64,000 bases of DNA. Origin: an uncultured Bacteroidales bacterium (GTDB lineage Bacteria; Bacteroidota; Bacteroidia; Bacteroidales; Bacteroidaceae). The notes beneath the pieces are model-generated. The model made no database searches and was not told where the DNA came from. It worked only from the letters and a program-made list of their open reading frames with translations. The stretch is from NCBI GenBank assembly GCA_902799685.1, contig CADCBO010000002.1, positions 62,001-126,000 on the forward strand, written 5' to 3'. The translations under genes and the position numbers were made by a program. Below are positions 1 through 64,000 of the stretch, in pieces; the first letter of the stretch is position 1, and each line of letters opens with the position of its first letter.

Positions 1-167
1 CCCTCTCCGCTCACTATTTTCTTGCTCTCGGTGATAGACAGATACATCTCGTTTTTGCGTGTCTTGCGTACATCCATATAATAGATGCGTTTGCCTGCCT
101 TGATTGAGTGTGAGAATATCACATCCTTGTCAATGTCATCGGCTGTCTTCTTCCTGAAATCCTCCAT
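1..167 (-). CDS. DUF3276 / PUR-domain protein (5' part only)
   Basis: Reading the complement from the ATG at 167 gives MEDFRKKTADDIDKDVIFSH and then a segment with KAGKRIYYMDVRKTRK and LSITESKKIVSGEG before the window edge. This matches the small Bacteroidota DUF3276 family (PUR-alpha-like fold, predicted single-stranded nucleic-acid binding). About 55 codons are visible; the C-terminus lies outside the window. The gene is divergent from nusB, with about 130 bp between the two starts. The family is known only from structure and conservation, so the cellular role is not established. Confidence 0.75.
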   Translation of the reverse strand, partial: MEDFRKKTADDIDKDVIFSHSIKAGKRIYYMDVRKTRKNEMYLSITESKKIVSGE

Positions 168-265
168 AACGCTGGTCAATTTTGAAATTTCCACAAATAT
201 GGTGAATTGATTCTGTCTGACCAAGAATTAGGGCTAAGAAATAGGGTTTGCGAGCAAATTTTTTG

Positions 266-273
266 TAAATTTG
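266..273 (+). promoter_or_regulatory. -7 promoter box of nusB operon
   Basis: TAAATTTG fits the Bacteroidota primary sigma -7 consensus TAnnTTTG and lies 27 bp upstream of the nusB ATG. A TTTG at 247-250 could serve as the -33 element, though the spacing is slightly short. Confidence 0.55.
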
Positions 274-300
274 CAGACCGATTTACGGTTTGGACGCAAA

Positions 301-1224
301 ATGATAAACAGAGTTCTCATCAGACTGAAAGTAGTTCAGGTAATTTACGCATACTACCAGAACGGCGGGCAGAAGACAGCCACGGCAGAACGTGAGCTTG
401 CCCAGAGCATTGACAGTGCGTACTCTCTTTACAAAACCCTCCTGTTTATTCCGGTTGCCTTGGTCCGTCAGGTACGCAAGTCCGTGGCCAGGCAGAAACG
501 CATGGGCCAGGCGCATATCTCACGCCGTGAGGAGCTGTTGGCGCAGAACAGGTTCATTGAGCAGATGGAGAATAACGTGGAGCTTCAGGCTTATATCCAG
601 AGCAATGACATGGATTGGCTGTTGCAGTCGGACTGGCTTGAAAATACCTGTCAGAGTGTGCTTGAGTCCGATATCATGGATGAGTATGTTGAGGACGGCA
701 AGTTTGACTTTGAGTCCGATAAGGAGCTGGTGCGCAGAATCTACAAGGAGTTCCTGGAGGAGAGCGATGAGCTTGACTCATTGCTGGAGGAGCAGAACAT
801 CTACTGGAACGGCGACAAGGAGCTGATAGACTCTTTCGTGCTAAAGACCATCCGTGCCTTTGAGGACGGAAAGGCCGGTGAGCAGCCCCTCAAGGCTGAG
901 TTCAAGGCCGATGAGGACCGTCAGTTTGCAATTGACCTGCTGCACTACGGCCTGGATATGGCTCAGGAGCGCGAGCAGGTGGTGGCAGCCAACTGCCGTC
1001 GCTGGGATCCAAGCCGTCTGGCTTTCCTGGATGTGATAATCATACAGGTGGCCATGGCCGAGATGGTTCATTTTCCGGGTATTCCACTCAGGGTTACGAT
1101 GAATGAATATGTGGAGCTGGCCAAGTCACTCAGCACCCCGGCAAGCGGCAGTTTCGTGAACGGCATGCTTGATACTATTGCCAAGGACCTGTCTGCCCGC
1201 GGATGTCTAGATAAGGAATTATAA
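301..1224 (+). CDS. nusB: Transcription antitermination factor NusB (long Bacteroidota form)
   Basis: The protein has 307 residues. NusB with S10 binds boxA RNA in the antitermination complex on rRNA operons. The C-terminal 130 residues or so form the NusB fold, including the RLAFLDVIIIQVAMAEMVHF helix and the terminal region NEYVELAKSLSTPASGSFVNG typical of NusB. The N-terminal extension starting MINRVLIRLKVVQVIYAY is the form found in Bacteroidota, where NusB is about 300 residues rather than 140. The ATG at 301 was preferred to the ORF start at 271 because the family begins with M-I-N-R. It is first in a block with yajC, a CdaR-like gene, coaE and a DUF5606 gene, the usual Bacteroides order. 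Confidence 0.93.
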   Translation: MINRVLIRLKVVQVIYAYYQNGGQKTATAERELAQSIDSAYSLYKTLLFIPVALVRQVRKSVARQKRMGQAHISRREELLAQNRFIEQMENNVELQAYIQSNDMDWLLQSDWLENTCQSVLESDIMDEYVEDGKFDFESDKELVRRIYKEFLEESDELDSLLEEQNIYWNGDKELIDSFVLKTIRAFEDGKAGEQPLKAEFKADEDRQFAIDLLHYGLDMAQEREQVVAANCRRWDPSRLAFLDVIIIQVAMAEMVHFPGIPLRVTMNEYVELAKSLSTPASGSFVNGMLDTIAKDLSARGCLDKEL

Positions 1225-1245
1225 ACAACAAAAAATAAATCAGTT

Positions 1246-1695
1246 ATGTCACAAATGCTTTTGCTTAATCCCTTCCAGATGACATATCAGGAGGTGAACG
1301 TACACACAGTGAACTTTATACAGGATGTAAATCTGGATGCTCCCGCATCGGATTCACAGAGTACCGGCTCACAGGGCGGCTTGTTCGGAGGCGGTTTCAT
1401 CTGGATACTGCTGCTGCTTGTCGTGATGATGCTGTTCATGCGTCCCCGTCAGGACAAGGAAGGTGAGAAGTTCCGCAACGCCCTGCAGAAAGAGCAGGAT
1501 GTGGTTACCAGTTCTGGCATCTTCGGCAAAATCAAGGACATTGACGAGGTATCGGTTACCCTTGAGATTGCACAGGGTATGAGAATCAAGGTTGACAAGC
1601 GTTATGTCAACCCCGTGCCCACACCTCAGCCCGCCAAGCCCGAGAAACCGTCACGCCGTAAGAAACAGGATCCCAGCAAGGACGAGAAAGCTTGA
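1246..1695 (+). CDS. yajC: Preprotein translocase subunit YajC
   Basis: The 149-residue membrane protein is associated with SecDF. It has one transmembrane segment (about residues 47-64, FIWILLLLVVMMLFM) followed by the family hallmark RPRQDKEGEKFRNALQKEQ and the VVTSSGIFGKI motif. The C-terminal tail is basic and Lys/Glu-rich. The N-terminal region before the membrane segment is longer than in proteobacterial YajC, so a start at the ATG of 1255 or 1279 is also possible. It lies 21 bp after nusB and is probably co-transcribed with it. Confidence 0.92.
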   Translation: MSQMLLLNPFQMTYQEVNVHTVNFIQDVNLDAPASDSQSTGSQGGLFGGGFIWILLLLVVMMLFMRPRQDKEGEKFRNALQKEQDVVTSSGIFGKIKDIDEVSVTLEIAQGMRIKVDKRYVNPVPTPQPAKPEKPSRRKKQDPSKDEKA

Positions 1696-1711
1696 TTAAG
1701 GAATAAGGCGC

Positions 1712-2713
1712 ATGCGGGACTCAGGACAACCCAAATCCCGATTTGCAGAATGGTTGAGAAAAATCGGATTATCCTTCCTGAAACTGTTCAGGGGGGATTT
1801 CCTGGTTTTTCTGCTTTTTCTGGCCATAACCTTGTTCTTCTGGTGGTCGCAGACCATGAACCAGAACTATGACACGGTAATGAAAGTGCCGGTGCAGCTT
1901 ACCGGTATTCCCGATGACATAAGGGTGACATCTCCTCCTGTAGGCCAGATATCGGTCTCATTGAGCGGCAAGGGGGCGGCCCTGCGCAAATCGGGCAGGT
2001 TAGGAGCGCGTCACACACTCATGATAGACGGCAGTACTTTCCTGATGAACCAGGGACACGCAGCGCTCTCCACCCAATGGCTCAGGGATTCCATATCGGC
2101 CGTGATACCGTCATCAGTGACTGTACGCTCCGTCGAGCCGGATTCATTGACATTTCAGTATGCCCGACAGCGTACCGTGATGCTCCCCGTAGAGTTTGAC
2201 GGCTCCACCGAGAGTCAGGACCAGTTCTTTCTGGAGCGGATTGAGTTCAGCCCCGACAGCGTACAGGCTTGGATACTGCTTTCCGATACGCTTTCGCATA
2301 GCATCGTTGTAGATGCCGGAACCATAACCCTGTCATCGGATACCGTTGTCAAGACAGTGGCGCTCAAACCTGTTGCGGATGTCCTGTTCAGTACTGATAA
2401 TGTCAGGATGACGGTCATAGCCCAGCAATATACGGAAAAGAGCATTGAAGTTCCTATTCTGGGTGTTAACTTTCCTGATTACCTTACGCTTAAGTCATTC
2501 CCGTCCAAGGCGGTCGTTACCGTGTGGGTCAAGATGTCGGAGTATGACAGGGTAGGGCCGCAGGATTTCCGTATAGTGGTGGATTACAATGATATAGCAG
2601 ATCGTGATGTGTCCAAGGCTCCGCTGCACATTTATTCTCAGCCGGCCAACGTGCGCAATGTGCGTCTGCAGACACGCACGGTTGATTTCCTTATGGAGAG
2701 CGTATTTTTCTGA
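1712..2713 (+). CDS. CdaR/YbbR-like membrane-anchored protein
   Basis: The protein has 333 residues with one N-terminal transmembrane segment (about residues 30-48, FLVFLLFLAITLFFWW) and an extracytoplasmic beta-rich remainder resembling YbbR repeats, including VPVQLTGIPDDIRVTSPP and a second repeat near residue 240 (VPILGVNFPDYLTLKSFP). YbbR/CdaR proteins regulate the diadenylate cyclase CdaA in Firmicutes; the role in Bacteroidota is inferred only. The position between yajC and coaE is conserved in Bacteroidales. It starts 16 bp after yajC and ends 3 bp before coaE. Confidence 0.75.
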   Translation: MRDSGQPKSRFAEWLRKIGLSFLKLFRGDFLVFLLFLAITLFFWWSQTMNQNYDTVMKVPVQLTGIPDDIRVTSPPVGQISVSLSGKGAALRKSGRLGARHTLMIDGSTFLMNQGHAALSTQWLRDSISAVIPSSVTVRSVEPDSLTFQYARQRTVMLPVEFDGSTESQDQFFLERIEFSPDSVQAWILLSDTLSHSIVVDAGTITLSSDTVVKTVALKPVADVLFSTDNVRMTVIAQQYTEKSIEVPILGVNFPDYLTLKSFPSKAVVTVWVKMSEYDRVGPQDFRIVVDYNDIADRDVSKAPLHIYSQPANVRNVRLQTRTVDFLMESVFF

Positions 2714-2716
2714 TTT

Positions 2717-3319
2717 ATGGTCACGATTGGATTGACAGGCGGAATAGGATGCGGAAAGAGCTACGTGGCAGACAAGATGAAGCTGCGCGGCATTCCGGTC
2801 TATGATTCAGATTACAGGGCCAAGCTACTGACGGCAACTGATCCGGTCCTTAAACTGGAACTTACACGCCTGGTAGGTCCGTCGCTGTATTGCCCGTGCG
2901 GATGCGGCATCATGCAGAAGGAAGTGCTGGCCCGGTTCATCTTCGGCAATCCCGAAAATATGGCTAAGGTCAATGCCATTATCCATCCACGTGTAAAGGA
3001 GGATTTCAGGTTATGGGCAATTGGTATGGAAAGTAAGGAATTCTGCATACTTGAATCGGCTATCCTGTTTGAATCCGGATTTGACGGGGAGGTAGATTTC
3101 AAGGTCTGTGTTGATGCTCCCCTGGAACTCCGCATACAGCGTTGCATTGTGCGTGACGACTCTACACGGGAGGCTGTCATGGCCAGGATTGAGAGTCAGA
3201 TGGATCAGGCGGAAAAGTGCAGCCTTTCGGACTTTGTTATTGTGAATGACAATGTGCAGCCTCTGGAACCCCAGATTGATGCGCTTATAGATAAATGTAA
3301 GAAAACTTTTAATAAATAA
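2717..3319 (+). CDS. coaE: Dephospho-CoA kinase
   Basis: CoaE catalyses the last step of coenzyme A synthesis, phosphorylating the 3'-OH of dephospho-CoA with ATP. The P-loop GLTGGIGCGKS is at residues 5-15, and the substrate-binding segment VYDSDYRAK follows at about 30. The lid/LILESAILFESG region and the base-contacting RIESQMDQAEK segment are present. At 200 residues it has the usual length. It lies 3 bp after the CdaR-like gene and 9 bp before the next, indicating one transcript. Confidence 0.95.
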   Translation: MVTIGLTGGIGCGKSYVADKMKLRGIPVYDSDYRAKLLTATDPVLKLELTRLVGPSLYCPCGCGIMQKEVLARFIFGNPENMAKVNAIIHPRVKEDFRLWAIGMESKEFCILESAILFESGFDGEVDFKVCVDAPLELRIQRCIVRDDSTREAVMARIESQMDQAEKCSLSDFVIVNDNVQPLEPQIDALIDKCKKTFNK

Positions 3320-3328
3320 GACACTATT

Positions 3329-3754
3329 ATGCTGAACGAGATTTTGACTGTTTCGGGCAAACCCAGCCTGTACAAACTGCTCACCCGCGGACGCGGAGCC
3401 CTTATTGTTGAGAATATTGACGAGACCAAGAAACGTTTCCCCATCCAGGGCACCGACAAGGTGGTTTCACTTGGTGACATATCCATCTTTACCGATGAGA
3501 AGGAGATGCCTCTGCGCGAGGTGTTCCTGGCCATTGAGCAGAAGTACGGCAAGAAGGAGATTGAGTTTGACTGGCGCAAGGCTTCGAACGCAGACCTGCT
3601 CAAATTCTTTGCCGGAATCGTTCCCGATTTTGACCGCGACCGCGTATATCCCAGCCACATAAAGAAAATAGCCGGCTGGTACGACCTACTGGTCAAGTAC
3701 GGACAAAATGATTTCTCCGAACCCAAGCCCGAAGAAGAGGAAAAAGCCGAATAA
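3329..3754 (+). CDS. DUF5606 domain protein
   Basis: The protein has 141 residues. It begins MLNEILTVSGKPSLYKLL and contains RGRGALIVENIDETKKR, matching the Bacteroidota DUF5606 family, which is usually adjacent to coaE. No catalytic motif is apparent. The C-terminus is acidic (PKPEEEEKAE). It is the last gene of the nusB block; the stop codon is followed at once by a palindromic repeat that probably terminates the transcript. Confidence 0.8.
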   Translation: MLNEILTVSGKPSLYKLLTRGRGALIVENIDETKKRFPIQGTDKVVSLGDISIFTDEKEMPLREVFLAIEQKYGKKEIEFDWRKASNADLLKFFAGIVPDFDRDRVYPSHIKKIAGWYDLLVKYGQNDFSEPKPEEEEKAE

Positions 3755-3760
3755 GGGGAG

Positions 3761-4107
3761 GGGCACAAAGGGGACGGTTCTTGGACAAGCCAAGCGGCAA
3801 AGCCGAGCGCTTTTTGTGCCCCTTTTTTTCCAAGAGAACTTTTAGGGTATCAGTATCTGAAACTACGGGCCTTGCGGCCCTATCCCTCCCACATCCCAAC
3901 AAGTCACCCCGAAAGATATGAACAAGTTCCTATCTTCCGGGGCGTCTTATTGTGCTGCGGGCCCCTCCCTCTAACACGCCGAGGGTGGCGATGGTTTCCG
4001 ATACTGATACCCCAAAAGTTCTGTGCATCTTGGAATATTATCAAGGGGCACAAAAAGCGCTCGGCTTTGCCGCTTGGCTTGTCCAAGAACCGTCCCCTTT
4101 GTGCCCC
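3761..4107. repeat. 350-bp palindromic MITE-like element (family A ends)
   Basis: The gap 3755-4208 is filled mainly by one long imperfect palindrome. Its ends are inverted family A copies (3761-3822 and 4045-4107), each itself a hairpin with GGGGCACAAA arms. Inside, 3830-3863 (CCAAGAGAACTTTTAGGGTA onward) is matched in reverse by 3993-4033. A further short inverted pair, CCCCGAAAGATA / TATCTTCCGGGG, sits near the centre. No gene is seen inside. The inner segment CGGGCCCCTCCCTCT...GCCGAGGGTGGC recurs in the element inside rfbB. Confidence 0.8.
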
Positions 4108-4174
4108 TTATCCGCACTTCATATAAAATAATATTTTATATGCTAAAAATCTTGCAGTATTAAAAATTATGCAA

Positions 4175-4182
4175 TAACTTTG
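4175..4182 (+). promoter_or_regulatory. -7 promoter box of the DUF4954 gene
   Basis: TAACTTTG matches TAnnTTTG, with TTG at 4152-4154 as a possible -33 element about 20 bp upstream. The ATG follows 26 bp later. Confidence 0.6.
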
Positions 4183-4208
4183 CAGCCGCAATTCCACAAA
4201 AGGACAAA

Positions 4209-6422
4209 ATGGAAAAAGTTACAGTACTTTCAGCGGATCAGCTTTACAACAGCTTCCTTGATCCCAAGTATATCCCCGCAGGTCAGAACAAGTATTATCT
4301 CCGTAACACCCAGGTGTGCGCACCCAAGGGCGGATGGCGTCATCTGACCAGTTTCGAGATTGAGACCCTTGTCAAAAATGACAACACGGCAATGAGCTGG
4401 GACAACATCCTGGTGACCGATGAGTTTGACCCCATGATGATCAAGAACAACAAGTTCTACGGATTCGTACGCATCGGACGTGTTACATCAAACGGACTTC
4501 AGTATCACGACCTGAGGCTCTCGTGCGGTATCACCAACAGCTCAATCCACTCTTGCGATATAGGTGATGACTGCGCAATCCATAACGTGCATTACCTGTC
4601 CCATTATATAATAGGTGACCGCTGCATGCTGTTCAATATACAGGAGATGTCCTGCACAGACCATGCCAAGTTCGGAAACGGTATTGTAAAGGAGGGAGAG
4701 GATGAGGATGTCCGCGTATGGCTGGAGCTCATGAATGAGACCGGATGCCGCAAGGTGCTCCCGTTTGACGGCATGATAGCCGCCGATGCATATCTGTGGG
4801 CCAAGTTCATAAACGACCGCCGTCTGCAGGACCGTCTCAAGGCCATAACGCAGAACAGCTTTGACAACCGCCGCGGATTCTACGGCACAATAGGATACGG
4901 CAATGTAATCAAGAACTGCTGGATCATAAAGGACGTCAAGATAGGTAACTGCTGCTACATAAAGGGCGCCAGCAAGCTTAAGAACATCACCATCAACTCA
5001 TCGGAGAAAGAGCCTACACAGATAGGCGAGAACGTGGTGCTGGTAAACGGAATCATAGGATACGGATGCCGTCTGTTCTATTCGGTGATTGCCGTTCGCT
5101 TTGTGCTGGGCAGCCATTCCAACCTGAAATACGGAGCCCGACTGATGAACTCATTCATGGGTGACAACTCTACAATATCATGTTGTGAGGTGCTACATAA
5201 CCTTATTTTCCCGGCACATGAGCAGCATCACAACAACTCGTTCCTGATTGCCAGCGTGGTCAAGGGCCAGTCAAACCTGGCTGCCGGCGCAACCATCGGA
5301 TCAAACCACAATTCTCGTACAAATGACAATGAGATTGAGGCAGGACGCGGATTCTGGCCGGGTCTGTGTGTGAGCGTCAAGCACTCTTGCAAGTTTGCAT
5401 CGTTCACAATGTTGGCCAAGGGCGCTTATCCCGCCGAGATGATCAACCCGTTCCCGTTCGCGCTCATCAGCAATGATGAAGTTCACGGTGAACTGCACGT
5501 AATGCCGGCATTCTCATGGCTGCACAATATGTTCGCCATGGCCCGCAATAACTGGAAGTATGCCACACGTGACACCCGCGTGTTCAAGGTGCAGAACATT
5601 GAGTTCGATGCGTACGCACCGGATTCGATGGAAGAGGCCATCGAGGCCCGTAAGCTGCTTGACAAGTGGACTGCCAAGGCATGGCTCCGCAAGGAGGGCA
5701 AGAGCCTGGAGGGAATGACTGATGAAGCTCTTATGGAGATGGGCCGTGGTCTGCTGAACGGTGATCCGGAAAAAATTGCCGATCTGGAGGTGCTTGGCGA
5801 GAACATGGAGAAATCAAAGCGCAAGGTTGTAATCCTGCACCCGTACAAGGCATACCACGCTTACGGTGAAATGCTTACTTACTATGCTGTCAGGAACATT
5901 GTCTCTTATTTGGAAGAGAATGAAGACAAGACATTCCAGGATATCAGCAATATGTTTGACGGCGACCGTGCCCGCGTTTGGTTCAACCTGGGCGGTCAGC
6001 TTATGTCCATGGAGGATGTGGATCAGCTCCGTTCTGATATCAAGGACGGCACGCTCAACTCGTGGAAGGAGATACACCACCGTTACACTGAAATCTGGAA
6101 GAAGTATCCTATAGACAAGCTGCGTCATGCATACATGTCGCTTAAGCACGTGCTTGGTACAGATACCATTACAGCCGAAGAATGGGCTAACGTGCTCAAC
6201 AAGGGCATTGATATCCAGAACTATATCTTCGATCAGGTATATGCAACCCGCAAGAAGGATTATGAGAACAAGTTCCGTCAGGCTACCTTCATGAATGAGG
6301 ACGAAATGCTGGCCGCATGGGGCAAGCTGGATGAGAACAGCTTCATCCTTAACCAGCGCAAGGAGCTCAAGGAGTTCACGGAGCGTGTCCAGAGCATCCG
6401 CAAGCGCCTGCTTCAAAAATGA
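4209..6422 (+). CDS. DUF4954 family protein (left-handed beta-helix type)
   Basis: The protein has 737 residues. It resembles the Bacteroidota DUF4954 family. The first 400 residues contain repeated hexapeptide-like turns (IGDDCAIHNVHYLSHYIIGD, VKIGNCCYIKGASKLKN, IGENVVLVNGIIGYGCR) as in left-handed beta-helix acyl/nucleotidyl-transferase folds. The C-terminal 300 residues are mainly helical. The enzymatic role is unknown; the pairing with a downstream SIS-domain sugar isomerase-like gene suggests amino-sugar metabolism, which is inference. Its TGA stop (6420-6422) overlaps the start of a family B repeat. Confidence 0.8.
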   Translation: MEKVTVLSADQLYNSFLDPKYIPAGQNKYYLRNTQVCAPKGGWRHLTSFEIETLVKNDNTAMSWDNILVTDEFDPMMIKNNKFYGFVRIGRVTSNGLQYHDLRLSCGITNSSIHSCDIGDDCAIHNVHYLSHYIIGDRCMLFNIQEMSCTDHAKFGNGIVKEGEDEDVRVWLELMNETGCRKVLPFDGMIAADAYLWAKFINDRRLQDRLKAITQNSFDNRRGFYGTIGYGNVIKNCWIIKDVKIGNCCYIKGASKLKNITINSSEKEPTQIGENVVLVNGIIGYGCRLFYSVIAVRFVLGSHSNLKYGARLMNSFMGDNSTISCCEVLHNLIFPAHEQHHNNSFLIASVVKGQSNLAAGATIGSNHNSRTNDNEIEAGRGFWPGLCVSVKHSCKFASFTMLAKGAYPAEMINPFPFALISNDEVHGELHVMPAFSWLHNMFAMARNNWKYATRDTRVFKVQNIEFDAYAPDSMEEAIEARKLLDKWTAKAWLRKEGKSLEGMTDEALMEMGRGLLNGDPEKIADLEVLGENMEKSKRKVVILHPYKAYHAYGEMLTYYAVRNIVSYLEENEDKTFQDISNMFDGDRARVWFNLGGQLMSMEDVDQLRSDIKDGTLNSWKEIHHRYTEIWKKYPIDKLRHAYMSLKHVLGTDTITAEEWANVLNKGIDIQNYIFDQVYATRKKDYENKFRQATFMNEDEMLAAWGKLDENSFILNQRKELKEFTERVQSIRKRLLQK

Positions 6423-6496
6423 TACAATTGGGGTCAGACCCCTTTTGTATCATTTTGGAAAAATAGTACAAAAGGGGTCTGACCCCAATTGTACCA
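6420..6496. repeat. Family B palindromic repeat pair
   Basis: TGATACAATTGGGGTCAGAC begins an element of two inverted halves, each with GGGGTC/GACCCC arms, separated by CATTTTGGAAAAATAG. The initial TGA is the stop codon of the preceding gene. The strong hairpins next to the stop suggest terminator or RNA 3'-end function. Confidence 0.85.
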
Positions 6497-6532
6497 ATTT
6501 CATGTTTGATATTATTTTTAAACCTTTATAAT

Positions 6533-7549
6533 ATGAATCTTACAGACAAAAAGTACTCCCAGTACGCACTTGTACAGGAGATGATGGACACAGTAGAGAC
6601 AGTCAAGAAGTTTGATCCCGCTTGCACCAAGCAGATTGCCGCCCAGGTAAAGAAGGCCGGCAAGGCATATTTTACCGGCGAGGGTTCAAGCCGTATCTTC
6701 CCCGCCAAGAACGCTCTGCGCAAGACCAAGCGTTGGGGACTGGACCTGAACGCTCAGACCGATGGCTCATGGCAGTCACGTGAGTATGACCTCAGCTCAT
6801 TCGCCGTATTCCTGGCTTCTAACTCAGGCCGTACCAAGGAGGTTACTCTGCTGGCCAAGAAACTGATGGAGGAGGGCAATCCCCTGCGTTTCGGACTTAC
6901 TGCCAATGAGGGCACAATCCTTTCTACTTTCTGCGCCAATACACACGTACTCAACTGCGGTTGGGAGCAGGCCGTTGCCGCCACCAAGAGCGTTGTTGAG
7001 CAGGCTCTCTACTACGAGTCAGTTCTTTGGAACATCGCAGGTAAGGATGTAAAGGCCGGTCTGGCTGCTCTGCCCGCACAGATTGAGAAGGCTCTTACAT
7101 TGAAGGTTCCCGCTGAGATTGTTGACTGGGTCAAGAAGGCCGAGACCATCTACTTTGCAGGTTACAATGACGGTGTTGCCGAGGAGCTTACGCTCAAGAC
7201 CAATGAGATTACCCGCCGTAAGTCCGATTTCCTGGAGGGCACATATGCTCTGCACGGAATTGAGGAGGTAATGAAGGAGGGTGACGTCATCTTCTGGGTT
7301 GATCCTATTGCCGATGAGTATCAGAAGATTCAGGACTGCCTCATCAAGGGTGCCGGCGTCAAGGTCGTTGCTATTGCCGATCACGACACTCCGTTCCCCA
7401 CAATCAAGACTCCTGCTGCAGGTGATTTCAATCCTTATGTTTATCTGTGCGCAGGCTGGAATGTTCTGGTTGAGATCGGTATCGCAACCGGTATGGATCT
7501 GGATCATCCAAACCGCGCCCGCAAGGTCGGTAACGAAATCCAGCTCTGA
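6533..7549 (+). CDS. SIS-domain sugar isomerase/deaminase-like protein
   Basis: The protein has 338 residues. It has two SIS (phosphosugar-binding) halves: the first includes FTGEGSSRIFPAKNA and FLASNSGRTKEV, the second FAGYNDGVAEELTLKTNEI. The arrangement is that of GlmS isomerase domains and AgaS-like proteins; no glutaminase domain is present. The ATG at 6533 is used because an upstream alternative at 6506 reads through spacer sequence. It probably acts in the cytoplasm on an amino-sugar phosphate, but the substrate is not visible from sequence. Confidence 0.8.
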   Translation: MNLTDKKYSQYALVQEMMDTVETVKKFDPACTKQIAAQVKKAGKAYFTGEGSSRIFPAKNALRKTKRWGLDLNAQTDGSWQSREYDLSSFAVFLASNSGRTKEVTLLAKKLMEEGNPLRFGLTANEGTILSTFCANTHVLNCGWEQAVAATKSVVEQALYYESVLWNIAGKDVKAGLAALPAQIEKALTLKVPAEIVDWVKKAETIYFAGYNDGVAEELTLKTNEITRRKSDFLEGTYALHGIEEVMKEGDVIFWVDPIADEYQKIQDCLIKGAGVKVVAIADHDTPFPTIKTPAAGDFNPYVYLCAGWNVLVEIGIATGMDLDHPNRARKVGNEIQL

Positions 7550-7580
7550 TATATTTTTTATAGTTTTTGATTCGCTCACA

Positions 7581-7675
7581 GGGGCACAAAGGGGACGGTT
7601 CTTTTTGTGCCCCTGTGTTTTGTATCTATAGCAGCAATAATTAGGGGCACAAAAAGAACCGTCCCCTTTGTGCCC
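7581..7675. repeat. Family A palindromic repeat pair
   Basis: Two inverted 32-33 bp hairpin units (GGGGCACAAA...TTTGTGCCCC) are separated by about 30 bp. The whole unit is nearly the same as 9208-9302, spacer included. It lies between the SIS gene and the aquaporin gene and would form a large RNA hairpin. Confidence 0.85.
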
Positions 7676-7736
7676 TTTGTAAAAAAAAGTGTATCTTAGC
7701 GCAAGATTAACCTATTAACTAACTAAAACGATATTT

Positions 7737-8402
7737 ATGAAAAAGTACTTAGCAGAGATGATCGGAACTATGGTTCTGGTTCTCATGGGTTGCGGCGCAG
7801 CCGTCAGCCTGGGTTGCACACCTGCCGGCGTAGGCGTTCCCGGCGTAGTTGGAACTGCTCTTGCATTTGGTCTTGCCGTTGTAGCAATGGCATATGCCAT
7901 TGGCGGCATTTCGGGCTGCCACATCAATCCAGCAATCACACTGGGCGTTTGGCTCTCAGGCCGTATGAGCGGCAAGGATGCCATAATGTACATGATTTCC
8001 CAAGTTATCGGTGCTATCATCGGTGCTGCAATCCTATTCGCCATCACCCCGGGCGGACTTGGTGAGAACGCATGCCAGGAGGGCATTAGCACAGGCGTAG
8101 GCTTTATTGCCGAGTTGGTATTCACCTGCGTATTTGTACTTGTTGTTCTGGGTACTACCGATGCCAAGAAGGGCGCAGGCAACTTTGCCGGTCTGGCAAT
8201 TGGTCTGTCACTGGTTCTGGTTCACCTGGTTTGCATCCGATATACAGGTACATCAGTCAACCCCGCCCGTTCAATAGGTCCCGCCATCTTTGCAGGCGGT
8301 GCTGCCCTGAGCCAGCTCTGGATATTCATAGTAGCTCCTCTGTGCGGCGGCGCACTTGCAGCCGGCCTCTGGAAGATGATTGGCTGCGACTGCGAGAAAT
8401 AG
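7737..8402 (+). CDS. aqpZ: Aquaporin (MIP family)
   Basis: The 221-residue protein has six predicted membrane spans and both NPA half-helix motifs, HINPAITLG (about residue 62) and SVNPARSIGPAI (about residue 170). The aromatic/arginine filter Arg follows the second NPA (NPARS), as in water-selective AqpZ. It facilitates water passage through the inner membrane. It is monocistronic and ends against a palindrome shared with the convergent pgeF gene. Confidence 0.93.
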   Translation: MKKYLAEMIGTMVLVLMGCGAAVSLGCTPAGVGVPGVVGTALAFGLAVVAMAYAIGGISGCHINPAITLGVWLSGRMSGKDAIMYMISQVIGAIIGAAILFAITPGGLGENACQEGISTGVGFIAELVFTCVFVLVVLGTTDAKKGAGNFAGLAIGLSLVLVHLVCIRYTGTSVNPARSIGPAIFAGGAALSQLWIFIVAPLCGGALAAGLWKMIGCDCEK

Positions 8403-8486
8403 AGCCATTGGGGACGATTCTTGGACAAGCCAAACGGCGCTCGGCTCTGCCGCTTGGCTTGTCCAAGAACCGTCCCCATTAGCTCT
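8401..8486. terminator. Bidirectional palindrome between aqpZ and pgeF
   Basis: AGAGCCATTGGGGACGATTC is matched in reverse by the right end (GAACCGTCCCCATTAGCTCT), with CTTGGACAAGCCAA as a second inverted stem. It occupies the whole gap between two convergent genes and overlaps both stop codons, so it probably terminates both. It is a variant of the family A element seen at 3761-3822. Confidence 0.7.
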
Positions 8487-9177
8487 ATTCTTCTAACTTT
8501 ATCACATTGATTATCCGTCCGCATTTAAGTCCCTCGCGCCTGGCAGAATAAAAGCGGTCGTTATTCTTATAGGTGCAGATTCCTGCCACCAGAATGTTTG
8601 AAGGTTTTACTCCTGCCTGTTCCAAAAGCCAGCGGTTTGCTTCCCATAGATCAATATGAAGTCCGCCGTTCATCGGGTTCTGATCTGTTGGACGCTTAGG
8701 GCCACAATCCTGCAAAATCTGTTCCATTGGGAATCCTGCCTCACGGAAAGCATCGGCCACCTCCTGACCAACCTGAAAACTGTCCGGCCCGATACCCGGT
8801 CCGATAACTGCCTTAAGAACAGCGGGTTCCGAGCTATATCTGAAGTACATTTCAGCAATCACCTTTTGGCTAAGGTGCTGAACCGTGCCCCGCCAGCCGT
8901 CATGAACTGCAGCCACAGCTTTATGCACAGGATCATAAAGTAAAACAGGAATACAATCGGCCGTACGGACCGAAATAGCCACACCCGGCACATTGGTGAC
9001 AAGAGCATCCACCCCCTCCAGCTCAGCGCGCGTAGTCATCGGATCAGTAACTTCCCGAATCACACATCCATGCACCTGATGCGGCTGCACCACATAGTAA
9101 GGCAACTCGGCGTCCCGCTCCGTACTGAACGCCTCCACACCTGCCCCCATATCGTATCTCAGAAGCCTACCGCTCAT
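8485..9177 (-). CDS. pgeF: Peptidoglycan editing factor PgeF (YfiH, laccase-domain)
   Basis: The protein has 230 residues. It carries the family metal-site motifs QPHQVHG, TADCIPVLLYD and AVHDGWRG, followed by IGPGIGPDSFQVG. PgeF (YfiH) hydrolyses misincorporated amino acids in peptidoglycan precursors (L-Ser in place of L-Ala); the family was earlier called polyphenol oxidase-like. The ATG at 9177 is chosen because the longer ORF to 9258 translates a family A repeat. The -7-like box TATTTTTG lies only 4 bp upstream of this ATG, so the message may be leaderless or the start may be the in-frame ATG ten codons in. Confidence 0.88.
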   Translation of the reverse strand: MSGRLLRYDMGAGVEAFSTERDAELPYYVVQPHQVHGCVIREVTDPMTTRAELEGVDALVTNVPGVAISVRTADCIPVLLYDPVHKAVAAVHDGWRGTVQHLSQKVIAEMYFRYSSEPAVLKAVIGPGIGPDSFQVGQEVADAFREAGFPMEQILQDCGPKRPTDQNPMNGGLHIDLWEANRWLLEQAGVKPSNILVAGICTYKNNDRFYSARREGLKCGRIINVIKLEE

Positions 9178-9181
9178 ACTG

Positions 9182-9189
9182 CAAAAATA
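9182..9189 (-). promoter_or_regulatory. -7 promoter box of pgeF
   Basis: On the minus strand TATTTTTG fits TAnnTTTG. It ends 4 bp before the chosen ATG, unusually close. Confidence 0.45.
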
Positions 9190-9207
9190 ATCAAAAGCGA
9201 TGAGGGA

Positions 9208-9302
9208 GGGGCACAAAGGGGACGGTTCTTTTTGTGCCCCTGTGTTTTGCATCTTCAACAGCGATAATTAGGGGCACAAAAAGAACCGTCCCTTTTGTGC
9301 CC
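9208..9302. repeat. Family A palindromic repeat pair
   Basis: Near-copy of 7581-7675, with matching spacer TGTGTTTTGCATCTTC...GATAATTA. It lies between the divergently placed pgeF start and the 3' end of the RAYT gene. Confidence 0.85.
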
Positions 9303-9315
9303 TTTGTGCTGCACC

Positions 9316-10116
9316 TCACTCGCTGTCCTGAGCAAGTCGAATTGCTTTGACACTTAGACCCGTTAGTCGTGATATCTGTCTGATACTGGCTCCGAATTCT
9401 AAAATCTGTCGAATTAATTCCCTTCTTTCATTCAACTTAAATTTTTGAATGGCTTCTAAATAATCAGGTCCACAAAGTGAAATAATAAAATTAAGCACCA
9501 TATCATCATCAATACGGGTATTTGCATTGTTTATTTCAAGGATTTTCTGCGCTTTGGGTAAAGGATCGGCAACAAGAGCCTTCAGTTCATCAATCGGTAG
9601 TTTAGTAAGAACCGATTGAGTTGCACAAACGGGTATGGAACATCCTTTTGGATTTACGTATTCACGCCAGCTACTCCATGTGTAATCGTTAACGTCCGAT
9701 ACCAAATTAGCAGCCACAGGGTTCTGATGGATGTATCGGAGCAATGTTACAAAATACTCCCAGTCATTAACCGGTTCACTTTTGAACCTGTCCTGAAAAA
9801 AGTGACCTATCCTTTCATATTTCTTGTTGTAATAATGTGCATATGGAATTGCCAGGCTTTTAATTAATTCTGCCAAGCTTCCATCATAATCCTTAATCAG
9901 CAAGTGTACATGATTCGGCATGAGACAATAGGCGTATAAGCAACAATGGGGAGGAACTGGACGATCGGTTTCATCAAGAGGATGACACATATGATTCATC
10001 AGTTTGATAAACTTCCAATAATCGTCTTTACACTCAAAAATGTCCTGCTTGTTTATACCTCTGAGCATAACATGGTATAAACCTGACTGACTGGTAATTC
10101 TAGATTGCCTAGGCAT
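9316..10116 (-). CDS. REP-associated tyrosine transposase (RAYT, Y1-type HUH nuclease)
   Basis: The protein has 266 residues. It has the Y1-transposase fold: MPRQSRITSQSGLYHVMLRG at the start, the HUH metal motif MPNHVHLLI, and the nucleophile Tyr region RYIHQNPVAANL. The C-terminal 90 residues hold a helix-turn-helix-like stretch (ASIRQISRLTGLSVKAIR). RAYTs are single-copy relatives of IS200/IS605 TnpA that bind and cleave palindromic REP sequences. The gene lies between family A palindrome pairs at 9208-9302 and 10171-10293, which are its likely substrates. The ATG at 10116 matches the family start. Confidence 0.9.
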   Translation of the reverse strand: MPRQSRITSQSGLYHVMLRGINKQDIFECKDDYWKFIKLMNHMCHPLDETDRPVPPHCCLYAYCLMPNHVHLLIKDYDGSLAELIKSLAIPYAHYYNKKYERIGHFFQDRFKSEPVNDWEYFVTLLRYIHQNPVAANLVSDVNDYTWSSWREYVNPKGCSIPVCATQSVLTKLPIDELKALVADPLPKAQKILEINNANTRIDDDMVLNFIISLCGPDYLEAIQKFKLNERRELIRQILEFGASIRQISRLTGLSVKAIRLAQDSE

Positions 10117-10170
10117 AAGATTATATCTGTTTTTCAAATTCGATTCGCAAGTTACAAAAAATGCACACAA

Positions 10171-10293
10171 GAGCATAAAGGGGAAGGTTCTTTTTGTGCC
10201 CTAGACACATGCGGAACCACCTCTAATTTAAGCTTAACGTTTAAATTACCGATAAAAGGAGGGGCACAAAAAGAACCGTCCCCTTTGTGCCCC
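10171..10293. repeat. Family A inverted pair around the RAYT/recA gap
   Basis: A half element at 10171-10201 (AAAGGGGAAGGTTCTTTTTG) and an inverted half at 10260-10293 are about 58 bp apart. They are upstream of the RAYT gene and just past the recA stop. Confidence 0.75.
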
Positions 10294-10303
10294 TGTGCCC
10301 CTT

Positions 10304-11383
10304 TTAATCGTTCATCATTTCGGAGTCTTCCTCGGGCTCGGGAGCCTGCGGATTGCCAAGAATGGCAGCCATAATCTTCTGCTCCAGCTCATCGGCAAGC
10401 TCAGGATTGTCCTGCATCACCTGCTTGGCGGCATCGCGGCCCTGTGCCAGGCGTGTATCGCCGTAGCTGAACCAAGATCCGCTCTTCTTGATGATGCCGT
10501 ACTCCACGCCCAGGTCAACAATCTCGCCCGATTTGGAGATGCCCTCACCGAACATGATATCGAACTCTGCCTTGCGGAAAGGAGGCGCCACCTTGTTCTT
10601 TACCACCTTGACGCGAACCTGGTTGCCCACCACCTCATCACCGTCCTTAAGTGATGTCACGCGGCGAATATCAAGACGTACCGATGCGTAGAACTTGAGC
10701 GCGTTACCGCCTGTGGTAGTCTCGGGATTACCGAACATGACGCCAATCTTTTCACGTAACTGGTTGATAAAGATGCAGGTAGTATTGGTCTTGTTGATGG
10801 TCGATGTGAGCTTGCGCAGGGCCTGGCTCATGAGTCGAGCCTGCAGACCAACCTTGTTGTCACCCATATCGCCCTCTATCTCGGCCTTGGGTGTAAGTGC
10901 TGCCACGCTGTCAATCACGATGATGTCGATGGCACTGGAGCGGATAAGCTGCTCGGCAATCTCCAGGGCCTGTTCGCCGTTATCGGGCTGCGAAATCCAC
11001 AGGTTGTCAATGTCCACGCCAAGTTTTGAAGCGTAGAAACGGTCAAACGCATGCTCTGCATCGATGAACGCAGCAATGCCGCCGGCTTTCTGGGCCTCGG
11101 CAATGGCATGAATGGCAAGCGTTGTCTTACCGGATGATTCGGGACCGTAAATCTCAATTATCCTGCCACGCGGATAACCGCCCACGCCAAGAGCGGCGTT
11201 AAGGCCTATTGAACCGGTAGAGATGACATCAACATTCTCAATGCTCTCATCACCAAGTTTCATGATTGAGCCCTTACCAAAGCTCTTCTCAATCTTGTCA
11301 GTTGCTGCCTGCAAAGCCTTGAGTTTCTCACTCAAGCCCGCATTCTGAAGGCCTGACGCACCTTCAATCTCTTTTTTTGCCAT
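10304..11383 (-). CDS. recA: Recombinase RecA
   Basis: The protein has 359 residues. Walker [10 protein letters not shown], the FIDAEHAFD segment, Walker B region [11 protein letters not shown], the L2 loop [22 protein letters not shown] and the C-terminal acidic tail (PEPEEDSE) are all present. RecA forms filaments on single-stranded DNA for recombination and SOS induction. The N-terminus is a little longer than in E. coli, as is usual in Bacteroidota. It is monocistronic, convergent-side flanked by the RAYT, with a divergent tex gene upstream. Confidence 0.97.
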
Positions 11384-11477
11384 AATTATGACTGTAATTA
11401 AGTTATCAAATCACCCGAAGAGTGTTCTCCAAGGTATCAACCTCTTCAGAGCAGAGCCCCATCCGGGACTCCAAAGG

Positions 11478-11485
11478 CAAAGATA
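11478..11485 (-). promoter_or_regulatory. -7 promoter box of recA
   Basis: On the minus strand TATCTTTG matches TAnnTTTG, about 95 bp upstream of the recA ATG. No LexA-type operator was recognised by eye. Confidence 0.5.
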
Positions 11486-11489
11486 GAAA

Positions 11490-11520
11490 AAACACAAAGG
11501 GGACGGTTCTTTTTGTGTCC
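11490..11520. repeat. Single family A half element
   Basis: AACACAAAGGGGACGGTTCT followed by TTTTGTGTCC, one hairpin unit without its inverted partner, in the recA-tex divergent gap. Confidence 0.7.
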
Positions 11521-11559
11521 TTTTTTATTAACAGGCACAGACAGCTTTTCTTAATTTGT

Positions 11560-11567
11560 TATTTTTG
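11560..11567 (+). promoter_or_regulatory. -7 promoter box of tex
   Basis: TATTTTTG followed by CGG, 23 bp upstream of the tex ATG; fits TAnnTTTG. Confidence 0.5.
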
Positions 11568-11590
11568 CGGAACAAGAAATCAGATTCATC

Positions 11591-13723
11591 ATGAATGCGG
11601 AATACATATCCATAATAGTAAAGGAGACCGGATTGCGCGAGCATCAGGTGGAAAACACCCTGAAACTGCTTGAAAACGGCGCCACGATACCTTTTATAAG
11701 CCGATACCGTAAGGAATCAACCGGCGGCATGGACGAGGTACAGGTCACCCAGGTGAGCGATGCGCTGGAACGTCTGGAAACACTTGCCAAACGTAAGGAG
11801 ACCATACTGAGCACCATAGAGAGCCAGGACAAACTTACTCCCGATTTGCGTGAACGCATTGAACATTGCTGGGATTCGGTGGAACTTGAGGACATCTATG
11901 CCCCCTACAAGCCGCACCGCAAAACACGTGCCGATGCCGCCCGCGAGAAAGGTCTGGAGCCCCTGGCGGAGTTCGTGATGAAACAGAATCCCTACGTTCC
12001 GCTGGAGCGCGAGGCTGGCAAATACGTAGATAAAGACAAAGGTGTAGAGAGCGTTGACGATGCCCTGCAGGGTGCAATGGACCTCATAGCCGAGCAGGTA
12101 TCGCTTGATGAGAGCGCACGCAACCTGGTGCGAAGCGGATACCGCCGTACCGCACGCATTTACAGCAAGCTGGTACGCGGCAAGGAGGCCGAGGCCCAGA
12201 AGTACCGCGACTGGTTTGATTTCAGTGAACCGCTGAACCGATGCGCATCGCACCGGCTGCTTGCCATGCGACGCGGCGAGGCGGAGGGAATGCTGCGCGT
12301 ATCGATAGAAATTGATGATGAGAAGACTGCCGATGCACTGTCACACCGTTATGTCCGAGGCAAGTCAGAGGCATCGGAACTGGTTGATGAGGCGGTTCAG
12401 GATTCGTACTACAGACTGCTCCAGCCTTCGATTGAAAATGAGTTTGCAGCATATGCGAAGAACCAAGCTGACGCGGAGGCTATAAGGATATTCGCAAAGA
12501 ACCTGGAGCAGCTGTTAATGGCTTCTCCATTAGGTCAGAAGGCCGTTTTGGGCATAGATCCGGGCTTCCGTACAGGCTGTAAGGTGGTATGTCTGGATGC
12601 ACAGGGAACACTGCTGCATAATGAGGCTATTTTTCCTCATCCGCCACACAATGAAGCACGTCAGGCGGCGGCAAAAATTCAGACTTTGGTAGAGCAATAC
12701 AAGATAGAAGCGATAGCCATCGGCAACGGAACAGCGGGGCGTGAAACCAAGGAGTTTGTTGAAAAACTACGGCTGCCTAAGGGCGTTCAGATTTTCAGTG
12801 TCAATGAGGACGGCGCGTCAATTTACTCCGCTTCAAAGACAGCGCGTGACGAGTTTCCGGATTATGACGTGACGGTTCGCGGAGCGGTTTCAATAGGCCG
12901 CCGCCTGATGGATCCGCTTGCCGAGCTGGTCAAGATCGACCCCTCATCGATAGGCGTGGGTCAGTATCAGAAGGATGTGAACCAGACCGAGCTGAAACAC
13001 TCGCTTGACCAGACCGTGATAAGCTGCGTGAACCGCGTGGGAGTGAACCTGAATACTGCCAGCACCCACCTGCTCACCTACATAAGCGGACTGGGCCCGC
13101 AACTGGCGCAGAACATAGTCGATTACCGTACGGAGAACGGCCCGTTCAGTTCACGCAAGGAGCTGATGAAGGTGCCGCGCCTGGGAGCAAAGGCATTTGA
13201 GCAGGCGGCAGGATTCCTGCGGGTGCCGGGCAGCGACCAGCCACTGGACAACTCGGCAGTACACCCTGAGAGCTATACAATTGTTGAGAAGATGGCCCGT
13301 GACCTGGGCTGCACAGTGCAGGAACTGATGAAGCAGCCTGAACTCCGTGCCCAAATAGACATAAACCGATACGTTACCGACAAGGTTGGCATACCCACCC
13401 TGACCGATATTATGCAGGAGCTTGAAAAGCCCGGACGTGACCCGCGCGGCCCGTTGCGCAAGTTTGAGTTCTCAAACGAGGTCCACACCATTGAGGATGT
13501 CAAGCCCGGAATGGAACTGCCCGGAATAGTGAACAACATCACCAACTTTGGCGCATTCGTTGACATCGGAGTCCACGTTAAAGGCCTGATTCACATCTCC
13601 CAACTGTCTCCCGGCAAATACATCAAAGACCCCACCCAAGTAGTATCCCTAGGCCAACAAATCATGGTCAAGGTCCTTGATGTAGACCTTGCCCGCCAGC
13701 GCATCAGCCTCACAATGCAGTAG
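11591..13723 (+). CDS. tex: Tex-family RNA-binding transcription accessory protein
   Basis: The protein has 710 residues and the full Tex architecture: an N-terminal helical domain, a YqgF/RNase H-like domain (GIDPGFRTGCKVVCLD, about residue 315), helix-hairpin-helix segments (ASTHLLTYISGLGPQLAQNI and VPRLGAKAFEQAAGF) and a C-terminal S1 domain (IVNNITNFGAFVDIGVHVKG). IGVGQYQKDVNQ is a hallmark of the family. Tex binds nucleic acid and associates with transcription. Its TAG stop overlaps the first base of a family A repeat. Confidence 0.95.
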   Translation: MNAEYISIIVKETGLREHQVENTLKLLENGATIPFISRYRKESTGGMDEVQVTQVSDALERLETLAKRKETILSTIESQDKLTPDLRERIEHCWDSVELEDIYAPYKPHRKTRADAAREKGLEPLAEFVMKQNPYVPLEREAGKYVDKDKGVESVDDALQGAMDLIAEQVSLDESARNLVRSGYRRTARIYSKLVRGKEAEAQKYRDWFDFSEPLNRCASHRLLAMRRGEAEGMLRVSIEIDDEKTADALSHRYVRGKSEASELVDEAVQDSYYRLLQPSIENEFAAYAKNQADAEAIRIFAKNLEQLLMASPLGQKAVLGIDPGFRTGCKVVCLDAQGTLLHNEAIFPHPPHNEARQAAAKIQTLVEQYKIEAIAIGNGTAGRETKEFVEKLRLPKGVQIFSVNEDGASIYSASKTARDEFPDYDVTVRGAVSIGRRLMDPLAELVKIDPSSIGVGQYQKDVNQTELKHSLDQTVISCVNRVGVNLNTASTHLLTYISGLGPQLAQNIVDYRTENGPFSSRKELMKVPRLGAKAFEQAAGFLRVPGSDQPLDNSAVHPESYTIVEKMARDLGCTVQELMKQPELRAQIDINRYVTDKVGIPTLTDIMQELEKPGRDPRGPLRKFEFSNEVHTIEDVKPGMELPGIVNNITNFGAFVDIGVHVKGLIHISQLSPGKYIKDPTQVVSLGQQIMVKVLDVDLARQRISLTMQ

Positions 13724-13822
13724 GGGCACAAAGGGGACGGTTCTTTTTGTGCCCCTCTTTCTAAGAGAACTTTTGGTGTATATTTACAGGGGCACAAAAA
13801 GAACCGTCCCCTTTGTGCCCCT
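13723..13822. repeat. Family A palindromic pair between tex and dnaK
   Basis: Inverted halves at 13723-13755 and 13789-13822. The spacer CTAAGAGAACTTTTGGTGTA matches the left arm of the 3830-3863 segment, so this is a shortened form of the long element at 3761-4107. It abuts the tex stop codon. Confidence 0.8.
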
Positions 13823-13833
13823 GGGTGCGCCTT

Positions 13834-13862
13834 TGTGACAAAACGTCACACTTGTCAGTGAC
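13834..13862. promoter_or_regulatory. Inverted repeats upstream of dnaK (possible operator)
   Basis: TGTGAC-AAAAC-GTCACA at 13834-13850 is followed by GTCA-G-TGAC at 13854-13862. Two dyads sharing TGAC arms upstream of a chaperone gene suggest a heat-shock operator, but no known binding protein can be assigned from sequence. Confidence 0.35.
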
Positions 13863-13945
13863 AGAGGGCCGAAACCGCTCTGGCATTGGATTTGTACATA
13901 GTTGGGTGTCAAAATTTGAGTATAAACAAATAAAAACATACAACT

Positions 13946-15880
13946 ATGGGAAAGATTATTGGAATTGACCTTGGAACCACAAACTCGTGCGTTTCAGTAT
14001 TTGAGGGTAACGAGCCTGTCGTAATCGCTAACAGCGAAGGCAAGCGTACAACCCCTTCAATCGTTGCTTTCGTTGACGGCGGCGAGCGTAAGATAGGTGA
14101 TCCGGCTAAGCGTCAGGCTATCACGAATCCGCAGCGTACCGTGTTCTCAATCAAGCGTTTCATGGGTGAGAACTGGGATCAGGTGCAGAAGGAGGTTGCC
14201 CGCGTACCTTATAAAGTAGTAAGGGGCGACAACAACATGCCGCGTGTGGATATTGACGGACGTCTTTATACAGCTCAGGAGATATCGGCCATGATTCTTC
14301 AGAAAATGAAGAAGACTGCCGAGGATTATCTGGGTCAGGAGGTGACAGAGGCTGTCATCACAGTGCCTGCATACTTCAGCGATTCACAGCGTCAGGCCAC
14401 CAAGGAGGCCGGTCAGATTGCCGGTCTGGATGTAAAGCGTATCGTGAACGAGCCTACCGCTGCCGCTTTGGCATACGGTGTTGACAAGGCTAACAAGGAT
14501 ATGAAAATTGCCGTATTCGACCTGGGTGGCGGTACTTTCGATATCTCCATCCTGGAGTTTGGCGGCGGCGTATTCGAGGTGCTTGCCACCAACGGTGATA
14601 CCCACCTGGGCGGTGATGACTTTGACCAGGTAATCATCAACTGGCTGGTTGAGGAGTTCAAGAAGGATGAGGGTGCAGACCTGACTGCCGATCCTATGGC
14701 ACTGCAGCGTCTTAAGGAAGCTGCCGAGAAGGCTAAGATTGAGCTGTCATCATCAACCAGCACTGAGATCAACCTGCCGTACATCATGCCGGTAGCAGGT
14801 ATTCCGCGTCACCTCGTAAAAACTCTTACACGTGCCAAGTTCGAGCAGCTTGCCAACGGCCTTATCCAGGCTTGTCTGGAGCCCTGCCGCAAGGCTATGA
14901 GTGATGCCGGTCTGAGCAACTCCGATATCGACGAGGTAATCCTGGTAGGTGGTTCAAGCCGTATCCCCGCTGTGCAGAAGCTGGTTGAGGATTTCTTCGG
15001 AAAAGTGCCTTCTAAGGGCGTTAATCCCGATGAGGTTGTTGCAGTAGGTGCTTCAATCCAGGGTGCTATCCTGAACAAGGAGGGCGGTGTAGGTGACATC
15101 GTACTTTTGGATGTGACACCTCTTACAATGGGTATCGAGACCATGGGCGGCGTAATGACCAAGCTGATCGATGCCAACACAACCATCCCGTGTAAGAAGA
15201 GTGAAATTTTCTCAACAGCTGCCGATAATCAGACAGCCGTAACGATACATGTGCTGCAGGGCGAACGCCCCATGGCTTCACAGAACAAATCCATCGGCCA
15301 GTTCAACCTGGAGGGCATCGCACCCGCACGTCGTGGCGTACCTCAGATTGAGGTTACATTCGATATCGATGCAAACGGTATCCTTAAGGTATCGGCCAAG
15401 GATAAGGCTACGGGCAAGGAGCAGGCAATCCGTATTGAGGCAAGCTCCGGTCTGAGCAAGGAGGAGATTGAGCGCATGAAGGCTGAGGCCGAGGCAAACG
15501 CCGATGCCGATAAGAAGGAGCGCGAGAAGGTTGACAAACTCAACCAGGCCGACTCAATGATTTTCCAGACTGAGCAGCAGCTGCAGGATCTGGGCGACAA
15601 GATCCCGGCCGACAAGAAGGCTCCTATCGAGAGTGCACTCAACGCCCTGAAGGATGCTCACAAGGCTCAGGATCTGGCCGCTATCGACAAGGCAATGGCC
15701 GAGCTCAACACCGCCTTCCAGGCAGCCAGCGCCCAGATGTACCAGCAGAGCGGCGCACAGCCCGGTGCAGGCGCAGGCTTTAACGGCGGTGCACAGAGCG
15801 GACCGCAGGATGCCGGCCAGAGCAGCTCAAACAACGCCGGTGACAATGTTCAGGATGCTGATTTTGAGGAAGTCAAGTAA
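13946..15880 (+). CDS. dnaK: Chaperone protein DnaK (Hsp70)
   Basis: The protein has 644 residues. The ATPase domain carries [31 protein letters not shown] and [14 protein letters not shown]; the linker [14 protein letters not shown] leads into the substrate-binding domain with [11 protein letters not shown]. The C-terminus is rich in Gly, Gln and Ala and ends DADFEEVK, close to the usual EEVK-like end. It folds proteins with DnaJ and GrpE; neither partner is adjacent. The gene is monocistronic and ends in an intrinsic terminator. Confidence 0.97.
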
Positions 15881-15897
15881 CCTGACATAGATTGATA

Positions 15898-15946
15898 AAA
15901 ACCGCGCATTAGGGATAGTCCCCAGTGCGCGGTTTTATTTTTTTTC
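15898..15946 (+). terminator. Intrinsic terminator of dnaK
   Basis: AAAACCGCGCATTAGGGATA pairs with CCCCAGTGCGCGGTTTT and is followed by a long T run (TTTATTTTTTTT). Confidence 0.85.
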
Positions 15947-15948
15947 GC

Positions 15949-15956
15949 TACCTTTG
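15949..15956 (+). promoter_or_regulatory. -7 promoter box of the DUF418 gene
   Basis: TACCTTTG matches TAnnTTTG exactly, directly after the dnaK terminator and 15 bp before the ATG at 15972. This argues against the TTG at 15954 as start. Confidence 0.65.
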
Positions 15957-15971
15957 GAAAAACAACCGGAT

Positions 15972-17087
15972 ATGTACAAGACTCAAGGACTCAAGAACAG
16001 CCGCATAGAGGTGGCCGATGCCCTGCGAGGGCTGGCTGTAGCGGGAATAATACTGTTTCACTCGGTAGAGCATTTCAATACGTTTGCACGCGGGATCAAA
16101 TACACTCTGCCGTGTGACGGAACGGTTTTCAACGTGTTGCAGGCATTGCTTTCGGGCAAGATGTACGGAATTTTTGCCATACTGTTCGGCCTGAGTTTCT
16201 TTATCATGCGCGATAATCAGGAGCAGAAGGGTAGGGATTTCTCGCTCCGGTTTGCCTGGCGAATGGTGCTGCTGTTCCTCTTTGGCGTGCTCAACGTCTG
16301 CTTCTATGACGGCGATATCCTGATTACATACGCCATCCTGGGACTGCTGCTTATCCCCGCCGGATACCTGAGCAACGGTTGGCTGTGGGCCATAACCATA
16401 TTCCTGCTTGCCCAGCCGCTGGAGATTTACTCTCATCTTACCGGTTGGCACCCTGATTCCCGATGGGTGGGCATGGGCTACATGAAACTCATGCAGGGAC
16501 ACGATACCTTCTGGCATTCGGCCGCAACCAACCTCCGATACGGCATCACCACAACGCTGGGCTGGTTCTGGACCCACGGACGCATCACCCAGACACTGGG
16601 CCTGTTCTATCTGGGGCTTCTGTTTGGCCGCTTAAGACTGTTCTATAACGAGGGCGGCAACCTCAAGATCTGGCGCGTGCTGCTGGTGGTATCGGCCGTA
16701 CTGGTCATCTGCGGCGCGTTTGTTCCTTTTGGCAAGTACGACGATCTGATTCACCCCATATGGAATCTGGCCATCCTGATACTCATCCTGTCTGTGGCCG
16801 TGCTACTCTGGTACAGGTTTGACGGGTTCAAGAGAGTGTTCGGAAAACTCGGGTTCTTTGGCCGCATGAGCCTTACCAACTACCTGCTGCAGTCAGTTTT
16901 GGGTAGTTTCATCTTCTACGAGTGGGGCCTTAGCATGTACAACACCTTAGGCACCACTTGGTCCGCGCTGGTGGGCATAGGAATGATAGTATTCCAGTAC
17001 TGGCTGCTTAAGATGTGGTCCCGCAAGCACGAACGCGGTCCCCTGGAAGGCCTGTGGCGTCGCCTCACCTGGATCGGCTCCAAGTAA
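15972..17087 (+). CDS. DUF418-family integral membrane protein
   Basis: The protein has 371 residues with about eight to ten hydrophobic spans. It starts with an NSRIEVADALRGLAVAGI motif and has the C-terminal block GRMSLTNYLLQSVLGSFIFY that defines DUF418 (YeiB-like; acyltransferase-3 relatives). The function in Bacteroidota is not established. The ATG at 15972 is preferred because a promoter box overlaps the upstream TTG. It lies 25 bp before msrA, so co-transcription is likely. Confidence 0.85.
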   Translation: MYKTQGLKNSRIEVADALRGLAVAGIILFHSVEHFNTFARGIKYTLPCDGTVFNVLQALLSGKMYGIFAILFGLSFFIMRDNQEQKGRDFSLRFAWRMVLLFLFGVLNVCFYDGDILITYAILGLLLIPAGYLSNGWLWAITIFLLAQPLEIYSHLTGWHPDSRWVGMGYMKLMQGHDTFWHSAATNLRYGITTTLGWFWTHGRITQTLGLFYLGLLFGRLRLFYNEGGNLKIWRVLLVVSAVLVICGAFVPFGKYDDLIHPIWNLAILILILSVAVLLWYRFDGFKRVFGKLGFFGRMSLTNYLLQSVLGSFIFYEWGLSMYNTLGTTWSALVGIGMIVFQYWLLKMWSRKHERGPLEGLWRRLTWIGSK

Positions 17088-17112
17088 CACTTTGGCAAAC
17101 ATTTTGACACAC

Positions 17113-17631
17113 ATGTGTAAGGAAATTTATTTTGCAGCCGGCTGCTTTTGGGGGGCGGAGAAATACCTCAAACTCATCCGCGGCGTGATAAGCACCGAGG
17201 TGGGGTTTGCCAACGGGAACACCCCGAATCCCACCTACAAGGAGGTCTATACCGATACCACCGGCTATGCCGAGTGCGTTCACGTGACCTATGACCCGCA
17301 GGTTATTACCGTTGATAAGCTGACCCGGATCTATTTCAAGGCCATCGACCCCACCAGTCTCAACAAGCAGGGTGAGGATGAGGGAACGCGCTATCGCACA
17401 GGCGTTTACTATGCTCCCGATACTGATGCGGAAACTGTTGAACTCCTGCAGCAAGTCTTCAAAGAGCAGCAGCAGGCACTCGATCCCGGTCAGAAACTGG
17501 CAGTGGAGTTGTTGCCCCTAAAAAATTTTTACCGGGCCGAGGAGTACCACCAGGATTACCTTGACAAGAATCCCACCGGCTACTGCCACCTTACTCCTGC
17601 TCTCTTCCGCTTGGCAGCCGAATCAAACTGA
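17113..17631 (+). CDS. msrA: Peptide methionine-S-sulfoxide reductase MsrA
   Basis: The protein has 172 residues. The catalytic motif GCFWG follows at about residue 11 (FAAGCFWGAEKYLK). TEVGFANGNTPNPTYKEV and the YRTGVYY segment are typical. MsrA reduces the S epimer of methionine sulfoxide using thioredoxin. No MsrB domain is fused. The ATG at 17113 is used; an upstream TTG at 17092 is possible. The next gene starts 5 bp after the stop, so damage-repair genes share a transcript. Confidence 0.95.
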   Translation: MCKEIYFAAGCFWGAEKYLKLIRGVISTEVGFANGNTPNPTYKEVYTDTTGYAECVHVTYDPQVITVDKLTRIYFKAIDPTSLNKQGEDEGTRYRTGVYYAPDTDAETVELLQQVFKEQQQALDPGQKLAVELLPLKNFYRAEEYHQDYLDKNPTGYCHLTPALFRLAAESN

Positions 17632-17636
17632 CAAAA

Positions 17637-18539
17637 TTGGACACATTCAGGGAAGCGGTATTCAAAGCGGTAGCCATGATCCCAAAGGGGAGAGTGGCTT
17701 CTTACGGGCAGGTGGCACAGATGGCCGGCTATTCCGAGGGTGCCGCCCGTGCCGTGGGTAACGCACTGCACACCAATACCGATTCCGTGAGAACGCCCTG
17801 CCACAGGGTGGTTACGTCCAGCGGACAGATGGGCTCCAACTACGGTTTCGGAGGCCCGGAACTCCAGCGCTCAATACTGAAAACCGAGGGTGTTAAGTTT
17901 ATTGGAGACAGGGTCGATATGTCCCAGTCCGGCATTGTGATTGAGGACCATCCGCTCATCCCGTTCCTGCCCGCCCACGCCACTATCCTGTTCCTGGGCA
18001 GTTTCCCGCCGCCCATGACCCGATGGTCGATGCATTTCTTTTACCCCAACTGGATAAACGATTTTTGGCGCATCCAGGGGTTGATCCATTTTGATGATCC
18101 GCATCACTTTGAGGTTGCTAATGCCAAATGCTTTGACAGAAAACTGATTACGCAATTCTGTGCCGATAGGGGACTGGCGTTTTTTGACACCGCCTCAAAA
18201 GTGTGTCGCCTCAAAGGCAACGCCAGCGACGAGTTCCTGCTCATCATAAAGCCAGCTCCGATAGCAGATATGCTCCAAACCATGCCCCGCTGCAGCACCA
18301 TCGTAACCACCGGCGGCAAGTCATCGGACGAATTCCTCTCCATTCTCAAAACTCTGGAGTCCGATGGACGCGCATCGGTAAAAGGAATCAGCTCCCCGCC
18401 GGCACCTTCCGCCCAAATCCGTATCACGATTGATGGCCGCCAGATAGAGTGGTGGAGAATGCCCTCCACCTCCCGGGCCTACCCGATGTCCCTCCAATCC
18501 AAAGCCGCCGCCTACCGCCAGCTCTTCCCGTTGCGTTAG
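17637..18539 (+). CDS. O6-alkylguanine-DNA alkyltransferase fused to uracil-DNA glycosylase-family domain
   Basis: The protein has 300 residues. Residues 1-100 are the alkyltransferase DNA-binding domain (VAMIPKGRVASYGQVAQMAG) with the active-site motif TPCHRVV, so the acceptor Cys is present and this is not merely an alkyltransferase-like protein. Residues 105-300 match the Bacteroidota uracil-DNA glycosylase family (ILFLGSFPPPMTRWSMHFFY, PNWINDFWRIQGL), usually a separate gene. The start is a TTG at 17637, since the domain begins within a few residues; no upstream ATG fits. Likely role: repair of alkylated and deaminated bases. Confidence 0.82.
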   Translation: MDTFREAVFKAVAMIPKGRVASYGQVAQMAGYSEGAARAVGNALHTNTDSVRTPCHRVVTSSGQMGSNYGFGGPELQRSILKTEGVKFIGDRVDMSQSGIVIEDHPLIPFLPAHATILFLGSFPPPMTRWSMHFFYPNWINDFWRIQGLIHFDDPHHFEVANAKCFDRKLITQFCADRGLAFFDTASKVCRLKGNASDEFLLIIKPAPIADMLQTMPRCSTIVTTGGKSSDEFLSILKTLESDGRASVKGISSPPAPSAQIRITIDGRQIEWWRMPSTSRAYPMSLQSKAAAYRQLFPLR

Positions 18540-18695
18540 CGGGCGGGGCCGGGCATTACAAGGCTTGTGAGAGGGGTGTATGTGGGACACTTTGGAAAAC
18601 GTGAGCGAGCGGAGAGGTGTTTTTGTGGGTGGATATTTTGGCAATAAAGATTCTTTGCAGTAATTTTACATCAATTTAGTAAAAAAGATATACTA

Positions 18696-20855
18696 ATGCT
18701 TATGCGTAAACTCTACATTCTGTTTTCAGTTGGCCTGTTCTCATTGCAGGTCTTTTCACAATCTGTTCCGGAGTATTGTCTGGAGAATGATGCTGCTCAC
18801 CGTTATCTGACGGAGGTTCAGTATGACCCGAATGATTACACGTACTCCAGAATCATGGATTATTGCGATCCGTATCCGTGTGATTATCTTAAGTATGACG
18901 GTTACAGAAAAGACCAGCCTCTGCCGGTGCCAATCAAGCTTACAAGTGCGTTGGAGACCTCAGGAACCCTGTACGTGAGTGAAAAGGCCGATTATTCCGA
19001 TGCTCTGGTCAAGACCCTCGCGGCTGGTGCTGATTCCGTTGATGTCTATAACCTGATCCCGGGCAGACTATACTACTGGAAGGTTGAGACCGGTAATGCC
19101 GGCGGTGATGCCGTAGTAGTGGAGTCGGGCCGTTTCAAGACCACGGGACAGTTGCGTATGCTCAAGATAGACAATATATTCAATGTGCGCGATATGGGCG
19201 GCTGGACAGGCCTTAAGGGCTATAAGCTTAAATATGGCAAGATAATACGCGGTTCCAGACTGAACGTGAACGGAAGCACCACCAAGATCATAACCGATGA
19301 CGGAATCAAGGAACTTCTCAGGGTAGGTGTCAGGGCTGAACTTGACATGCGAGACGCAAGCAACGCAGCCAACCAGAGCTACTCGTTCCTGGGCAGCGCA
19401 TATCCTATTTATAATGTGAACCAGGCTTACAGAAGCCGTATAGCCACATTTGCCGATGCTCCCCAGAGCATCCAGGGCATAAACAAGCTGATAGAGTGGC
19501 TCAAAGCCGGCAAGCCCGTATATCTGCACTGCTCGGTAGGTGCCGACCGTACAGGTACCGTGGCATTCCTGGTAGGCGCACTCTGCGGAATGAGCGAGGA
19601 TGCACTCTGCAAGGAGTTTGAACTCACCTCATTCTCCGCCGACCGTATCGAGAATGAGAGGGACAGACCCAATCCTGAGCGTCTTATCCGTCAGAGGTCA
19701 TATGTGGGCAGGCTGGACCCCAATGACAACAATGACAGCTACAAGTTTGCCAGTATGATGGACAAGGTAAAGTCATTCCCCGGCGAGACTATCCAGGAGA
19801 AGGTCTATTGGCATCTCAAGACAGGCGTAAGCGGCACAGCCGTATCGGAGGCCGACCTCAAGTGGCTCATGACATACATGATAGACTGCTTTGACATAAA
19901 TGCAACAACCCTGAACATGACCAAGGGCCAGACATTCCAGTTAGAGTGTGACATCAAGCCCAGCGAGGAGAATCAGGATCAGAAAATCACATTCACATCA
20001 TCCGATGAACACGTGGCAACCGTATCCCCGGACGGACTTATCACCGCAAAGGGTGGCGGCTCCGCCAGGATAACAGCAGAGCTGGACGGTTTCACCAAGA
20101 CCGTAAGCATCTCCATCCCTCTTGTTGAGTCAGTAATGCCCGATACCATCGCATACGGCGAATATCTGTATAAGGTAACAGGTGAGAACCTCATCAAGAA
20201 CGGCTCTTTTGAATACGGCAATTATCTTGCCAACTGGACATCGGCCAACGGCAATGCCCTGGACGAGTCATTCTTTGAGCTTAAGAACCATGAAGGCAGC
20301 GACAACTGCTACCTGCAGTGCAAGGCCGACGGTGACGAGGCCAGTGGAAAGTCCATCCGTACCGAGTGGAGGATATCCAGGAACAGGACATACGTGTTCG
20401 GCTACAGAGTAAAGAACTCCACCAACATAAAGACAGAAAGCAATCCCAATCTGGTAACTTGCCTGGCATACATCAAGCCTAAGGTTGACGGTGAGGGCGA
20501 TGACTTTGAGTGGGATGATGCAGAGCAGGTTTCAAGACGCGCTCCGTCGGTGCCCATCGTACAGTTGGAATATCCTTCATACGACGGAGAGTGGACCGAG
20601 ATACGTTATGTGTTTACCAATACCGAGGGATATACATACCTCCAGGCCTGGTTCTCACATCTGAGTGAGGGTGGCAATGACATCTGTCTGGATAATTTCT
20701 ATCTGGCACAGGTGGAGGAAGCCGGTACCAATGCGGTCAAGTCAATTTACGGCGATCTTCCTGAAGGACTCATGTTCAACATGCGTGGTGTACAGGTTCA
20801 GGAGCCCGGCAAGGGAATCATCATAAAGGATGGAAAGAAGTATCTCATTAAGTAA
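18696..20855 (+). CDS. Secreted tyrosine phosphatase with Ig-like and carbohydrate-binding-like domains
   Basis: The protein has 719 residues. An N-terminal signal peptide (LYILFSVGLFSLQVFSQS) is followed by a fibronectin/Ig-like stretch to about residue 145. A phosphatase domain (Y_phosphatase3 type) follows, with FNVRDMGGWTGLKGYKLKYG and the active-site P-loop HCSVGADRTGT. Then come a bacterial Ig-like group 2 domain (VSPDGLITAKGGGSARITA) and a C-terminal jelly-roll-like region (LIKNGSFEYGNYLANWTSAN). The product is exported and probably acts on extracellular phosphate esters; the substrate is unknown. Confidence 0.8.
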   Translation: MLMRKLYILFSVGLFSLQVFSQSVPEYCLENDAAHRYLTEVQYDPNDYTYSRIMDYCDPYPCDYLKYDGYRKDQPLPVPIKLTSALETSGTLYVSEKADYSDALVKTLAAGADSVDVYNLIPGRLYYWKVETGNAGGDAVVVESGRFKTTGQLRMLKIDNIFNVRDMGGWTGLKGYKLKYGKIIRGSRLNVNGSTTKIITDDGIKELLRVGVRAELDMRDASNAANQSYSFLGSAYPIYNVNQAYRSRIATFADAPQSIQGINKLIEWLKAGKPVYLHCSVGADRTGTVAFLVGALCGMSEDALCKEFELTSFSADRIENERDRPNPERLIRQRSYVGRLDPNDNNDSYKFASMMDKVKSFPGETIQEKVYWHLKTGVSGTAVSEADLKWLMTYMIDCFDINATTLNMTKGQTFQLECDIKPSEENQDQKITFTSSDEHVATVSPDGLITAKGGGSARITAELDGFTKTVSISIPLVESVMPDTIAYGEYLYKVTGENLIKNGSFEYGNYLANWTSANGNALDESFFELKNHEGSDNCYLQCKADGDEASGKSIRTEWRISRNRTYVFGYRVKNSTNIKTESNPNLVTCLAYIKPKVDGEGDDFEWDDAEQVSRRAPSVPIVQLEYPSYDGEWTEIRYVFTNTEGYTYLQAWFSHLSEGGNDICLDNFYLAQVEEAGTNAVKSIYGDLPEGLMFNMRGVQVQEPGKGIIIKDGKKYLIK

Positions 20856-20874
20856 CGGATTAAAACTGGACAAT

Positions 20875-22416
20875 ATGAAAAAGACTATAATATTCTCAAT
20901 TCTGGGCGCTGCCGCATTCATGGTCAGCTCCTGCTCAAAGGATATGGAACCGGTTCAGCCCGAAACCCAGGGAGAGTGCATTACCTTGGCACAGGCCGAT
21001 GTGGATGATTTCATATTCGGGATGGATACAAGGACTACCATCAGCAATACCGGCACGTTCAGTTGGGCCAAGAATGACGCCATAGGCGTATGGCCTACAC
21101 TGGTTCCCGACGAGCCTGCATCGCAGGTACAGTTCAAGACAACCACCGGAGGCGCACAGACCGCAACCTTCAGCGGAAGCGGGTGGGGACTGCTCTACAA
21201 CCGCAAGTATTATGCATATTTCCCTTATAAGGCTGCCGCACAGCAGGATCTTGTAACCGGAACGTATTCATTAAGCCAGACTCAGAGCGCCAATAATAAT
21301 ACATCGCACCTGAGCTCGAATGACGTTATGTATTCATCGGCCACAGCCCCAGAGGAGGGTAACCTGGCACATTTCCAGTTCCATCATTTCGGAAGCCTGC
21401 TCAAGCTGGTCATAACGGTTCCCGAGGAGAGCAAGAGCAACAAATTCACGCAGGTGGAGCTTAGCACAGCCGATTCTCTGTTCACAAAGGGTTACAGTTT
21501 CAATCCTACTGATGACGAGCCAGTAATGACAGCTACATCAAAGGCCGATACATATACGCTTAAGCTTGGTTCAAGCGGCAGTGGTTTCGTACCTGTGGAA
21601 GGTGAGCTGACTGTTTGGTTCCATCTGGCACCTGTGGATCTTACCGGAAAGGAGATAACCGTAACAGCTTATGATAGTTACGGCAAGTATTCCGGAACTC
21701 TTCAGGGTTTCGATTTCAAGAGCGGACATGCCCGCAAGTGCCAGGTTACAGTTGCAGCTGCAGCTGCTGACCTGAAGGACCTGATGGTGGATATGGGACT
21801 GCCCAGCGGTATTCTGTGGGCCAAGTCAAACCTGACGTTGGGTGGACTTCCCATGGATGAGTCTGTTCTTGGTGACTATTATGGTTGGGGCGAGCTGGAG
21901 CCTTATTATACCGCATGCACTGTGAGCGGTGAGACTCTGAGCGCAACCTGGAAAAGCGGCTACAGTTCAGGATATGTAAAGGATAACTACAACAAGAACA
22001 ACACAATAGGTTCATATACAACAGACGGCGCCCTGCTAACAACAGCCGATGATGCCGCCTATCAGACTTTGGGCGAAGGCTGGAGAATACCTTCAATAGC
22101 TCAATTCGAGGAACTGGCTGCCAACTGTTCATTCGCCACGGCTACGGTCAATGGCGTATCGGGAATAATGGCCACCAGTAACAAGAACGGTAACACGCTG
22201 TTCTTCCCTGCCAACGGTTATGTTGATGGTAACTCCAAGGTGAGCGGTTATCAGTCAGGCTCCATCGGGCCCCGTTTCTGGCTGGCAGACTGCTATTCGG
22301 CAGACCAGGCTTATCAGCAGCTCATCAACATGAGCAGCAGTAACAAGTTGGATCATGACACTCCCAAGAACAAGTGGCGCGGTACTCCCATACGTCCAAT
22401 CTACATTCCTGAGTAA
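20875..22416 (+). CDS. Fimbrillin-like lipoprotein with C-terminal FISUMP-type domain
   Basis: The protein has 513 residues. The lipobox VSSCSKD (Cys about residue 20) marks a lipoprotein. The N-terminal half resembles fimbrillin-A/Mfa-like proteins (GMDTRTTISNTGTFSWAKND, VWFHLAPVDLTG). From about residue 300 it carries the MGLPSGILWAKSNL and GWGELEP motifs common to Bacteroidales major-paralogous-domain proteins. The ATG at 20875 is chosen because the signal peptide begins there; the upstream ORF extension overlaps the phosphatase gene. It is 19 bp after the phosphatase and probably co-transcribed. Confidence 0.75.
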   Translation: MKKTIIFSILGAAAFMVSSCSKDMEPVQPETQGECITLAQADVDDFIFGMDTRTTISNTGTFSWAKNDAIGVWPTLVPDEPASQVQFKTTTGGAQTATFSGSGWGLLYNRKYYAYFPYKAAAQQDLVTGTYSLSQTQSANNNTSHLSSNDVMYSSATAPEEGNLAHFQFHHFGSLLKLVITVPEESKSNKFTQVELSTADSLFTKGYSFNPTDDEPVMTATSKADTYTLKLGSSGSGFVPVEGELTVWFHLAPVDLTGKEITVTAYDSYGKYSGTLQGFDFKSGHARKCQVTVAAAAADLKDLMVDMGLPSGILWAKSNLTLGGLPMDESVLGDYYGWGELEPYYTACTVSGETLSATWKSGYSSGYVKDNYNKNNTIGSYTTDGALLTTADDAAYQTLGEGWRIPSIAQFEELAANCSFATATVNGVSGIMATSNKNGNTLFFPANGYVDGNSKVSGYQSGSIGPRFWLADCYSADQAYQQLINMSSSNKLDHDTPKNKWRGTPIRPIYIPE

Positions 22417-22466
22417 AAAAATGAAAGATTCCGGCCCGGGTGATTGTAATGATGGAATCAAACTAT

Positions 22467-22474
22467 TACTTTTG
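22467..22474 (+). promoter_or_regulatory. -7 promoter box of the 22.5 kb lipoprotein gene
   Basis: TACTTTTG fits TAnnTTTG and lies 49 bp before the ATG. Confidence 0.5.
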
Positions 22475-22523
22475 GGTCGTGAATCTTAAAAGAAAGACTT
22501 TTAACCATTAAACTTATATTAAA

Positions 22524-23066
22524 ATGAAACAGAGCAAATTCTATTCAATGGCAGTCCTGGCACTTATGGCAGGCGTCATTTCACTGACTTCATGCGGTTC
22601 GTCAAACAGTGCTGCAAAACCTAAGACTGACAAGAATGCAATCGTTCTCCAGGAGGGCGACAAGGCAACGCTGACAGTTGATGACAACTATACCACAATC
22701 GTATTCCCCGAGTCTCTCACTACCGATGACCTGGCTATGTACAATGATGATTTCATGGGTTACATCCTTAAGTCAAACGGTCCTATCTCTACCGATGGCG
22801 GTTCATGGGGTTCATACAGGATCTACTATTACCTGCACAATGCCAACGAGTGGCTTTTCAAGGGTATCTATGAGAATCCTCAGGAGATTCAGGTTTCCAA
22901 GATCAAGAAGATACGTATTGCCAAGAGCCGCAAGCACTTGAGAGATTTTGTTAACGAGATGCCTCTGCTGGCCAACTCAAAGGAGAAGAAGAACGACCAG
23001 GGCTTCCAGCAGGAGATCAGCTCAGGCAGCAGTTATTATCTCTTCATTGATATAGAGCTCAGATAA
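22524..23066 (+). CDS. Small lipoprotein of unknown function
   Basis: The protein has 180 residues. A signal peptide with lipobox (SLTSCGSSNS) gives a mature lipoprotein. No domain is recognised. The centre holds a beta-rich segment (KATLTVDDNYTTIVFPESLT) and the C-terminal part a basic stretch (SKIKKIRIAKSRKHLRDF). It has its own promoter and an intrinsic terminator downstream. It could be an envelope stress or surface protein; nothing in the sequence decides this. Confidence 0.7.
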   Translation: MKQSKFYSMAVLALMAGVISLTSCGSSNSAAKPKTDKNAIVLQEGDKATLTVDDNYTTIVFPESLTTDDLAMYNDDFMGYILKSNGPISTDGGSWGSYRIYYYLHNANEWLFKGIYENPQEIQVSKIKKIRIAKSRKHLRDFVNEMPLLANSKEKKNDQGFQQEISSGSSYYLFIDIELR

Positions 23067-23072
23067 TGGTAC

Positions 23073-23098
23073 CAATTGAGAATTGAGAAGTGAGAATT
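23073..23098. repeat. ATTCTCA-type short repeat
   Basis: CAATTGAGAATTGAGAAGTG is the reverse complement of the ATTCTCA heptamer repeats seen at 34651-34687 and 35331-35362. Confidence 0.6.
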
Positions 23099-23100
23099 AT

Positions 23101-23134
23101 AAAAAGCCTTCGGAAGAAATTCCGGAGGCTTTTT
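23101..23134. terminator. Intrinsic terminator, probably bidirectional
   Basis: AAAAAGCCTTCGGAA pairs with TTCCGGAGGCTTTTT across GAAA; A and T runs flank both sides, so it can serve the lipoprotein gene and the convergent fabF-fabZ operon. Confidence 0.85.
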
Positions 23135-23163
23135 AATGTCGCGGGAATTAACGCAGGTGCTTG

Positions 23164-23589
23164 TTAATTCTCAATTGCCTTATCGACGAGCATAAAGGAA
23201 AGCTGGCCGGAGGCACAGAGTTCATCGTTTACGTAGGCGGTGGCGTTTACTGAGAGGAAGGTGCCGCGGCAGTTGCCCATGGTGGAGCGGACGGTGACGG
23301 TGTCACCGGGGCGGACGGTGCGCTTGAAGCGTACCTTGTCCATGCCGGCGTAGAGCGCCAGTTTGTCTTTAAGCTTGTCCTGGAAAAGCAGCACGCTGCC
23401 TTGAGCCATGATTTCACACAGGATCACTCCAGGGACAATGGGATTGCCCGGGAAATGTCCGTGAGTGTAGTAGGGGTCATCGGGGATGGTGTATTCCGAT
23501 ACCACACCGTCGGGAGTAAGTTCCGATCGGTCCACAAGGAGCATAGGGTCCCTGTGGGGCATAATCTGCATAAGCCCTTCCTTATCCAT
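23164..23589 (-). CDS. 3-hydroxyacyl-ACP dehydratase, FabZ-like
   Basis: The protein has 141 residues and the hot-dog fold signature: LMQIMPHRDPMLLVDR near the start and GHFPGNPIVPGVILCEIMAQ, which contains the catalytic His and the Glu of FabZ. It dehydrates 3-hydroxyacyl-ACP. The start overlaps the fabF stop by 8 bp, indicating translational coupling. The main fabZ of Bacteroidota is usually fused to lpxC, so this is probably a second dehydratase used in a special fatty-acid pathway; that is inference. Confidence 0.88.
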   Translation of the reverse strand: MDKEGLMQIMPHRDPMLLVDRSELTPDGVVSEYTIPDDPYYTHGHFPGNPIVPGVILCEIMAQGSVLLFQDKLKDKLALYAGMDKVRFKRTVRPGDTVTVRSTMGNCRGTFLSVNATAYVNDELCASGQLSFMLVDKAIEN

Positions 23590-24835
23590 TGTAACGACGC
23601 AGAACTACGGTTGCATTATGACCGCCGAATCCCAGTGAGCATGACATTGCATACTCAGCCTGAACCTTACGGGCGGTGTTGGGGATATAATCCAGGTCAC
23701 ACTCCGGGTCAGGCTCCTTATAACCGATGGTGGGAGGCAGAACACCGCTCTCCAGTGCTATGGCCGATGCAATCAGCTCAACGGCACCTGTAGCGCCCAG
23801 CATGTGGCCGTGCATTGACTTGGTGGAGCTTATCATGACCTTGCGTGCCTGCTCCTCACCAAGCGCAATCTTGATGGCCTTGGTCTCGCAGGCATCGTTC
23901 ATGTGGGTTCCGGTGCCGTGGGCGTTAATGTAGAGGAGAGCGTCATTGCTGTATCCGGCCTCTGTGAGTGCCTGGCTCAGCGAGGCGGCGGTGGTGGTGC
24001 CGTCGGGACGGGGAGCGGTGTAGTGGTAGGCATCGCAGGTGTTTCCGTAACCGCAAACCTCGGCAATTATGTGGGCACCGCGCTTTACGGCGTGTTCATA
24101 CTCCTCAAGGATAAGTATTCCGGCACCCTCGGCCATTACGAATCCGCCGCGGCGGGCATCGAACGGCAGGCAGGCCTCCTCGGGGTTCTCGGCCGTTGTC
24201 AGGGCCTTCATGTTGGCGAATCCCCCTATGGCCAGCTCGTTGACTGCGGCTTCGGTGCCACCGGTGATGATTGCATCGGCCATACCGTACTTGATGGCGC
24301 GGAATGCCTCGCCTACAGCGTGGGTTGATGTGGCACAAGCAGATACTACCGGCAGGCAGGGACCTTGTGCGTTGAACTTGATGGCTATGTTGCCGGCACC
24401 CAGGTTACCTATCATCTCAGGGATGAACAGGGGCGATACGCGCTTGGCGCCCTCGTTGGCCATAACCAGAGTCTGGTCAATGAAAGTCTGCATGCCTCCT
24501 ATTCCTGAGCCTACGTAGCAGCCCAGACGGCCCGGCTCAATGTTATCGCCTGCCTTAAGTCCGCTCTGCTCCATTGCCTGGATGGCGGCACAGATACCAA
24601 ACTGGCTGAACCTGTCGCTGCGGCGTACGCTGCCCGGATCCATACCCAGCTCAGTGGGCTTGAAATCCTTTACCTGACCGGCCACATGGACCGTAAGTTC
24701 ACCAAAACGGTCCAGACCTTCAATCTTGCTGATACCGCAACGGCCGTTCTCCAGACTGTCCTTAAACTCACTTATATTCTTACCGATGCATGTTATAACG
24801 CCCATGCCGGTAATAACTACTCTTTTTTCTGTCAT
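23582..24835 (-). CDS. fabF: Beta-ketoacyl-ACP synthase II (FabF-like)
   Basis: The protein has 417 residues. The catalytic triad is visible: Cys in VSACATSTHA, His in INAHGTGTHMND, His in SMHGHMLGATGAVE. It condenses malonyl-ACP with acyl-ACP. The upstream gene encodes an acyl-CoA/ACP synthetase on the same strand, 45 bp away, and the downstream gene is a FabZ-like dehydratase, so the three may form a fatty-acid module. A separate promoter box lies between it and the synthetase gene. Confidence 0.93.
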   Translation of the reverse strand: MTEKRVVITGMGVITCIGKNISEFKDSLENGRCGISKIEGLDRFGELTVHVAGQVKDFKPTELGMDPGSVRRSDRFSQFGICAAIQAMEQSGLKAGDNIEPGRLGCYVGSGIGGMQTFIDQTLVMANEGAKRVSPLFIPEMIGNLGAGNIAIKFNAQGPCLPVVSACATSTHAVGEAFRAIKYGMADAIITGGTEAAVNELAIGGFANMKALTTAENPEEACLPFDARRGGFVMAEGAGILILEEYEHAVKRGAHIIAEVCGYGNTCDAYHYTAPRPDGTTTAASLSQALTEAGYSNDALLYINAHGTGTHMNDACETKAIKIALGEEQARKVMISSTKSMHGHMLGATGAVELIASAIALESGVLPPTIGYKEPDPECDLDYIPNTARKVQAEYAMSCSLGFGGHNATVVLRRYNG

Positions 24836-24861
24836 TTTTTCTGTTCTTAATAAAAGTGCCG

Positions 24862-24869
24862 CAAAGGTA
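24862..24869 (-). promoter_or_regulatory. -7 promoter box of fabF-fabZ
   Basis: On the minus strand TACCTTTG matches TAnnTTTG, 26 bp before the fabF ATG and just past the stop of the upstream synthetase gene. Confidence 0.6.
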
Positions 24870-24880
24870 CTCCTTAAAAA

Positions 24881-26533
24881 TTACTTGTACATGAAACGGC
24901 GGATGCTGCCTTTAGGAGTCTTCACAAAAGGCTCAAATTTGAGTTCAAAACCATCTACGTGAGAGTAGGCGGGAATCTCCTGGTTGAGCTTGGTTATGTT
25001 GCCGGCCATTACAGCGTTCAGGGCATCGTTGTCCATTCCGCTTGCAGCAACCGCATCAACGTTGGGAACTATGAGCGCTGTGAGATGGCCCTTGCGGTCC
25101 ACAATGATAGACTCCTGTACGTAGGGCAGGGCGTTCAGCACCACCTCAATCTCCTCGGGGAATATGTTCTGACCGTTGGCAGACAGCAGCATGTTCTTGC
25201 ATCGTCCGGCCAGGAATACGGTGTGGTCCTTGTCCATGGTGCCCATATCGCCGGTGTGGAACCAGCCGTCGGCATCAATAACCTCGGCAGTAGCCTCGGG
25301 GTTCTTGTAGTAGCCGGTAAACACGCAGTCACCTTTTATAATAACCTCACCCGGAATGTGCTCGGGGTCATCGCTGTCAATGCGGCACTCAATGCCCTCA
25401 GGTACAATCTCACCCACAGACTTCATCTTGTAGCTGCCTTTATGGCCGATGGAGATGGTGGGGCAGGCCTCGGTCATACCGTAACCGGTCACAAACGGAA
25501 TCTCCAGTTTCTGGGCCATGAGGTCCTCCAACTCGAATGCCATTGCGGCACCACCGGTAACAAGGAGTTCAATGTTATCGCCGAATCCGGACATGAATAT
25601 GGTGCGCAGGGCCTTGCAGTAGTCCTGGTTGTTCTTGTGGTCGGCCAATTTCTGACGGCCGCTCTTGCTGCTTACAAACTCACCGATGGTGTTCTCAAGC
25701 ATCTTGACCAGTATAAGCGGAACGGCAAAGAACACGTTGGGCTTTACCTCGGCCAGAGCGGGCTTGAGGTAGGATGGTACGGGCGGCAGACCCAGCACGT
25801 GCAGGTGCATACCCAGGCAGAGCGGCTCAACGGCATCGTACATCATACCGAAGATGTGTGCAAACGGCAGCACGCTCAGGTAGGTCTCTCCCTCACGGTA
25901 GGGGAAATGGCGCGGAATCAGATAAACGTTCACGCTGAAGTTGCGTACAGTCAGCATCACGCCCTTGGGATTGCCTGTGGAGCCCGATGTGTAGTTGATG
26001 GCGCACATCTCATCGGCATCACGGTCATCGTAGCCAAAGTCCTCAATTATGAATCCTGCGGGATGAGCCTGCTGCATGAGCTGCTCGCGGTTCATATATA
26101 CATTGCTAAAATTGCCGCGGCTGGCCAGCAGTTCACCGGTGTGGACATCGATGGCACCAATCAGGTTAGGCATCTGGTCAAAGTCCATCTTGTCCATCAG
26201 GCGCTTCTCGGTATAGAGCAGCACGCTGTCAGAATGGTTTACCAGGCTCATGGTATCGGTGGGGGTATATCCGTCAAACAACTGGACGCCTACGTAACCG
26301 CCGGTCATAACACCCATAAAGGTCTTTATCCAGCCGGCGCAACTCTTGGCGTTGAGTGCAATCTTGGCACCCTTCTCAATGCCTGCAGCTTTCCAGAGCA
26401 GCTGATCGGCCTCAATCTGTGCGGCCAGCTGACCGTATGTGGCGGAGCTGTGACGGTAATCGTCAAGTGCGGCGTCGTTCCAGTGTTTCTTTACTGTCGT
26501 TTCAAATCTCTTGATAAATGAAATGTCGTACAT
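24881..26533 (-). CDS. AMP-dependent acyl-CoA/acyl-ACP synthetase
   Basis: The protein has 550 residues and the ANL superfamily motifs: the P-loop-like INYTSGSTGNPKGVML, the VTGYGMTEACPT motif, and the hinge region WFHTGDMGTMDKDHTVFLAG with the later LLSANGQNIFPEEIE. It activates a carboxylic acid as an adenylate and transfers it to CoA or ACP. The ATG at 26533 is used because the longer ORF to 26731 runs through a family B repeat and a terminator. Neighbouring fabF/fabZ favour a fatty-acid substrate. Confidence 0.9.
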   Translation of the reverse strand: MYDISFIKRFETTVKKHWNDAALDDYRHSSATYGQLAAQIEADQLLWKAAGIEKGAKIALNAKSCAGWIKTFMGVMTGGYVGVQLFDGYTPTDTMSLVNHSDSVLLYTEKRLMDKMDFDQMPNLIGAIDVHTGELLASRGNFSNVYMNREQLMQQAHPAGFIIEDFGYDDRDADEMCAINYTSGSTGNPKGVMLTVRNFSVNVYLIPRHFPYREGETYLSVLPFAHIFGMMYDAVEPLCLGMHLHVLGLPPVPSYLKPALAEVKPNVFFAVPLILVKMLENTIGEFVSSKSGRQKLADHKNNQDYCKALRTIFMSGFGDNIELLVTGGAAMAFELEDLMAQKLEIPFVTGYGMTEACPTISIGHKGSYKMKSVGEIVPEGIECRIDSDDPEHIPGEVIIKGDCVFTGYYKNPEATAEVIDADGWFHTGDMGTMDKDHTVFLAGRCKNMLLSANGQNIFPEEIEVVLNALPYVQESIIVDRKGHLTALIVPNVDAVAASGMDNDALNAVMAGNITKLNQEIPAYSHVDGFELKFEPFVKTPKGSIRRFMYK

Positions 26534-26600
26534 TTTGATAACTATTGATTGTTTTACATTGTGCCTTAGCCGGGCAACCCGGCCCCGGGCATATCGGACA

Positions 26601-26632
26601 CAAAAATAACCCTTCGGGCTGTCCCGAAGGGT
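26601..26632 (-). terminator. Terminator downstream of trpB2
   Basis: On the minus strand ACCCTTCGGGACAGCCCGAA forms a 10-bp stem followed by TTATTTTTG. Confidence 0.7.
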
Positions 26633-26680
26633 CTCAGAATGCGTATTTGTGGTAAAACCTAGGCTCGCTGTGGCGAAAAT

Positions 26681-26757
26681 GATACAATTGGGGTCAGGCC
26701 CCTTTTGTACTATTTTTCCAAAATGGTACAAAAGGGGCCTGACCCCAATTGTATCAT
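26681..26757. repeat. Family B palindromic repeat pair at the trpB2 stop
   Basis: Two inverted halves with GGGGTCAGGCCCC cores. The end of the element (AAATGATACAATTGG, minus strand) supplies the TGA stop of trpB2 at 26754-26756, the same junction as at the DUF4954 gene. Confidence 0.85.
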
Positions 26758-28118
26758 TTATTCAGAGCGTCGGCACTGGCCATGTATTTGGCAAGATCCT
26801 CTTCACTTACGTGGAAGTCTTGGAGTTCGCCGCTGATGTATTGGTCGTAGGCGGACATGTCGACGAAACCGTGGCCGGAGAGGTTGAAGAGGATGGTCTT
26901 CTGTTGGCCGGTTTCCTTGCACTTGAGGGCCTCGCGGACGGTGGCTGCTATGGCGTGGCAGCTTTCCGGAGCGGGGATGATTCCTTCGGTCTGGGCAAAG
27001 AGAACGCCGGCCTTGAATGACTCGTTTTGTTCGATATCGACTGCCTCCATGTAACCGTCCTTCATGAGCTGGCTCAAAACAACACCTGCACCGTGGTAAC
27101 GCAGACCGCCGGCGTGGATGGTGGCGGGCTTGAAGGTGTGGCCCAGGGTGTACATGGGCAGCAGCGGAGTCATACCGCTTTCATCACCGAAATCATACTC
27201 AAACTTACCGCGGGTGAGCTTGGGGCATGATGCGGGCTCGGCAGCTATGTAACGGGTCTTCTTGCCCTCCTGGATGGTGTGGCGCATGAACGGCAGTGCC
27301 AGTCCGCAGAAGTTTGAACCGCCACCAAAGCAGGCGATAACGATATCGGGATACTCGCCGGTCATAGCCATCTGCTTCTCAGCCTCAAGGCCGATGACAG
27401 TCTGGTGCAGGCAAACGTGGTTGAGCACTGAACCAAGGGCGTACTTGCAGTTGGGGGTTGAAACTGCCAGCTCTATAGCCTCGGAGATGGCGCAACCCAG
27501 TGAACCCTGATCGTTGGGATTGGCGGTAAGGATGTCCTTACCCGCACGTGTTGACATGGAAGGTGAAGGAGTGATGGCAGCACCGAATGTCTGCATGATT
27601 GAGCGGCGGTAGGGCTTCTGGTTGTAACTGGCCTTTACCATATATACTGCGCAGTCAATTCCGAATTTCTTAGTTGCGTAGCTGAGAGCACCGCCCCACT
27701 GGCCGGCACCGGTCTCGGTGGTAAGGTTGGTCACGCCCTGTTTCTTGGCGTAGTAGGCCTGTGCCAGAGCTGAGTTGAGCTTGTGTGAACCGGCGGGCGA
27801 TACGCTCTCGTTCTTGAAGTAGATGTGGGCGGGAGTGCCAAGTGCTTCCTCAAGCTCGTATGCACGAACCAACGGGGTGCAACGGTATGAGGCGTACTGC
27901 TGACGGATCTCATCGGGTATCTCAATCCATTCGTCTTTCTGGTTAAGTTCCTGGTTGGCGCACTCCTCTACAAAGATGGGGTAGAGGTCTTCGGGTTTAA
28001 GCGGCTGACGTGTTCCGGGATGGAGGAACGGCAGGGGCTTGTTGGGCATGATGGCCTGGATGTTGAACCATGCTTTGGGGATCTCGCTCTCCTGGAGCAA
28101 ATACTTTTTCTGTTTCAT
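26754..28118 (-). CDS. trpB: Tryptophan synthase beta subunit, TrpB2 type
   Basis: The protein has 454 residues, longer than canonical TrpB (about 390) and with the TrpB2 N-terminal extension. The PLP lysine is K113 in GSHKLNSA; the phosphate-binding loop is CFGGGSNFCG, and ETGAGQWGGA is typical of the beta family. It joins indole and serine to form tryptophan. No trpA or other trp gene is adjacent, consistent with indole salvage by TrpB2. Upstream lies a leader peptide with three Trp codons and a terminator, so expression is probably tryptophan-controlled. Confidence 0.9.
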   Translation of the reverse strand: MKQKKYLLQESEIPKAWFNIQAIMPNKPLPFLHPGTRQPLKPEDLYPIFVEECANQELNQKDEWIEIPDEIRQQYASYRCTPLVRAYELEEALGTPAHIYFKNESVSPAGSHKLNSALAQAYYAKKQGVTNLTTETGAGQWGGALSYATKKFGIDCAVYMVKASYNQKPYRRSIMQTFGAAITPSPSMSTRAGKDILTANPNDQGSLGCAISEAIELAVSTPNCKYALGSVLNHVCLHQTVIGLEAEKQMAMTGEYPDIVIACFGGGSNFCGLALPFMRHTIQEGKKTRYIAAEPASCPKLTRGKFEYDFGDESGMTPLLPMYTLGHTFKPATIHAGGLRYHGAGVVLSQLMKDGYMEAVDIEQNESFKAGVLFAQTEGIIPAPESCHAIAATVREALKCKETGQQKTILFNLSGHGFVDMSAYDQYISGELQDFHVSEEDLAKYMASADALNK

Positions 28119-28170
28119 AATAGTGTTTAGTGTTAGAGTGAATATTAATTGTTTTGTTTTTAGAATCTTG

Positions 28171-28210
28171 ATAAAATTTAAAGGCCCTGTCGCAGTTGCG
28201 GCAGGGCCTT
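28171..28210 (-). terminator. Attenuator terminator hairpin of trpB2 leader
   Basis: On the minus strand AAGGCCCTGCCGCA pairs with TGCGACAGGGCCTT over a short loop, followed by TAAATTTTAT. It stands between the leader peptide (28254-28307) and the trpB2 ATG at 28118, as expected for an attenuator. The alternative antiterminator pairing could not be settled by eye. Confidence 0.75.
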
Positions 28211-28253
28211 ATGTTGTGTCTCATTTTACATAACGGCGTCAACCTCCTACGAC

Positions 28254-28307
28254 TTATTTGAGTTGTAAGGGCTGCCACCACCAGAAGAATGAGTTGATCT
28301 GTTTCAT
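28254..28307 (-). CDS. trpL: trp leader peptide with three tandem Trp codons
   Basis: The 17-codon reading frame MKQINSFFWWWQPLQLK ends in TAA. Three consecutive TGG codons are extremely rare by chance and are the hallmark of ribosome-sensed tryptophan attenuation. It begins about 22 nt downstream of a good -7 box and is followed about 45 nt later by a G+C-rich terminator hairpin, then by trpB2. It is too short for routine ORF calls. Confidence 0.82.
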   Translation of the reverse strand: MKQINSFFWWWQPLQLK

Positions 28308-28328
28308 TGTTTTTGTTGTTTCTGGGTG

Positions 28329-28336
28329 CAAATGTA
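28329..28336 (-). promoter_or_regulatory. Promoter of trpL-trpB2
   Basis: On the minus strand TACATTTG fits TAnnTTTG, with TTG 19 bp upstream as -33. Between the two boxes lies the dyad CACATT-CAA-AATGTG (28342-28356), a possible operator; no binding factor is identified. Confidence 0.6.
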
Positions 28337-28439
28337 CGCACACATTTTGAATGTGCAACACTTTTAGAGCAAAAAATTAGTGTTTAGAACAAACTTTTTT
28401 CAATTGTCACAAAAACACCTAATTTATATAGCAAAATGT

Positions 28440-28470
28440 GCAATTGGGGTCTGTCCCCTTTTGTATCATT
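28440..28470. repeat. Family B half element at the CotH stop
   Basis: CAATTGGGGTCTGTCCCCTT followed by TTGTATCATT. It abuts the TAA stop of the CotH gene (28471-28473). Confidence 0.75.
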
Positions 28471-30834
28471 TTAGAGGTTGGGGAGGTTCTGGTCGAGCCA
28501 CTCCCAGCGCTTGAAGAATGCCTGTTTCATGGCATCTACAGCCCCCTGGAATGAGAGGTTGTAATCACCGTTCTGCCTGTAGTTGGTCAGGCTGGTGTTC
28601 GATGCCCATACGCTGATGTTGACTGATTCGGACACTCTGATGGAATCGGCCATCATGTCAATGTATATGGGCAGACTGTCTTTCCATACATATTTGTATT
28701 GGTTCCAGCGTTCAAGCAGACGGCTCTTGAATTTGGGACTCTTCTTGACAAGGTCTGCAAAATAGTACTTGTTCTCAGTGCTTGAGCCTCCGCCCCAGCC
28801 CCAGCCGCCGTTATTGCTGCTCTTGTTATCCATCTTGAGGAGTTCCCACTGCCTGATTCTGGGATTCTCACCGCTGGCCTGAGCTTGATTGCTGCCGTCA
28901 TTGTACAGCGTGAATGTATGGTAGTCAAAGTCCCACACAGGACCATAGCATAAAAGACCGCAGGAATCCTTATACAGATATGCGCTGTGAGGTCCGGCAT
29001 TGGGCCATGTGTTGTATGAGTCATGGTTCATGGTCATTTCCTGAATCAGCACATAGTCAACAGCCCTGTCCATATCCAGGTATTCCATCCATTTATCACT
29101 CTTGTCGGCATTGTAGATGGCATCCTCCATCTCCTTGACATAGTTGAACAGATATTTATATGTGGCTGAACTGCTGGTCAGGAGATTGCCGTTCTCATCC
29201 TCATCGGGATCCTTTAGAATGTACGGCAGTTTGTAGCGGTTGTTTGCTCCTGTGCTGCGGAATCCCACGCTGGGACTCTTGTCATACCTGTCGCTTGATG
29301 TGTAATCCAGAAAGTCATCTATCACAATCAGCATACCACCGTTTGCCGGATCATCCAGCTTGGGATTGACTATGTCAACGCGGTGGTTGTCAATTCTAAT
29401 CTGCTCGCAAAGATAGTAGTTGCCCATGTGATTGCCGTTCCAGACAAGCTCAACGAACCTGCCGCTTACAGTGTAGGGCAGTTCAGTATGACGTGACAGC
29501 CAGAAAGCGGCATCGTTACGGAGCAGGGTACGGTCCTTGTAGTTGGCCAGCAGGCACCAGCGTTTCTGCTTGTGCATGCCCAGCAGCTTGGCTTTCTCGT
29601 CAAGACGCAAGGCATACGGCTTCTTGGCGGTCTCGGTCCAGGTACCGTTTCCGCGGCCCTTAAGGCTGAGCGGACCCTCATAATCTACAGTGCCGTCTGC
29701 CCTCTCTATGCGCATTGTGGCGCCTTCTACCCAAGTGTCGCGTCGGTCAACGCTTTGGCCGTTGGTGTTTATCTTTACCACAGGCAGGCCCGTGTTGCTT
29801 ACTTTTATGGTGTATTCCTTGCTCAGGTTATAACTCCAAACCGTAACGGTGGCAGGCTGGCGCAGATCCATGACGTTGTAGCTGTTATTCTCAAGAATAC
29901 TGTCACCGCAGGTAATCGTGGCGCCCGATGAAGCCCTGAGCATGACGTTCAGTTTGCTGAAATCGGTCACAGTGGGCAGTAATTTTGAGAAAGACATGGT
30001 CTTGCTGTCATAATTAAGCGTCACGTCAGCCTCTTTTATCCTAACCGAGCTGAGTGAGAAAGAGATTCTCTTAAGCCTTACAGGACCGGCCTCCATGATG
30101 GTGTCGGGGATGCAGAGCCTTACCTTAAGCAGCAGAGTATCGAGTTTCCTGTCGTGGGTACCTATGCGCAGGTTCCAGGTGCTGTCGGGCATGAACTCAC
30201 GGCCATCAAGTGTGCAGAGGGATTCATCGATGTTAACTCCCGCGGTATCAATGATTTCAAGCATCATGGTGCTGTCATTGAACATCAGGTCCCATGGAGT
30301 GGTGCGCACGCGAACATTGGCATAGCCGTTGCGCTCAAATCCGAATATGGAATCGGACGAAACTATGTTGAATGACAGATAGTTGGGCTGCTCCTTTGGG
30401 ATCATGTTGAGCACTATGGGCTTGGAATGGATTACGGTGTCTGAATCGGAGAGCATGACAGAGACTATGTCGCCCGATTTCATGCCGTATTTCATGTTTA
30501 CTATGACGTTCCAGATGCTGTCGGGGGTGAGTTTCCTTGCCTTGATATCGGCAAACTCGTACTTGGCGCCGGCGGTGTCGTTTATCTGGATGTTCAGGTT
30601 CTTGCGGCCCAGCAGGTCATAGGGGACGGTGCGGAAGCTGAATACTGCCGAATCGCCTTCCATGAACGTAAGGGTATCGGAATCAAGTGATTCCACGTAC
30701 TTGTATTCCTTGGGGGGAATGTATGGGTCGGGGATGTTTATTTCCGGTTTATCTTCCTGGCAGGATATTGCTGCGCCTGCCACTATCGCTGTGTAAAGCA
30801 GTGACTTGAGTGTTTTTAATACATCTTTTCTCAT
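28471..30834 (-). CDS. CotH kinase-family lipoprotein
   Basis: The protein has 787 residues. A signal peptide with lipobox (GAAISCQEDKP) precedes beta-sandwich repeats to about residue 360. The CotH domain follows, with LSLKGRGNGTWTETAKKPYA, RWCLLANYKDRTLLRNDAAF and the active-site-like segment VLIQEMTMNHDS plus GPVWDFDYHT. CotH domains are atypical protein/glycan kinases; Bacteroidota members are often surface lipoproteins near polysaccharide-use genes. The ATG at 30834 is chosen because the signal peptide starts there; the longer ORF to 31263 reads into rfbB antisense. Confidence 0.85.
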   Translation of the reverse strand: MRKDVLKTLKSLLYTAIVAGAAISCQEDKPEINIPDPYIPPKEYKYVESLDSDTLTFMEGDSAVFSFRTVPYDLLGRKNLNIQINDTAGAKYEFADIKARKLTPDSIWNVIVNMKYGMKSGDIVSVMLSDSDTVIHSKPIVLNMIPKEQPNYLSFNIVSSDSIFGFERNGYANVRVRTTPWDLMFNDSTMMLEIIDTAGVNIDESLCTLDGREFMPDSTWNLRIGTHDRKLDTLLLKVRLCIPDTIMEAGPVRLKRISFSLSSVRIKEADVTLNYDSKTMSFSKLLPTVTDFSKLNVMLRASSGATITCGDSILENNSYNVMDLRQPATVTVWSYNLSKEYTIKVSNTGLPVVKINTNGQSVDRRDTWVEGATMRIERADGTVDYEGPLSLKGRGNGTWTETAKKPYALRLDEKAKLLGMHKQKRWCLLANYKDRTLLRNDAAFWLSRHTELPYTVSGRFVELVWNGNHMGNYYLCEQIRIDNHRVDIVNPKLDDPANGGMLIVIDDFLDYTSSDRYDKSPSVGFRSTGANNRYKLPYILKDPDEDENGNLLTSSSATYKYLFNYVKEMEDAIYNADKSDKWMEYLDMDRAVDYVLIQEMTMNHDSYNTWPNAGPHSAYLYKDSCGLLCYGPVWDFDYHTFTLYNDGSNQAQASGENPRIRQWELLKMDNKSSNNGGWGWGGGSSTENKYYFADLVKKSPKFKSRLLERWNQYKYVWKDSLPIYIDMMADSIRVSESVNISVWASNTSLTNYRQNGDYNLSFQGAVDAMKQAFFKRWEWLDQNLPNL

Positions 30835-30842
30835 AGCGGGCG

Positions 30843-30850
30843 CAAAGTTA
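30843..30850 (-). promoter_or_regulatory. -7 promoter box of the CotH gene
   Basis: On the minus strand TAACTTTG fits TAnnTTTG and ends 8 bp before the ATG, so the transcript would be nearly leaderless. Confidence 0.5.
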
Positions 30851-30946
30851 CTTCTTTTTTCTGAGGTAATTATAATTTTTAATGCAATTAGTTTAATTGG
30901 TGATTGTTTTTTGCTTGGTAGGGGTGGTTGGGGTTGTTTAATTGTG

Positions 30947-30954
30947 TACCTTTG
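30947..30954 (+). promoter_or_regulatory. -7 promoter box of rfbB
   Basis: TACCTTTG, an exact TAnnTTTG, 45 bp upstream of the rfbB ATG; TTG at 30925-30935 region can serve as -33. Confidence 0.6.
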
Positions 30955-30999
30955 CAGCTGGAAATATCTGATGGTCTTAGGGACTATAAATTTTTTGAA

Positions 31000-32313
31000 A
31001 TGAGCAGAACTATCATCATTACCGGCGGCGCCGGTTTTATTGGCAGTCATGTGGTACGGCTGTTTGTGAACAAGTATCCTGAGTATAAGATAATTAACCT
31101 TGATAAGCTTACTTATGCGGGCAACCTGGATAACCTGCGGGATATTGAGGACAAGCCTAACTATAAGTTTGTCAAGATGGATATTTGTGACTTTAACGGG
31201 GTGCTGGAGCTTCTTAAGGCCGAGCATGTGGATGGGATAATTCATTTGGCGGCTGAGAGCCATGTGGACAGGTCTATTAAGGATCCGTTTACTTTTGCTC
31301 AGACTAATGTGATGGGTACTCTGAGTCTGCTGCAGGCAGCAAAAACTTATTGGGAACCTTTTGGGTGGGTTTTGCCCGGGGATGTAATTTCAGAGGAGGC
31401 AGTACCTCCGATGACCCCCGTCGCTGACGCTCCGGTCCCTCCCACCGCCTGTGGCGGCGGGCCCCTCCCTCTTATGAGGCCGAGGGTGGCACAGGTCCCT
31501 GGAGGTACTACCTCCTCTGAAACAACATCCCCTGCCGAAGTGCAGACGGGAATTCCTTGCAGATTCTATCATATTTCTACTGATGAAGTATATGGGGCTT
31601 TGCAGATGACTCATCCTGAAGGGATTGAGCCTCCTTTCACGACCAAGGCATCCAGTGGTAAGCACCACCTTGCTTATGGTACCAAGTTCTTTACTGAGGA
31701 TTTGAAGTATCAGCCGCATAGTCCTTACAGTGCTTCTAAGGCTAGCAGTGACCATTTTGTACGTGCGTTCCATGATACTTACGGCATGCCTACCATAGTG
31801 ACCAACTGCTCAAACAACTACGGTCCGTATCAGTTCCCGGAGAAGCTGATTCCGCTGTTTATCAATAACATCCGTCATCGCAAGCCTCTGCCGGTTTATG
31901 GCAAGGGTGAGAATGTCCGTGACTGGCTTTATGTGGTGGATCATGCACGGGCTATCGATGTCATATTCCATCAGGGCAAGATTGCCGAGACCTACAATAT
32001 AGGTGGGTTTAATGAGTGGAAAAATATTGACATTATCAAGGTTCTGATCAATACGGTTGACCGCCTGCTGGGACGTAAGGAGGGTGAGGATATGGACCTT
32101 ATCACTTATGTTACTGACAGGGCCGGACATGACTTGCGCTATGCCATTGACAGCACTAAGCTTCAGCGGGAGCTGGGGTGGGAGCCTTCACTTCAGTTTG
32201 AGGAGGGCATCGAGAAGACGGTGCGGTGGTACTTGGAGAATCAAGCATGGGTTGACAATGTAACCAGCGGCGAGTATCAGAATTATTACGATTCAATGTA
32301 CAAGAACAGATGA
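31000..32313 (+). CDS. rfbB: dTDP-glucose 4,6-dehydratase with in-frame palindromic insertion
   Basis: The 437-residue protein is the second enzyme of dTDP-L-rhamnose synthesis. The NAD motif TGGAGFIGSHVV, HLAAESHVDRSI, the catalytic STDEVYG and YSASKASSDHFVRA are intact. About 60 extra residues are inserted between LLQAAKTYWE and CRFYHISTDEVYG; they are Pro/Thr/Ala-rich and derive from a 155-bp element with 32-bp inverted ends (31378-31532). The reading frame remains open across it. The ATG at 31000 is used since the fold starts there. The other rfb genes follow after upxY. Confidence 0.92.
   Translation: MSRTIIITGGAGFIGSHVVRLFVNKYPEYKIINLDKLTYAGNLDNLRDIEDKPNYKFVKMDICDFNGVLELLKAEHVDGIIHLAAESHVDRSIKDPFTFAQTNVMGTLSLLQAAKTYWEPFGWVLPGDVISEEAVPPMTPVADAPVPPTACGGGPLPLMRPRVAQVPGGTTSSETTSPAEVQTGIPCRFYHISTDEVYGALQMTHPEGIEPPFTTKASSGKHHLAYGTKFFTEDLKYQPHSPYSASKASSDHFVRAFHDTYGMPTIVTNCSNNYGPYQFPEKLIPLFINNIRHRKPLPVYGKGENVRDWLYVVDHARAIDVIFHQGKIAETYNIGGFNEWKNIDIIKVLINTVDRLLGRKEGEDMDLITYVTDRAGHDLRYAIDSTKLQRELGWEPSLQFEEGIEKTVRWYLENQAWVDNVTSGEYQNYYDSMYKNR
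31378..31532. repeat. 155-bp inverted-repeat element inside rfbB
   Basis: Left end GGGGATGTAATTTCAGAGGA and right end are inverted over 32 bp with 3 mismatches (31378-31409 against 31501-31532). The core CGGGCCCCTCCCTCTTATGA...GCCGAGGGTGGC is shared with the long element near 3959-3989. It lies entirely within coding sequence and leaves the frame open. Confidence 0.88.
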
Positions 32314-32336
32314 TGCCAAAGGGGACGGTTCTATTT
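32314..32336. repeat. Partial family A element before upxY
   Basis: GCCAAAGGGGACGGTTCTAT, a truncated copy between the rfbB stop and the upxY start. Confidence 0.6.
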
Positions 32337-32338
32337 TG

Positions 32339-32881
32339 ATGAGCGAGGGGGAAGAGGTCAGGTGGTTTGCGGTGCGGGCGTTTTGGAATAAGACGCAGGC
32401 GCTGATGCGGGAGGCTGGGGAGGCCGGGCACCGTACTTATTATGCCATGAAGACGGAGGAACGTGTTAAGAATGAGAAGCTTGACTATGAGGATGTTCCG
32501 CTGATTCCTGCGCTGTTTTTCATTCAGTGTACAGTGAGTTGGCTGCTGGATTTCAAGCAGAAACATTACAGCCAGCTGTATATCTATACTGATGTGCCGG
32601 GCGGCAAGCCGGCTCCCATTCGTGATGAAGAGATGAAAATGTTCATCATGGTGACATCGGCCCATAATGAGCAGTACCAGGTGGAGTACCTGGGTGAGCC
32701 CAAGCCCAAGTATGTGCAGGGCGATAGGGTGCGGGTGACCGAAGGCATTTACAAGGGGGCCGAAGGCGTGGTGGCGCGCATCAAGAAAGACCGTAAACTT
32801 GTGGTGGCTATCAGCGGCGTGGCAGTCGTGGCCATAAGTCATATCCCGCAGTGCTATCTTGAGAAGGTGGAAACTGCTTAA
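32339..32881 (+). CDS. upxY: UpxY-like NusG-paralogue transcription antiterminator
   Basis: The protein has 180 residues. The N-terminal NusG-like domain (WFAVRAFWNKTQALMREAG, VPLIPALFFIQCT) and the C-terminal KOW motif (GDRVRVTEGIYKGAEGVVAR) are present. UpxY proteins in Bacteroides prevent premature termination in the leaders of capsular polysaccharide operons. It lies between rfbB and rfbA, and two nearby leaders share a hairpin motif that could be its target. The start at ATG 32339 is preferred to the TTG 3 bp upstream. No UpxZ partner is recognised. Confidence 0.85.
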   Translation: MSEGEEVRWFAVRAFWNKTQALMREAGEAGHRTYYAMKTEERVKNEKLDYEDVPLIPALFFIQCTVSWLLDFKQKHYSQLYIYTDVPGGKPAPIRDEEMKMFIMVTSAHNEQYQVEYLGEPKPKYVQGDRVRVTEGIYKGAEGVVARIKKDRKLVVAISGVAVVAISHIPQCYLEKVETA

Positions 32882-32916
32882 AAAATTCCTTACAATTTTT
32901 ACTATTATACCGGCTT

Positions 32917-32962
32917 GTCCGGATGCACTGTTGAAAACTATTTGTGCATTCGGGCTGTTTTT
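32917..32962 (+). terminator. Terminator after upxY
   Basis: GTCCGGATGCAC pairs with GTGCATTCGGGC (one G-U) over a 15-nt loop and is followed by TGTTTTTG. It separates upxY from the rfbA promoter. Confidence 0.65.
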
Positions 32963-32998
32963 GTGTTTGTAAAAATTGTTAATTGGGCTGGAAAGCGT

Positions 32999-33006
32999 TA
33001 CCTTTG
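32999..33006 (+). promoter_or_regulatory. -7 promoter box of the rfbA operon
   Basis: TACCTTTG with TTG at 32976-32978 as -33, spacing about 20 bp. The ATG of rfbA is 200 bp downstream, leaving a long untranslated leader. Confidence 0.7.
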
Positions 33007-33074
33007 CATTCAAGATTGAGCGTATTTTTAAAATAGGTTATATACGCGTGCAATCTGACAGCGGTCTGCGCGGT

Positions 33075-33101
33075 GCTCTTGGATAGGAGCGGCCACGTAT
33101 C
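33075..33101 (+). promoter_or_regulatory. Leader hairpin motif, probable UpxY target (copy 1)
   Basis: GCTCTTGGATAGGAG followed after 5 nt by ACGTATC. GCTCTT and AGGAGC pair to give a hairpin with loop GGAT. The same 15-mer and ACGTATC with the same spacing occur in the 55.2 kb leader. It is about 69 bp past the promoter box. Confidence 0.6.
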
Positions 33102-33207
33102 TACTTGACGGACAAGGTGGAGCAGGACCGTATGTGTTCCTGTGCTGCAATCACGGGTAGAAAAAGTTATGTCCGCAATCCTGAATTTATAAACCGGATT
33201 TTTTGTG

Positions 33208-34092
33208 ATGAAAGGAATTGTATTGGCTGGAGGCAGCGGGACACGTCTGTACCCAATCACCAAAGGCGTGAGCAAGCAGATGCTGCCCATTTATGACAAG
33301 CCCATGATCTATTATCCCATCAGCGTTCTGATGCTGGCCGGGATACGTGAGATACTGATTATCAGCACTCCATGGGATTTGCCCGGGTTCCGCCGCCTGC
33401 TGGGTGACGGCAGTGACTACGGCGTACGTTTTGAGTATGCCGAGCAGCCTAGTCCCGATGGCCTGGCGCAGGCGTTCATCATCGGACGTGAGTTTATTGG
33501 CGATGATTGCGCTTGCCTGGTGCTGGGTGACAATATTTTCTACGGCAACGGGTTTACGCAGATGCTTAAGAATGCCGTTCGTGAGGCCGAAGAGAACCGT
33601 AAGGCTACGGTATTTGGCTATTGGGTGAGTGATCCGGAACGCTATGGTGTGGCGGAGTTTGATGCTGAGGGCAATTGCCTGAGCATTGAGGAGAAGCCGG
33701 CCAAGCCCAAGAGTAATTATGCTGTGGTGGGATTGTATTTCTATCCTAACAAGGTGGTGGATGTGGCTGCGCATATCAAGCCTTCTGCTCGTGGTGAGCT
33801 GGAGATTACTACTGTAAATCAGGAGTTTCTGAAGGACGGGGAGCTTAAGGTGCAGACTCTTAGCCGCGGATTTGCCTGGCTGGATACCGGCACTCATGAC
33901 AGCTTGAGCGAGGCCAGTACCTTTGTGGAGGTGATTGAGAAACGTACGGGTCTTAAGATTGCCTGTCTGGAGGGAATTGCTTACAGCCGCGGTTGGATTA
34001 CCGCAGAGAAAATGCGTGAGCTGGCTGGGCCTATGCTCAAGAACCAGTATGGGCAGTATTTGTTGAAGTTGATTGATATTCCTGGAAAGTGA
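33208..34092 (+). CDS. rfbA: Glucose-1-phosphate thymidylyltransferase
   Basis: The protein has 294 residues. The nucleotidyltransferase motif [16 protein letters not shown], the [10 protein letters not shown] segment, [12 protein letters not shown] and the [18 protein letters not shown] region match RmlA. It makes dTDP-glucose from dTTP and glucose-1-phosphate, the first step of dTDP-L-rhamnose synthesis. The ATG at 33208 is preferred to a GTG one codon earlier. rfbC starts at the overlapping GTGA, so the two are translationally coupled. Confidence 0.96.
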
Positions 34093-34652
34093 ATGTGATT
34101 GAGACCCCGCTTAAGGGGGCATTGATAATAGAGCCCAGGGTGTTTAACGATGCCCGGGGGTATTTTTTTGAGAGTTTCTCGCAGCGGGAGTTTGACTCTT
34201 TGGTGGCGCCGATGATAGGGCACAGCGTCCAGTTTGTGCAGGACAACGAGAGCATGTCAAGCTATGGCGTGATGCGAGGGTTGCACTTTCAGCGGCCGCC
34301 GTTTACCCAAAGCAAGCTGCTGCGTTGCGTGCGCGGTGCGGTGCTGGATGTGGCCGTGGATATCCGCAAGGGAAGCCCCACTTACGGGCAGCATTTTGCG
34401 GTGGAGCTGAGCGAGGATAACAAGCGCCAGTTCTTTATTGACAAGGGGTTTGCACATGGATTTGCCGTGCTGAGTGAGACCGCGGTGTTCCAGTACAAGT
34501 GCGATGAGTTCTACCATCCGGAGGCGGATGGGGGCATCAGCATACTGGACCAGAGCCTGGGCATAGACTGGCGCATACCGGTGGAGAAAGCGATATTAAG
34601 CGAGAAGGATACCAAGCATCCGATCCTCGCTGAGTTTGATTCTCCGTTTTAA
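34089..34652 (+). CDS. rfbC: dTDP-4-dehydrorhamnose 3,5-epimerase
   Basis: The protein has 187 residues and the RmlC signature: [33 protein letters not shown] with the catalytic His, [13 protein letters not shown] and [18 protein letters not shown]. The GTG start at 34089 overlaps the rfbA TGA, indicating coupling. It ends just before an ATTCTCA repeat stretch and rfbD. Confidence 0.95.
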
Positions 34653-34687
34653 TTCTCAATTCTCAATTTTCAATTCTCAATTTTGAG
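34651..34687. repeat. ATTCTCA heptamer repeats before rfbD
   Basis: AATTCTCAATTCTCAATTTT continuing with CAATTCTCAATTTTGAG, fills the gap between rfbC and rfbD. The same motif is inside rfbD and at 23073-23098. Confidence 0.7.
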
Positions 34688-34688
34688 T

Positions 34689-35588
34689 ATGACAATACTG
34701 GTTACAGGAGGAAACGGCCAACTTGGCAATGAGATGCGCATAGTATCTCAAGGCTCAAAGGACAGATATATATTTACCGATGTAGTAGAGCAGGATGGCG
34801 TCCAAACCACCATCCTTGACATCACCAATCTTGACTCTATACGTAAGATTGTACATGAGAATGATGTTAAGGTAATTGTAAACTGTGCTGCCTATACTAA
34901 CGTTGACGGCGCAGAGAGCAATCAGGAACTGGCCGAACTTCTGAATGCCAAAGCTCCGGAGAACCTGGCAATTGTCATGAAAGAGGTTGACGGATTGTTG
35001 GTCCATATCTCTACTGACTATGTTTTTGGCAAGGAACCGTACAACACTCCATGCAGGGAAGATATGGTTGGCACGCCTACTGGTGTTTACGGGTTGACCA
35101 AACTGCATGGTGAGCAAAATATAATGGCATCCGGTTGCAAGTCTGTGATTATCCGTACTGCGTGGTTGTACAGTGAGTTTGGTAAGAACTTTGTCAAGAC
35201 AATGCTCAACCTGACAGCTACACGTCCTGAGCTTAAGGTGGTGTTTGACCAGGTGGGTACCCCCACATACGCCTACGACTTGGCGATTGCAATCAAGGTT
35301 ATAATTGAAAAAATTACGCAGGTGCCTGAAATTCTCAATTCTCAATTCTCCATTTTCAATTACTCTAACGAAGGCGTCTGCTCTTGGTATGACTTTACCA
35401 AAATGATAGCAGAGTACAGCGGCCACACAGACTGCAACATCCAGCCCTGCCACAGCGATGAGTTTCCCAGTCCCGTAAAACGTCCCGCCTTCTCCGTCCT
35501 TGACAAGACCAAGATTAAGCAAACGTTTGGGATTGCCGTTCCATACTGGACAGACTCACTAAAAAAATGCATAAGTAATATCAACTAA
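34689..35588 (+). CDS. rfbD: dTDP-4-dehydrorhamnose reductase with in-frame heptamer repeat
   Basis: The protein has 299 residues. The NAD(P) motif VTGGNGQLGNEMR, VNCAAYTNVDGAE, ISTDYVFG, YGLTKLHGEQ and the late NYSNEGVCSWYDFTKMIAEY block match RmlD. Ten residues ([10 protein letters not shown]) before NYSNEGVCSWYD derive from ATTCTCA heptamers at 35331-35362. The enzyme completes dTDP-L-rhamnose. The ATG at 34689 is chosen; an upstream TTG lies in the repeat. Confidence 0.94.
   Translation: MTILVTGGNGQLGNEMRIVSQGSKDRYIFTDVVEQDGVQTTILDITNLDSIRKIVHENDVKVIVNCAAYTNVDGAESNQELAELLNAKAPENLAIVMKEVDGLLVHISTDYVFGKEPYNTPCREDMVGTPTGVYGLTKLHGEQNIMASGCKSVIIRTAWLYSEFGKNFVKTMLNLTATRPELKVVFDQVGTPTYAYDLAIAIKVIIEKITQVPEILNSQFSIFNYSNEGVCSWYDFTKMIAEYSGHTDCNIQPCHSDEFPSPVKRPAFSVLDKTKIKQTFGIAVPYWTDSLKKCISNIN
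35331..35362. repeat. ATTCTCA repeats within rfbD
   Basis: ATTCTCAATTCTCAATTCTC followed by CATTTTCAATTA, the same family as the intergenic stretch 640 bp upstream, here translated in frame. Confidence 0.75.
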
Positions 35589-35598
35589 ACACAACTAT

Positions 35599-36174
35599 AT
35601 GAAAACCACAGACCAAATCTTAAAAATCAAGGCAACTGTCCTGTATATATTGGGGCAGATGCCGCAGGGTATGGATTATATTCATCTGTTCAAGATCCTG
35701 TATTTTGCTCAGCAAAAGCATCTTGTAACTTATGGAATGCCCCTGATGGAAGACACATTCTGCGCCCGCAAGCACGGCCCGGTGCCCACATTGACTTATA
35801 AGGTGCTCAAGGCATCAGAGAGTGGGCAGAGTTTTGACCAGCAGGAGATGCAGGATTACCTAAAAGCAGTGAAAGTGGAACTCCGCGACGGTCATCAGAT
35901 AGTGCTGGCCGCCCAGAAGCCCGATATGGACGAACTGTCCAAGTCCGATGTCCGCGTAATTGACGAATGCATAGCCCGCCTGCGCGACATGGAGCCGTTC
36001 GACCTATCAGACCTGTCGCACGACAAAGCCTGGCTAAAAGCCAAGCGCACAGCCGACCGCACCGGCGAGGATGCCAAGATCCCAATGTACGACATTGCCG
36101 ATGCCGGCGGCGCAACCAAGGAGATGCTCGGCGTTATCCGCGAGCGCCAGTGGATAGAGCGACACATCAATTAG
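35599..36174 (+). CDS. Panacea (DUF4065 / SocA-like) domain protein
   Basis: The protein has 191 residues. It has the Panacea signature near the start: VLYILGQMPQGMDYIHLFKI followed by LYFAQQKHLVTYG and FCARKHGPVPTLTYKV. Panacea proteins are antitoxins that neutralise diverse toxins (PanAT), or proteolytic adaptors as SocA. No small toxin gene is adjacent, unless a product of the island acts as partner. It starts 10 bp after rfbD and stands at the edge of the accessory island. Confidence 0.75.
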   Translation: MKTTDQILKIKATVLYILGQMPQGMDYIHLFKILYFAQQKHLVTYGMPLMEDTFCARKHGPVPTLTYKVLKASESGQSFDQQEMQDYLKAVKVELRDGHQIVLAAQKPDMDELSKSDVRVIDECIARLRDMEPFDLSDLSHDKAWLKAKRTADRTGEDAKIPMYDIADAGGATKEMLGVIRERQWIERHIN

Positions 36175-36352
36175 TAACTCTGAACCATACCTGGCTGCCC
36201 AGTATCTGCTAAATCAAGAAAACTTGAGAACTTTCTCAAATATGACAAGTTTTTAATAAATCTACAACACCAATACCGTATTATCATTATTGAGCGAGTT
36301 GATAGCGGTCGGTGTTTACCTGATAAAAGTAAACATGAGATAAACCACATTT

Positions 36353-37633
36353 ATGAGAGTTACTTTTAATGATTATAAGACGGTTGATATAGATTCTCTT
36401 CCAATTAATGAAGAATGGGATGGTAGAAATGTTCAGGAAAATCTAATGCATAGGATTCATGCTTATCCTGCAAAGTTTCCTGCATTTATTACAACAAAGG
36501 CGATTGAGTACGCAGAATCCCAAAATGTAGCAATAGGTACTGTTGCTGATATTTTTTGTGGTTGTGGCACGGTGGCATATGAGACAGTTAAGGCAAATCG
36601 TCATTTTTGGGGATGTGATATTAATCCGGTTGCTACATTGATTGCTCGTGCCAAGAGTCATCATTATGATAGTGAGCATCTTACCAATTATTATGAGCAG
36701 ATAGTAGAAGAGTTTTATATACAGTCTTTTAATGAAGACGATGCTATCGCCAATAATGAGCGTGTTAAGTATTGGTTCTTCCAGCAACAGATTGAAGATT
36801 TGAGCAAGTTGAAGCGGGCAATAGAGACAACTGTGGATAATGAAACATATCGTGATTTTTTCCTTTGTGCTTTTTCTAATATTTTGAAGTCTTGCTCCCG
36901 TTGGCTCACCAAGTCTATAAAGCCTCAGTTGGATCCAAATAAGAAGCCTCATGATGTCATGGAGGCTTTCGCCACACAGGTAAAGATGATGCGGAAGGCT
37001 AATTTGGTAAATGAAATCAATGAAGGTTTGGCCGTCATAGAGACCACCAACTGCCTCTCAAAAATAGTAGAAAAGCCTTTTGTGGATTTGCTTGTCACCA
37101 GTCCGCCTTATGTAACTTCCTACGAATATGCTGACCTACACCAATTGTCAACCCTATGGCTTGGCTATACCAATGACTATCGGTCGTTCCGGGATGGAAC
37201 TATCGGCAGTCTGCATGGAGAGAACCACTTGCCCGACCATTTGAAGCATCTGAATGATACTGGTAAGGATATTGTGCTTAAATTGTACGCGATAGATAAG
37301 TCTAAGTGCCGTTCTGTTTCTCAATACTATATTGATATGCAGAATACTGTCAAGAAGGCGTACGAACTTATATGTCCCGGAGGAGCTACGCTATTTGTTA
37401 TAGGCAACACTGAATACAAGGGCGTGAAGATCGATAACGCACGCCACTTGATAGAAACGCTGCTGGATGAAGGTTTTGAGAATGTAGAAGTTGAGAGAAG
37501 GAAGATTTCCAACAAGATACTCACACCTTACAGAGATTCCGTAGGTAAGTTCACTACAGATAAGAATAGTAGGAAAATTTATTCCGAAGAGTTCATTATT
37601 TTTGCTAAGAAGCCGCTATGTCTGAACAATTAA
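36353..37633 (+). CDS. DNA methyltransferase (amino-methyltransferase type, SPPY motif)
   Basis: The protein has 426 residues. SAM motif I VADIFCGCGTVAYETV is at about residue 65, and motif IV TSPPYVTSYEYADLHQLS at about 248, so the order is I then IV with a long helical insert between. An N-terminal segment HRIHAYPAKFPAFITTKAIE is typical of a group of phage-defence-associated adenine/cytosine-N4 methyltransferases. No restriction endonuclease is visible next to it. The stop lies 16 bp inside the next gene, so it is translationally coupled to the kinase and receiver-like genes. Confidence 0.8.
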   Translation: MRVTFNDYKTVDIDSLPINEEWDGRNVQENLMHRIHAYPAKFPAFITTKAIEYAESQNVAIGTVADIFCGCGTVAYETVKANRHFWGCDINPVATLIARAKSHHYDSEHLTNYYEQIVEEFYIQSFNEDDAIANNERVKYWFFQQQIEDLSKLKRAIETTVDNETYRDFFLCAFSNILKSCSRWLTKSIKPQLDPNKKPHDVMEAFATQVKMMRKANLVNEINEGLAVIETTNCLSKIVEKPFVDLLVTSPPYVTSYEYADLHQLSTLWLGYTNDYRSFRDGTIGSLHGENHLPDHLKHLNDTGKDIVLKLYAIDKSKCRSVSQYYIDMQNTVKKAYELICPGGATLFVIGNTEYKGVKIDNARHLIETLLDEGFENVEVERRKISNKILTPYRDSVGKFTTDKNSRKIYSEEFIIFAKKPLCLNN

Positions 37634-39870
37634 CAATACGTCCGTACGCTCGACTACTCACGATGCTTGGCGATCAGCTCATAAAAAATGAGCAGATTGC
37701 CGTCACGGAGTTGATGAAGAATTCTTATGATGCCGATGCCGACTGGGTGAAGGTGTCGTTTGAGAATTTCGGTAAGGACTATAAGATCCAGGATGATTCT
37801 CGCATCGTGATAGAGGATAATGGCAAGGGAATGACCCATGATGTAATTACCACTGCGTGGATGAATCCTGCTACTCCAAATAAATTCACTAAGGATATAA
37901 AAGAGCAGCATACTATAGGCGGCCGAGTTATTCAGGGTGAAAAGGGAATTGGTCGTTTTGCAATGCTCAAGTTAGGTAAAACTATTGAGATGGTGACGCG
38001 TCCGGAAGGGAAGGACGTAGAGTATAAGCTGGTCTTTGATTTCAACAAGTACGATGATGATTTCCTGAGAGAGGAGGAGAAGGAAAAAGAGATTTTTCTG
38101 GACGATTTGGGCTTTGAACTAGAAGAAGAGACACCCAGCGTTTTTGTCTCCAGAAACATTACATTTGGAAATAGAACGTTTTCAGGCTCGGTAAACGCTA
38201 AAGGAACTCGAATAGTTATCAGTAATCTTCGAGGTGCATGGTCTGAGAAGAAGTTCAAAAGTCTAAGTGACAGTTTCGAACGTTTTGGAGGAATGTTTGA
38301 AAGTCAAGAGCAAGAAAGTGAAGAAGAGACTAAACCCAAAGTTTTTACTATAGGACTATTCCATAATGGAGAGTATCTGCTTAATGAGAAACGAGCAGAG
38401 TCTATGTCCTCATTAACTGAACAAAAGGCTGTCCTTTCAGTTGAGGATGGTATATATGATAATGAACGTCAGGAATTGCGCTTTACCTTGAATGGACTTC
38501 CTCGTAAATTAGACTTGGATGACCCGGAAGTGAAGGGCTTGCGAGTGTTCAGAGATCGATTCTTGCTGGAGGATAAGAAAACCTATAGAGAGGTTTCAGA
38601 CTTTGGACCGTTTGTTTTCGAGTTCTATATCTTTGACTTTATGGCCAAGAATGAGTCCAGATATTTCTTGAACAACGAGCAGAAAGATATAGTCAAGGAA
38701 CACCGAGTCTACTTACTGCGAGATGGAATTCGTGTTCAACCATACGGCGAGCCTACTGATGACTGGCTGATGATAGATATGGATCGTGGTACTATCAGTG
38801 CCAGCAGTAACTTCAGTAATGATCAGATAGTAGGTCGTGTGAATATCACTAAGGCTAACAACATCCATCTGAAAGACAAGACCAATCGTGAAGGTCTGAT
38901 AGATGATGGATATTTTACCCAAGATTTCATTTGTGTCATCAAAACCCTATTGGCATACCTGCGTAAAACAGCATATAAGCACTACCAAGAGAGTCTGAAG
39001 AAGAAAGATAGTATAGAAAAGCAGAGGAAAGACGCAGTAAAGAAAGCTATTGAAACATTAGCCGAGCAGTTCTCTGACAACAAGACTGCCTCCACGCTTA
39101 TCACTCAACTCAAAAGTTCTTATGAGAACGAGAAGCGTTATCTTTTGGAACGTGCTGAACGAACAGAGTCATTAGCGGCTGTAGGTCTATCTGTTGAGAC
39201 TACAAGCCACGACATAATGCTGATGATGAATCGTGGTTTGGATTCGCTTTCGAAATTGATGAAAGATAGCATGTCTGACAACTTTGACCTCAGCACCCTT
39301 CCAGGAGAGTTACAGAGGCTTTATGGCATATTCAGTTACGTGGGCAACCAACTTCAGGATATGCAGCAGTTGTTCGTTTCTGCCAAACAGCGCAGAAAAC
39401 GTATCCGTGTGAAGGATTTGTTGGATAAAGTTATTCGACTCTACTCCAACATTATGAACCGAAATGGGATAGAGGTAAAGGTTGACATCATGGGTCCACC
39501 GCTGGTGGCTGTATGTACCGATGCAGACTTACTCCAACTACTTATCAATCTGTTTGACAATTCGGTCTATTGGCTTACCGTAACGGGGAACCCAAAGAAG
39601 ATCATACTAGTAACTCTTGATGGGAATGCACAACAGATGCTGTTTTCAGATGATGGATGCGGTATCAGAGAAGATGATGCTCCTTATATTTTTGATGCTT
39701 TCTATTCCGGTAAAGGAGAAGAAGGAAAAGGTTTGGGCCTCTATATATCCAAGAAAGCAATGGAAAGAAACGACTATACTATACGCTTGGCGGAGTTCTC
39801 TGACGAGAAGAAACTGTGCGGAGCTAACTTTGTTATACCTTTTGTAAAGCAACCACAAGATGAATATTGA
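37618..39870 (+). CDS. Double-GHKL ATPase / histidine kinase-like protein
   Basis: The protein has 750 residues. The N-terminal GHKL ATPase (Hsp90/MORC-like) has N box ELMKNSYDADA, G1 IEDNGKGM and G2 GEKGIGRFAMLKLG in residues 20-125. A helical region near 500-560 carries a DHp-like H box, VETTSHDIMLMMN. A second, histidine-kinase-type HATPase covers about 610-745 (LLINLFDNSVYW, FSDDGCGI, IFDAFYSGK, GKGLGLYIS). It has no signal or membrane segment, so it is cytoplasmic. The start overlaps the methyltransferase by 16 bp and the stop overlaps the next gene by 11 bp. Confidence 0.82.
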   Translation: MSEQLTIRPYARLLTMLGDQLIKNEQIAVTELMKNSYDADADWVKVSFENFGKDYKIQDDSRIVIEDNGKGMTHDVITTAWMNPATPNKFTKDIKEQHTIGGRVIQGEKGIGRFAMLKLGKTIEMVTRPEGKDVEYKLVFDFNKYDDDFLREEEKEKEIFLDDLGFELEEETPSVFVSRNITFGNRTFSGSVNAKGTRIVISNLRGAWSEKKFKSLSDSFERFGGMFESQEQESEEETKPKVFTIGLFHNGEYLLNEKRAESMSSLTEQKAVLSVEDGIYDNERQELRFTLNGLPRKLDLDDPEVKGLRVFRDRFLLEDKKTYREVSDFGPFVFEFYIFDFMAKNESRYFLNNEQKDIVKEHRVYLLRDGIRVQPYGEPTDDWLMIDMDRGTISASSNFSNDQIVGRVNITKANNIHLKDKTNREGLIDDGYFTQDFICVIKTLLAYLRKTAYKHYQESLKKKDSIEKQRKDAVKKAIETLAEQFSDNKTASTLITQLKSSYENEKRYLLERAERTESLAAVGLSVETTSHDIMLMMNRGLDSLSKLMKDSMSDNFDLSTLPGELQRLYGIFSYVGNQLQDMQQLFVSAKQRRKRIRVKDLLDKVIRLYSNIMNRNGIEVKVDIMGPPLVAVCTDADLLQLLINLFDNSVYWLTVTGNPKKIILVTLDGNAQQMLFSDDGCGIREDDAPYIFDAFYSGKGEEGKGLGLYISKKAMERNDYTIRLAEFSDEKKLCGANFVIPFVKQPQDEY

Positions 39871-41125
39871 AGAACTTTTTGCGGGAATTGGAGTTGTCAT
39901 TGATGACAAAGTGTTTTCTTCCGATGAGCAGGGGGACCGTATAGTTAAAATTGTCAAGGAACTTGAGACTGTTCGAAAGTTCCCTTTGGTGAAATATGCC
40001 GATTTTCCTGATGATGATGTGCTGACTAAACTGACTAATGTTAGTTTCTTGCTACTAGACTGGGAAATTGAACCAAAGCAGGATGAGCTGGGTGAAGAGA
40101 CCCCAAATGTGCAGTTGGGCGATGTTTTGAAGGCTGATAATGAAAAGCGCGTTATCGAGATTGTTAAAGAGACTCTTCGGAACAGTCTTGTTCCTGTTTT
40201 CATCTTTAGCAATCAAGATATCGAAACAATCAAGAAGAAGTTGTCAGATGCAGATGTTGATTTAGAGAAGAGTCAAATATTTATAAAGTCCAAGTCAGAA
40301 CTAGTAGAGGAAGGCGCTTTATTCAGCAAGATAGGTGAATGGGTAGATGGTGTCTCAGGTGTTTATGTGGCCAAGGCTTGGGAGAATGCATTTAACAGAG
40401 CCAAGAATCAGTTCTTTGCAGAGCTGGCAAACAATACATCTCATTGGCCTAAAGCACTCTTTAATGCAGCGGCAGTTGATTCTACGGACCCGGGAGAGGA
40501 AATAACTCAGGCCATTTCACAGAATGTGATTTCTCGGATGCAGCCAATAGTGATTGACCAGGAGCAAATTGATAAAGATATAATAACTCCCGGTAAGGAA
40601 GAGGTACTTGGAATTATGAAAGGTCAGTTCTTTTTGGACAATTGTTCAGATGCTTCAATGGTGGGAGATTTCTACAAAAAAAAGAGTGGTGAGTTTTATA
40701 TGAACATACGTCCTACTTGTGATTGTGTTGAAGGTAGAGAGAAGAGTGATGGGCGTATATATTTATTGCGTTGTAGTAAACTTAGTGATATTCAAGTAGC
40801 AAAGTTATACTTGCCAGGTGACGGACATTTTAGCGAAACAATAGGTTGTGCAATAGTAGGACCGCTATATGAGAATAAGTTTTATCGCATAGACTTTGGA
40901 AAAGTAGATGTGGTAGAAAGCAACCAGTGGAAAGAAAAGAAAGTAGGCAGAATACTCCCACCTGTTATAAATCATATAACGGAACGTTACAGCCTTTATG
41001 TTCAACGCCAAGCCCTGCCCCGAATTCCAAAGGAGATTATTCCTGAGGTAGTTCAAGACGACAAAATAATAGAGCAAAATCCAGGTTGTCTGGCAGCTAT
41101 ATTAAAACCTGTTATAAAGAAATAG
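39860..41125 (+). CDS. Receiver-like domain protein, partner of the double-GHKL kinase
   Basis: The protein has 421 residues. Residues 1-135 resemble a response-regulator receiver: FLLLDWEIEP (Asp about 65) and VPVFIFSNQDIETIKKKL match the phospho-acceptor strand and the later beta strand with Ser. The remaining 280 residues are not recognised and contain a Cys pair in RPTCDCVEG. It lacks a DNA-binding output domain I can name. Overlap with the kinase by 11 bp supports a phospho-relay-type pair working with the methyltransferase. Confidence 0.6.
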   Translation: MNIEELFAGIGVVIDDKVFSSDEQGDRIVKIVKELETVRKFPLVKYADFPDDDVLTKLTNVSFLLLDWEIEPKQDELGEETPNVQLGDVLKADNEKRVIEIVKETLRNSLVPVFIFSNQDIETIKKKLSDADVDLEKSQIFIKSKSELVEEGALFSKIGEWVDGVSGVYVAKAWENAFNRAKNQFFAELANNTSHWPKALFNAAAVDSTDPGEEITQAISQNVISRMQPIVIDQEQIDKDIITPGKEEVLGIMKGQFFLDNCSDASMVGDFYKKKSGEFYMNIRPTCDCVEGREKSDGRIYLLRCSKLSDIQVAKLYLPGDGHFSETIGCAIVGPLYENKFYRIDFGKVDVVESNQWKEKKVGRILPPVINHITERYSLYVQRQALPRIPKEIIPEVVQDDKIIEQNPGCLAAILKPVIKK

Positions 41126-41185
41126 GCGGCATACAGTTGTATTTGAATCTACTAACATAAGAATGGAAACGATAATAGTGTTTTT

Positions 41186-41722
41186 ATGCCCCACTATACC
41201 TTGGATGAAATTGAGAATACACAATATACCGATGAGGTGAAGTATGCTGTGCGCTATGGCTACCAATATAGGAGGGAGGCGGAGGAATATGCTGAGAGGA
41301 ACGCAAATTTTCATCACTCTTTGCCAGAGGCAACGACTATTCTTTATTGGCTGGCGAATCTGGTGATTAGCGGGGTTGCTTATGACCTTATCAAGAAATA
41401 CGCAAAAGCTCTATGGGAGAAGTTGATGTCAATGAAGACGAGAATACCAGATGATGTCAATACTCTGCTGATAGATGAGGATGAGCTGAAGAAGTTTGTG
41501 GTTTATGTGAAGGAATTCTCTTCTAAAGAAGTGTCTGCTAAAGATGAACAAATAAAATATATACGTGAGGAGATAATTGCAGACTATATAGGAGAAACAG
41601 CAGGTGAGATTTGGACTGATAAAAAACGGCTGCCATCTCATGAAGAATGGTTGAAAATCTACAAAGATGCTAATGTGTTTGCTAATGATCTTCTTGAAAA
41701 TAACAGTAATGATGACAATTAA
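41186..41722 (+). CDS. Hypothetical protein with one hydrophobic segment
   Basis: The 178-residue protein is not recognised. About residues 48-66 (TTILYWLANLVISGVAYDLI) could span the membrane; the C-terminal half is acidic and helical. It lies 60 bp after the receiver-like gene and may belong to the same cassette. A membrane-effector role is possible but unsupported beyond the hydrophobic stretch. Confidence 0.55.
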   Translation: MPHYTLDEIENTQYTDEVKYAVRYGYQYRREAEEYAERNANFHHSLPEATTILYWLANLVISGVAYDLIKKYAKALWEKLMSMKTRIPDDVNTLLIDEDELKKFVVYVKEFSSKEVSAKDEQIKYIREEIIADYIGETAGEIWTDKKRLPSHEEWLKIYKDANVFANDLLENNSNDDN

Positions 41723-41794
41723 CCACCATCTTTCAAGAAATAGATAGGCTTTATTATGAGTGGGAGAGGATGGATTATTAATTGTTAAGGCATT

Positions 41795-42052
41795 ATGAAT
41801 CAGGATGACCTTGCGGTATATTTTGCTGAGATGCTGGCGAAGCAGAATGCGACGCCAAAGATACAGGCACTCATTAAGGCTGCGTTGTATGGCGACAACA
41901 TTATCATGTTTATTGACGAGGTTTCCAAGGCTTTCAATGGCTGTGGAAAGGTAAAGGTTGATACGGTCAAAGGAGTGACAGAGTACTACAAGGCTAATAG
42001 TGAAGTTCAGATACGGAAGGCTGATTGCATTGAAGAAGAAAAAAGCGTTTAA
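41795..42052 (+). CDS. Small hypothetical protein
   Basis: The 85-residue protein begins MNQDDLAVYFAEMLAKQN and has no recognised domain. It is predominantly helical and neutral to acidic. A plausible Shine-Dalgarno-poor start is in keeping with Bacteroidota. It lies between the 41.2 kb gene and the HEPN pair; its link to either is not clear. Confidence 0.45.
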   Translation: MNQDDLAVYFAEMLAKQNATPKIQALIKAALYGDNIIMFIDEVSKAFNGCGKVKVDTVKGVTEYYKANSEVQIRKADCIEEEKSV

Positions 42053-42219
42053 TCAAAGAAGCTTCCGATCGAATATCTCAAGGCAAAGTTTGGGTTTTGG
42101 GGACATTAGCTCATTTAGGATATTTGGAGGGATAACAAAGGTGATTTGAACCCCAAAAAGTGGAGCGTCACTTACCTACTATAGCACTTTTAAAAGTGAA
42201 TAATAATTACTACATAATT

Positions 42220-42774
42220 ATGGTTGATTTTAAGAATTTTGTAGAACAAGCGAATAAGGCGAAAGAGGAAGAGGCTAAGGCAAAAAAGTTTGATCCTGCT
42301 GAACGTATAGCCACCTTTAAGAAACGAATTGCAGATTTCTATGCCAAGATTGATAACGAATGGTTGCAGCCCTATATTAATGACGGAAGCATCCGTTCCG
42401 AAGTACAAGATATAACCATAACTGAGGAATCTTTGGGCGATTATGCCGTTCCTATGAAGAAGCTCTTCATAGGCGATATTGTACTGAAGTTCGTTCCTGT
42501 GGGTACTATTCTCATTGCCACACCAGGTAGGATTGATCTTGAGTATAAAGGGCGCACAATCATGTTTGTATTGGTTGATGAGGCAGCAACCTCGGCTTCC
42601 GACTTAATAAGTTATGAGATAAAGATAAATGGCGAAGTGGTAGAGCGCACTAGTCAGAAGAAAAAGTTCTCAGGCAATCTGGTCTGGAAATTCACCGAAA
42701 AGGGCATGAGAGTGCGCTATCAAAGTATTGATGCAGAATCATTCCAACGTCTCATAATGGGATTGGTGCAATGA
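42220..42774 (+). CDS. Hypothetical partner of the HEPN protein
   Basis: The 184-residue protein starts MVDFKNFVEQANKAKEEEAK. A charged N-terminal helix is followed by a beta-rich region (KLFIGDIVLKFVPVGTILIA, GRIDLEYKGRTIMFVLVDEA). No domain is recognised. Its TGA overlaps the ATG of the downstream HEPN gene (ATGA, 4 bp), so the two are coupled. By position it could be an antitoxin or a sensor for the HEPN protein; that is inference. The ATG at 42220 is used since the ORF start 60 bp earlier is in spacer. Confidence 0.6.
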   Translation: MVDFKNFVEQANKAKEEEAKAKKFDPAERIATFKKRIADFYAKIDNEWLQPYINDGSIRSEVQDITITEESLGDYAVPMKKLFIGDIVLKFVPVGTILIATPGRIDLEYKGRTIMFVLVDEAATSASDLISYEIKINGEVVERTSQKKKFSGNLVWKFTEKGMRVRYQSIDAESFQRLIMGLVQ

Positions 42775-43346
42775 GAAAATTACAGTTCAATTTCAATGAA
42801 CACAATCAGTCGTTGGAAAGTTTGGAGAACTATTACGATGAGGTTAAGGCTGCCATTGACCTTAAGTATTCAAAGGCTAACCCATACTATAATTCAGACT
42901 TCCAAATGATGACCGATCCTGAGGTTGAAAACGAGCGCGAGGAGAATTATATGGAACTATCACGCGAAGCCTCTATGTCCATATTGGCTTTTGTAGAGTC
43001 TTTATTTCGTACCGATTTCATCATTCGTTGTGAACTGAAGAAATCTGATAAACTATCCAAACGATACAGGCATACCTACAATCCAGCTAAGCGGATCTAC
43101 ACATATAGTTACAATGATGTGGTACTTGATGGCTGGGCGCAGTTATACCCTGAGGAGAAGGATCTGATTAACGAGTTGAAGGAAGCAAACAATTATCGCA
43201 ACTGGTTGGCTCATGGGCGCTATTGGCAGTTTAAAGATAATCCCGCCAAGTATAAGATAGAAAAAATACGTAACTTAGCTCACCGTATTCAGTCTACCTT
43301 TGCTTCAGAGTTGATGTTCGTGCCTAAGATAGGTGAAAAGCTTTGA
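42771..43346 (+). CDS. HEPN-domain protein, candidate RNase toxin
   Basis: The 191-residue helical protein carries NNYRNWLAHGRYW at about residue 142, matching the HEPN R-x4-H motif (RNxxAH) of the RiboL-PSP/Abi-type HEPN proteins. Such proteins are usually RNases in toxin-antitoxin and abortive-infection systems. It is coupled to the preceding gene by an ATGA overlap. The polar residue before Arg (Asn-Tyr) is also seen in active members. Toxicity is inferred only. Confidence 0.65.
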   Translation: MRKLQFNFNEHNQSLESLENYYDEVKAAIDLKYSKANPYYNSDFQMMTDPEVENEREENYMELSREASMSILAFVESLFRTDFIIRCELKKSDKLSKRYRHTYNPAKRIYTYSYNDVVLDGWAQLYPEEKDLINELKEANNYRNWLAHGRYWQFKDNPAKYKIEKIRNLAHRIQSTFASELMFVPKIGEKL

Positions 43347-43965
43347 CAGTACAATTACAGAAAAGACATCATACATCACAAGTTCCCGTACACCTTCAAT
43401 CAGTGGCGGCTTTAGCCGACCAGCTATTAAGGTCGGGAATGTTTAGCCCGAAGGGAACCAACGGGCGCTGGCGCGAAGCGGAACCGAAGGTCGTTGGCCC
43501 GAAAGGGGAAAGCAAAAGCAAAATCAACGAGTATCAGAGCGAAGACTCGAACATGTCATTCCCGAAGAGTCTTGAGAACTTTTGGAGCAGCAAGCGCAAA
43601 GTCATGCTTGCATGAACTTTGCCGAGTCGTGACAGAAGTCAACGTAGTTAATGCAGATGCAACAATCCATTGACGATAAACAGTATGAGTCTACATATAC
43701 GGACTGTGAGGAACTTCCGACTTCAGCCTTCGTTTCAGCCCTCAGACTTCAGCCATCAAACCTCGTTCATCCTTCGTAGTGGGTTTAACGAACCAAGATT
43801 GATGGCCGATGAGCAATCGCTCAAGGCACATTTGTGGTGCAAGCCCGCAAAAGAGCCTTCCGCTAAAGTAAACGGTGTAACCAGAGCTATTTTGGGGCAT
43901 CCGGCAGAGGATTAAAAAAACGGCAAAGCCGCAAATAAAATACATTTAAGTTATTATTTTGATAT
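43347..43965. other. 619-bp gap with no convincing gene
   Basis: Two short open frames occur (43343-43615 and 43670-43915), but neither resembles a known protein. The sequence is uneven: a G-rich part with CGGGAATGTTTAGCCCGAAG and GCAAGCGCAAAGTCATGCTTGC (near-palindrome) and a part with TTCAGCC repeats (43720-43760). This looks like decayed mobile-element or structured non-coding sequence. Confidence 0.4.
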
Positions 43966-44367
43966 ATGGCAAGATATTATAATGTTTTCATTAGTCACAG
44001 TTGGGATCATCTTGATGACCTTCGTAGTTTACGTCAGCATTTGCAGGAACGAGGCTATTTCAATGTTGATTTCTCAGAGGTAACACCTGAGAATGCTATC
44101 AAGTCAGAGAACATCTATTACGTACATGCGCGTGTGGCTCAACGTATAGCCAATGCTGATATTGTCATTGGTTTAGCGGGTGTTTATGCTTCACATAGTG
44201 ATTGGATGACATGGGAGCTAGATAAGGCGATTGAGCTTTCTAAACCCATTCTGGGAGTAATACCACGTGGGCAGGAAAGAATTTCTACTGTAGTCTCAAA
44301 CCGTGCTGATAAAATGGTACGCTGGAATACGGAATCAATAGTTGCTGCGATAAGAGAACTGGCATAG
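43966..44367 (+). CDS. ThsB-like TIR protein of a Thoeris-type system
   Basis: The 133-residue protein is a compact TIR-like protein (ThsB / DUF1863 type). It begins YYNVFISHSWDHLDDLRSLR and has a catalytic-Glu segment WMTWELDKAIELSKPILGVI. ThsB proteins sense phage and make an NAD-derived cyclic signal. One base separates it from the caspase-like gene, and a second TIR gene follows, so it is the probable signal-producing part of a TIR-caspase module. Confidence 0.78.
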   Translation: MARYYNVFISHSWDHLDDLRSLRQHLQERGYFNVDFSEVTPENAIKSENIYYVHARVAQRIANADIVIGLAGVYASHSDWMTWELDKAIELSKPILGVIPRGQERISTVVSNRADKMVRWNTESIVAAIRELA

Positions 44368-44368
44368 T

Positions 44369-45322
44369 ATGAGAAAAGCATTAATCGTTGGAATAGACTA
44401 TTATGCACACGCTAATCGTCTTGGTGGTTGCGTTAATGACGCATATTCTGTGCGCCAAGTGTTAGAGCGTCATGGTGATGGAACGAAGAATTTTGATGTG
44501 TTGTTGAAAACGGCTTCAGATGCTTCTACCGCCATAACTAAAGATGAGCTTAAATCACTTATATCTGATTTGTTTGATGACGAGACAGAAGTGGCACTTC
44601 TGTATTTTTCGGGTCATGGATATATTGACAGTGATTCAGGTTATCTCATTGCATCAGACTGTAAGACAGGTGATGACGGTGTTTCCATGGATGAGATAAT
44701 GGCGTTCGTTAACAAGTCTCGTTCCAAGAACAAGGTGATTGTTCTTGATTGCTGTCATTCAGGCCATTTTGGGGACGTGAAAGCATTGGGTAATAGTGCT
44801 GTTCTTTCAGAAGGTACAACAATCCTTACCGCTTCTGCACGCGACCAGAATGCAGTAGAGGATGGTGGTAAAGGGCTTTTTACTGGATTGTTGGTTGATG
44901 CTATGAACGGCAGTGCTGCCAATCTGGTGGGTGAAATCTCTCCGGGAAGTGTTTATGCGCATATAGACCGTTCACTTGGAGCTTGGAGCCAACGACCTAT
45001 TTTCAAAACCAATGTAAGAAGTTTCATTTCGCTTCGGAATGTAAATCCTCCTATATCACTTGAAGATTTAAAGAAGATAGATGACTTGTTCCCCGACAAG
45101 GGGTATGAGTTCCCCTTGGATCCGTCATTTGAACCTACATCTGGAGAAACAAACGAAACTAATGCAGAGAAGTTCAGAATACTTCAGAAGTATAACCGTT
45201 TAAATCTTGTTGTACCTATTGGTGCAGAGCACATGTATTTTGCTGCTATGGAGCGTAAAGCCTGCAAGCTGACCATTCTGGGCGAACATTATTGGACGTT
45301 GGTAAAAGAAGAAAGGATATAG
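44369..45322 (+). CDS. Caspase-like (peptidase C14) protein
   Basis: The 317-residue protein has a caspase-type fold. The start RKALIVGIDYYAHANRLGGC and the catalytic pair His in YFSGHGY (about residue 82) and Cys in LDCCHSG (about 128) are typical. Residues 215-317 form a separate C-terminal region, not recognised, suitable as a ligand-binding domain. Caspase-like effectors paired with TIR proteins are known as type IV Thoeris, in which the TIR product activates protease. It lies between two TIR genes with gaps of 1 and 3 bp. Confidence 0.82.
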   Translation: MRKALIVGIDYYAHANRLGGCVNDAYSVRQVLERHGDGTKNFDVLLKTASDASTAITKDELKSLISDLFDDETEVALLYFSGHGYIDSDSGYLIASDCKTGDDGVSMDEIMAFVNKSRSKNKVIVLDCCHSGHFGDVKALGNSAVLSEGTTILTASARDQNAVEDGGKGLFTGLLVDAMNGSAANLVGEISPGSVYAHIDRSLGAWSQRPIFKTNVRSFISLRNVNPPISLEDLKKIDDLFPDKGYEFPLDPSFEPTSGETNETNAEKFRILQKYNRLNLVVPIGAEHMYFAAMERKACKLTILGEHYWTLVKEERI

Positions 45323-45325
45323 CCA

Positions 45326-45862
45326 ATGGCATATTTTACTGAAACGCATTTCCGGTACTACAGAGCCAGCCTCAATGAGAGCCAACGTACTTTCAGTAAC
45401 ACGGCAGGAAGAGATATTAATACGAAGTTTGATATTTTTATCTCTTATAATATCAAGGATAGGGCGATTATTGAAGGCGTTTATAATGAATTGACAGAGA
45501 TGGGTTTCAAAGTCTATGTAGATTTCATTGTTGACAAAGATTTAGACAGAAGTAACGTTACGTTAGAGACTGCTAAGAGAATCAGAACTCGTCTTGAAAA
45601 CAGTAAGTCATTGATATATGCTCAGTCTCCCAATGCGGCTATGAGTCGTTGGATGCCATGGGAACTTGGTGTTGTTGATGGGCATACAAAGAAGTGTGCA
45701 GTACTACCAATTCTAATAAATAGCACTGATTTGTACTATAAGCAGGAGTATTTGAAGTTGTATCCTGTAATTAGACCTAATAGTTCATATCACATGTTTG
45801 TATATAGAGAACAAAACGGCGTAGAATCTCCTGTGTTTATGGATACGTTTGTTAATTATTAG
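45326..45862 (+). CDS. TIR-domain protein, second TIR of the cassette
   Basis: The 178-residue protein starts with a 35-residue variable N-terminus and then a TIR domain: KFDIFISYNIKDRAIIEGVY, GFKVYVDFIVDKD and the WxxxE segment SRWMPWELGVVDG. It differs from the ThsB-like gene at 43966 and is nearer to the classical TIR_2 type, like the 50.99 kb gene. It starts 3 bp after the caspase gene. It may be a second sensor or a second NAD-consuming enzyme of the same system. Confidence 0.75.
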   Translation: MAYFTETHFRYYRASLNESQRTFSNTAGRDINTKFDIFISYNIKDRAIIEGVYNELTEMGFKVYVDFIVDKDLDRSNVTLETAKRIRTRLENSKSLIYAQSPNAAMSRWMPWELGVVDGHTKKCAVLPILINSTDLYYKQEYLKLYPVIRPNSSYHMFVYREQNGVESPVFMDTFVNY

Positions 45863-46005
45863 TATTCGCGGCACAGAGCCTACAGGTCATTACGCGCAGC
45901 ATGTGACAATAAGATGACGGCTGATGACTGCAATCTTCCGCACAGTTGCAACCCAGGCTGTCAAGCTGCAAAGCAAAGCTGAGATAAGTAAGAATAGACG
46001 ATACG

Positions 46006-46179
46006 ATGTGTACATTGATTTACCATAATGGACAGTTTAATAGGCCTGATACTCTGTTGCCTTTCTTGCAGGCTAATGTAGGGATGAGTCCTCTGATTCA
46101 GGTTGACTGTATTATGTCTTTTAAGGGAATGGCGGGGCAGTTGATGGATGATGCGTATGAGTACCTCAGTAAACAATAG
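46006..46179 (+). CDS. Possible 57-residue small protein
   Basis: ATG to TAG gives MCTLIYHNGQFNRPDTLLPF and ends DDAYEYLSKQ. Composition is protein-like, and the end resembles the relic frame AYLSKL at 54.74 kb. It may be the remnant of a gene otherwise lost near repeat C. Not recognised. Confidence 0.35.
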   Translation: MCTLIYHNGQFNRPDTLLPFLQANVGMSPLIQVDCIMSFKGMAGQLMDDAYEYLSKQ

Positions 46180-46226
46180 CAGGTCCCGATGACTTGGATG
46201 GAGTGCCAAGAAGACTTGATAACAAT

Positions 46227-46292
46227 AAAGGCCCGATAAGCGGTTCCGATAAGCGAGCAAACGGTAGCGTCGCCAGCCGCAGCGAGGCCCCC
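46227..46292. repeat. Repeat C (GGCCCGATAAGCGG type), copy 1
   Basis: AAAGGCCCGATAAGCGGTTC continuing with CGATAAGCGAGCAAACGGTA and GCGTCGCCAGCCGCAGCGAG; nearly identical to 55548-55614 and diverged at 54870-54940. Confidence 0.75.
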
Positions 46293-46325
46293 GGCCAAGC
46301 AAACAAAAAGGAAAAACGGAAAAAG

Positions 46326-47450
46326 ATGAAAACAATACTAGTTACCGGAAGCGCCGGTTTTATAGGAGCCAACCTGGTATTAAGGTTGCTGGATAGCCAG
46401 GAGCCAACCAAAATAGTAGGCCTGGACAACCTAAACAACTATTACGATCCCAGCCTAAAGGAATACCGACTGAAAGTAATAGACGAGAAGGCGAAGGCAC
46501 ACCTGGAGCATAGCTATAGCTTTATTAAAGGCAGTATTGCTGACCGCGAGCTCATTGACCGGCTGTTTGCGGAGTACAAGTTTGACATTGTGGTGAATCT
46601 GGCGGCGCAGGCTGGTGTGCGGTATAGCATTGAGAATCCGGATGTTTATATAGAGAGTAACATTATTGGATTCTATAATATACTGGAGGCTTGTAGGCAT
46701 TCTATGGATGGAGTGGGGCTAGATGGCAAAATAGGGCCAAACGGAACCGTCCCCAATGGCACTATTTATCAGGGGGTGCAGCATTTGGTGTATGCTAGTA
46801 GTAGCAGCGTGTATGGCGGAAATAAGAAAGTGCCGTTCAGTACGGATGATCGGGTGGATAATCCTGTGAGTCTTTATGCTGCTACTAAGAAGAGTAATGA
46901 GTTGATGGCTCATTGCTATAGTAAGCTATACAATATACCTTCTACTGGCTTAAGGTTCTTTACGGTATATGGGCCGGCCGGTCGTCCTGATATGGCGTAC
47001 TTTGGGTTTACCAATAAGTTGCTTAAGGGAGAGACCATACAGATATACAATTACGGCAACTGTCGCCGCGACTTCACCTACGTGGATGACATTGTGGAGG
47101 GAATTGTGAGGGTGATGGCTAAGGCACCGGAAAAGAAGACGGGCGAAGATGGTCTGCCGATTCCGCCGTATGCGGTATATAACATCGGAGGTGGCCAGCC
47201 TGAGAACCTGCTGGACTTTGTGAACATCCTGCAAGAGGAGTTGGTGCGTGCAGGGGTGTTGCCGCAGGATTATGACTTTGAGGCGCATAAGAAGCTTGTT
47301 CCTATGCAGCCGGGCGATGTTCCCACTACTTATGCCGATGCTACCGCACTGGAGCGTGACTTTGGGTTTACGCCTAAGATTACCCTTCGCGAGGGATTGC
47401 GGCACTTTGCCGAGTGGTACAAGGAATATGGTCAAAAGATAGCAAAATAG
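46326..47450 (+). CDS. UDP-glucuronate 4-epimerase-type NAD-dependent epimerase, with in-frame family A insertion
   Basis: The 374-residue short-chain epimerase has VTGSAGFIGANLVLRLL, NLAAQAGVRYSIENPDVYI, the catalytic YASSSSVYGGNKKVPFS and YAATKKSNELMAH. FFTVYGPAGRPDMAYFGFT and the RRDFTYVDDIVEGIVR segment are as in CapI-like UDP-glucuronate epimerases. About 18 residues (GKIGPNGTVPNGTIYQG) before QHLVYASSSS come from a family A' palindrome. The ATG at 46326 is used; the longer ORF reads through repeat C. The TAG stop is the first part of a family B element. Confidence 0.88.
   Translation: MKTILVTGSAGFIGANLVLRLLDSQEPTKIVGLDNLNNYYDPSLKEYRLKVIDEKAKAHLEHSYSFIKGSIADRELIDRLFAEYKFDIVVNLAAQAGVRYSIENPDVYIESNIIGFYNILEACRHSMDGVGLDGKIGPNGTVPNGTIYQGVQHLVYASSSSVYGGNKKVPFSTDDRVDNPVSLYAATKKSNELMAHCYSKLYNIPSTGLRFFTVYGPAGRPDMAYFGFTNKLLKGETIQIYNYGNCRRDFTYVDDIVEGIVRVMAKAPEKKTGEDGLPIPPYAVYNIGGGQPENLLDFVNILQEELVRAGVLPQDYDFEAHKKLVPMQPGDVPTTYADATALERDFGFTPKITLREGLRHFAEWYKEYGQKIAK
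46727..46772. repeat. Family A' palindrome inside the epimerase gene
   Basis: AAATAGGGCCAAACGGAACC continuing with GTCCCCAATGGCACTATTT forms a palindrome (AAATAG-GCCA against TGGC-CTATTT). It is almost identical to 47489-47527, downstream of the same gene, but here is read in frame. Confidence 0.82.
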
Positions 47451-47658
47451 TACAAAAGGGGTCAGACCCCTTTTGTATCAAAAGATGAAAAATAGGGCCA
47501 AACGGAACCGTCCCCTTTGGCACTATTTGGATTACCCTGGAAGTTTGATGGAACTTCCGGGGTTTCTTTTTTTTTAAAAATAGTACAAAAGGGGTCAGAC
47601 CCCAATTGTATCAAAATGGCAAAATAGTACAAAAGGGGACAGACCCCTTTTGTATCAG
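47446..47658. repeat. Cluster of family A' and B palindromes
   Basis: From the epimerase stop: a B element (47446-47481), an A' element (47489-47527), a hairpin CCGGAAGTTTGATGGAACTT-CCGG region around 47530-47570 with a T run (terminator-like), then two B elements (47577-47616 and 47621-47658). Confidence 0.75.
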
Positions 47659-47665
47659 AGAGAAA

Positions 47666-48100
47666 ATGTTTGCGGGGTGCGTGCTGGCACCGTATCAGAT
47701 TACACGCGGTAAGCTGCCCAGCATAGACTACAACCTGAACGGTGACAACGTGCTGGTGACTGATGTGGCTCTGGGTGGTCTGGTGATTACCGCCGATACG
47801 ACTGTGGCGGAGTTCAGCGCGGCTGTGATGGCGTGCAACGATTACTATGAGGAGGGTGACCAGCTGACTTTCTTTTACGGAAAGCAGACGGTGGATGTCG
47901 TAACCGGGACTCCGCGTGCCAGGATAAACGGATTCAAGGTGGTGCTGGACACTGAGAATGTGATGAAGCTGTGGGATGTGGTGAGTGAACTGGGGTTCAA
48001 GACCGTAGATGGACAGAAAGAGGCACAGGCGGCTGATAGAGAGCCTGGAGGCGGACAACAGGCAGAAGGAGATGAACCTGAGCAAGATGTATGTGGATGA
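47666..48100 (+). pseudogene. Fragment of a Bacteroidota structural-type protein, frame-shifted
   Basis: Residues from MFAGCVLAPYQITRGKLPSI to about LGFKTVDGQ read as protein (GGLVITADTTVAEFSAAVMA, NDYYEEGDQLTFFYG). This resembles the C-terminal part of larger Bacteroidota proteins of the DUF6266 type, though I am not certain of the family. The end (QKEAQAADREPGGG) is out of frame with the next reading frame (48009-48233). It is probably a truncated relic placed here by recombination near the palindromes. Confidence 0.5.
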
Positions 48101-48233
48101 GTTCCGCATGAATATTGCCAGACCCTTGCAGGAAGAGGTGGGGGATTTGAAAAACGAAATAGCTAAGTTGAAAAATGCGATTCAGAGGATTAATGATTGT
48201 GATTACAGGGGCAGCGAGATTGAGGTAGGTTGA
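48009..48233 (+). CDS. Small coiled-coil protein, phage-like remnant
   Basis: The 74-residue protein MDRKRHRRLIESLEADNRQK continues as a heptad-rich coiled coil (LQEEVGDLKNEIAKLKNAIQ) and ends DCDYRGSEIEVG. Proteins of this kind lie next to phage-type genes in Bacteroidota, where the end usually holds CPYxDxCPV. It overlaps the preceding fragment in another frame. A terminator follows. Confidence 0.45.
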   Translation: MDRKRHRRLIESLEADNRQKEMNLSKMYVDEFRMNIARPLQEEVGDLKNEIAKLKNAIQRINDCDYRGSEIEVG

Positions 48234-48246
48234 TTTCTTGGGGAGA

Positions 48247-48281
48247 CCCTGGGAGCTTTTGGCTTCCAGGGCCTTTTTTTT
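48247..48281 (+). terminator. Intrinsic terminator
   Basis: CCCTGGGAGC pairs with GGCTTCCAGGG over a TTTT loop, followed by eight T. Confidence 0.85.
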
Positions 48282-48293
48282 GATGATTTACTG

Positions 48294-48347
48294 TTTGAGG
48301 GAATAAATGAGGGTATATTTGAGGGTGTAAATGAGGGAATAAATGGG
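48294..48347. repeat. 12-bp tandem repeat, about 4.5 units
   Basis: Units such as TTTGAGGGAATA and AATGAGGGTATA. One frame reads LFEGINEGIFEGVNEGINGC, the (I/V)NEG repeat found in linkers of Bacteroidota ATP-binding/AlbA-type regulators, so it is probably a relic of such a gene. Confidence 0.6.
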
Positions 48348-48451
48348 TGTTGATAAGTTGGTGGGAGAGATTAGGGTGGAAATAAGGCTAATAATGACAA
48401 TATATATTGGGATTTTTTTACTTATAATTGAAATATTCCAGGATTTATATT

Positions 48452-48459
48452 TATATTTG
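48452..48459 (+). promoter_or_regulatory. -7 promoter box of the TAC module
   Basis: TATATTTG with TTG at 48428-48430 as -33, spacing about 21; start codon 17 bp downstream. Confidence 0.65.
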
Positions 48460-48476
48460 CACGATAATACTAGACC

Positions 48477-48980
48477 ATGGGCTTTAGAATTGTAGAAATA
48501 GAAGAATTATCTGGACCAAATTGTAAGATATACTCAATTGCTTATGATGGCAAAGGAGGTGATACACTTTTTGATGAGTTCTTGGATAGAATGGACGAAG
48601 ACTATCCAAATGAGGTAGAAGATATTTGGTCTAAGCTGCAATTTATGGGCTATGAAGGTGGCGCACGATTACAGTTCTTTAGAGAGAATGAAGGAAAACC
48701 GGGGGATGGTGTTGTGGCGTTATTGAAGGAATCTGGGTTTACATTGCGATTGTATGCTATCCGATACGGAGTTACGTTATTGATATTAGGTTCTGGTGGA
48801 TATAAAGACTCAAGTATTGATGCTTGGCAAAAAGATGAGGTGTTAAAGTATCATGCAGAAGAGATGATAAAGATATCTGCTATGATTACAGAAAGGATAA
48901 AAAACAAGGATATTAGAATATGTGATGATGGAACACTTGAAGGTGATCTATATTTTGATGAAGAAACAAATAACCAATAA
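48477..48980 (+). CDS. HigB/RelE-like toxin of a toxin-antitoxin-chaperone module
   Basis: The 167-residue protein resembles Bacteroidota HigB-like toxins: TLFDEFLDRMDEDYPNEVED, the basic-hydrophobic core RLYAIRYGVTLLILGSGGYK and an elongated acidic C-terminus. HigB toxins cut mRNA on the ribosome. It is followed at 6 bp by an HTH antitoxin and then by a SecB-like gene, which together form a TAC arrangement. Some catalytic residues of RelE proteins are poorly conserved, so activity must be tested. Confidence 0.72.
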   Translation: MGFRIVEIEELSGPNCKIYSIAYDGKGGDTLFDEFLDRMDEDYPNEVEDIWSKLQFMGYEGGARLQFFRENEGKPGDGVVALLKESGFTLRLYAIRYGVTLLILGSGGYKDSSIDAWQKDEVLKYHAEEMIKISAMITERIKNKDIRICDDGTLEGDLYFDEETNNQ

Positions 48981-48986
48981 ACCAAA

Positions 48987-49388
48987 ATGAAAGCAAGGAA
49001 AAGACTAGCAGCTCTGTCAGAGCTTAATTATTTGAAGGTGGCGCGTAGAATGCGTATTGCCATTCAGATAGCTGATGCTATGGAAGTGCAGCACATTTCC
49101 AAGAAGGAACTTGCCCAAAAGATGGGTCGTCAGCCCTCCGAAATCACCAAATGGTTGAGCGGAGACCAGAATTTTACGTCTGACATTATGACGGAGCTCT
49201 CCTATTACCTCCATGCTAAGATAACAGGAGAGTTACCCGATTATTCCGTTACATACCTTAATCTATCTTATAGTCCTTCTTTATCAATAGATCTTCCGTA
49301 CGTAAATGTTGGTTTTCCGCTGAGAAATCGTCGTCAGTGGAAGGATCTATCATATCAATCAATTATTGCCACTGAAAAATATAATTAA
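48987..49388 (+). CDS. HTH antitoxin with C-terminal chaperone-addiction-like tail
   Basis: The 133-residue protein has an XRE-type helix-turn-helix (HISKKELAQKMGRQPSEITK, WLSGDQNFTSD) in the middle third. The C-terminal 45 residues, LNLSYSPSLSIDLPYVNVGF and following, are hydrophobic-aromatic, like the chaperone-addiction (ChAD) segment of TAC antitoxins that binds SecB-like chaperones. It overlaps the next gene by one base (TAATG). Likely function: represses the promoter and neutralises the toxin when chaperone is present. Confidence 0.72.
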   Translation: MKARKRLAALSELNYLKVARRMRIAIQIADAMEVQHISKKELAQKMGRQPSEITKWLSGDQNFTSDIMTELSYYLHAKITGELPDYSVTYLNLSYSPSLSIDLPYVNVGFPLRNRRQWKDLSYQSIIATEKYN

Positions 49389-49828
49389 TGATGGAAACCG
49401 AAAAAAGAATAAGTTTCTCACTTATCTCTATTCAGGAGGAGAAGTTTGAAATTTCAGATACAGGAAACTCTACAATTAAAGAGGTAAACGTTCAGTATCT
49501 TGTAGAGACCGAGGTTCATCCTGTAGACGGCATGATTTATGTTCGTACAGGTATAAGATATAGAAGGGAGGAGTCTATAATATGTGAGTGCATCCTGGGT
49601 ATTCGTTTTGCGATAAAGGATTTTGATACGGTTATTACTATTGATGAGGATAGCAAGAAAATCAATTTCACCAGCAACCTGATGCCTACTTTCTTGAGTA
49701 TTACCTATGGCGCTTTACGTGGTGCCCTGTTTGAAAGGGTTAAGAATACACCATTGGAAGCATTCCCTCTGCCTCTGATGTCTATGTCAGAACTGGAAAT
49801 AAATAACCATTACAGGGTAGTAAAGTAA
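49388..49828 (+). CDS. SecB-like chaperone of a TAC module
   Basis: The 146-residue protein has a SecB-like beta sandwich. The conserved C-terminal part LMPTFLSITYGALRGALFER followed by TPLEAFPLPLMSM matches SecB (TRExVxxLVxRGxFPxLxLPP). Bacteroidota often lack the proteobacterial SecB, and these proteins act in TAC modules by protecting the antitoxin from proteolysis. The start overlaps the antitoxin stop by one base. Confidence 0.72.
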   Translation: MMETEKRISFSLISIQEEKFEISDTGNSTIKEVNVQYLVETEVHPVDGMIYVRTGIRYRREESIICECILGIRFAIKDFDTVITIDEDSKKINFTSNLMPTFLSITYGALRGALFERVKNTPLEAFPLPLMSMSELEINNHYRVVK

Positions 49829-49849
49829 TCTGTATTAAAGGAGCTAGAA

Positions 49850-50182
49850 ATGATGTATAAGATTAGCGAATCTGGTCCTGTGCCATTGACGTATACAGAT
49901 ATAGAAATACATCAACTCATAGATGATTTCATTAAGGAATCAAAAGGAGAGTTCTCATATAAACGAATATGTGATTATATAGTATCTATGGCTAAACAAG
50001 ATGGAAAATTAGAGGGAGCTCCTTATGCAGAGTACCGGAGCTTTGAAATAAGTATTAGTGATGGATATACTATTAGCAGAGTTTTATGGGAAAAGATTTG
50101 GAATAAAGAAATAATAATAGCCTTTGGTGAGAATTCGTATCGGGGCTATAGTAATGGTGATACAAGATTTATCAAAGTCTAA
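49850..50182 (+). CDS. Small hypothetical protein, related to the 56.1 kb protein
   Basis: The 110-residue protein MMYKISESGPVPLTYTDIEI contains a LIDDFIKESKGEFSYKRICD segment. The 56086-56376 protein has a matching LVEEYITQQRGTFSLQGACA pattern at the same place, so the two appear to be distant paralogues. Function unknown. It lies 21 bp after the SecB-like gene. Confidence 0.5.
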   Translation: MMYKISESGPVPLTYTDIEIHQLIDDFIKESKGEFSYKRICDYIVSMAKQDGKLEGAPYAEYRSFEISISDGYTISRVLWEKIWNKEIIIAFGENSYRGYSNGDTRFIKV

Positions 50183-50309
50183 TGAAAAAAGTATTTTGAT
50201 AATGATTTCTGTAATGAAGAAACTGTATTAAGCCCTCAAGGAAACACAATACATATAATAAAAGGATCAAAAAGGACTAATAATATTATAAATCAAAAAT
50301 CAATTAATT

Positions 50310-50609
50310 ATGACATCAATTACTGATTTTGAAAACTGGATAGAAATGTTAGATTTGGAAGACTTTGAAGAAGTCGATTCTTTATATCAATCGGTACGTA
50401 ACGTATCAGATTATGGAGAGTATAAAACGATAGAAGGAAGAAGCGCAGGTTCTTACGTTGTAACCGCATCTGTATTGGATGTGAATTTATTCTTAGCATC
50501 AGAGAAAGCACGGCAAGCATTCTTAAAGTATATTGAAAGTACTTTTTGTGAAGGAGAAATGGAGGAGGCATGGTATGCCGTTAAAAGGGCAAATGCAAAA
50601 GATGACTGA
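50310..50609 (+). CDS. Small acidic protein, possible antitoxin
   Basis: The 99-residue protein begins MTSITDFENWIEMLDLEDFE and is strongly acidic. It precedes directly a degenerate ADP-ribosyltransferase-like toxin frame (50627 on), so it may be that toxin's antitoxin or immunity protein, now without partner. No domain recognised. Confidence 0.5.
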   Translation: MTSITDFENWIEMLDLEDFEEVDSLYQSVRNVSDYGEYKTIEGRSAGSYVVTASVLDVNLFLASEKARQAFLKYIESTFCEGEMEEAWYAVKRANAKDD

Positions 50610-50626
50610 ATGTAATAAGGGTACAG

Positions 50627-50935
50627 TGGAGTTTAACTCCAACAACCTCGGTTGTGTTAGGTAAAGATAGACTCAGATCTAGTGATAATGATTATGACTG
50701 GCTTGGACACGGCATATATTTCTGGGAGAACAATCAGAAACGAACATTGCGGTGGGCGCAAGAAAACGCGACTCGTCCAAACTCAAAGATTAAAAACCAT
50801 GAGTATTAGGTGCAGTGATAGGTTAGGGGGGTATGCTTTGATTTGATAGACTCACAGTATTTCTCAGAATTAAAACATGGTTATAATGCATTATATTTTC
50901 CTAGGACAATGGATTTGTTATATGGGAATCCATAG
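50627..50935 (+). pseudogene. Degenerate ADP-ribosyltransferase-like (DUF3990-type) toxin
   Basis: The frame from 50627 reads PTTSVVLGKDRLRSSDNDYD followed by WLGHGIYFWENNQKRTLRWA, a motif typical of Bacteroidota DUF3990/ART-like toxins (LGxGIYFWE). It breaks at 50806 (TAG). The homology continues in shifted frames: VLGAVI from 50802 and FDLIDSQYFSELKHGYN from 50838. At least two frameshifts are therefore present. The 381-bp gap 50610-50990 is otherwise empty. Confidence 0.65.
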
Positions 50936-50990
50936 ATATTTTTATAGAGGTATAGCTGCTTCGTGAATTAAGATCGAGTATATTTAAAGT

Positions 50991-51506
50991 ATGGCAAATA
51001 GATATTACTTAAACGAACAACAGTATCCACGTACAGGGAACTGTGTGTTTATAAGCCACCAGAAGAATGATAAGGAAATAGCGAAGAAGATAGCTGATTA
51101 TATCAACAAAAGTGGAGTTGATATCTACTTTGACGAATATGACATCAGTATCAATCGTGATGACCCGAAGAGCATTGTTAATGCTATAAAAACTGGTATT
51201 AGAAGAAGCTCACACATGTTATGCATTCTTTCTCAAAATGCACTTGATTCGAAGTGGATGCCTTGGGAAATTGGGTATGGTTATGACCGTTTGCATGTTG
51301 CTGGTATAACGGTAAAGGAATTGTCAAAAAGTGACTTGCCTGAATACCTGCAGATTGTCCCTGTGTTGCGAGGTACTAAATCACTTAATGAGTATATTTC
51401 TAATACAGCTGGTCGAATTGAGGATTCAATGATTCGGGAACAGAAATTATTCTCAGCTTCCATGTTTAATCATCCACTTGATGCAGTTCTCGATTGGCAG
51501 ATGTAG
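50991..51506 (+). CDS. TIR-domain protein, first gene of the TIR cluster
   Basis: The 171-residue TIR protein has GNCVFISHQKNDKEIAKKIA, VDIYFDEYDISINRDDPKSI and the WxxxE segment SKWMPWEIGYGYD, so the catalytic Glu and aromatic platform are present. The stop is directly followed by the TTG start of the TIR-TIR-SLOG gene (no gap). It probably cleaves NAD or makes a cyclic ADP-ribose signal; activity unproven. Confidence 0.8.
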   Translation: MANRYYLNEQQYPRTGNCVFISHQKNDKEIAKKIADYINKSGVDIYFDEYDISINRDDPKSIVNAIKTGIRRSSHMLCILSQNALDSKWMPWEIGYGYDRLHVAGITVKELSKSDLPEYLQIVPVLRGTKSLNEYISNTAGRIEDSMIREQKLFSASMFNHPLDAVLDWQM

Positions 51507-53480
51507 TTGACCATTAAGAAAACTATAGTGAAGACGCCATTATCTATACATATTCTATATCACACTGCTTATAGAGACGGAGTGCAGGTTTACTCCATGC
51601 TTTATAAAACGCTTTGCCGCAATTCTGTGAGTCCGTTCATGGATGGTCTTGATATACCTGTGTATTTCCAGACCGGAGATGATAGTGGTCTTACGTCAAT
51701 GGCAGACGTTGGTAGCGAGAAGACTCTCATACTGCTACTGATAGACATCAATATGTTCTGCTCATCTATTTGGCGTGGCTATGTTCAGAACTTGCTAAAG
51801 AATAATACAGATGACAAGTTAAAGGTAGTTGGTGTTAAACTTGATAGTCATGCGTTCACATTTTTGGAGGGAGTTAGCAAAGACCAGATGATAGTCCTCC
51901 AGTCAGAGAGTATAATGGATAACATTGATGAGTTTAAGACTCGTTTGTTTGAATTCATTATTCGTTATCTAGGAGGCGCTAAAACAGAGAAAGTGTCTAT
52001 TTTCATCAGCCATTCAAAGCGAGATAAAGGAAATACAGGCGAAGTTATGGCTAAAGAGGTGCGTCAGTTCCTATTTGCAGACACTAAACTCCGAAGCTTC
52101 TTTGATGTTAACGATATCCTGGATGGCTACCAGTTTGATCAACAGATTAAGGAAAACGTCAGGGAGTCTCTTATATTAGTGTTATTTACTGATACGTATT
52201 CTTCACGTGAATGGTGTAGAATTGAAGCTCTTACAGCCAAGGAACATATGAAGCCGATGGTTGTTGTGTCACAGTTGCAAGAAGGAGCGGAGCGTTTGTT
52301 CCCATATATTGGGAATGTTCCAAGCATCGTTTTTCACAATGATTGGCGACCCGTAATAAATTTGTTGCTTAGAACGGCAATCGATTATATTTATGAATCG
52401 CAGTTGTTAGAATCTCTTTGCGATGATCATTCTACTTACCTGCCATATCCGCCAGAAGCTCACAGCCTTTCTATTTTGGGAGATGACAAGACGACCGTTT
52501 ACTATCCTGAGCCACCTCTTGGTAACGAGGAGATGGAGGTATTAAGTTCCATTGCTGAAAAGATGACAACAAAGAAAACATTCAAGACTCCAATGGAAAA
52601 GCAGGCGGCAGCCAATAAGTTAAACGAAGCCCAAATCGCTATTTCTGTTTCCGACAGCGAAGATTTACCTTTACTTGGTATTGGAAGGGATATGCTGTGT
52701 GATTTGACCGTAGAATTGTCGCGTCACATTTTGAAAGCAGGAGGCAAGATGATATATGGGGGTGACCTACGTAAGGATGGTTATACCAAACTATTCCGCG
52801 ATTTGTCAGATCAATACGGCAAGTATGAGAAAGAGAAAAAGAATGTTTTCTATTTTACAAACTATCTTGCATGGCCACTATACAACCAAATGTCAATGGT
52901 GGATAAAGCTGATTATTTAAGTTGTCGTGTACAGTTGGAGGAATGTCATCCTTCTGCAGCTGTTCCATTTGATTTAAAGAAAGAATTTGTTCCTCCAGTT
53001 GATGTTAGTTTGCGCTATATGTGGGCTACGTCTCTGACCGTTATGCGCCAGCTGGCTGAAGAACAAGCCAAGGCACGAGTATTAGTGGGTGGTAAGGTAA
53101 AAGGCTTTTTGGGTAGGATGGCTGGAATAGTTGAAGAGTTTATCACAGCTAAGCAAGCAAACCATCCCGTTTATTTGATTGGCGGATTTGGTGGAGCGAC
53201 GAAGCTCCTGTCTGATATTATAGAGAAAAAGAAAGACGTTAAAGCAGATGTCTTGCTGGATATAGCATGTGAGGATGCTAAATATAAAGAACTCTATGAG
53301 TATTATAAATCAAAAGGGTCTCAAATTGATTATTCAATTCTTGATATTATAAGCGTAGGAGATCTCAAAAACAACGGTCTTTCTGATGAAGAGAATCTGA
53401 GATTGTTCCATTCTGTGAATATCATGGAGATAGTGTCTCTAGTGTTGAAAGGACTTTCAAAAACGTTAAACCATGCATAG
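51507..53480 (+). CDS. TIR-TIR-SLOG protein
   Basis: The 657-residue protein has a degenerate TIR-like domain (about residues 10-155, ILYHTAYRDGVQVYSMLY), a complete TIR domain (about 160-300, VSIFISHSKRDKGNTGEVMA, SREWCRIEALTAKEH), and a C-terminal SLOG domain (about 375-650, AISVSDSEDLPLLGIGRDML and VYLIGGFGGATKLL). SLOG domains bind NAD-derived nucleotides and are the sensor part of ThsA in Thoeris. TTG at 51507 is taken as start because it abuts the previous stop; GTG at 51528 is an alternative. It is probably the effector of the cluster. Confidence 0.78.
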   Translation: MTIKKTIVKTPLSIHILYHTAYRDGVQVYSMLYKTLCRNSVSPFMDGLDIPVYFQTGDDSGLTSMADVGSEKTLILLLIDINMFCSSIWRGYVQNLLKNNTDDKLKVVGVKLDSHAFTFLEGVSKDQMIVLQSESIMDNIDEFKTRLFEFIIRYLGGAKTEKVSIFISHSKRDKGNTGEVMAKEVRQFLFADTKLRSFFDVNDILDGYQFDQQIKENVRESLILVLFTDTYSSREWCRIEALTAKEHMKPMVVVSQLQEGAERLFPYIGNVPSIVFHNDWRPVINLLLRTAIDYIYESQLLESLCDDHSTYLPYPPEAHSLSILGDDKTTVYYPEPPLGNEEMEVLSSIAEKMTTKKTFKTPMEKQAAANKLNEAQIAISVSDSEDLPLLGIGRDMLCDLTVELSRHILKAGGKMIYGGDLRKDGYTKLFRDLSDQYGKYEKEKKNVFYFTNYLAWPLYNQMSMVDKADYLSCRVQLEECHPSAAVPFDLKKEFVPPVDVSLRYMWATSLTVMRQLAEEQAKARVLVGGKVKGFLGRMAGIVEEFITAKQANHPVYLIGGFGGATKLLSDIIEKKKDVKADVLLDIACEDAKYKELYEYYKSKGSQIDYSILDIISVGDLKNNGLSDEENLRLFHSVNIMEIVSLVLKGLSKTLNHA

Positions 53481-54078
53481 GGTATTTGTTTGTTATCATC
53501 ATAAGAATGACCAACTGTTTAAGGAAACTCTCATCAGCTGGGCTGAGAAGAATCAAGTTTTTATTGATGGCTCTGTCGGGTTAGGTGAGATACCCGAAGA
53601 ATGGGACGATCAAAAGGTTAGAGAACATATTCGTGATGAGTATCTTCGTGACACAACTGTAACAATCGTTTTAGTTGGGACGGAAACTAAGTTCAGAAAA
53701 CATGTAGATTGGGAGATCTATTCCAGTATGCATGATGGTAAGAAAAATAAGAAATCAGGAATCATTGTAATTCTGTTACCTTCTGCGAAGAGCTGTTATT
53801 ATACATGTGGTTTCAATAACGAGAAAGCGACAATCTATCCCGAGCAGCAATCATGGATCACAATTGACGAACGTTCTGAATACGAACAACGCTATCCCTA
53901 TATGCCTGCGAGGATTATTGATAATCTGTTGAAAAAAGGAGTGAATATTTCTGTGATAAACTGGGATAAAGTCAACGTTGAGAACCTCAAGCTGATGATT
54001 GACAATGCTTATGATAATAGGGCAAAGCAAGATTATGATATGTCTCGTCCAATGAGAGAACGTAACCATAACTTGTAG
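53473..54078 (+). CDS. ThsB-like TIR protein (1 of 2 in cluster)
   Basis: The 201-residue protein is ThsB/DUF1863-like: MHRVFVCYHHKNDQLFKETL, TVTIVLVGTETKFRKHVDWE and a longer C-terminal half. The start overlaps the SLOG gene by 8 bp. In Thoeris, several ThsB paralogues may accompany one effector and recognise different phages. Confidence 0.75.
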   Translation: MHRVFVCYHHKNDQLFKETLISWAEKNQVFIDGSVGLGEIPEEWDDQKVREHIRDEYLRDTTVTIVLVGTETKFRKHVDWEIYSSMHDGKKNKKSGIIVILLPSAKSCYYTCGFNNEKATIYPEQQSWITIDERSEYEQRYPYMPARIIDNLLKKGVNISVINWDKVNVENLKLMIDNAYDNRAKQDYDMSRPMRERNHNL

Positions 54079-54091
54079 AAACTGTAACGTA

Positions 54092-54643
54092 ATGGAGAGT
54101 ATGAAGAGAAAGGTTTTTTATAGTTTCCACTACGCTAATGACTCTTGGCGTGCTGGACAAGTGAGAAATATAGGTGTGGTTGAAGGTGATGCACCGCTTA
54201 CATCCAATAAGTGGGAAGAAGTGAAACAAAAGGGAGATGCCAACATTCTGAAATGGATTCAAGACAGTCTTGTTGGTAAATCATGCTTGGTCGTTTTAAT
54301 TGGCGAAAAGACTTCAGAGCGAAAGTGGTGTAATAAAGAAATAGAGGAGGCATGGCGTGCAGGAATGGGTATTGTAGGAATATATATACATAATTTGAAA
54401 GATGTTCTTGATAATCAGAGTAAAAAGGGAAGTAATCCTTTTAGGGCTTTCTATATAGATAAAACTTATACTTATATAGCTAAACGAGACCACAGGGCAG
54501 ATGATAATGAAATCTTGTTATCTTTAGTTTGTCAAGCATATGATCCTCCCTATGTGACAAGTACCAATGTTTATAAGTACATATCTGACCATATTGAAGA
54601 ATGGGTAGAGGAGGCGATTAGAATCAGGAAGATGTATCCTTAA
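54092..54643 (+). CDS. ThsB-like TIR protein (2 of 2 in cluster)
   Basis: The 183-residue protein has KRKVFYSFHYANDSWRAGQV, VGKSCLVVLIGEKTSERKWC and EIEEAWRAGMGIVGIYIHNL, the ThsB/DUF1863 arrangement. An internal ATG at 54101 could be the true start. It is 13 bp after the previous ThsB-like gene and is the last gene of the cluster. Confidence 0.75.
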   Translation: MESMKRKVFYSFHYANDSWRAGQVRNIGVVEGDAPLTSNKWEEVKQKGDANILKWIQDSLVGKSCLVVLIGEKTSERKWCNKEIEEAWRAGMGIVGIYIHNLKDVLDNQSKKGSNPFRAFYIDKTYTYIAKRDHRADDNEILLSLVCQAYDPPYVTSTNVYKYISDHIEEWVEEAIRIRKMYP

Positions 54644-54788
54644 ACAGTAATTTGCGGGCTAACAGTTATTCTATGTCTGGAGTGGGGCAAGAAGAGAAAA
54701 CGGTACCAAACAGAACCGTCCCCAATGGCATGAAGTCTGTGCTTATCTTAGCAAACTAGATCTTCAGATTGAGGTGTGGCCTAATGTA

Positions 54789-54945
54789 ATATTGGATCGT
54801 AGCACAGAAAGCCTAGCAATAGGCAGGCAGTCAAGTTTCTTGTAATACAGATAGACGTACGGAGAAAATAATAAAGTCCGATAAGCGGTTTTATAGGCGT
54901 GCAAAAGATAGCGGCGTAGCCGCTGCGAGGCCGGAGGCCGAGTGG
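54789..54945. repeat. Repeat C, copy 2 (diverged)
   Basis: GATCGTAGCACAGAAAGC at the left and GTCCGATAAGCGGTTT, GCGAGGCCGGAGGCCGAG at the right, matching 55464-55622 with many changes. Confidence 0.65.
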
Positions 54946-55199
54946 GAGATGGCAAAATAGTACAAAAGGGGTCTGTCCCCTTTTGTACTATTTTTTTTGG
55001 TGGTGGTGACTTATGGTATTGTGTGGGTGGGGGAAAAAGTAACTGTCGTCTTTGACATTGTATTGGAAAACGGTGCCAAATAGAACCGTCCCCAATGGCA
55101 CTGTTTGGGAAAATGAGGCCAAAAAGAACCGTCCCCTTTGGCACTGTTTTGTTGATAAGTTGGAGGGGGCTGAAATTTGGCTAATAATTATATTATTAG

Positions 55200-55207
55200 T
55201 AACTTTG
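55200..55207 (+). promoter_or_regulatory. -7 promoter box of the distal polysaccharide leader
   Basis: TAACTTTG; a 450-bp untranslated region follows before the first ORF at 55655, as in Bacteroidales capsule loci. Confidence 0.6.
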
Positions 55208-55257
55208 CGACGGCATATTATTTCTTATGAAATAATTTATGCTGTGTTCTGCGGACA

Positions 55258-55284
55258 GCTCTTGGATAGGAGATTGGACGTATC
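55258..55284 (+). promoter_or_regulatory. Leader hairpin motif, probable UpxY target (copy 2)
   Basis: GCTCTTGGATAGGAG, 5 nt, then ACGTATC, identical to 33075-33101 in sequence and spacing. It is about 51 bp past the promoter box. Confidence 0.6.
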
Positions 55285-55463
55285 GGGTAGGGGGTATTTG
55301 CCCGAGTGAGGACGCTGCTTTTTCCGGATGGCCCTGATGTTGTAAGGAGGACGGTTCCTAAGGCTGACGGTTGGGTCCGGGGAGGGCTTGAATTTTCTGC
55401 GCATTTTATGAATACCCGTCCAAATAGTACAAAAGGGGACAGACCCCAATTGTACACAATTTG

Positions 55464-55622
55464 ATATTGAATCGTAGCACAGAGAGCACTGCAAGTGGCA
55501 AATTGTCAGTTATCTTGTAATACAGACAGACGTACGGAGTAATTAATTATAAAGGCCCGATAAGCGGTCCCGATAAGCGAGCAAACGGTAGCGTCGCCAG
55601 CCGCAGCGAGGCCGCAGGCCGA
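55464..55622. repeat. Repeat C, copy 3
   Basis: AATCGTAGCACAGAGAGC at left and GGCCCGATAAGCGGTCCCGA with GTCGCCAGCCGCAGCGAG at right; the right part is almost identical to 46227-46292. Confidence 0.75.
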
Positions 55623-55654
55623 ATGAGAATTAAATGAATTTAAAATAACAAGAT

Positions 55655-56062
55655 ATGCTATACAAGTTTGATATACTGTTTAAGAAAGAGCTGCGGGGCG
55701 GGGGCCTGAAGGTGGTCACTTACACCAGCCTGTTGCAGGAGCCGGAGGCGGCCTTCGGGGGCGAGGGCTTTGCCGATGCCGTGGGCCAGCTCTCTATGGT
55801 GCTGGACGGGCCCGAGGAGGGATTCTCCATCAATGCGCTCTACCGTAAATACCGTGCCGGGCTTGTGGGGCTCCAGAATGCCGCTCTGATAGGAAAGGAC
55901 TTCCAGCCGTGCTTTGTGTTTTCCAGGCCCGATGACGTCCATTCCATCCAGATGCTCTGCCGCAGAGAAGATGGCACCACCTGCACCCTTGATACCCACT
56001 CCTTTGTGCTGCAGGTGAGCCAAGACGGCAAATGCACCATAACTTGTGGAGGTACAAATTAG
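55655..56062 (+). CDS. Hypothetical protein at the start of the distal polysaccharide operon
   Basis: The 135-residue protein MLYKFDILFKKELRGGGLKV has no recognised domain. The end QVSQDGKCTITCGG is beta-like. G+C content is higher than in the genes around it. It follows repeat C and the long leader. It may be a structural or regulatory protein of the locus; nothing decides this. An ATG at 55655 with an A-rich upstream tract was chosen. Confidence 0.55.
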   Translation: MLYKFDILFKKELRGGGLKVVTYTSLLQEPEAAFGGEGFADAVGQLSMVLDGPEEGFSINALYRKYRAGLVGLQNAALIGKDFQPCFVFSRPDDVHSIQMLCRREDGTTCTLDTHSFVLQVSQDGKCTITCGGTN

Positions 56063-56085
56063 TTAAACCCATATACAATACAGCA

Positions 56086-56376
56086 ATGACCCAAAACAAC
56101 GCCATTGGAATAGACTATAGCGACCAGCGCCTGCGTGTGCTTGTAGAAGAGTACATCACCCAGCAGCGCGGCACCTTCAGCCTGCAGGGCGCGTGTGCCT
56201 ACGTGCTCTATTGGGCGATGGAAGATGGCCACACCCTGCCCGCTGCGGGCGCCCTCTACCAGAGCGATAAGCTGTCGCCCGCCGACTGCCAGCGTGTGAG
56301 CGCTGTGCTGCAGGAGATTGTCCGGGAGGGAAGGATTGCGGCCGATGGGGAGCAGTTTAAGAAGATAACGAATTAA
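56086..56376 (+). CDS. Small hypothetical protein, paralogue of the 49.9 kb protein
   Basis: The 96-residue protein begins MTQNNAIGIDYSDQRLRVLV and continues EEYITQQRGTFSLQGACAYV. A pattern L(V/I)(E/D)(E/D)(Y/F)I..(R/K)G.FS also occurs in the 49850-50182 protein. The ATG at 56086 is chosen over the ORF start in the preceding gene. Unknown function. Confidence 0.5.
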   Translation: MTQNNAIGIDYSDQRLRVLVEEYITQQRGTFSLQGACAYVLYWAMEDGHTLPAAGALYQSDKLSPADCQRVSAVLQEIVREGRIAADGEQFKKITN

Positions 56377-56424
56377 AGACAACAAGATATGCGGCAACTG
56401 ACCTTTACGCGCAGTCAGTGCCGC

Positions 56425-56532
56425 GATGGGGCAGGAAGGTCTTCCGCACAGCCTGAATGCCCCAATCGTAAGGGCGGGGTTCCCGCTGGTCTCTCATAAG
56501 ACAAAAAGGTTCAATAACAGCGGGCCCGCCTT
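56425..56532. terminator. Nested inverted repeats, terminator-like
   Basis: GATGGGGCA / TGCCCCAATC (56425-56468) encloses GGAAGGTCTTCC, and GGCGGGGTTCCCGCTG / CAGCGGGCCCGCC (56473-56530) is followed by TTCTTTAT. Could be a terminator or a structured RNA. Confidence 0.45.
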
Positions 56533-56561
56533 CTTTATATATTTCGCATAACAACATAGGC

Positions 56562-57580
56562 ATGAAATTATTTACAATGCTTTCTATTATTGGGTGTCTT
56601 TTTGCTTCATCTTGTTACAGTGCAATTGTAGCGGAAGTCCAAATTGATCCCGTAAGAGAATTTGTTTTAGATAAACACTTGAATAGGACATCAGAGTATT
56701 TCGTTGTTTTTGGTGATATACAAGAGTATACAAAGCCTAATGAGAACTTAATCCAGTATTATGACAGTTCAATTAACTGGATATTCGAGCAGATTAAAGT
56801 TGGAGCCAATATTGTTAATATCTTACTAACAGGAGATATAACGAATGATAATGATGATGCTCAATGGCAGATGTTTGTTAATTCGACAGAAGTACTTGCT
56901 AAGGATATTCCTTATTTTGTGTGTACGGGCAATCATGACTATACGTGGGATAATCAGCAAACTGTGTTTGATAGATCAACTACTAAAATTAATGAATATG
57001 CTCATTTCCAATTATCCGATTCAAAGATAGTTGAATATTATTCACGGTCAAGTTTGGAAAATTTGTAGCAAAGTTGTCGGATTCAAAAGGAGTATATCTG
57101 TTAGTCCTTGAGTATTGTGCAAGTAAAGATGTTGTTAATTGGGCAAAGCATAATGTAGAGTCACATCCGGATGATTCTTTCATTTTGATGACACATGAAT
57201 AGTTAGTGCGAAGAGGAGTAAGAGCAGAAACAAGCACTTATGCAAAATCTGAATATGTAAATTATAAATTATATAGTTCACCTCAAGAAATATGGGAGAT
57301 GCTAGTAAAGCAAAACAATAACATCCTATGTGTTCTATGTGGTCATGCTGGTTTTACGGGCAGATACTTCTCTTATAATCATGCTGGACGGAATGTCCCC
57401 AAGCTGATGTTTAATTTACAATATCAAGAAAACGGAGGAAATGGATTGATCCAGTTATGGGAGATACCTGCAGACTCGGATACAGTAAAGATTTGTGCAT
57501 ATAATACAATAACACGCGATTGGTTTATGTCTGATTCCACATCGGTTTCATTCAAATTTAAAAACTTCAAAGATTATTGA
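56562..57580 (+). pseudogene. Broken calcineurin-like metallophosphoesterase
   Basis: The first part (MKLFTMLSIIGCLFASSCYS, VVFGDIQEYTK, LLTGDITNDNDD, VCTGNHDYTWD) is an exported phosphoesterase with the metal-binding D-x-x and GNHD motifs. A frameshift near 57045 moves the reading frame (GKFVAKLSDSKGVYLLVLEY...), and TAG at 57200-57202 interrupts MTHE-LVRRG. The remainder from 57203 to 57580 (ILCVLCGHAGFTGRYF) keeps the GHAG motif. It is a recent pseudogene, since both halves are well preserved. Confidence 0.75.
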
Positions 57581-57652
57581 GTAAAAAAAACAGTATTCAA
57601 TTATTTGCAATACTGCTTTATATTTCATACAAATTGTTTTTAGCGATTAAAA

Positions 57653-58768
57653 ATGAAGACATTTGGAATAGTTTCTTGTAATATACATGTTAATTTTACC
57701 AATTACGGCTCTGCCCTTCAATCTTGGGCTTTGTGTCGTAGTGTGGAGAACTTAGGCTATGTGGCCAAGTTAGTGGATTATTGCCCACCCATGATGGAGG
57801 ATCGGGATATTTTGAACCCGATGAAACACATGTGGGACACAGACGAGGCGTCCAGGCGAAATCTGGAGCTAAGTATGCCTGCAATCAGAGTGAATTACCA
57901 TAAGTTTGACAATTTCTATAACCGTCGCTTTCAAAAGACAAAGAAAAGCTATACCTGTAGGGATTATAACAACATCGTAGATGAAGAGGGATTAGATGGC
58001 TTCGTGTGTGGAAGTGACACAATTTTTTGCATTGATGAATGGAATGGGTTTGAGGACGCCTATTTTGCTGAGTTCCCTTGCATGAAGAAGGGATATGCGG
58101 TTTCATACGCGGCAAGCTTCGGAGATGCACATTTTGATGAGCATACTTATGAAGTTTTGAAACAACGTCTCTCTAATTTCAAAGCGCTTGGTATTAGAGA
58201 GAATAAGATGATTCCGTTTATTAAAGAAAACACAACCATTCCCGCATACCGCACTATTGATCCCACACTATTGTTAACGGCTGATGACTTTAAGGAGATA
58301 ACAGCACCTCGTCTGGAGAATGACAAGTATCTGCTCCTCTATGCTCGCCGTTATAATAAAAAGATGTTTGACTTTGCAGATAGGCTGGCAGAACGCTATG
58401 GTTGGAAGGTCGTAGATATTAGTCTTAGGGCTGAAAATGCGAATAAACATAGAATGGCATACGATGCTGGCGTTGAAGAATTCCTATCTTTGGTAAAGAA
58501 TAGTGAATATGTGGTGACCAACTCTTTCCATTCAATCATCTTTGCTACACAATTCTGCCGTCCATTCGTTGCATTCTCTCGAGACTATGGAGATTCAAAA
58601 ATTGCTGAACTTCTGGAACTGTTTGGCTTGTCAGATAGACTGTTAGTTAATGGTGATGAGCCACTTATAGATAATATTGATTTCGCCACTGTACATCAGC
58701 GGATAGTACCTTACAGGGTGGGCTCATTTTATTTCCTAAAGCAAGAACTTGACGGAATTTCAAAATAA
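57653..58768 (+). CDS. Polysaccharide pyruvyl transferase family protein
   Basis: The 371-residue protein has FTNYGSALQSWALCRSVENL, VCGSDTIFCIDEWNG, SYAASFGDAHFDE and VVTNSFHSIIFATQFCRPFV, the pattern of polysaccharide pyruvyl transferases. It probably adds a ketal pyruvate or acts as related glycan-modifying enzyme on a surface polysaccharide. It starts the block of five co-directional biosynthesis genes with short gaps. Confidence 0.85.
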   Translation: MKTFGIVSCNIHVNFTNYGSALQSWALCRSVENLGYVAKLVDYCPPMMEDRDILNPMKHMWDTDEASRRNLELSMPAIRVNYHKFDNFYNRRFQKTKKSYTCRDYNNIVDEEGLDGFVCGSDTIFCIDEWNGFEDAYFAEFPCMKKGYAVSYAASFGDAHFDEHTYEVLKQRLSNFKALGIRENKMIPFIKENTTIPAYRTIDPTLLLTADDFKEITAPRLENDKYLLLYARRYNKKMFDFADRLAERYGWKVVDISLRAENANKHRMAYDAGVEEFLSLVKNSEYVVTNSFHSIIFATQFCRPFVAFSRDYGDSKIAELLELFGLSDRLLVNGDEPLIDNIDFATVHQRIVPYRVGSFYFLKQELDGISK

Positions 58769-58779
58769 ATAGAAGTATT

Positions 58780-60474
58780 ATGCAACATCATTATTATACA
58801 AACGAGCGCAATCACCAGATCCTAATCTCATTATTGAAAGCACATGGAATCCGTTATGTGGTTGCATCACCAGGAACCACAAATTCCGTTTTTATTGGAA
58901 GCATACAGAATGATAAGTTCTTTCAAATCTTCTCTGCAGTTGATGAACGAAGCGCTTCTTATATTGCAAATGGTCTGATATTAAAAACGGGGGAACCTGT
59001 AATTATCAGTTGCACTGGAGCTACTGCTGCCCGCAACTATATGTCAGGCGCTACGGAGGCATATTATAGTAAGCTGCCTCTGCTGATAATAACGTCATCA
59101 CAGCCTTCAAACCGCATTGGACATCTTAACCCTCAGGTTACAGACAGGACATCCCCTCCTAATGATGTATGTAATCTTAGCGTCGAAATACCGCTTGTTA
59201 ATAATAATGACGATGAGTGGGAGTGTGAAGTTCAATGTAACAGAGCATTGTTAGCACTTAAAAGAAATGGTGGCGGCCCCGTTCATATCAATCTCATAAC
59301 ATCTTACCGGTATAGCGATAATACAGCTCTTACATGTAAAGAATTGCCGCCTGCTAGAATTATTAGACGTTTTTCTCATATTGATAATGTACCACCTATA
59401 CCATATGGGAAAGTGGCTATATTTGTGGGGATGCATAAGATCTGGTCCCAGTCTTTAGTAGAAGAAGTTGAGCGTTTTTGTTCATCCAATAATGCTATAG
59501 TTCTTGCTGATCATCCAAGCAATTACAATGGAAAATATAAGATACCCTATCCATTGGTTATAAATCAATCATCAATCAATAAGGCGAACAAACCTGCTTA
59601 TGATGTTGATTTACTCATTCATATTGGCGAAATTACTGGCGAGGAAGGTGCTGTGAGGATGATTCATTCTAAACAAACTTGGCGAGTATCCCCAGACGGT
59701 GAAATTAGAGACACATTTAAGAACCTTACTGCTGTATTCGAGATGAGAGAGGAAGAGTTCTTTAGCATATATTCAAATGACGCTCAATATAATGACAGTT
59801 ATTATAAAGAGTGCAAAGAAGTCTACGATGAATTGCTTGTAAAACGTAATGTGGTACAGGAAACAATGCCGCTTTCTAATCCTTGGATAGCGGGTGTCAT
59901 AGCAAACAAAATACCAGACCATTCTTCAGTTGTGCTGGCAATACTAAACACATTGCGCACATGGAACTATGCGACATTTAAGGAGACAGTTAATGTTTTC
60001 TGTCCACTAGGAGGCTTTGGTATAGATGGGGCCACGTCGTTAGCTTTAGGTGTTTCTCTTGCTGATAAAAATAAGTTATGTTTTTGTGTGACGGGGGACC
60101 TTGCCTTCTTTTATGATTTAAATAGTTTGGGTAATCGCAATATCTTATCAAACCTTAGAATACTATTAGTTAATAATGGTTGTGGCGTAGAGTTTAAAAA
60201 AACATACGCTATGGCATATAGGCTTTTGGGCGATGAAGTTGACGAATACGTTGCGGCTGCTAGGCATAACGGTAATAAATCCAACGAATTAATCAAGCAC
60301 TTTTCCGTCGACTTAGGTTTTGAATATCTCTCAGCATCAAGCAAGCAGGAATTTGAGAGAGTCTACAGTAGATTTGTTGCCCCCGAAGTAACTGAAAAAC
60401 CAATGCTGTTTGAAGTATTTGTCAATGCTGAGGATGAATGTAAGGCATTGAATATTGTTCATGATAGAAAATAG
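58780..60474 (+). CDS. ThDP-dependent MenD-like synthase/decarboxylase
   Basis: The 564-residue protein has the ThDP fold: the N-terminal SPGTTNSVFIGSIQN and VDERSASYIANGLILKTGEP, and the C-terminal cofactor-binding segment VTGDLAFFYDLNSLGNRNIL and ILLVNNGCGVEF. It resembles MenD most, but the substrate-binding residues cannot be judged, and the context is polysaccharide, not menaquinone. It lies 12 bp after the pyruvyl transferase gene. Possible roles are a C-C bond-forming step or 2-oxoacid decarboxylation in a sugar-like precursor. Confidence 0.75.
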   Translation: MQHHYYTNERNHQILISLLKAHGIRYVVASPGTTNSVFIGSIQNDKFFQIFSAVDERSASYIANGLILKTGEPVIISCTGATAARNYMSGATEAYYSKLPLLIITSSQPSNRIGHLNPQVTDRTSPPNDVCNLSVEIPLVNNNDDEWECEVQCNRALLALKRNGGGPVHINLITSYRYSDNTALTCKELPPARIIRRFSHIDNVPPIPYGKVAIFVGMHKIWSQSLVEEVERFCSSNNAIVLADHPSNYNGKYKIPYPLVINQSSINKANKPAYDVDLLIHIGEITGEEGAVRMIHSKQTWRVSPDGEIRDTFKNLTAVFEMREEEFFSIYSNDAQYNDSYYKECKEVYDELLVKRNVVQETMPLSNPWIAGVIANKIPDHSSVVLAILNTLRTWNYATFKETVNVFCPLGGFGIDGATSLALGVSLADKNKLCFCVTGDLAFFYDLNSLGNRNILSNLRILLVNNGCGVEFKKTYAMAYRLLGDEVDEYVAAARHNGNKSNELIKHFSVDLGFEYLSASSKQEFERVYSRFVAPEVTEKPMLFEVFVNAEDECKALNIVHDRK

Positions 60475-60496
60475 TAATAATCATAGTTCTAGATAA

Positions 60497-61624
60497 ATGA
60501 AAGTACTAGTATTAGGTGGAACCGGCGCGATGGGGGTCTATCTGGTCGATTTCCTTGCAGAGAAAAAGGATAATCAAGTAGTTGTTACTTCACGCTCAGC
60601 CCACATATCCCAAAGGGAGAATGTACAATATGTTCAAGGCAATGCACGTGAGAATGCCTTTGTAGAGAATCTTTTGCAAGATAAATATGATGTTGTAGTA
60701 GACTTCATGAACTACAATATTGATGATTTTGCATCCAGATATGTAAGACTTCTTTCATCAACAAATCAGTATATCTGGTTCTCTTCCTCTCGTGTTTATG
60801 CAAACTCACCTGAACCTCTCACTGAAGAATCCCCCCGTCTTTTAGAAGTGACAAACGACCATGACTTCTTGTCTACTAACCGGTATGCTTTAAGGAAGGC
60901 AAGACAAGAAGATATGTTACGTTGCTCTGGTTTTCATAACTATACTATTATACGTCCTTATGTAACATACAGTGATGATCGTTTGCAGTTGGGCATATAC
61001 GAGAAAGAGCAGTGGTTATATCGTTTACTTCAAGGGCGCTCTTTGGTAATCAATAAAAACATTCTCAATAAAAAAACCACTTTGACTTTCGGTAAGGATG
61101 TGTCATACGCAATCAGCAAGATGGCCGGAAATGAAAATGCACTGGGAAAAACCGTACAGATTGCGACTGGTGAGACAATGAAATGGAGAGATATAATTAA
61201 ACTTTACGTTGGTATTCTCAAAGAAGAAACAAGTATTTCACCTAGTCTTATGCTGTGTGGTTCTATGCTGAAAGTAGATGAACTATACGAGGGTGGCTAT
61301 AATACCATTTACGATAGAGAGTGGGATAGAGCTTTTAATAGCGCCTTAGTTAATCAACTAATAGGTCATGATGTTCATTATACTAGTATTAAGGAAGGAC
61401 TAACCCAGTGCTTACGTGCTTTTCTCAAGGGTAAGAGGCAATTTCGTACTATAGATTGGGATTTCGAAGCTTACCAAGACTTGCTTTCAGGGGAATTTAC
61501 CCCCAAAGTCGAGTTTCCTAATGAGGAGGCTTATCAGTTTTATTCTTCTATAAGAGAGAAGTATACTATGGCCGACATTATTGGTTCGAATGGCCAGATT
61601 GAACTAATGGAATTTAATCAATAA
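60497..61624 (+). CDS. NAD(P)-dependent epimerase/reductase
   Basis: The 375-residue extended short-chain dehydrogenase has VLVLGGTGAMGVYLVDFLAE at the start, FSSSRVYANSPEPLTEESPR and the YALRKARQEDML segment with Tyr and Lys. Downstream sequence diverges from characterised epimerases. It lies 23 bp after the MenD-like gene. Substrate not known. Confidence 0.8.
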   Translation: MKVLVLGGTGAMGVYLVDFLAEKKDNQVVVTSRSAHISQRENVQYVQGNARENAFVENLLQDKYDVVVDFMNYNIDDFASRYVRLLSSTNQYIWFSSSRVYANSPEPLTEESPRLLEVTNDHDFLSTNRYALRKARQEDMLRCSGFHNYTIIRPYVTYSDDRLQLGIYEKEQWLYRLLQGRSLVINKNILNKKTTLTFGKDVSYAISKMAGNENALGKTVQIATGETMKWRDIIKLYVGILKEETSISPSLMLCGSMLKVDELYEGGYNTIYDREWDRAFNSALVNQLIGHDVHYTSIKEGLTQCLRAFLKGKRQFRTIDWDFEAYQDLLSGEFTPKVEFPNEEAYQFYSSIREKYTMADIIGSNGQIELMEFNQ

Positions 61625-61631
61625 GAATAAT

Positions 61632-62690
61632 ATGTACTATTTAGATCCCAAGGTCGAAAACTTATATAGAATTTTTGACCAAAATGAAAGAAAGGATTAT
61701 TTGCGCCTGGATTTGAACGAGAACCCTAGCGGTTTACCGCAGGAGTTTATAAATGAAGTGCTAAAGGAAGTTGATTCACGTTTTGTTGGCCAATACCCTG
61801 AAACGCTTCATTTTACTGAAGTTCTTGCTAAGTATCTCGGTACTGATATCTCTCACCTTTGTTTGGTGAATGGCTCTGCTGAAGGCATTCGCTATATTAT
61901 TCAGGCTTTCACTTCACCTGAGGGTAGAGTTGTTGGAGTGGTGCCTAGTTATTTTATGTTCCAGGTCTATTCAGAGATGTATGGGCGTAATTTCGTCAAG
62001 GTCCCTTATAATGAGGACTTAACGATGGACGTTGATAACATCATTGCTGCTCTGACTGGTGATACTCAACTGCTTATTCTTCTTAATCCAAACAACCCGA
62101 TGGGTAATGTTTACTCTGAGGAAGAATTTGAGCGTATTATGAAAGTCGCAAATGAGAAGCAGATAACTGTTTTGATAGATGAAGCTTATCATTATTTCTA
62201 TCCCGGAACATTCATTAATTATGCTCTAAATCACGGACATGTGTTTGTAACTCGTACATTCTCAAAACTGTTCTCTTTGGCCGGTTGCCGCTTAGGCTAT
62301 GTTGCTGGTTGGCCGGAAGGTGTAAAGATGGTACAGAAGCTGTGCACACCTCATAACACCAATGCCTTTGCAATGCTATTTGCAGAGAAGATTATTGAGA
62401 CGCCGGGAGTACTTCAGGCCTTGATTGACAAGTTCAACGAAGGACGCAAATATCTTGTTGACGAGCTTGATGCTAATGGTTATGCTCATAAAGGTGAGGC
62501 TGGCAACTTTATGTTTATTAAAACCAAGACCGATGCGGATAAGATTGTTGCCCGTATGAAAGCAGAAAAGAAGATCTTAATTAAGTCTTATCCCAATGTG
62601 GGTGAGTTTGGAACGTGTCTCCGTGTTTCGATAGGAGAGAAGAAGTGCATGGAGCAGTTTGTCAACGCATTGTTGGAACTCGATAAATAG
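61632..62690 (+). CDS. PLP-dependent aminotransferase, HisC-like
   Basis: The 352-residue class I/II aminotransferase has LRLDLNENPSGLPQEFI, LVNGSAEGIRYIIQAF, LLNPNNPMGNVYSEEEFE, LIDEAYHYF and the PLP lysine in TRTFSKLFSLAGCRLGY. It resembles histidinol-phosphate aminotransferases and threonine-phosphate decarboxylases; His genes are absent, so it serves the polysaccharide pathway. Eight bp separate it from the previous gene. Confidence 0.85.
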   Translation: MYYLDPKVENLYRIFDQNERKDYLRLDLNENPSGLPQEFINEVLKEVDSRFVGQYPETLHFTEVLAKYLGTDISHLCLVNGSAEGIRYIIQAFTSPEGRVVGVVPSYFMFQVYSEMYGRNFVKVPYNEDLTMDVDNIIAALTGDTQLLILLNPNNPMGNVYSEEEFERIMKVANEKQITVLIDEAYHYFYPGTFINYALNHGHVFVTRTFSKLFSLAGCRLGYVAGWPEGVKMVQKLCTPHNTNAFAMLFAEKIIETPGVLQALIDKFNEGRKYLVDELDANGYAHKGEAGNFMFIKTKTDADKIVARMKAEKKILIKSYPNVGEFGTCLRVSIGEKKCMEQFVNALLELDK

Positions 62691-62697
62691 TACCATT

Positions 62698-64000
62698 ATG
62701 GTAAAAGTCATCACATACGGAACGTATGATTTGTTCCACTATGGGCATCAACGTCTTCTTGAACGGGCAAAAGCTCTTGGAGACTACTTGATAGTTGGCG
62801 TTACATCTGATAGTTTTGATTTGACGAGGGGTAAAATCAATGCCCAACAATCTTTGATGGAACGTATTGAGTCCGTAAGGGCAACTGGTCTCGCTGATGA
62901 GATTATAGTCGAGGAATATGAGGGACAGAAAATTGATGATATCAAACGTTACGGAGTTGATATTTTTACTGTAGGTTCTGACTGGAAAGGCAAATTTGAT
63001 TACCTAAATGAATTCTGTCAAGTAGTCTATTTGGACAGAACGGAAGGTGTGTCCAGTTCAGTCATTCGTGCTGAGAATAGTGAATTGAGAATAGGATTGG
63101 TAGGCAATTCTACACTCCTTAATAAATTTGAGAAAGAGAGCCGCTTCGTTAATGGTGTAACTATAAGTGGGGTATGTTCAACTGATGATTCTGATATCTC
63201 AGATGGATTAAAAGACAGTTATCTGATTACAGGAGATTTAAACCAACTGTTAGAGCGTTCAGATGCAGTTTATATTGCCTCACACCCTCGGAAACACTAT
63301 GAGCAAGTCAAGCAATCTTTATTAGCTGGAAAGCACGTTTTATGTGAATCCCCCATTGCATTAAGTCAAGATAATTATAATGAGCTTAACCTAATTGCTC
63401 AGCAGAATAATTTGCAGTTAATGGATTCAATTAAAACTGCTTATTCAACAGCGTATAATAGGATGCTTGTATTAGCAAAAGGAGGGAAGATTGGAGATAT
63501 TATTTCTGTTGACGCTATTTGTACCAGTTTATCTGATCTTGAAAAGAAGACTAAAAGAGGAACTAGTCTTGAAGAGGTCTGGAACAGCATTTGTGCTTGG
63601 GGGCCGACCGCACTTCTACCAATATTCCAGTTATTAGGAATTGACTATGTTTCAAAGCAGATAACATCGCATTTAATTGCGAAGGCTTTTGATTCATTTA
63701 CGAAGATAGCTTTTGTGTATCCTCGTGCAGTAGCTTCAATTAAAGTTGGTAAGGGGGTTAAATCAGAAGGAGAACTTATTATTTCCGGAACAAAAGGCTA
63801 TTTTTATGTTCCTGCACCCTGGTGGAAAACTGACTATTTTGAAATACGTTATGAAAATCCGTCAGACAATAAGCGGTATTTTTATCAACTTGATGGTGAG
63901 GGGATTAGGTATGAGATAGTATCTTTTTCCAAGGCGATTAGTAAAGGAAGGAGTATGAGTCATTATATTTCTCAAGAAGTATCGCAAGAAATTGTTAATA
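62698..64000 (+). CDS. Cytidylyltransferase-oxidoreductase fusion, C-terminus outside window
   Basis: The visible 434 residues begin with a TagD-type nucleotidyltransferase: ITYGTYDLFHYGHQRLLERA (HxGH motif) and VGSDWKGKFD to SSSVIRAE. From about residue 130 a Gfo/Idh/MocA-like oxidoreductase follows (IGLVGNSTLLNKFEKES, SDAVYIASHPRKHYEQVKQS, KHVLCESPIA). It would activate a polyol phosphate with CTP and oxidise or reduce a linked sugar. The reading frame is open to the window end. Confidence 0.8.
   Translation, partial: MVKVITYGTYDLFHYGHQRLLERAKALGDYLIVGVTSDSFDLTRGKINAQQSLMERIESVRATGLADEIIVEEYEGQKIDDIKRYGVDIFTVGSDWKGKFDYLNEFCQVVYLDRTEGVSSSVIRAENSELRIGLVGNSTLLNKFEKESRFVNGVTISGVCSTDDSDISDGLKDSYLITGDLNQLLERSDAVYIASHPRKHYEQVKQSLLAGKHVLCESPIALSQDNYNELNLIAQQNNLQLMDSIKTAYSTAYNRMLVLAKGGKIGDIISVDAICTSLSDLEKKTKRGTSLEEVWNSICAWGPTALLPIFQLLGIDYVSKQITSHLIAKAFDSFTKIAFVYPRAVASIKVGKGVKSEGELIISGTKGYFYVPAPWWKTDYFEIRYENPSDNKRYFYQLDGEGIRYEIVSFSKAISKGRSMSHYISQEVSQEIVN

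Follow-up and report, generated by a model that had tools for sequence, protein, structure and literature searches.

A genus-level palindromic element, probably inserted in frame into rfbB of an uncultured Bacteroidales bacterium

We analysed a 64,000-nucleotide stretch of DNA (the window) from an uncultured Bacteroidales bacterium whose genome is a draft assembly of 37 contigs, 85.8% complete. The database records of its relatives suggest that it lives in the ruminant gut. Near the middle of the window lies rfbB, encoding a dTDP-glucose 4,6-dehydratase (RfbB) with a long palindrome inside its reading frame. The window also holds an intergenic copy of the same kind of element, a Y1 transposase gene bracketed by short REP hairpins and an epimerase gene with a REP of its own (Table 1).

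Table 1. Coordinates of the features discussed, numbered from the first nucleotide of the window
Feature	Position	Strand	Evidence or remark
rfbB (dTDP-glucose 4,6-dehydratase), 437 aa, insert-bearing	31000..32313	+	TIGR01181; Pfam GDP_Man_Dehyd matched as two stretches
Palindromic element, 155 nt, probably inserted, in-frame, residues 127-178 of the 437-aa RfbB	31378..31532	+	Arms, covariance model, absence in relatives
5' arm of the palindrome, 32 nt	31378..31409	+	
3' arm of the palindrome, 32 nt	31501..31532	+	
Conserved core GGGCCCCTCCC of the element family, rfbB copy	31459..31469	+	Genome pattern count
Intergenic copy of the rfbB-element family	3835..4022	+	Covariance model, 121.3 bits
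REP motif GGGACGGTTC beside the intergenic copy	3771..3780	+	Partner 4087-4096 on minus strand
Y1 transposase, REP-associated tyrosine transposase-like; candidate REP mover	9316..10176	-	PF01797
REP pair, one side of the transposase gene	9209..9302	.	33-nt arms, 97% complementary
REP pair, other side of the transposase gene	10158..10305	.	44-nt arms, 84% complementary
SDR (NAD-dependent) epimerase gene holding an in-frame REP	46194..47450	+	Pfam Epimerase 7.5e-53; likely start ATG 46326 (by eye, MKTILVTG motif)
REP-type palindrome, 39 nt, in-frame, in the loop preceding SSSSVYG, which corresponds to the rfbB loop	46729..46767	+	11-nt arms, 91% complementary

A palindrome in the rfbB reading frame

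The first-pass annotation of this DNA had placed inside rfbB a 155-bp palindrome whose 32-bp arms match at 29 of 32 positions, and this description was borne out in both position and pairing (90.6%, falling to 80% when the arms are stretched to 46 nt). Across the 231-nt loop region of the gene, the best inverted repeat scored 23, whereas none of 100 dinucleotide shuffles gave more than 12. The reading frame runs uninterrupted across the palindrome, and the insert-bearing product passes the TIGR01181 equivalog model (443 bits; cut-off 365). The accompanying estimate of an open frame with about 52–60 added residues before STDEVYG also holds: the RfbB loop measures 73 residues, 59 more than the 14 residues seen in 70 of 99 compared proteins and 47 more than the 26 residues of the sister sequence in genome G027. 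A 4-nt direct repeat (TGCC, at 31373–31376 and 31533–31536) brackets the element and is too short for a claim of target duplication.

Aligning rfbB of relatives, as the annotation had proposed, located the element in none of the loops of 18 near relatives found in the genus by protein search. Twelve of these have a 14-residue loop (for example, ESLPEKFEGKRFYH), those of G033 and G009 have 11 residues, and G027, G030, G019 and G006 have long loops of other sequence. Five more distant homologues (L050–L054, one with masked bases) are also without the element, as is a second rfbB of the same genome (L061, G000:C2:144889-146016), which has an ordinary, insert-free loop of 14 residues. A wider set of 80 loci from named genome contigs gave 79 readable loops, none of which contains the element's translation; the covariance model described below, run on 20 of those 80 loci, detected one element, in L263 and outside rfbB. 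Among the rfbB genes compared, the element is present only in this genome. Its absence from the loops of near and wider relatives identifies it as an insertion, and we discarded the idea of an old feature of the RfbB family. Downstream of the insert, the rest of the gene is 86–96% identical to the 18 near relatives.

Loop length varies well beyond this one case. In an RfbB tree computed without the loop (99 of 100 tried proteins kept; bootstrap not fully settled), the protein of this genome pairs with that of G027, and loops of at least 18 residues occupy 22 of the 99 rows, with at least 7 changes on well-supported branches and 15 by a simple count. A fold model of RfbB built from 38 sequences, of moderate quality (mean pLDDT 65, pTM 0.65, with low stretches elsewhere too), gives residues 129–181, almost the span of the insert, a pLDDT below 50 and sets them between a helix (96–121) and a strand (188–192). 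In 8du1, the best-matching relative of known structure, the flanking matches are separated by 18 residues, compared with 69 in this RfbB. The insertion site is thereby shown, in the model, as a predicted loop between a helix and the β strand bearing STDEVYG. Outside the loop, dN/dS between this rfbB and its relatives was 0.013–0.053 in five comparisons (the other three of eight were saturated), low values that mostly reflect the time before the insertion.

A dispersed family in one genus and its REP neighbours

When the rfbB element was used as a DNA query against its own genome, 35 matches were obtained at E ≤ 10, counting itself and its own two arms, and most of them fell in query positions 66–120, the core of the element. 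The core sequence GGGCCCCTCCC has 33 copies in this genome; a reversed control pattern has 0. A covariance model, made from an alignment of 17 other copies of this genome with the rfbB copy left out, recovered the rfbB copy at 31387–31523 (67.8 bits, E 2e-13). The same model matched the intergenic copy, confirming an earlier claim that the feature at 3761–4107 contains a similar core; that feature is a family copy nested between two REP hairpins. In a genus survey the model found matches in 33 of 37 genomes at E ≤ 0.01, adding up to roughly 370; this figure counts some palindromes twice, once on each strand, and rests on scoring no more than 91 candidates in each genome. A translated search was also run against 301 genomes sampled from the taxonomic family, of which at least 21 belong to this genus. 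Beyond the genus, no match had an E value below 0.005, and the weak ones at 0.005 and above were regarded as noise. The rfbB segment thus belongs to a dispersed palindromic family that is restricted, in these searches, to one genus. Rfam searches of the window and of 7 loci returned one chance-level match (E 0.99) and nothing else, and the element found no match in phage records.

Elements of the family measure 130–190 nt and have a multi-hairpin core. The loci that we studied are a non-random set of copies, drawn from searches that ranked matches by their resemblance to the rfbB copy, the translated coding copies or the model. Some copies (L016–L019, L022–L025, L029 and L030) are longer by about 50 nt or more and contain longer inner hairpins that recur among copies; these inner modules look as if they had been exchanged from one copy to another.

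The REP motifs framing the intergenic copy sit in 67-nt arms that pair along their full length, and hairpins of the same GGGACGGTTC type bracket the Y1 gene of the window. The product of that gene passes PF01797 (Y1_Tnp; 40.5 bits, cut-off 23) and falls below the cut-off of NF047646, the NCBI model for REP-associated tyrosine transposases (55.2 bits, cut-off 80). The window contains 17 matches to the REP motif, against 0.05 expected; CGTC occurs within GAACCGTCCC, by eye at the hairpin loop position. REPs lie on both sides of the Y1 gene in 4 of the 8 loci examined out of 42 listed (the window, G026, G027 and G004, the last by coordinates), and no REP motif was found near the Y1 genes of the other 4 (L307, L308, L311 and L312).

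REP motifs also lie near some copies of the larger element. Among 98 copies, only 13 have a motif within 120 nt on both sides, 6 on one side and 79 on neither, compared with 1 of 198 control windows placed 1 kb away. A Y1 transposase is present in 23 of the 37 genomes of the genus, with no association, by eye, between its presence and the number of elements: G007, G029 and G034 have 20, 28 and 21 element matches and no Y1 match, and G001 has two Y1 matches and no element. Y1-driven movement is plausible for the REPs; for the larger element, a Y1-driven origin is unproven.

Repeats in other genes and the matching of the arms

A search for coding copies, also proposed in the annotation, uncovered the element in frame in a CapF-like gene of two genomes (L072 in G023 and L078 in G021) and in cbiA of G034 (L141), with a remnant in G004. 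In the CapF-like gene, the element lies between the Epimerase and Polysacc_synt_C domains; the protein scores 325 bits with NF047837, below the cut-off of 500. Homologues at E ≤ 1e-20 occur in only 4 of 37 genomes, and those in G016 and G028 align only before and after the element stretch, the G028 gene having a TAG within its first match. The 504-aa CbiA of G034 carries the element in its interdomain linker, with REP sequences around it, and matches Pfam CbiA and GATase_3 each across nearly the whole profile. Among the 15 of 37 genomes in which cbiA was detected, G036 also has the element, its two gene parts lying in overlapping ORFs of different frames so that the reading frame is lost immediately ahead of the element, and G004 retains a shortened in-frame remnant (23 bits). 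Separately, the cbiA linker of the window's own genome (L202) reads by eye as a translated inverted REP pair (GDGSFC ... GTKRTVP), and four relatives (L203–L206) have the two CbiA domains in separate neighbouring ORFs, split at the linker.

Scanning 99 distinct copies, we found 4 (L001, L072, L078 and L141) enclosed by an ORF that extends 50 codons or more to either side; ORFs that run across an element close to the end of a gene were left out of this count. All four are read on one strand and in one frame. Of 91 non-coding copies, 35 are open in this frame, more than in any of the other five (23, 12, 25, 3 and 7); if frames were drawn with these weights, three independent genes would be expected to agree on any single frame about 1 time in 16. 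Because the coding frame is the one most often open in non-coding copies, the shared strand and frame are weak evidence, partly explained by survivorship. Arm ends of the form GGAGGTA/TACCTCC occur in the rfbB and CapF-like copies only, 3 of 105 matches.

Other repeats have entered comparable positions. The 39-mer of the epimerase REP recurs identically elsewhere in this genome (L022:1605). Ten stretches were taken for comparison, and the REP is in none of the five that contain the motif; the nearest homologues read RHNPVDH (G033) and RHNPVQH (G028) at the site, and G008 has its own, somewhat longer loop. The rfbB loops L230, L232, L239 and L229, searched against their own genomes with three of these loop segments joined into one query, gave 8, 7, 55 and 43 rows; excluding rows at the loop itself leaves 3, 6, 53 and 42, including many that are short or overlap. 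The L230 and L232 loops contain palindromes with 26-nt and 25-nt arms. L230:2345-2594 and L232:2345-2510 look like members of a second palindrome family: they share a core, differ in their self-matching arms and have a few other matches in those genomes.

Compared with 100 shuffles, 6 of 17 long rfbB loops beat all of them (L031, L227, L229, L230, L232 and L263); the palindromes of L227, L229 and L263 are weaker than those of L230 and L232 and still above every shuffle. The remaining 11, L239 and L033 included, did not exceed all shuffles, and a long loop is therefore not always palindromic. A 47-nt stretch of the G030 rfbB loop also occurs in the C-terminal portion of cbiA in both G034 and G036. 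In the Bacteroidales, the rfbB loop is a repeated landing site for other dispersed repeats.

We also compared the two arms of the element across its copies. Across 98 distinct copies, standard pairs make up 96.7% of the paired cells, and 1059 cells have two-sided changes where shuffles give 326. The alignment was fitted to the structure, which favours pairing, and related copies inflate the counts. Of the arm cells, 2437 of 2585 are Watson–Crick, 37 are G–T, 59 A–C and 52 other (one nearly invariant T–G pair was left out). With G–T no commoner than A–C and many compensated changes, the pattern points to constraint or copying at the DNA level rather than to RNA folding. Between L008 and either L149 or L070, whose flanks are 83–91% identical, 14 of 27 arm pairs have changed on both sides and 1 and 2, respectively, are broken. 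All copy pairs with similar flanks, which are not independent and some of which have only a short REP flank in common, together give 1328 unchanged arm pairs, 297 two-sided changes, 62 one-sided changes and 107 pairs broken in one copy. These 107 indicate that pairing is not always maintained, and some arm differences may reflect replacement by another copy, not stepwise change. Among coding copies, no arm pair has changed on both sides: L072 and L078 have 22 the same, 3 changed on one side and 3 broken, and L141 and L144 have 27 the same and 1 broken. At L007, L062, L063 and other loci, the element stands with similar flanks in several genomes, by eye before a gcvH-like gene, with arms changed on both sides; copies upstream of this gene may have a regulatory role.

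Origin of the rfbB insert and its relation to known repeats

We consider it very probable that a palindromic element dispersed in the genus inserted in frame into rfbB, whose reading frame now includes it. Movement of the element is what we infer from these comparisons. Under such a mechanism, mobile palindromic DNA would enter genes and persist if it preserved the frame and fell in a loop or linker that tolerates it, while selection would remove insertions that are out of frame, contain stops or fall in structured parts. RfbB would remain an active enzyme, with the insert as a putative unstructured passenger, as the fold model suggests. The Y1 transposase of the window, or its kin, would move the short REP hairpins, and some copies of the larger element, nested between REPs, may travel with them. 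In intergenic copies, hairpin recognition or arm-to-arm template switching could keep the arms matched at the DNA level.

Several other explanations bear on the same observations. The element might have a function of its own, as a structured RNA or in regulation, and some of its copies might then have fallen into genes; the strong conservation of its core and the intergenic copies with similar flanks in several genomes, such as L007, L062 and L063 by the gcvH-like gene, would fit this, but the empty Rfam searches of the window and 7 loci, the finding that G–T arm pairs are no commoner than A–C and the improbability of one regulation common to rfbB, CapF-like and cbiA contexts leave it unlikely. 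The existence of a second rfbB with an ordinary loop means that the decorated gene could be heading to inactivity, as a decaying duplicate disrupted by the element and covered by its insert-free paralogue, and the insert does precede the catalytic strand. We nevertheless judge disruption improbable: the frame is uninterrupted, the sequence beyond the insert is well conserved among the 18 near relatives, the protein exceeds the TIGR01181 cut-off, the CapF-like copy is common to two species and the cbiA copy survives as an in-frame remnant.

Two further readings concern the segment itself, and we give little credence to either. An old, length-variable RfbB loop could have turned GC-rich and palindromic through local duplication or slippage, with no dispersed element inserted. 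Loop length does vary in the lineage, and short tandem repeats are visible there by eye in G019, G006, L240 and L231, but the core matches the family both by the 33 genome copies of its core sequence and by a model made without the rfbB copy, and the loops of four relatives match other dispersed repeats of their own genomes. It is just as hard to believe that the segment is not translated as such, being spliced out, bypassed by the ribosome or removed after translation. The palindrome is long, and palindrome bypassing is cited for a yeast's mitochondria in a passage of PMC6649704, but the rfbB, CapF-like and G034 cbiA inserts leave the frame open gene-wide, which bypassing would not need.

The in-frame insertion into rfbB is one of several such cases and appears RPE-like in the way it works, so that the annotation's likening of it to the Rickettsia palindromic elements (RPEs) is apt as an analogy. 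In-frame palindromes are best known from Rickettsia, and their usual setting is one of reduced genomes and weak selection. RPEs, the elements of Ogata and coworkers, are described in passages of PMC3767692 and PMC6649704 as dispersed palindromes of 100–150 bp within ORFs whose frame stays intact. Here too, a dispersed in-frame palindromic family in one lineage sits inside conserved genes (rfbB, CapF-like and cbiA) and is absent from orthologues. Entry of different repeats into the rfbB loop likewise recalls the statement, in part of PMC3767692, that different RPE groups may occupy near sites of one gene. The likeness drawn here is one of description: RPEs belong to intracellular Alphaproteobacteria and the present family to Bacteroidota, and the many two-sided changes in its intergenic arms differ from Rickettsia repeats, which lose identity with time according to a passage of PMC6649704.

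Other repeat classes share some of these features. REPs are presented in part of PMC3733652 as short hairpins, often in inverted pairs and some within ORFs; the same text places Bacteroidetes among the phyla with CGTC repeats and, in that part, names none of them among the intragenic cases. The GGGACGGTTC hairpins bracketing a Y1 transposase gene resemble REP/BIME systems with their REP-associated tyrosine transposases, whereas the rfbB element is larger, has a multi-hairpin core and has no transposase tied to it. Like MITEs, its family is small, non-autonomous and dispersed, with inverted ends, yet these ends vary widely between copies and remain self-complementary; Porphyromonas gingivalis MITEs are handled as non-coding in the part of PMC5771137 that concerns them. 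Translated palindromes within genes are also reported from Nematomorpha mitochondria (in a passage of PMC6649704), but those are perfect mitochondrial repeats, in contrast to the dispersed bacterial family described here. By title or abstract opening, the openly licensed literature yielded no report of in-frame palindromic elements in Bacteroidota.

A bolder proposition, which we put forward only tentatively and regard as rather doubtful, is that this Bacteroidales lineage repeatedly builds loops from mobile palindromes, with unrelated repeat families entering the same sugar-nucleotide enzyme loop and CbiA linkers, and with the GGAGGTA/TACCTCC subfamily as a coding specialist, open in one frame and kept as protein rather than as a DNA palindrome. 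Several families in Bacteroidales, together with insert-free sister versions and a decaying remnant, would show a more general route to new protein segments. With its several entries by different repeats, the rfbB loop would serve as a natural experiment on insertion-tolerant protein positions, and the two-sided arm changes at sites common to several species would allow a direct test of how palindromes stay palindromic.
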